A stretch of DNA of 6,161 nt from Rickettsiales bacterium TMED211 (GTDB taxonomy: Bacteria > Pseudomonadota > Alphaproteobacteria > TMED127): contig NHJI01000033.1 in the NCBI GenBank assembly GCA_002169685.1, positions 1 to 6,161 on the forward strand. The letters are read 5' to 3'. Positions 1 through 6,161 of the stretch are shown here, piece by piece. A program made the translations under genes and the position numbers. The notes below the pieces were generated by a model. That model searched no databases. It had not been told where the DNA came from and saw only the letters and a list, made by a program, of their open reading frames with translations. Positions within the stretch are counted from its first letter, which is position 1. Every line of letters starts with the position of its first letter.

Positions 1-20
1 AAATTTTTTTAATATGGAGT

Positions 21-1448
21 TTAAATTTTTTTTTTGGAATTTAATGAATGAATGCTTCCAAATAATTTAAAAATTAAAAAGGTTAAAATACCTGATATTA
101 TACCTGGAGCTACCTCATAAATATAATTATTCAATCCAAAATACCTCCATATTAAGAGAGTGATTAACGGAATTATCATCATCATTACTGATAATAATTC
201 TGAAGTTCTTTGTTTTAATGAATAAATAATAAGTAAAGGTGAAAAACAACAAGCAAGTGTTGACCATGACATTAGAACAAGATTAAAAACATTTTTATTA
301 TCATTTATGGCTATTATAACTACTAAGATAGTTACAATTAGTGTAACTATTTTATTTATCAAATAATTAGTTTTTTTATTCAATAAAAGATCATTTGTAA
401 TGGAGGCTGTACAAGAAAGTATCTGAGAGTCTGCCGTAGACATTGTAGCAGCAAATATACCTGCTAATAGTAATCCTACAAAAAACTCAGGAAGTAATTT
501 CGAGGCTAAAACAGGTAAAGCAAGTTCTGGGTCTAGATTATTGATTTCAGGTATTAATAATCTTGCAATAAAAGCTGCTAAAATAGTTAAAGCATAGAAT
601 GAGATATACCAACTGTAATAATATATCCTTGTTTTTGGTATATTATTAGTTTTGTTTATTGTCATGAATCTAACCATTACATGGGGTTGTCCAATAACAC
701 CTATTCCTGAAAAAACCCAGCCCAGGATAAACAATAATGGTGCGAAGAAAAAATCTGAAAAACCTGTAGATGGAAACCATTTCATATAATCGGGTGAAAT
801 ATTATATAATTCATGAGTAAAATTTGAAATTCCACCTAACTCTTTAATTCCAAAAATAACCATCAAACACATAGCAAATATCATCACAAAAGATTGAGCT
901 GCATCTGTCCAAATTGATGCTCTGATACCTCCTGAAAAACAGTATAGTATTACAATTACTCCGCCAATAATTGCTCCTATTCTATAATCTAACCCAAATA
1001 ACACATGCATTGATTTACTCCCCGCGTTAAGCTGAGCTGCAGCGTATGTTGACAAAAAAATGAGAATGATCAATCCACCTAAAACTTGAACAAATCTATA
1101 ATTTTTGCCATGCCATTTACTTACTAAATTTGCATAGCTAAAAACTTTTAATTCTTCTGATTTTTTTCTTAAATTTTTATGTACAAACAGGGATGAGACA
1201 TAATCGCCTAAAATTAATCCAAACATTAACCATACTGATTGAAGACCATACATATAAGTAAACCCAATCTGACCAATAAACATATATCCACTATTTGATG
1301 TTGCAATAGCTGACACGGCTGCTAACCAAGGTTTGATTTCTTGATTTGCAAGAAGATAATCTTGAGATGTATTTTTTTTTTTAAAAACTGATAAAAAACC
1401 AACTATAGTAAAAAAAAATAGAAATAAACAAAAGCTAAACAATATCAT
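21..1448 (-). CDS. PutP-like sodium:solute symporter (SSS family), substrate uncertain
   Basis: Inner-membrane sodium-coupled solute carrier of the SSS family (LeuT fold), about 475 residues with a dozen or so hydrophobic segments. It is PutP-like along its whole length. Signatures, numbered from the ATG at 1448: a DY-LL-PW segment leading into TM2 (residues 30-41), LSTYAAAQ (132-139) matching the PutP Tyr140 region, SGGIRASIWTDAAQ (172-185), IGQPHVMVRFM (252-262), and AATMSTADSQIL (333-344), whose Ser337-Thr338 pair matches the Na2-site Ser/Thr of TM9. The C-terminal WRYFG and YEVAPG also resemble PutP. Positions matching PutP Arg40 and Asp55 are Gln36 and Ser51 here, so proline specificity is not supported. 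The start is ambiguous: a GTG at 1457 adds three residues, and neither start has a clear Shine-Dalgarno. The coding strand carries an 11-A run near the N-terminus. The gene is divergent from the SDR gene. Family call firm, substrate unknown. Confidence 0.92.
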   Translation of the reverse strand: MILFSFCLFLFFFTIVGFLSVFKKKNTSQDYLLANQEIKPWLAAVSAIATSNSGYMFIGQIGFTYMYGLQSVWLMFGLILGDYVSSLFVHKNLRKKSEELKVFSYANLVSKWHGKNYRFVQVLGGLIILIFLSTYAAAQLNAGSKSMHVLFGLDYRIGAIIGGVIVILYCFSGGIRASIWTDAAQSFVMIFAMCLMVIFGIKELGGISNFTHELYNISPDYMKWFPSTGFSDFFFAPLLFILGWVFSGIGVIGQPHVMVRFMTINKTNNIPKTRIYYYSWYISFYALTILAAFIARLLIPEINNLDPELALPVLASKLLPEFFVGLLLAGIFAATMSTADSQILSCTASITNDLLLNKKTNYLINKIVTLIVTILVVIIAINDNKNVFNLVLMSWSTLACCFSPLLIIYSLKQRTSELLSVMMMIIPLITLLIWRYFGLNNYIYEVAPGIISGILTFLIFKLFGSIHSLNSKKKI

Positions 1449-1622
1449 TTCAAACACTTGGATTTAAGTAAAAGTTTATTCATCTAGAAATTCATTAACT
1501 TAATTTTATGTACTTTATTTAATCTACAAAGAATATTGAAATTAACACATATGTTTTTTTAGAGAATATCTTTAAATAAATTTATCTCTAACATTTCAAC
1601 TATTTAGTTTCTTTACAGCACC

Positions 1623-1643
1623 TAGTTGATAGTTGATAGTTCA
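1623..1643 (+). repeat. Tandem heptamer TAGTTGA, three copies (third imperfect)
   Basis: TAGTTGA occurs at 1623-1629 and 1630-1636, followed by TAGTTCA at 1637-1643, which differs at one base. The array lies 43 to 63 bases upstream of the SDR start codon and supplies two possible TTGATA -35 hexamers. It could be a small direct-repeat operator or simple slippage-generated sequence. No regulator is identifiable from the repeat alone. Confidence 0.55.
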
Positions 1644-1660
1644 TTATATATGTTTATCTT
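1633..1660 (+). promoter_or_regulatory. Possible sigma-70-type promoter for the SDR gene
   Basis: TTGATA at 1633-1638 (five of six matches to the -35 consensus) is followed after 16 bases by TATCTT at 1655-1660 (four of six to the -10 consensus). An alternative pairing uses TTGATA at 1626-1631 with TATGTT at 1649-1654 and a 17-base spacer. Such matches are common by chance in DNA this A/T-rich, so this is a weak call, helped only by its position. Confidence 0.3.
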
Positions 1661-1674
1661 ATCAATTATATTTT

Positions 1675-1680
1675 AAGGGA
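1675..1680 (+). promoter_or_regulatory. Ribosome binding site of the SDR gene (AAGGGA)
   Basis: AAGGGA lies six bases before the ATG at 1687. It decides the start: the reading frame is open upstream to a TTG at 1633, but that extension (18 extra residues) has no ribosome binding site and does not resemble an SDR N-terminus. From 1687 the protein begins a few residues before the first beta strand, as is usual for the family. Confidence 0.75.
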
Positions 1681-1686
1681 TCAAAA

Positions 1687-2565
1687 ATGAATAATACTAA
1701 TAATGTTGTTTTAATTACAGGCGCTAGTTCTGGCTTTGGGAGATTAATAGCTGAGTTATTGTCTAAAAATAATTTCCAAGTTATTGCTACAATGAGAGAT
1801 ATTAGTGGGAAAAATTCAAAAATTGCACGTGAACTTGATGGATTAAGTAAAAATGTAACTATTGAAGAACTTGATGTTACTTGCTCTAATTCAATAAAAG
1901 CAGCAGTCACAAATACTATTAATAGCTTTAGTAAGATCGATGTTTTGGTAAATAATGCTGGTATAATGAATGTTGGGCTTGCACAGGGCTTTACAATTCC
2001 TCAATTAGAAAAACAAATGGATGTAAATTATATTGGTGTTGCAAGAATCTTCAGAGAAGTTGTTCCTCATATGAAAAAAAATAACAGTGGTCTTTTTATA
2101 ACTGTATCTTCAATTGCAGGTAGAATAATTTTTCCTTTTTTAAGTACCTATAACCCTAGTAAGTTTGCTGTTGAGGCTCTCGCAGAAATTTATAGATATG
2201 AATTATCTCCTTTTAAAATTGATTCAGTTATTGTTGAACCTGGTCCGTTTCCAACAAACTTAATTAAAAACTCTCCTCGTCCTGAAGATACTCAGTGTTT
2301 GGAAGATTATGGAGAACTTAAAAATGCTGCTGAAAAAACTATGCTAAATTTTCAAGAGTTCATGAAAAACAATCCAGATTGTGACTCTAATTTAGTTGCT
2401 AAAGCCGTTCTTGAATTAATAAATCTCCCATATGGAAAACGCCCATTAAGAACTGTATGTGGGTTAGATTATGGAGTTAAAGATATCAACTCCATAACTG
2501 AAAAGTACCAGCTTTCAATTTTAAAACAAATGGGGTTAGATAATTTGGTTCAAAAAAAAGATTAA
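1687..2565 (+). CDS. Short-chain dehydrogenase/reductase (classical SDR), substrate unknown
   Basis: Cytoplasmic NAD(P)-dependent oxidoreductase of 292 residues with a Rossmann fold. Visible motifs: the cofactor glycine motif TGASSGFG at residues 11-18; Arg37 after the second beta strand (ATMRD), a placement that often favours NADP(H); LDVT at 62-65; NNAG at 89-92; and the catalytic tetrad Asn114, Ser142, Tyr155 and Lys159 (YNPSK). The PG motif after the sixth strand is EPGPFPTN at 184-191. The protein is some 40 residues longer than a minimal SDR. The extra length is in the C-terminal substrate-binding part, so sequence motifs do not reveal the substrate. The TMRD and SSGFG wording is typical of generic SDR family oxidoreductases, including those loosely annotated as 17-beta-hydroxysteroid-dehydrogenase-like. 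The photolyase-family gene follows in the same direction after about 100 bases with no strong terminator, so co-transcription is possible. All catalytic residues are present; it looks functional. Confidence 0.93.
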   Translation: MNNTNNVVLITGASSGFGRLIAELLSKNNFQVIATMRDISGKNSKIARELDGLSKNVTIEELDVTCSNSIKAAVTNTINSFSKIDVLVNNAGIMNVGLAQGFTIPQLEKQMDVNYIGVARIFREVVPHMKKNNSGLFITVSSIAGRIIFPFLSTYNPSKFAVEALAEIYRYELSPFKIDSVIVEPGPFPTNLIKNSPRPEDTQCLEDYGELKNAAEKTMLNFQEFMKNNPDCDSNLVAKAVLELINLPYGKRPLRTVCGLDYGVKDINSITEKYQLSILKQMGLDNLVQKKD

Positions 2566-2666
2566 AAATTTATGATTAAAACGTTTAGGTGAATTTTTTT
2601 TTAAATAAAAAAATTGGCTTATTAAAATATCATTGATTTTTTAATATTATAACAAATTTCATATCT

Positions 2667-4109
2667 ATGAGCTGTTCTTTGATGTGGTTTAGGTATGATT
2701 TAAGAGTAAGCGATAATGAAGCTCTAATAGAAGCATCAAAAAACCCAGCTTGTATTCCTCTATATATTCTTGATACTAATTTTTTAAATTTAAAAACAAC
2801 AAGTGATTTCCATTTGAATTTCTTGAATGAATGCATAGAGCAACTTGCAGAAAATTTAAAAAAAAAAGATATTCATTTAAATTTTTACAAAGGAAAAACT
2901 ATAGAAGTTTTAAAAATGTTAATAGAGAGTAATTCAATAAAATATGTTTATTCGAATAGAATATTCAAAAATTATTTTTTTACATCTCTTGATAAAGAGA
3001 TCAGTAATTTCTTTAATTCTATTGGAGTTAAATGGATACAAACAAATCAATTTGGAATTCAACTAAATCATAGAGTGAGAGGGACATGGTCATCTAAATG
3101 GAACTCATTTATTTCAGCACCTATTGGAAACAACCAAATAACAAAAACTACATTTATACGAAATGAGAATAGTTCCTTCAAATCTATTATTCAAAATCCA
3201 ATAAAAATTATTCAACCTGGAGGGGAGAATAATGCTTTGAAACTTCTAGATTCATTTATAGAAGAAAGACATTTTAATTATTCCAAAAAAATATCAAGTC
3301 CACTCACAGCAGAAAATTCTTGTTCAAGACTCAGCCCACACTTAGCATATGGAACAATTTCGTTGAAAAGGGTTGTCCAAACGATTAACGATAAAATAAA
3401 AGGGTCAAATGATGTAAATAAATCATCATTAAATGCATTTAAAAAAAGATTAGCATGGCATTGTCATTTTATACAAAAATTATATGACGATCCAAATATT
3501 GAAACAAAAAATATCCATACTTTGTATGATGGGCTAAGAGAAAATGATTTTAATGAGCTCTATTATACAAATTGGAAAGAAGGTAAAACTGGTTTTCCTT
3601 TTCTTGATGCTTGTATGAGATTTTTAAATCTTAAAGGTTGGTTAAATTTTAGAATGAGGGCAATGATAGTTTCATTTGCATCATATCAATTATGGTTAGA
3701 TTGGAAAGTTACATCAAAATATCTAGCACAAAAATTTACAGACTATGAACCCGGAATACACTATTCACAAATACAAATGCAATCGGGAACAACTGGGATT
3801 AATACACTTAGAGTTTATAACGTTATTAAACAATCCATTGATCAAGATCCTGATGGAGAGTTTATTAAAAAATGGGTTCCTGAATTAAGAAATTTACCAA
3901 AACATCTAATTCATGAACCTTGGAAAATTAATTATCTAGAAGAAAAAGAGTATAATTTTTCATTAAGTTTAAATTATTACAAACGAGTTATAGATAATAA
4001 AATTAATACCAAAGCTGCAAAAGATAAAATTTGGAAAATAAAAAAATCTCCAGAAGCGATGATGATATCAAAAGAAATTATAAAAAAACATGCAAGTTTT
4101 AAAAATTAA
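2667..4109 (+). CDS. Divergent DNA photolyase/cryptochrome family flavoprotein
   Basis: A 480-residue protein of the photolyase/cryptochrome family (FAD-binding, blue-light driven DNA repair or light sensing). Residues 1 to about 125 form the antenna-type alpha/beta domain, opening with [16 protein letters not shown] as in class I photolyases. The FAD-binding helical domain covers about 200-455: [13 protein letters not shown] (220-232), RLAW (261-264), [14 protein letters not shown] (305-318), GW-NFRMR (324-331), LDW (344-346) and [14 protein letters not shown] (394-407). The C-terminal RIW-type helix is present as KIWKIKK (454-460). Aligned by eye to E. coli photolyase, Trp277 and Trp359 are kept (Trp264, Trp346). 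Trp382, Trp384, Asn378, Glu274 and Met345 become Ile369, Met371, His365, Arg261 and Ala332, and no Trp stands at the Trp306 position. The usual NNGGWQW motif is replaced by an [11 protein letters not shown] stretch (361-371). The cysteines do not form the C-terminal cluster set of the FeS-type bacterial photolyases. The ATG at 2667 has no clear Shine-Dalgarno, but the start fits the family. It may be a photolyase, a cryptochrome, or an unassigned subgroup. Confidence 0.9.
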
Positions 4110-4154
4110 TAATTTTAAAAATTAAGGTTAAAATATTTTAATAAAAAAAGATTC

Positions 4155-4182
4155 TAGACATAAGCTTTTTTAGTGTTATAAT
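4155..4182 (+). promoter_or_regulatory. Sigma-70-type promoter with extended -10, receptor gene
   Basis: TAGACA at 4155-4160 (five of six to TTGACA), a 16-base spacer, then a perfect TATAAT at 4177-4182 preceded by TG at 4174-4175, which gives an extended -10. Transcription would start near 4189, leaving a leader of about 20 bases before the ATG at 4210. The perfect hexamer, the extended TG motif and the close fit to the gene make this the most credible promoter in the window. Confidence 0.65.
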
Positions 4183-4193
4183 GTAACACTAAA
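4169..4193. promoter_or_regulatory. Zur-box-like palindromic operator
   Basis: A palindrome with perfect 10-base arms, TTTAGTGTTA (4169-4178) and TAACACTAAA (4184-4193), around a 5-base centre TAATG. The core closely matches the gammaproteobacterial Zur operator as I recall it (TGTTATAAT, one base, TAACA), with about 16 of 23 positions shared by eye. It overlaps the -10 hexamer and the expected transcription start, so a bound repressor would block RNA polymerase. Zur, a Fur-family repressor, uses zinc as corepressor, and the gene immediately downstream encodes a ZnuD-like receptor, which fits. The zur gene is not in the window. Another Fur-family regulator is possible, but the sequence is unlike the classical Fur box. 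Confidence 0.75.
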
Positions 4194-4199
4194 TTTAAC

Positions 4200-4205
4200 A
4201 AGGAG
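4200..4205 (+). promoter_or_regulatory. Ribosome binding site of the receptor gene (AAGGAG)
   Basis: AAGGAG lies four bases before the ATG at 4210, slightly close but a near-perfect anti-Shine-Dalgarno match. It fixes the start, and the protein then begins directly with a signal peptide. Confidence 0.8.
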
Positions 4206-4209
4206 TTAT

Positions 4210-6161
4210 ATGTTTAAAAATTCTTTTATTTTTTTTTCTATATTATTATGTGGTAATTATCTAAACGCTAATACGCTGGAATCTTTATTTACGGCACCAG
4301 ATGTATTTGTTACTTCAAAAATTAAGCCTTCTACTGACTTTGAGGGTGATAGAGGTAATATTTTATTTCATTCACATAACCTTGAAAAAAAAAGACAATA
4401 TTCAATTGGTGGAATGTTAAGTGACTTACCTGGTATTTCTTCACAAGGTTTAGGAAATGCAACGCGCCCGTTAATTAGAGGTATGTCAAATTCAAGAGTA
4501 AGAATTCTTCAAAATGGTAGCTCTTTAAGTGATGTTTCTGAATTTGGCGAAGACCATATTGTAGGTTATGACCCTATGTTAATTGATCAAATAGAGATTA
4601 TTAAAGGACCAGCTACATTATTATATGGTAATAATGCTTTTGCAGGAGTTGTTAATATTATCAATCCTCTAATCACTGTTGATAAGCCTTCACTTGGCGA
4701 AGTTGTTCAAGCTGATTTTGGTTACAGTACCTCAGGAGGCGAACTCAAATCAGCATTGAAAGGAAATAAAACAGTGGATAATTTTACTGTTAGAGGAATG
4801 GGAAGTTTTCTGAGTTCTAGTTCTTATGATTTAGCCAATACCTCTGAAGTTCAAAGTAATTCTGCTAAACAAAATTTTACTGGTGGTATAGGTCTTACAT
4901 ACAACGATGGAAGAAACTTTTTTGGGTTTTCTGCTGATAAGTTAGAGGCTGAATATAGTCTACCCGGTGGAGAAGGTGTTGAAAATAGAACTACACTTAA
5001 TCCTACAAGAAACACATTCAACTTTAAATCAGGAATATCCATTAACTCTGATTTATTTGAAAAAGTAAACATTGAAGGAACAGTTTCTGAATATAGTCAT
5101 GCTGAAAGGGTATTAGCTGATAAACATAACATAGAATTTTTTAACGATGCCTATGAATTCAAAACCTCCTTAAATCATAAATCCTTATTTTCCAATAATA
5201 CAGAAGGACTGATTGGCTTTCACTATCAAAACCTAGACCAAGGTGCTGAAGGTGATGAGGAAAGTCATTTAACAAAAACAAAAACAAATAGTTTTGGTTT
5301 TTTTGCATTAGAAAAATTTAAGTATAATTCTTTTGAAATAGATTTAGGTGGTCGTCTTGAATCAGTAAATATCAAAAATACTAGTAATGAAAAAGGTTTT
5401 TTCCCAGTATCTGTATCTTCTACTGTGAGAAGAGAATTCGTAGAAAATAATACTTCATTTATTGGGTTTGATTTTACTCAAAGAGCTCCTAATCCTGTTG
5501 AGTTATTTTCTGATGGTCCACACCATGCCCTTGAAAACTATGAAAATGGAGAGCTTAATCTAACCACTGAAAGTTCCTATAATTTATCTTTGGGTAATAT
5601 TTATAGTCAAGACCTGAATAGATTACATGTAGAGACATACTTCAATTATATTAACGACTTTATAGCTGCCGATAGAGACGGATCAACAGTAGCAGTTGAG
5701 GGTGAAGATTTTAATAATGTGATTCATGAACAATATAATGCAATGTTTACGGGTTTAGAAATTTCAGGTCAGTATAATTTTGCTAATGCAAATAATATGG
5801 ATTTTCTTTCAAATTTTATGATAGATTTTATGAAAGGTTATAAAACTTCAACAGATAAAGCGATAACAAGAATCCCTCAATCAAAATTAAATGTTGGTGT
5901 ACAGGTTTTAGGTGATGCGTTCGACTCTAATTTAAAATATAACCACTATTTTGATAAAGGTTTTCTTGGTCCACATCAAACCAGAACGGGTGGACATTCA
6001 CGTTTAGATTTTGATATTACAAAAGACTTTTCTTACTCATCTATATCTGGACATATTATGTTTTCAGCTTTAAACTTATTAGATGTGGTTGGAAGAAATC
6101 ATTTAGAATCAAAAAAAGATACAGTCCAACTTCCAGGTAGAAGTTTTAATTTCATGTTAAA
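4210..6161 (+). CDS. znuD: ZnuD-like TonB-dependent outer-membrane receptor, probable zinc uptake (3' end cut off)
   Basis: Outer-membrane active transporter, energised by TonB-ExbBD, probably importing zinc. The frame is open for 650 codons to the window edge with no stop. It ends just after LPGRSFNFML, the last barrel strand, so only about four or five residues are missing. Residues 1-20 form a signal peptide (hydrophobic core FIFFSILL, likely cleavage after LNA). A TonB-box-like DVFVTS lies at 31-36. The plug spans about 45-155: LPGISSQG (73-80), LIRGM (88-92), EFGEDHIVGYD (111-121), IEIIKGPATLLYGNNAFAGVVNI (128-150). The barrel follows, with ZnuD-like RAPNPVELFSDGPHHA (425-440) and TRTGGHSRLDF (591-601). 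Asp115-His116 match the plug Asp-His pair of neisserial ZnuD that I recall as zinc ligands; His438-His439 are further candidates. The long His-rich loop after the YGLP segment of neisserial ZnuD is missing: here YSLPGGEGVE (249-258) runs straight into the next strand. A Zur-like operator lies just upstream. Another metal or chelate remains possible. Confidence 0.9.
   Translation, partial: MFKNSFIFFSILLCGNYLNANTLESLFTAPDVFVTSKIKPSTDFEGDRGNILFHSHNLEKKRQYSIGGMLSDLPGISSQGLGNATRPLIRGMSNSRVRILQNGSSLSDVSEFGEDHIVGYDPMLIDQIEIIKGPATLLYGNNAFAGVVNIINPLITVDKPSLGEVVQADFGYSTSGGELKSALKGNKTVDNFTVRGMGSFLSSSSYDLANTSEVQSNSAKQNFTGGIGLTYNDGRNFFGFSADKLEAEYSLPGGEGVENRTTLNPTRNTFNFKSGISINSDLFEKVNIEGTVSEYSHAERVLADKHNIEFFNDAYEFKTSLNHKSLFSNNTEGLIGFHYQNLDQGAEGDEESHLTKTKTNSFGFFALEKFKYNSFEIDLGGRLESVNIKNTSNEKGFFPVSVSSTVRREFVENNTSFIGFDFTQRAPNPVELFSDGPHHALENYENGELNLTTESSYNLSLGNIYSQDLNRLHVETYFNYINDFIAADRDGSTVAVEGEDFNNVIHEQYNAMFTGLEISGQYNFANANNMDFLSNFMIDFMKGYKTSTDKAITRIPQSKLNVGVQVLGDAFDSNLKYNHYFDKGFLGPHQTRTGGHSRLDFDITKDFSYSSISGHIMFSALNLLDVVGRNHLESKKDTVQLPGRSFNFML

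Follow-up and report, generated by a model that had tools for sequence, protein, structure and literature searches.

Does the perfect inverted repeat lying over the promoter of a TonB-dependent receptor gene serve as the operator of a zinc repressor, and which other genes carry the same site in related genomes? The stretch of DNA analyzed, called here the window, is 6,161 nucleotides long. It includes a minus-strand gene for a PutP-like symporter, a gene for a short-chain dehydrogenase, a photolyase-family gene (2667-4109) and the receptor gene.

The palindrome and the receptor gene of the window

A sequence-only reading of the window had described perfect 10-base arms over a TG-plus-TATAAT promoter, and direct reading confirms them: TTTAGTGTTA at 4169-4178 and TAACACTAAA at 4184-4193, separated by the spacer TAATG (4179-4183). 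The features of the promoter are collected in Table 1. When the whole window was scanned, 4169-4193 was the sole perfect inverted repeat with 10-base arms and a loop of 0-8 bases. A bare inverted repeat is not very improbable (on average, a dinucleotide shuffle of the window contains 0.34 repeats of this size, and in 26 of 200 shuffles there is a comparable one with at least two G/C per arm). The significance of the palindrome derives from its conservation.

Table 1. Features of the receptor promoter and gene (positions in the window)
Feature	Position	Strand	Remarks
-35-like element TAGACA	4155..4160	+	five of six bases of TTGACA; ends 16 bases before the TATAAT hexamer
Perfect 10-5-10 inverted repeat, predicted Zur operator	4169..4193	.	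direct reading, uniqueness, matrix score
15-base core TGTTATAATGTAACA (7-1-7)	4174..4188	.	one mismatch to TGTTATANTATAACA; contains GTTA-N5-TAAC
Extended -10 TGTTATAAT	4174..4182	+	within the palindrome; hexamer TATAAT
Ribosome-binding site AAGGAG	4200..4205	+	direct reading
ZnuD-like TonB-dependent zinc receptor gene	4210..6159	+	truncated by the window end

The resemblance to a zinc-repressor operator, also proposed from the letters alone, holds: besides matching the 15-mer to within one base, the palindrome includes an exact GTTA-N5-TAAC, the proteobacterial Zur motif used in PMC4176598, which occurs once in the window, at 4175 (0.3 occurrences expected from mononucleotide shuffles). Like the E. 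coli Zur box GAAATGTTATA-N-TATAACATTTC given in PMC4219657, the 7-1-7 core of the window is of the form TGTTATA-N-TATAACA; unlike it, the window site has one core mismatch and divergent outer bases. It differs from the E. coli motif TRWNAYRWTATAWYRTNWCA at two positions. The full published E. coli 23-mer consensus was discarded as a match for the window, being weak (7 mismatches; shuffles, mean 8.6 and minimum 6).

The gene whose ATG stands 17 bases beyond the palindrome had been read as encoding a zinc-type TonB receptor. This is borne out by its plug domain (PF07715, Pfam), by ZnuD being its closest solved structure (1.1e-27; second best 3e-8) and by the retention of four zinc ligands. The PF00593 barrel is annotated (precomputed) on many of its relatives. 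The protein aligns with Neisseria ZnuD (4rdr) in two stretches, chain 57-256 and 339-741. The zinc ligands of the neisserial receptor are D99, H100, E340 and H499 (PMC4557270); their equivalents in the 4rdr alignment are D115, H116, E299 and H438 of the window receptor (numbering offset 14; the DH pair was checked by script, E299 and H438 were counted by hand). All four are invariant in the 19 rows of alignment A1, the window's own protein included. Unlike Neisseria ZnuD, with which it shares the TonB receptor type and these ligands, the window receptor has a low overall score. Among NCBIfam models ZnuD ranks first, at 206 bits against a cut-off of 950 (an exception-type model), so that the receptor is ZnuD-like and not a member of that named family; heme/hemoglobin and copper receptor models rank after it.

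The palindrome and the regulator in related genomes

Receptor orthologues are present in 21 of the 32 genomes, within one alphaproteobacterial order (that of genome G017); the record titles of these 21 loci, all from one genome-contig scan, read Rickettsiales or uncultured Alphaproteobacteria. Weak matches to other receptors were obtained in six further genomes and in some of the 21. Of the 21 copies, a contig end truncates one, and another, that of G019 (L140/L148, contig C27), is interrupted by stop codons towards its 3' end. In the closest relative, G001, the receptor is 83% identical to that of the window, and the same contig carries, upstream, a photolyase fragment with 77% identity to that of the window, separated from the receptor by two other genes.

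For each receptor the 200 bases upstream were scanned (89 bases for locus L005). The 15-mer TGTTATANTATAACA is found at no more than one mismatch in all 22 receptor promoters, the window included: the best upstream match is exact in 18, and carries one mismatch in four (window, L005, L011 and L017). The conservation before orthologous receptors that the sequence-only reading had called for is thus directly observed. Shuffled promoters gave no match at this threshold (0/420; 21 promoters, L005 left out). GTTA-N5-TAAC is exact in 20 of the 21 promoters scanned for it (L017 is without the motif, L005 was unscanned), and the exact 25-base palindrome of the window gave no match in the genome contigs searched. 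In the 20 relatives with sufficient flanks (window and L005 excluded), column information amounts to 1.7-2.0 bits throughout the palindrome, its centre excepted; outside it, high values are seen at the first T of the -35 (2.0 bits) and, at 1.0-1.5 bits, in a few columns that are mostly A/T. Among the 20 relatives whose upstream sequence reaches far enough, 15 have an exact TTGACA 9-10 bases before the core; in the window, TAGACA stands 13 bases before it.

A gammaproteobacterial matrix had been suggested for scoring, while the record titles place the lineage in the Alphaproteobacteria. With a weight matrix made from 20 orthologous promoters, window and L005 left out, 4170-4192 scores 22.3-22.5 bits, inside the 20.8-30.3 spanned by the training sites, and the second-best place in the window scores 8.7 bits.

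Fur-family proteins were found in 20 of the 21 genomes with znuD, of which 16 have three and four have two; G013 gave no match at all in the family-model search. The Zur-like class is the one that scores weakest to the Fur family model. The solved structures that its G010 member matches best, at 82-90 bits, are 7dh7 and E. coli Zur (4mtd), whereas the best Fur reaches 29; 7dh7, named there merely as Fur family, we take to be a Zur. Among NCBIfam models the same protein reaches 100.5 bits for Zur, below the cut-off of 167, and 21-29 bits for the Fur/PerR models.

The search for a zur gene, carried out in the relatives, succeeded: an orthologue at 177 bits or more is encoded in 23 of the 32 genomes (a raw count of 26 also takes in weak matches to other members of the Fur family) and in 19 of the 21 with znuD, G011 and G013 being those without. 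Eight zinc ligands are listed for E. coli Zur in PMC4219657; inspection of the alignment by eye shows that all 23 orthologues retain both site A (four Cys) and site B (His, Cys, His, Glu). The exact 15-mer is present in 19 of the 23 Zur genomes versus two of the nine others (Fisher p 0.0026, indicative only, since these are related genomes of unstated completeness). Three Zur genomes, G028, G030 and G032, are without a site at one mismatch or less. An operator at up to two mismatches precedes zur itself in nine of 23 genomes, and the other 14 zur promoters are without one. Because 16 of the 21 genomes encode three Fur-family proteins, we infer the identity of the regulator, which is very probably Zur at the receptor promoter.

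Targets of the palindrome and competing readings

In the 32 genomes the exact 15-mer TGTTATAWTATAACA has 40 occurrences, and its reversed control none. The 21 znuD genomes account for 38 of them, and in 36 the gene that follows is znuD, zur, COG0523, DUF1826, an ABC gene or the gene of a small membrane protein here called F2: of 36 mapped exact sites 34 lie at -40 to 180 bases before znuD, DUF1826, COG0523, zur, F2 or an ABC ATPase gene, and two further exact sites, placed by coordinates, lie at znuD promoters. One of the two exceptions is at a PepSY gene inside a zinc cluster (G005). In the other (L027:881-1516; G004:C7:6780) the exact palindrome is located where an alternative oxidase gene begins; an azurin/plastocyanin-like gene comes next, which may hint at a link to zinc or copper. 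Among genomes lacking znuD, exact sites occur in G027 only, at COG0523 and F57 genes. Sites with exactly one mismatch number 21 in the 21 genomes against 23 for the control (unmapped), 12 of the 21 being before core genes; as this class is at background genome-wide, the window site is credible through its orthologous position.

The expectation that the palindrome would also precede other zinc genes was borne out before zur, COG0523 and DUF1826, and failed for znuABC, which is nearly absent (1/21). DUF1826 and COG0523 genes had previously been linked to Zur (PMC2770081, PMC5786701). The COG0523 protein of L094 scores 585 with the ZigA model (cut-off 600). No ribosomal-protein paralogue appears among the annotated targets; several one-mismatch targets lie outside the annotation. 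The ABC run F8-F7-F11 encodes an ATPase, an FtsX-type permease and a DUF3299 protein. P. aeruginosa PA4063-PA4066, as described in PMC4542158 and PMC11481552, likewise has a Zur-box-linked ABC ATPase, a MacB/LolCE-type permease and a small third protein; the likeness to PA4064-66 is by gene order and families, and is to be taken as a resemblance. According to these sources PA4064-PA4066 is Zur-regulated; a place within a MacB-type exporter was argued for it later.

Palindromes also surround a ZigA-type COG0523 gene, the small F57 gene and a second COG0523 gene (L095:2443-5859, L087:2506-6854 and L182; in L087 together with a WD40 protein gene). Zur-type palindromes separate CobT-type cobalamin genes from COG0523 or DUF1826 genes in L080:3813-6212 and L103:1920-4490.

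We consider, with a probability of about 0.9, that 4169-4193 is a Zur operator controlling the ZnuD-type receptor. Since the same type of site precedes znuD, zur (in some genomes), ZigA-type COG0523, DUF1826, the small membrane protein and the MacB-like cluster, the window would represent one target of a zinc-starvation regulon. When zinc is sufficient, a zinc-loaded Zur dimer would occupy the palindrome, covering the extended -10 as well as the point where transcription of the receptor gene probably starts, and would thereby exclude RNA polymerase. At low zinc, Zur would lose the metal and leave the palindrome; the ZnuD-type receptor would then be made, and would move zinc over the outer membrane at the expense of TonB energy. 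That the window's own genome encodes a Zur, and that this Zur binds the palindrome, depends on zinc and represses the gene, we infer from sequence.

The palindrome could instead serve as operator for a different member of the Fur family (Fur, Mur or Irr type) or for some other metal regulator. Beside the Zur-like protein, 16 of the 21 genomes encode two further members of the family, and binding of pseudo-palindromes as dimers is also known for other metal sensors (review PMC6103462). This reading is very unlikely given that the palindrome resembles known Zur motifs and that it precedes genes of the zinc regulon, among them, in some genomes, the gene of the Zur-like protein. The sequence-only reading had allowed for a better score by some other regulator, and Fur did not provide it. 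In the receptor promoters the Fur box averages 7.5 mismatches at best, no better than the 7.2 of shuffles, in a scoring restricted to a Fur 19-mer. Still less credible is a mere promoter or RNA hairpin, such as a photolyase terminator, with no regulator involved. The repeat does lie about 60 bases past the photolyase stop codon and over the extended -10, and bare repeats of like size and make-up arise in shuffles, as stated above; but it is not G+C-rich, no T run follows it, its conservation is symmetric, two-sided and reaches past the -10, and the identical 15-mer precedes many unrelated genes with differing upstream neighbours.

A further reading accepts the Zur operator and assigns the receptor another substrate (heme, copper, cobalt or a metallophore). 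The modest whole-protein ZnuD scores, with heme/hemoglobin and copper receptor models next, speak for it, as do the tie of the Zur-regulated MacB-like cluster of P. aeruginosa to pyochelin-cobalt export (PMC11481552) and the CobT genes that G003 and G017 carry in divergent orientation to Zur-box genes. We hold it to be unlikely, since the four ZnuD zinc ligands are invariant in the receptors and ZnuD leads the next solved relative by a wide margin of E-values.

Inner-membrane importers and small membrane proteins

The importers sought in the 21 genomes were ZnuA, ABC-3 permeases, ZIP and NRAMP. ZnuA and an ABC-3 permease exceed the cut-off in a single genome, G003 (controls, 11/14 and 13/14). 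ZIP does so in none, with two weaker matches (controls, 8/14), and neither does NRAMP, with five weaker matches (controls, 7/14). The sole ZnuABC-like cluster, in G003 (L113-L115, contig C4), contains two consecutive ABC-3 permease genes. As an operator for its znuA gene, the best site is unconvincing: it has two mismatches and overlaps the first codons (L113:1438; script-called ORF from 1411).

In its operator the window is like the Zur regulon of Caulobacter crescentus (znuK, znuL), also alphaproteobacterial, in which, according to PMC4176598, Zur operators with GTTA-N5-TAAC overlap the -10 of TonB-receptor genes. Unlike in C. crescentus, the companions in this order are COG0523, DUF1826, F2 and the MacB-like cluster, and ZnuA/ABC-3 permease was not found in 20 of 21 genomes. 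The order also departs from E. coli in the near absence of znuABC and in having no ribosomal target among the annotated ones. The kind of operator is already known, and the ZnuABC-poor regulon is the more interesting part. Among the open-licence papers listed by the searches, judged by titles and the starts of abstracts, we found no description of this regulon.

What emerges is a zinc-starvation regulon open to testing in an order of uncultured marine alphaproteobacteria with small genomes (0.9-2.0 Mb of sequence). Zinc in the pelagic surface ocean is described as extremely low in PMC4771312, where zinc uptake by SAR11 and Roseobacter is scored by inner-membrane systems, e.g., ZnuA, ZIP and NRAMP. 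Almost all of the genomes studied here would, on such a criterion, count as being without zinc uptake, despite a Zur-linked receptor and a ZigA-type chaperone, and the regulon makes the question of the absent inner-membrane zinc importer directly testable.

Of the 18 genomes with a listed gene downstream of znuD, 14 have F2 directly there, at gaps of -1 to 14 bases, and F2 is probably made from the same transcript; DUF1826 comes next in 10 of these 14 genomes. F2 is a small Cys/His membrane protein of about 121 residues (L107:4214-4576 and 16 aligned relatives, alignment A2), in which H18, C21, C22 and P25 are invariant in 17 of 17 sequences. A word-based protein search gave eight homologues, and no Pfam family matched over its cut-off. 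Membership of Pfam MerC or MerT was rejected, with no such match among the 17 members, and so was Nodulin_late (E 1e-4 in 4/17 members, 23 bits against a cut-off of 30.4), which we judged to be a chance cysteine match. The AlphaFold model has three helices and a weak mean pLDDT of 64. Where F2 is apart from znuD (G009, G010 and G014), a one-mismatch palindrome lies 20-34 bases before it and ABC genes follow; in G014 this palindrome is common to zur.

A module of three genes, F5-F4-F6, is present in 13 genomes (F6 is missing from the G021 sequence), and in 12 of the 13 it starts 166-1201 bases downstream of a palindrome. F4 has an HMA domain, F5 belongs to no family, and F6 is a membrane protein with an invariant CC-x-x-P and weak Pfam matches only. 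We did not accept F6 as a MerT, as that match (E 0.0065, 1/12) is no better than those to COX3 (0.0039, 2/12) and DUF5083 (0.0035, 1/12).

Tentatively, and as a rather doubtful proposal, the Zur regulon of this order might have replaced ZnuABC, zinc crossing the inner membrane via F2, perhaps together with F4-F6, by a route in the style of mercury uptake; zinc import by F2 or F4-F6 is speculation. The F5-F4-F6 genes are seen at L102:1852-3186, L093:4811-6150 and other loci, and are divergent from znuD or F2 in several genomes.
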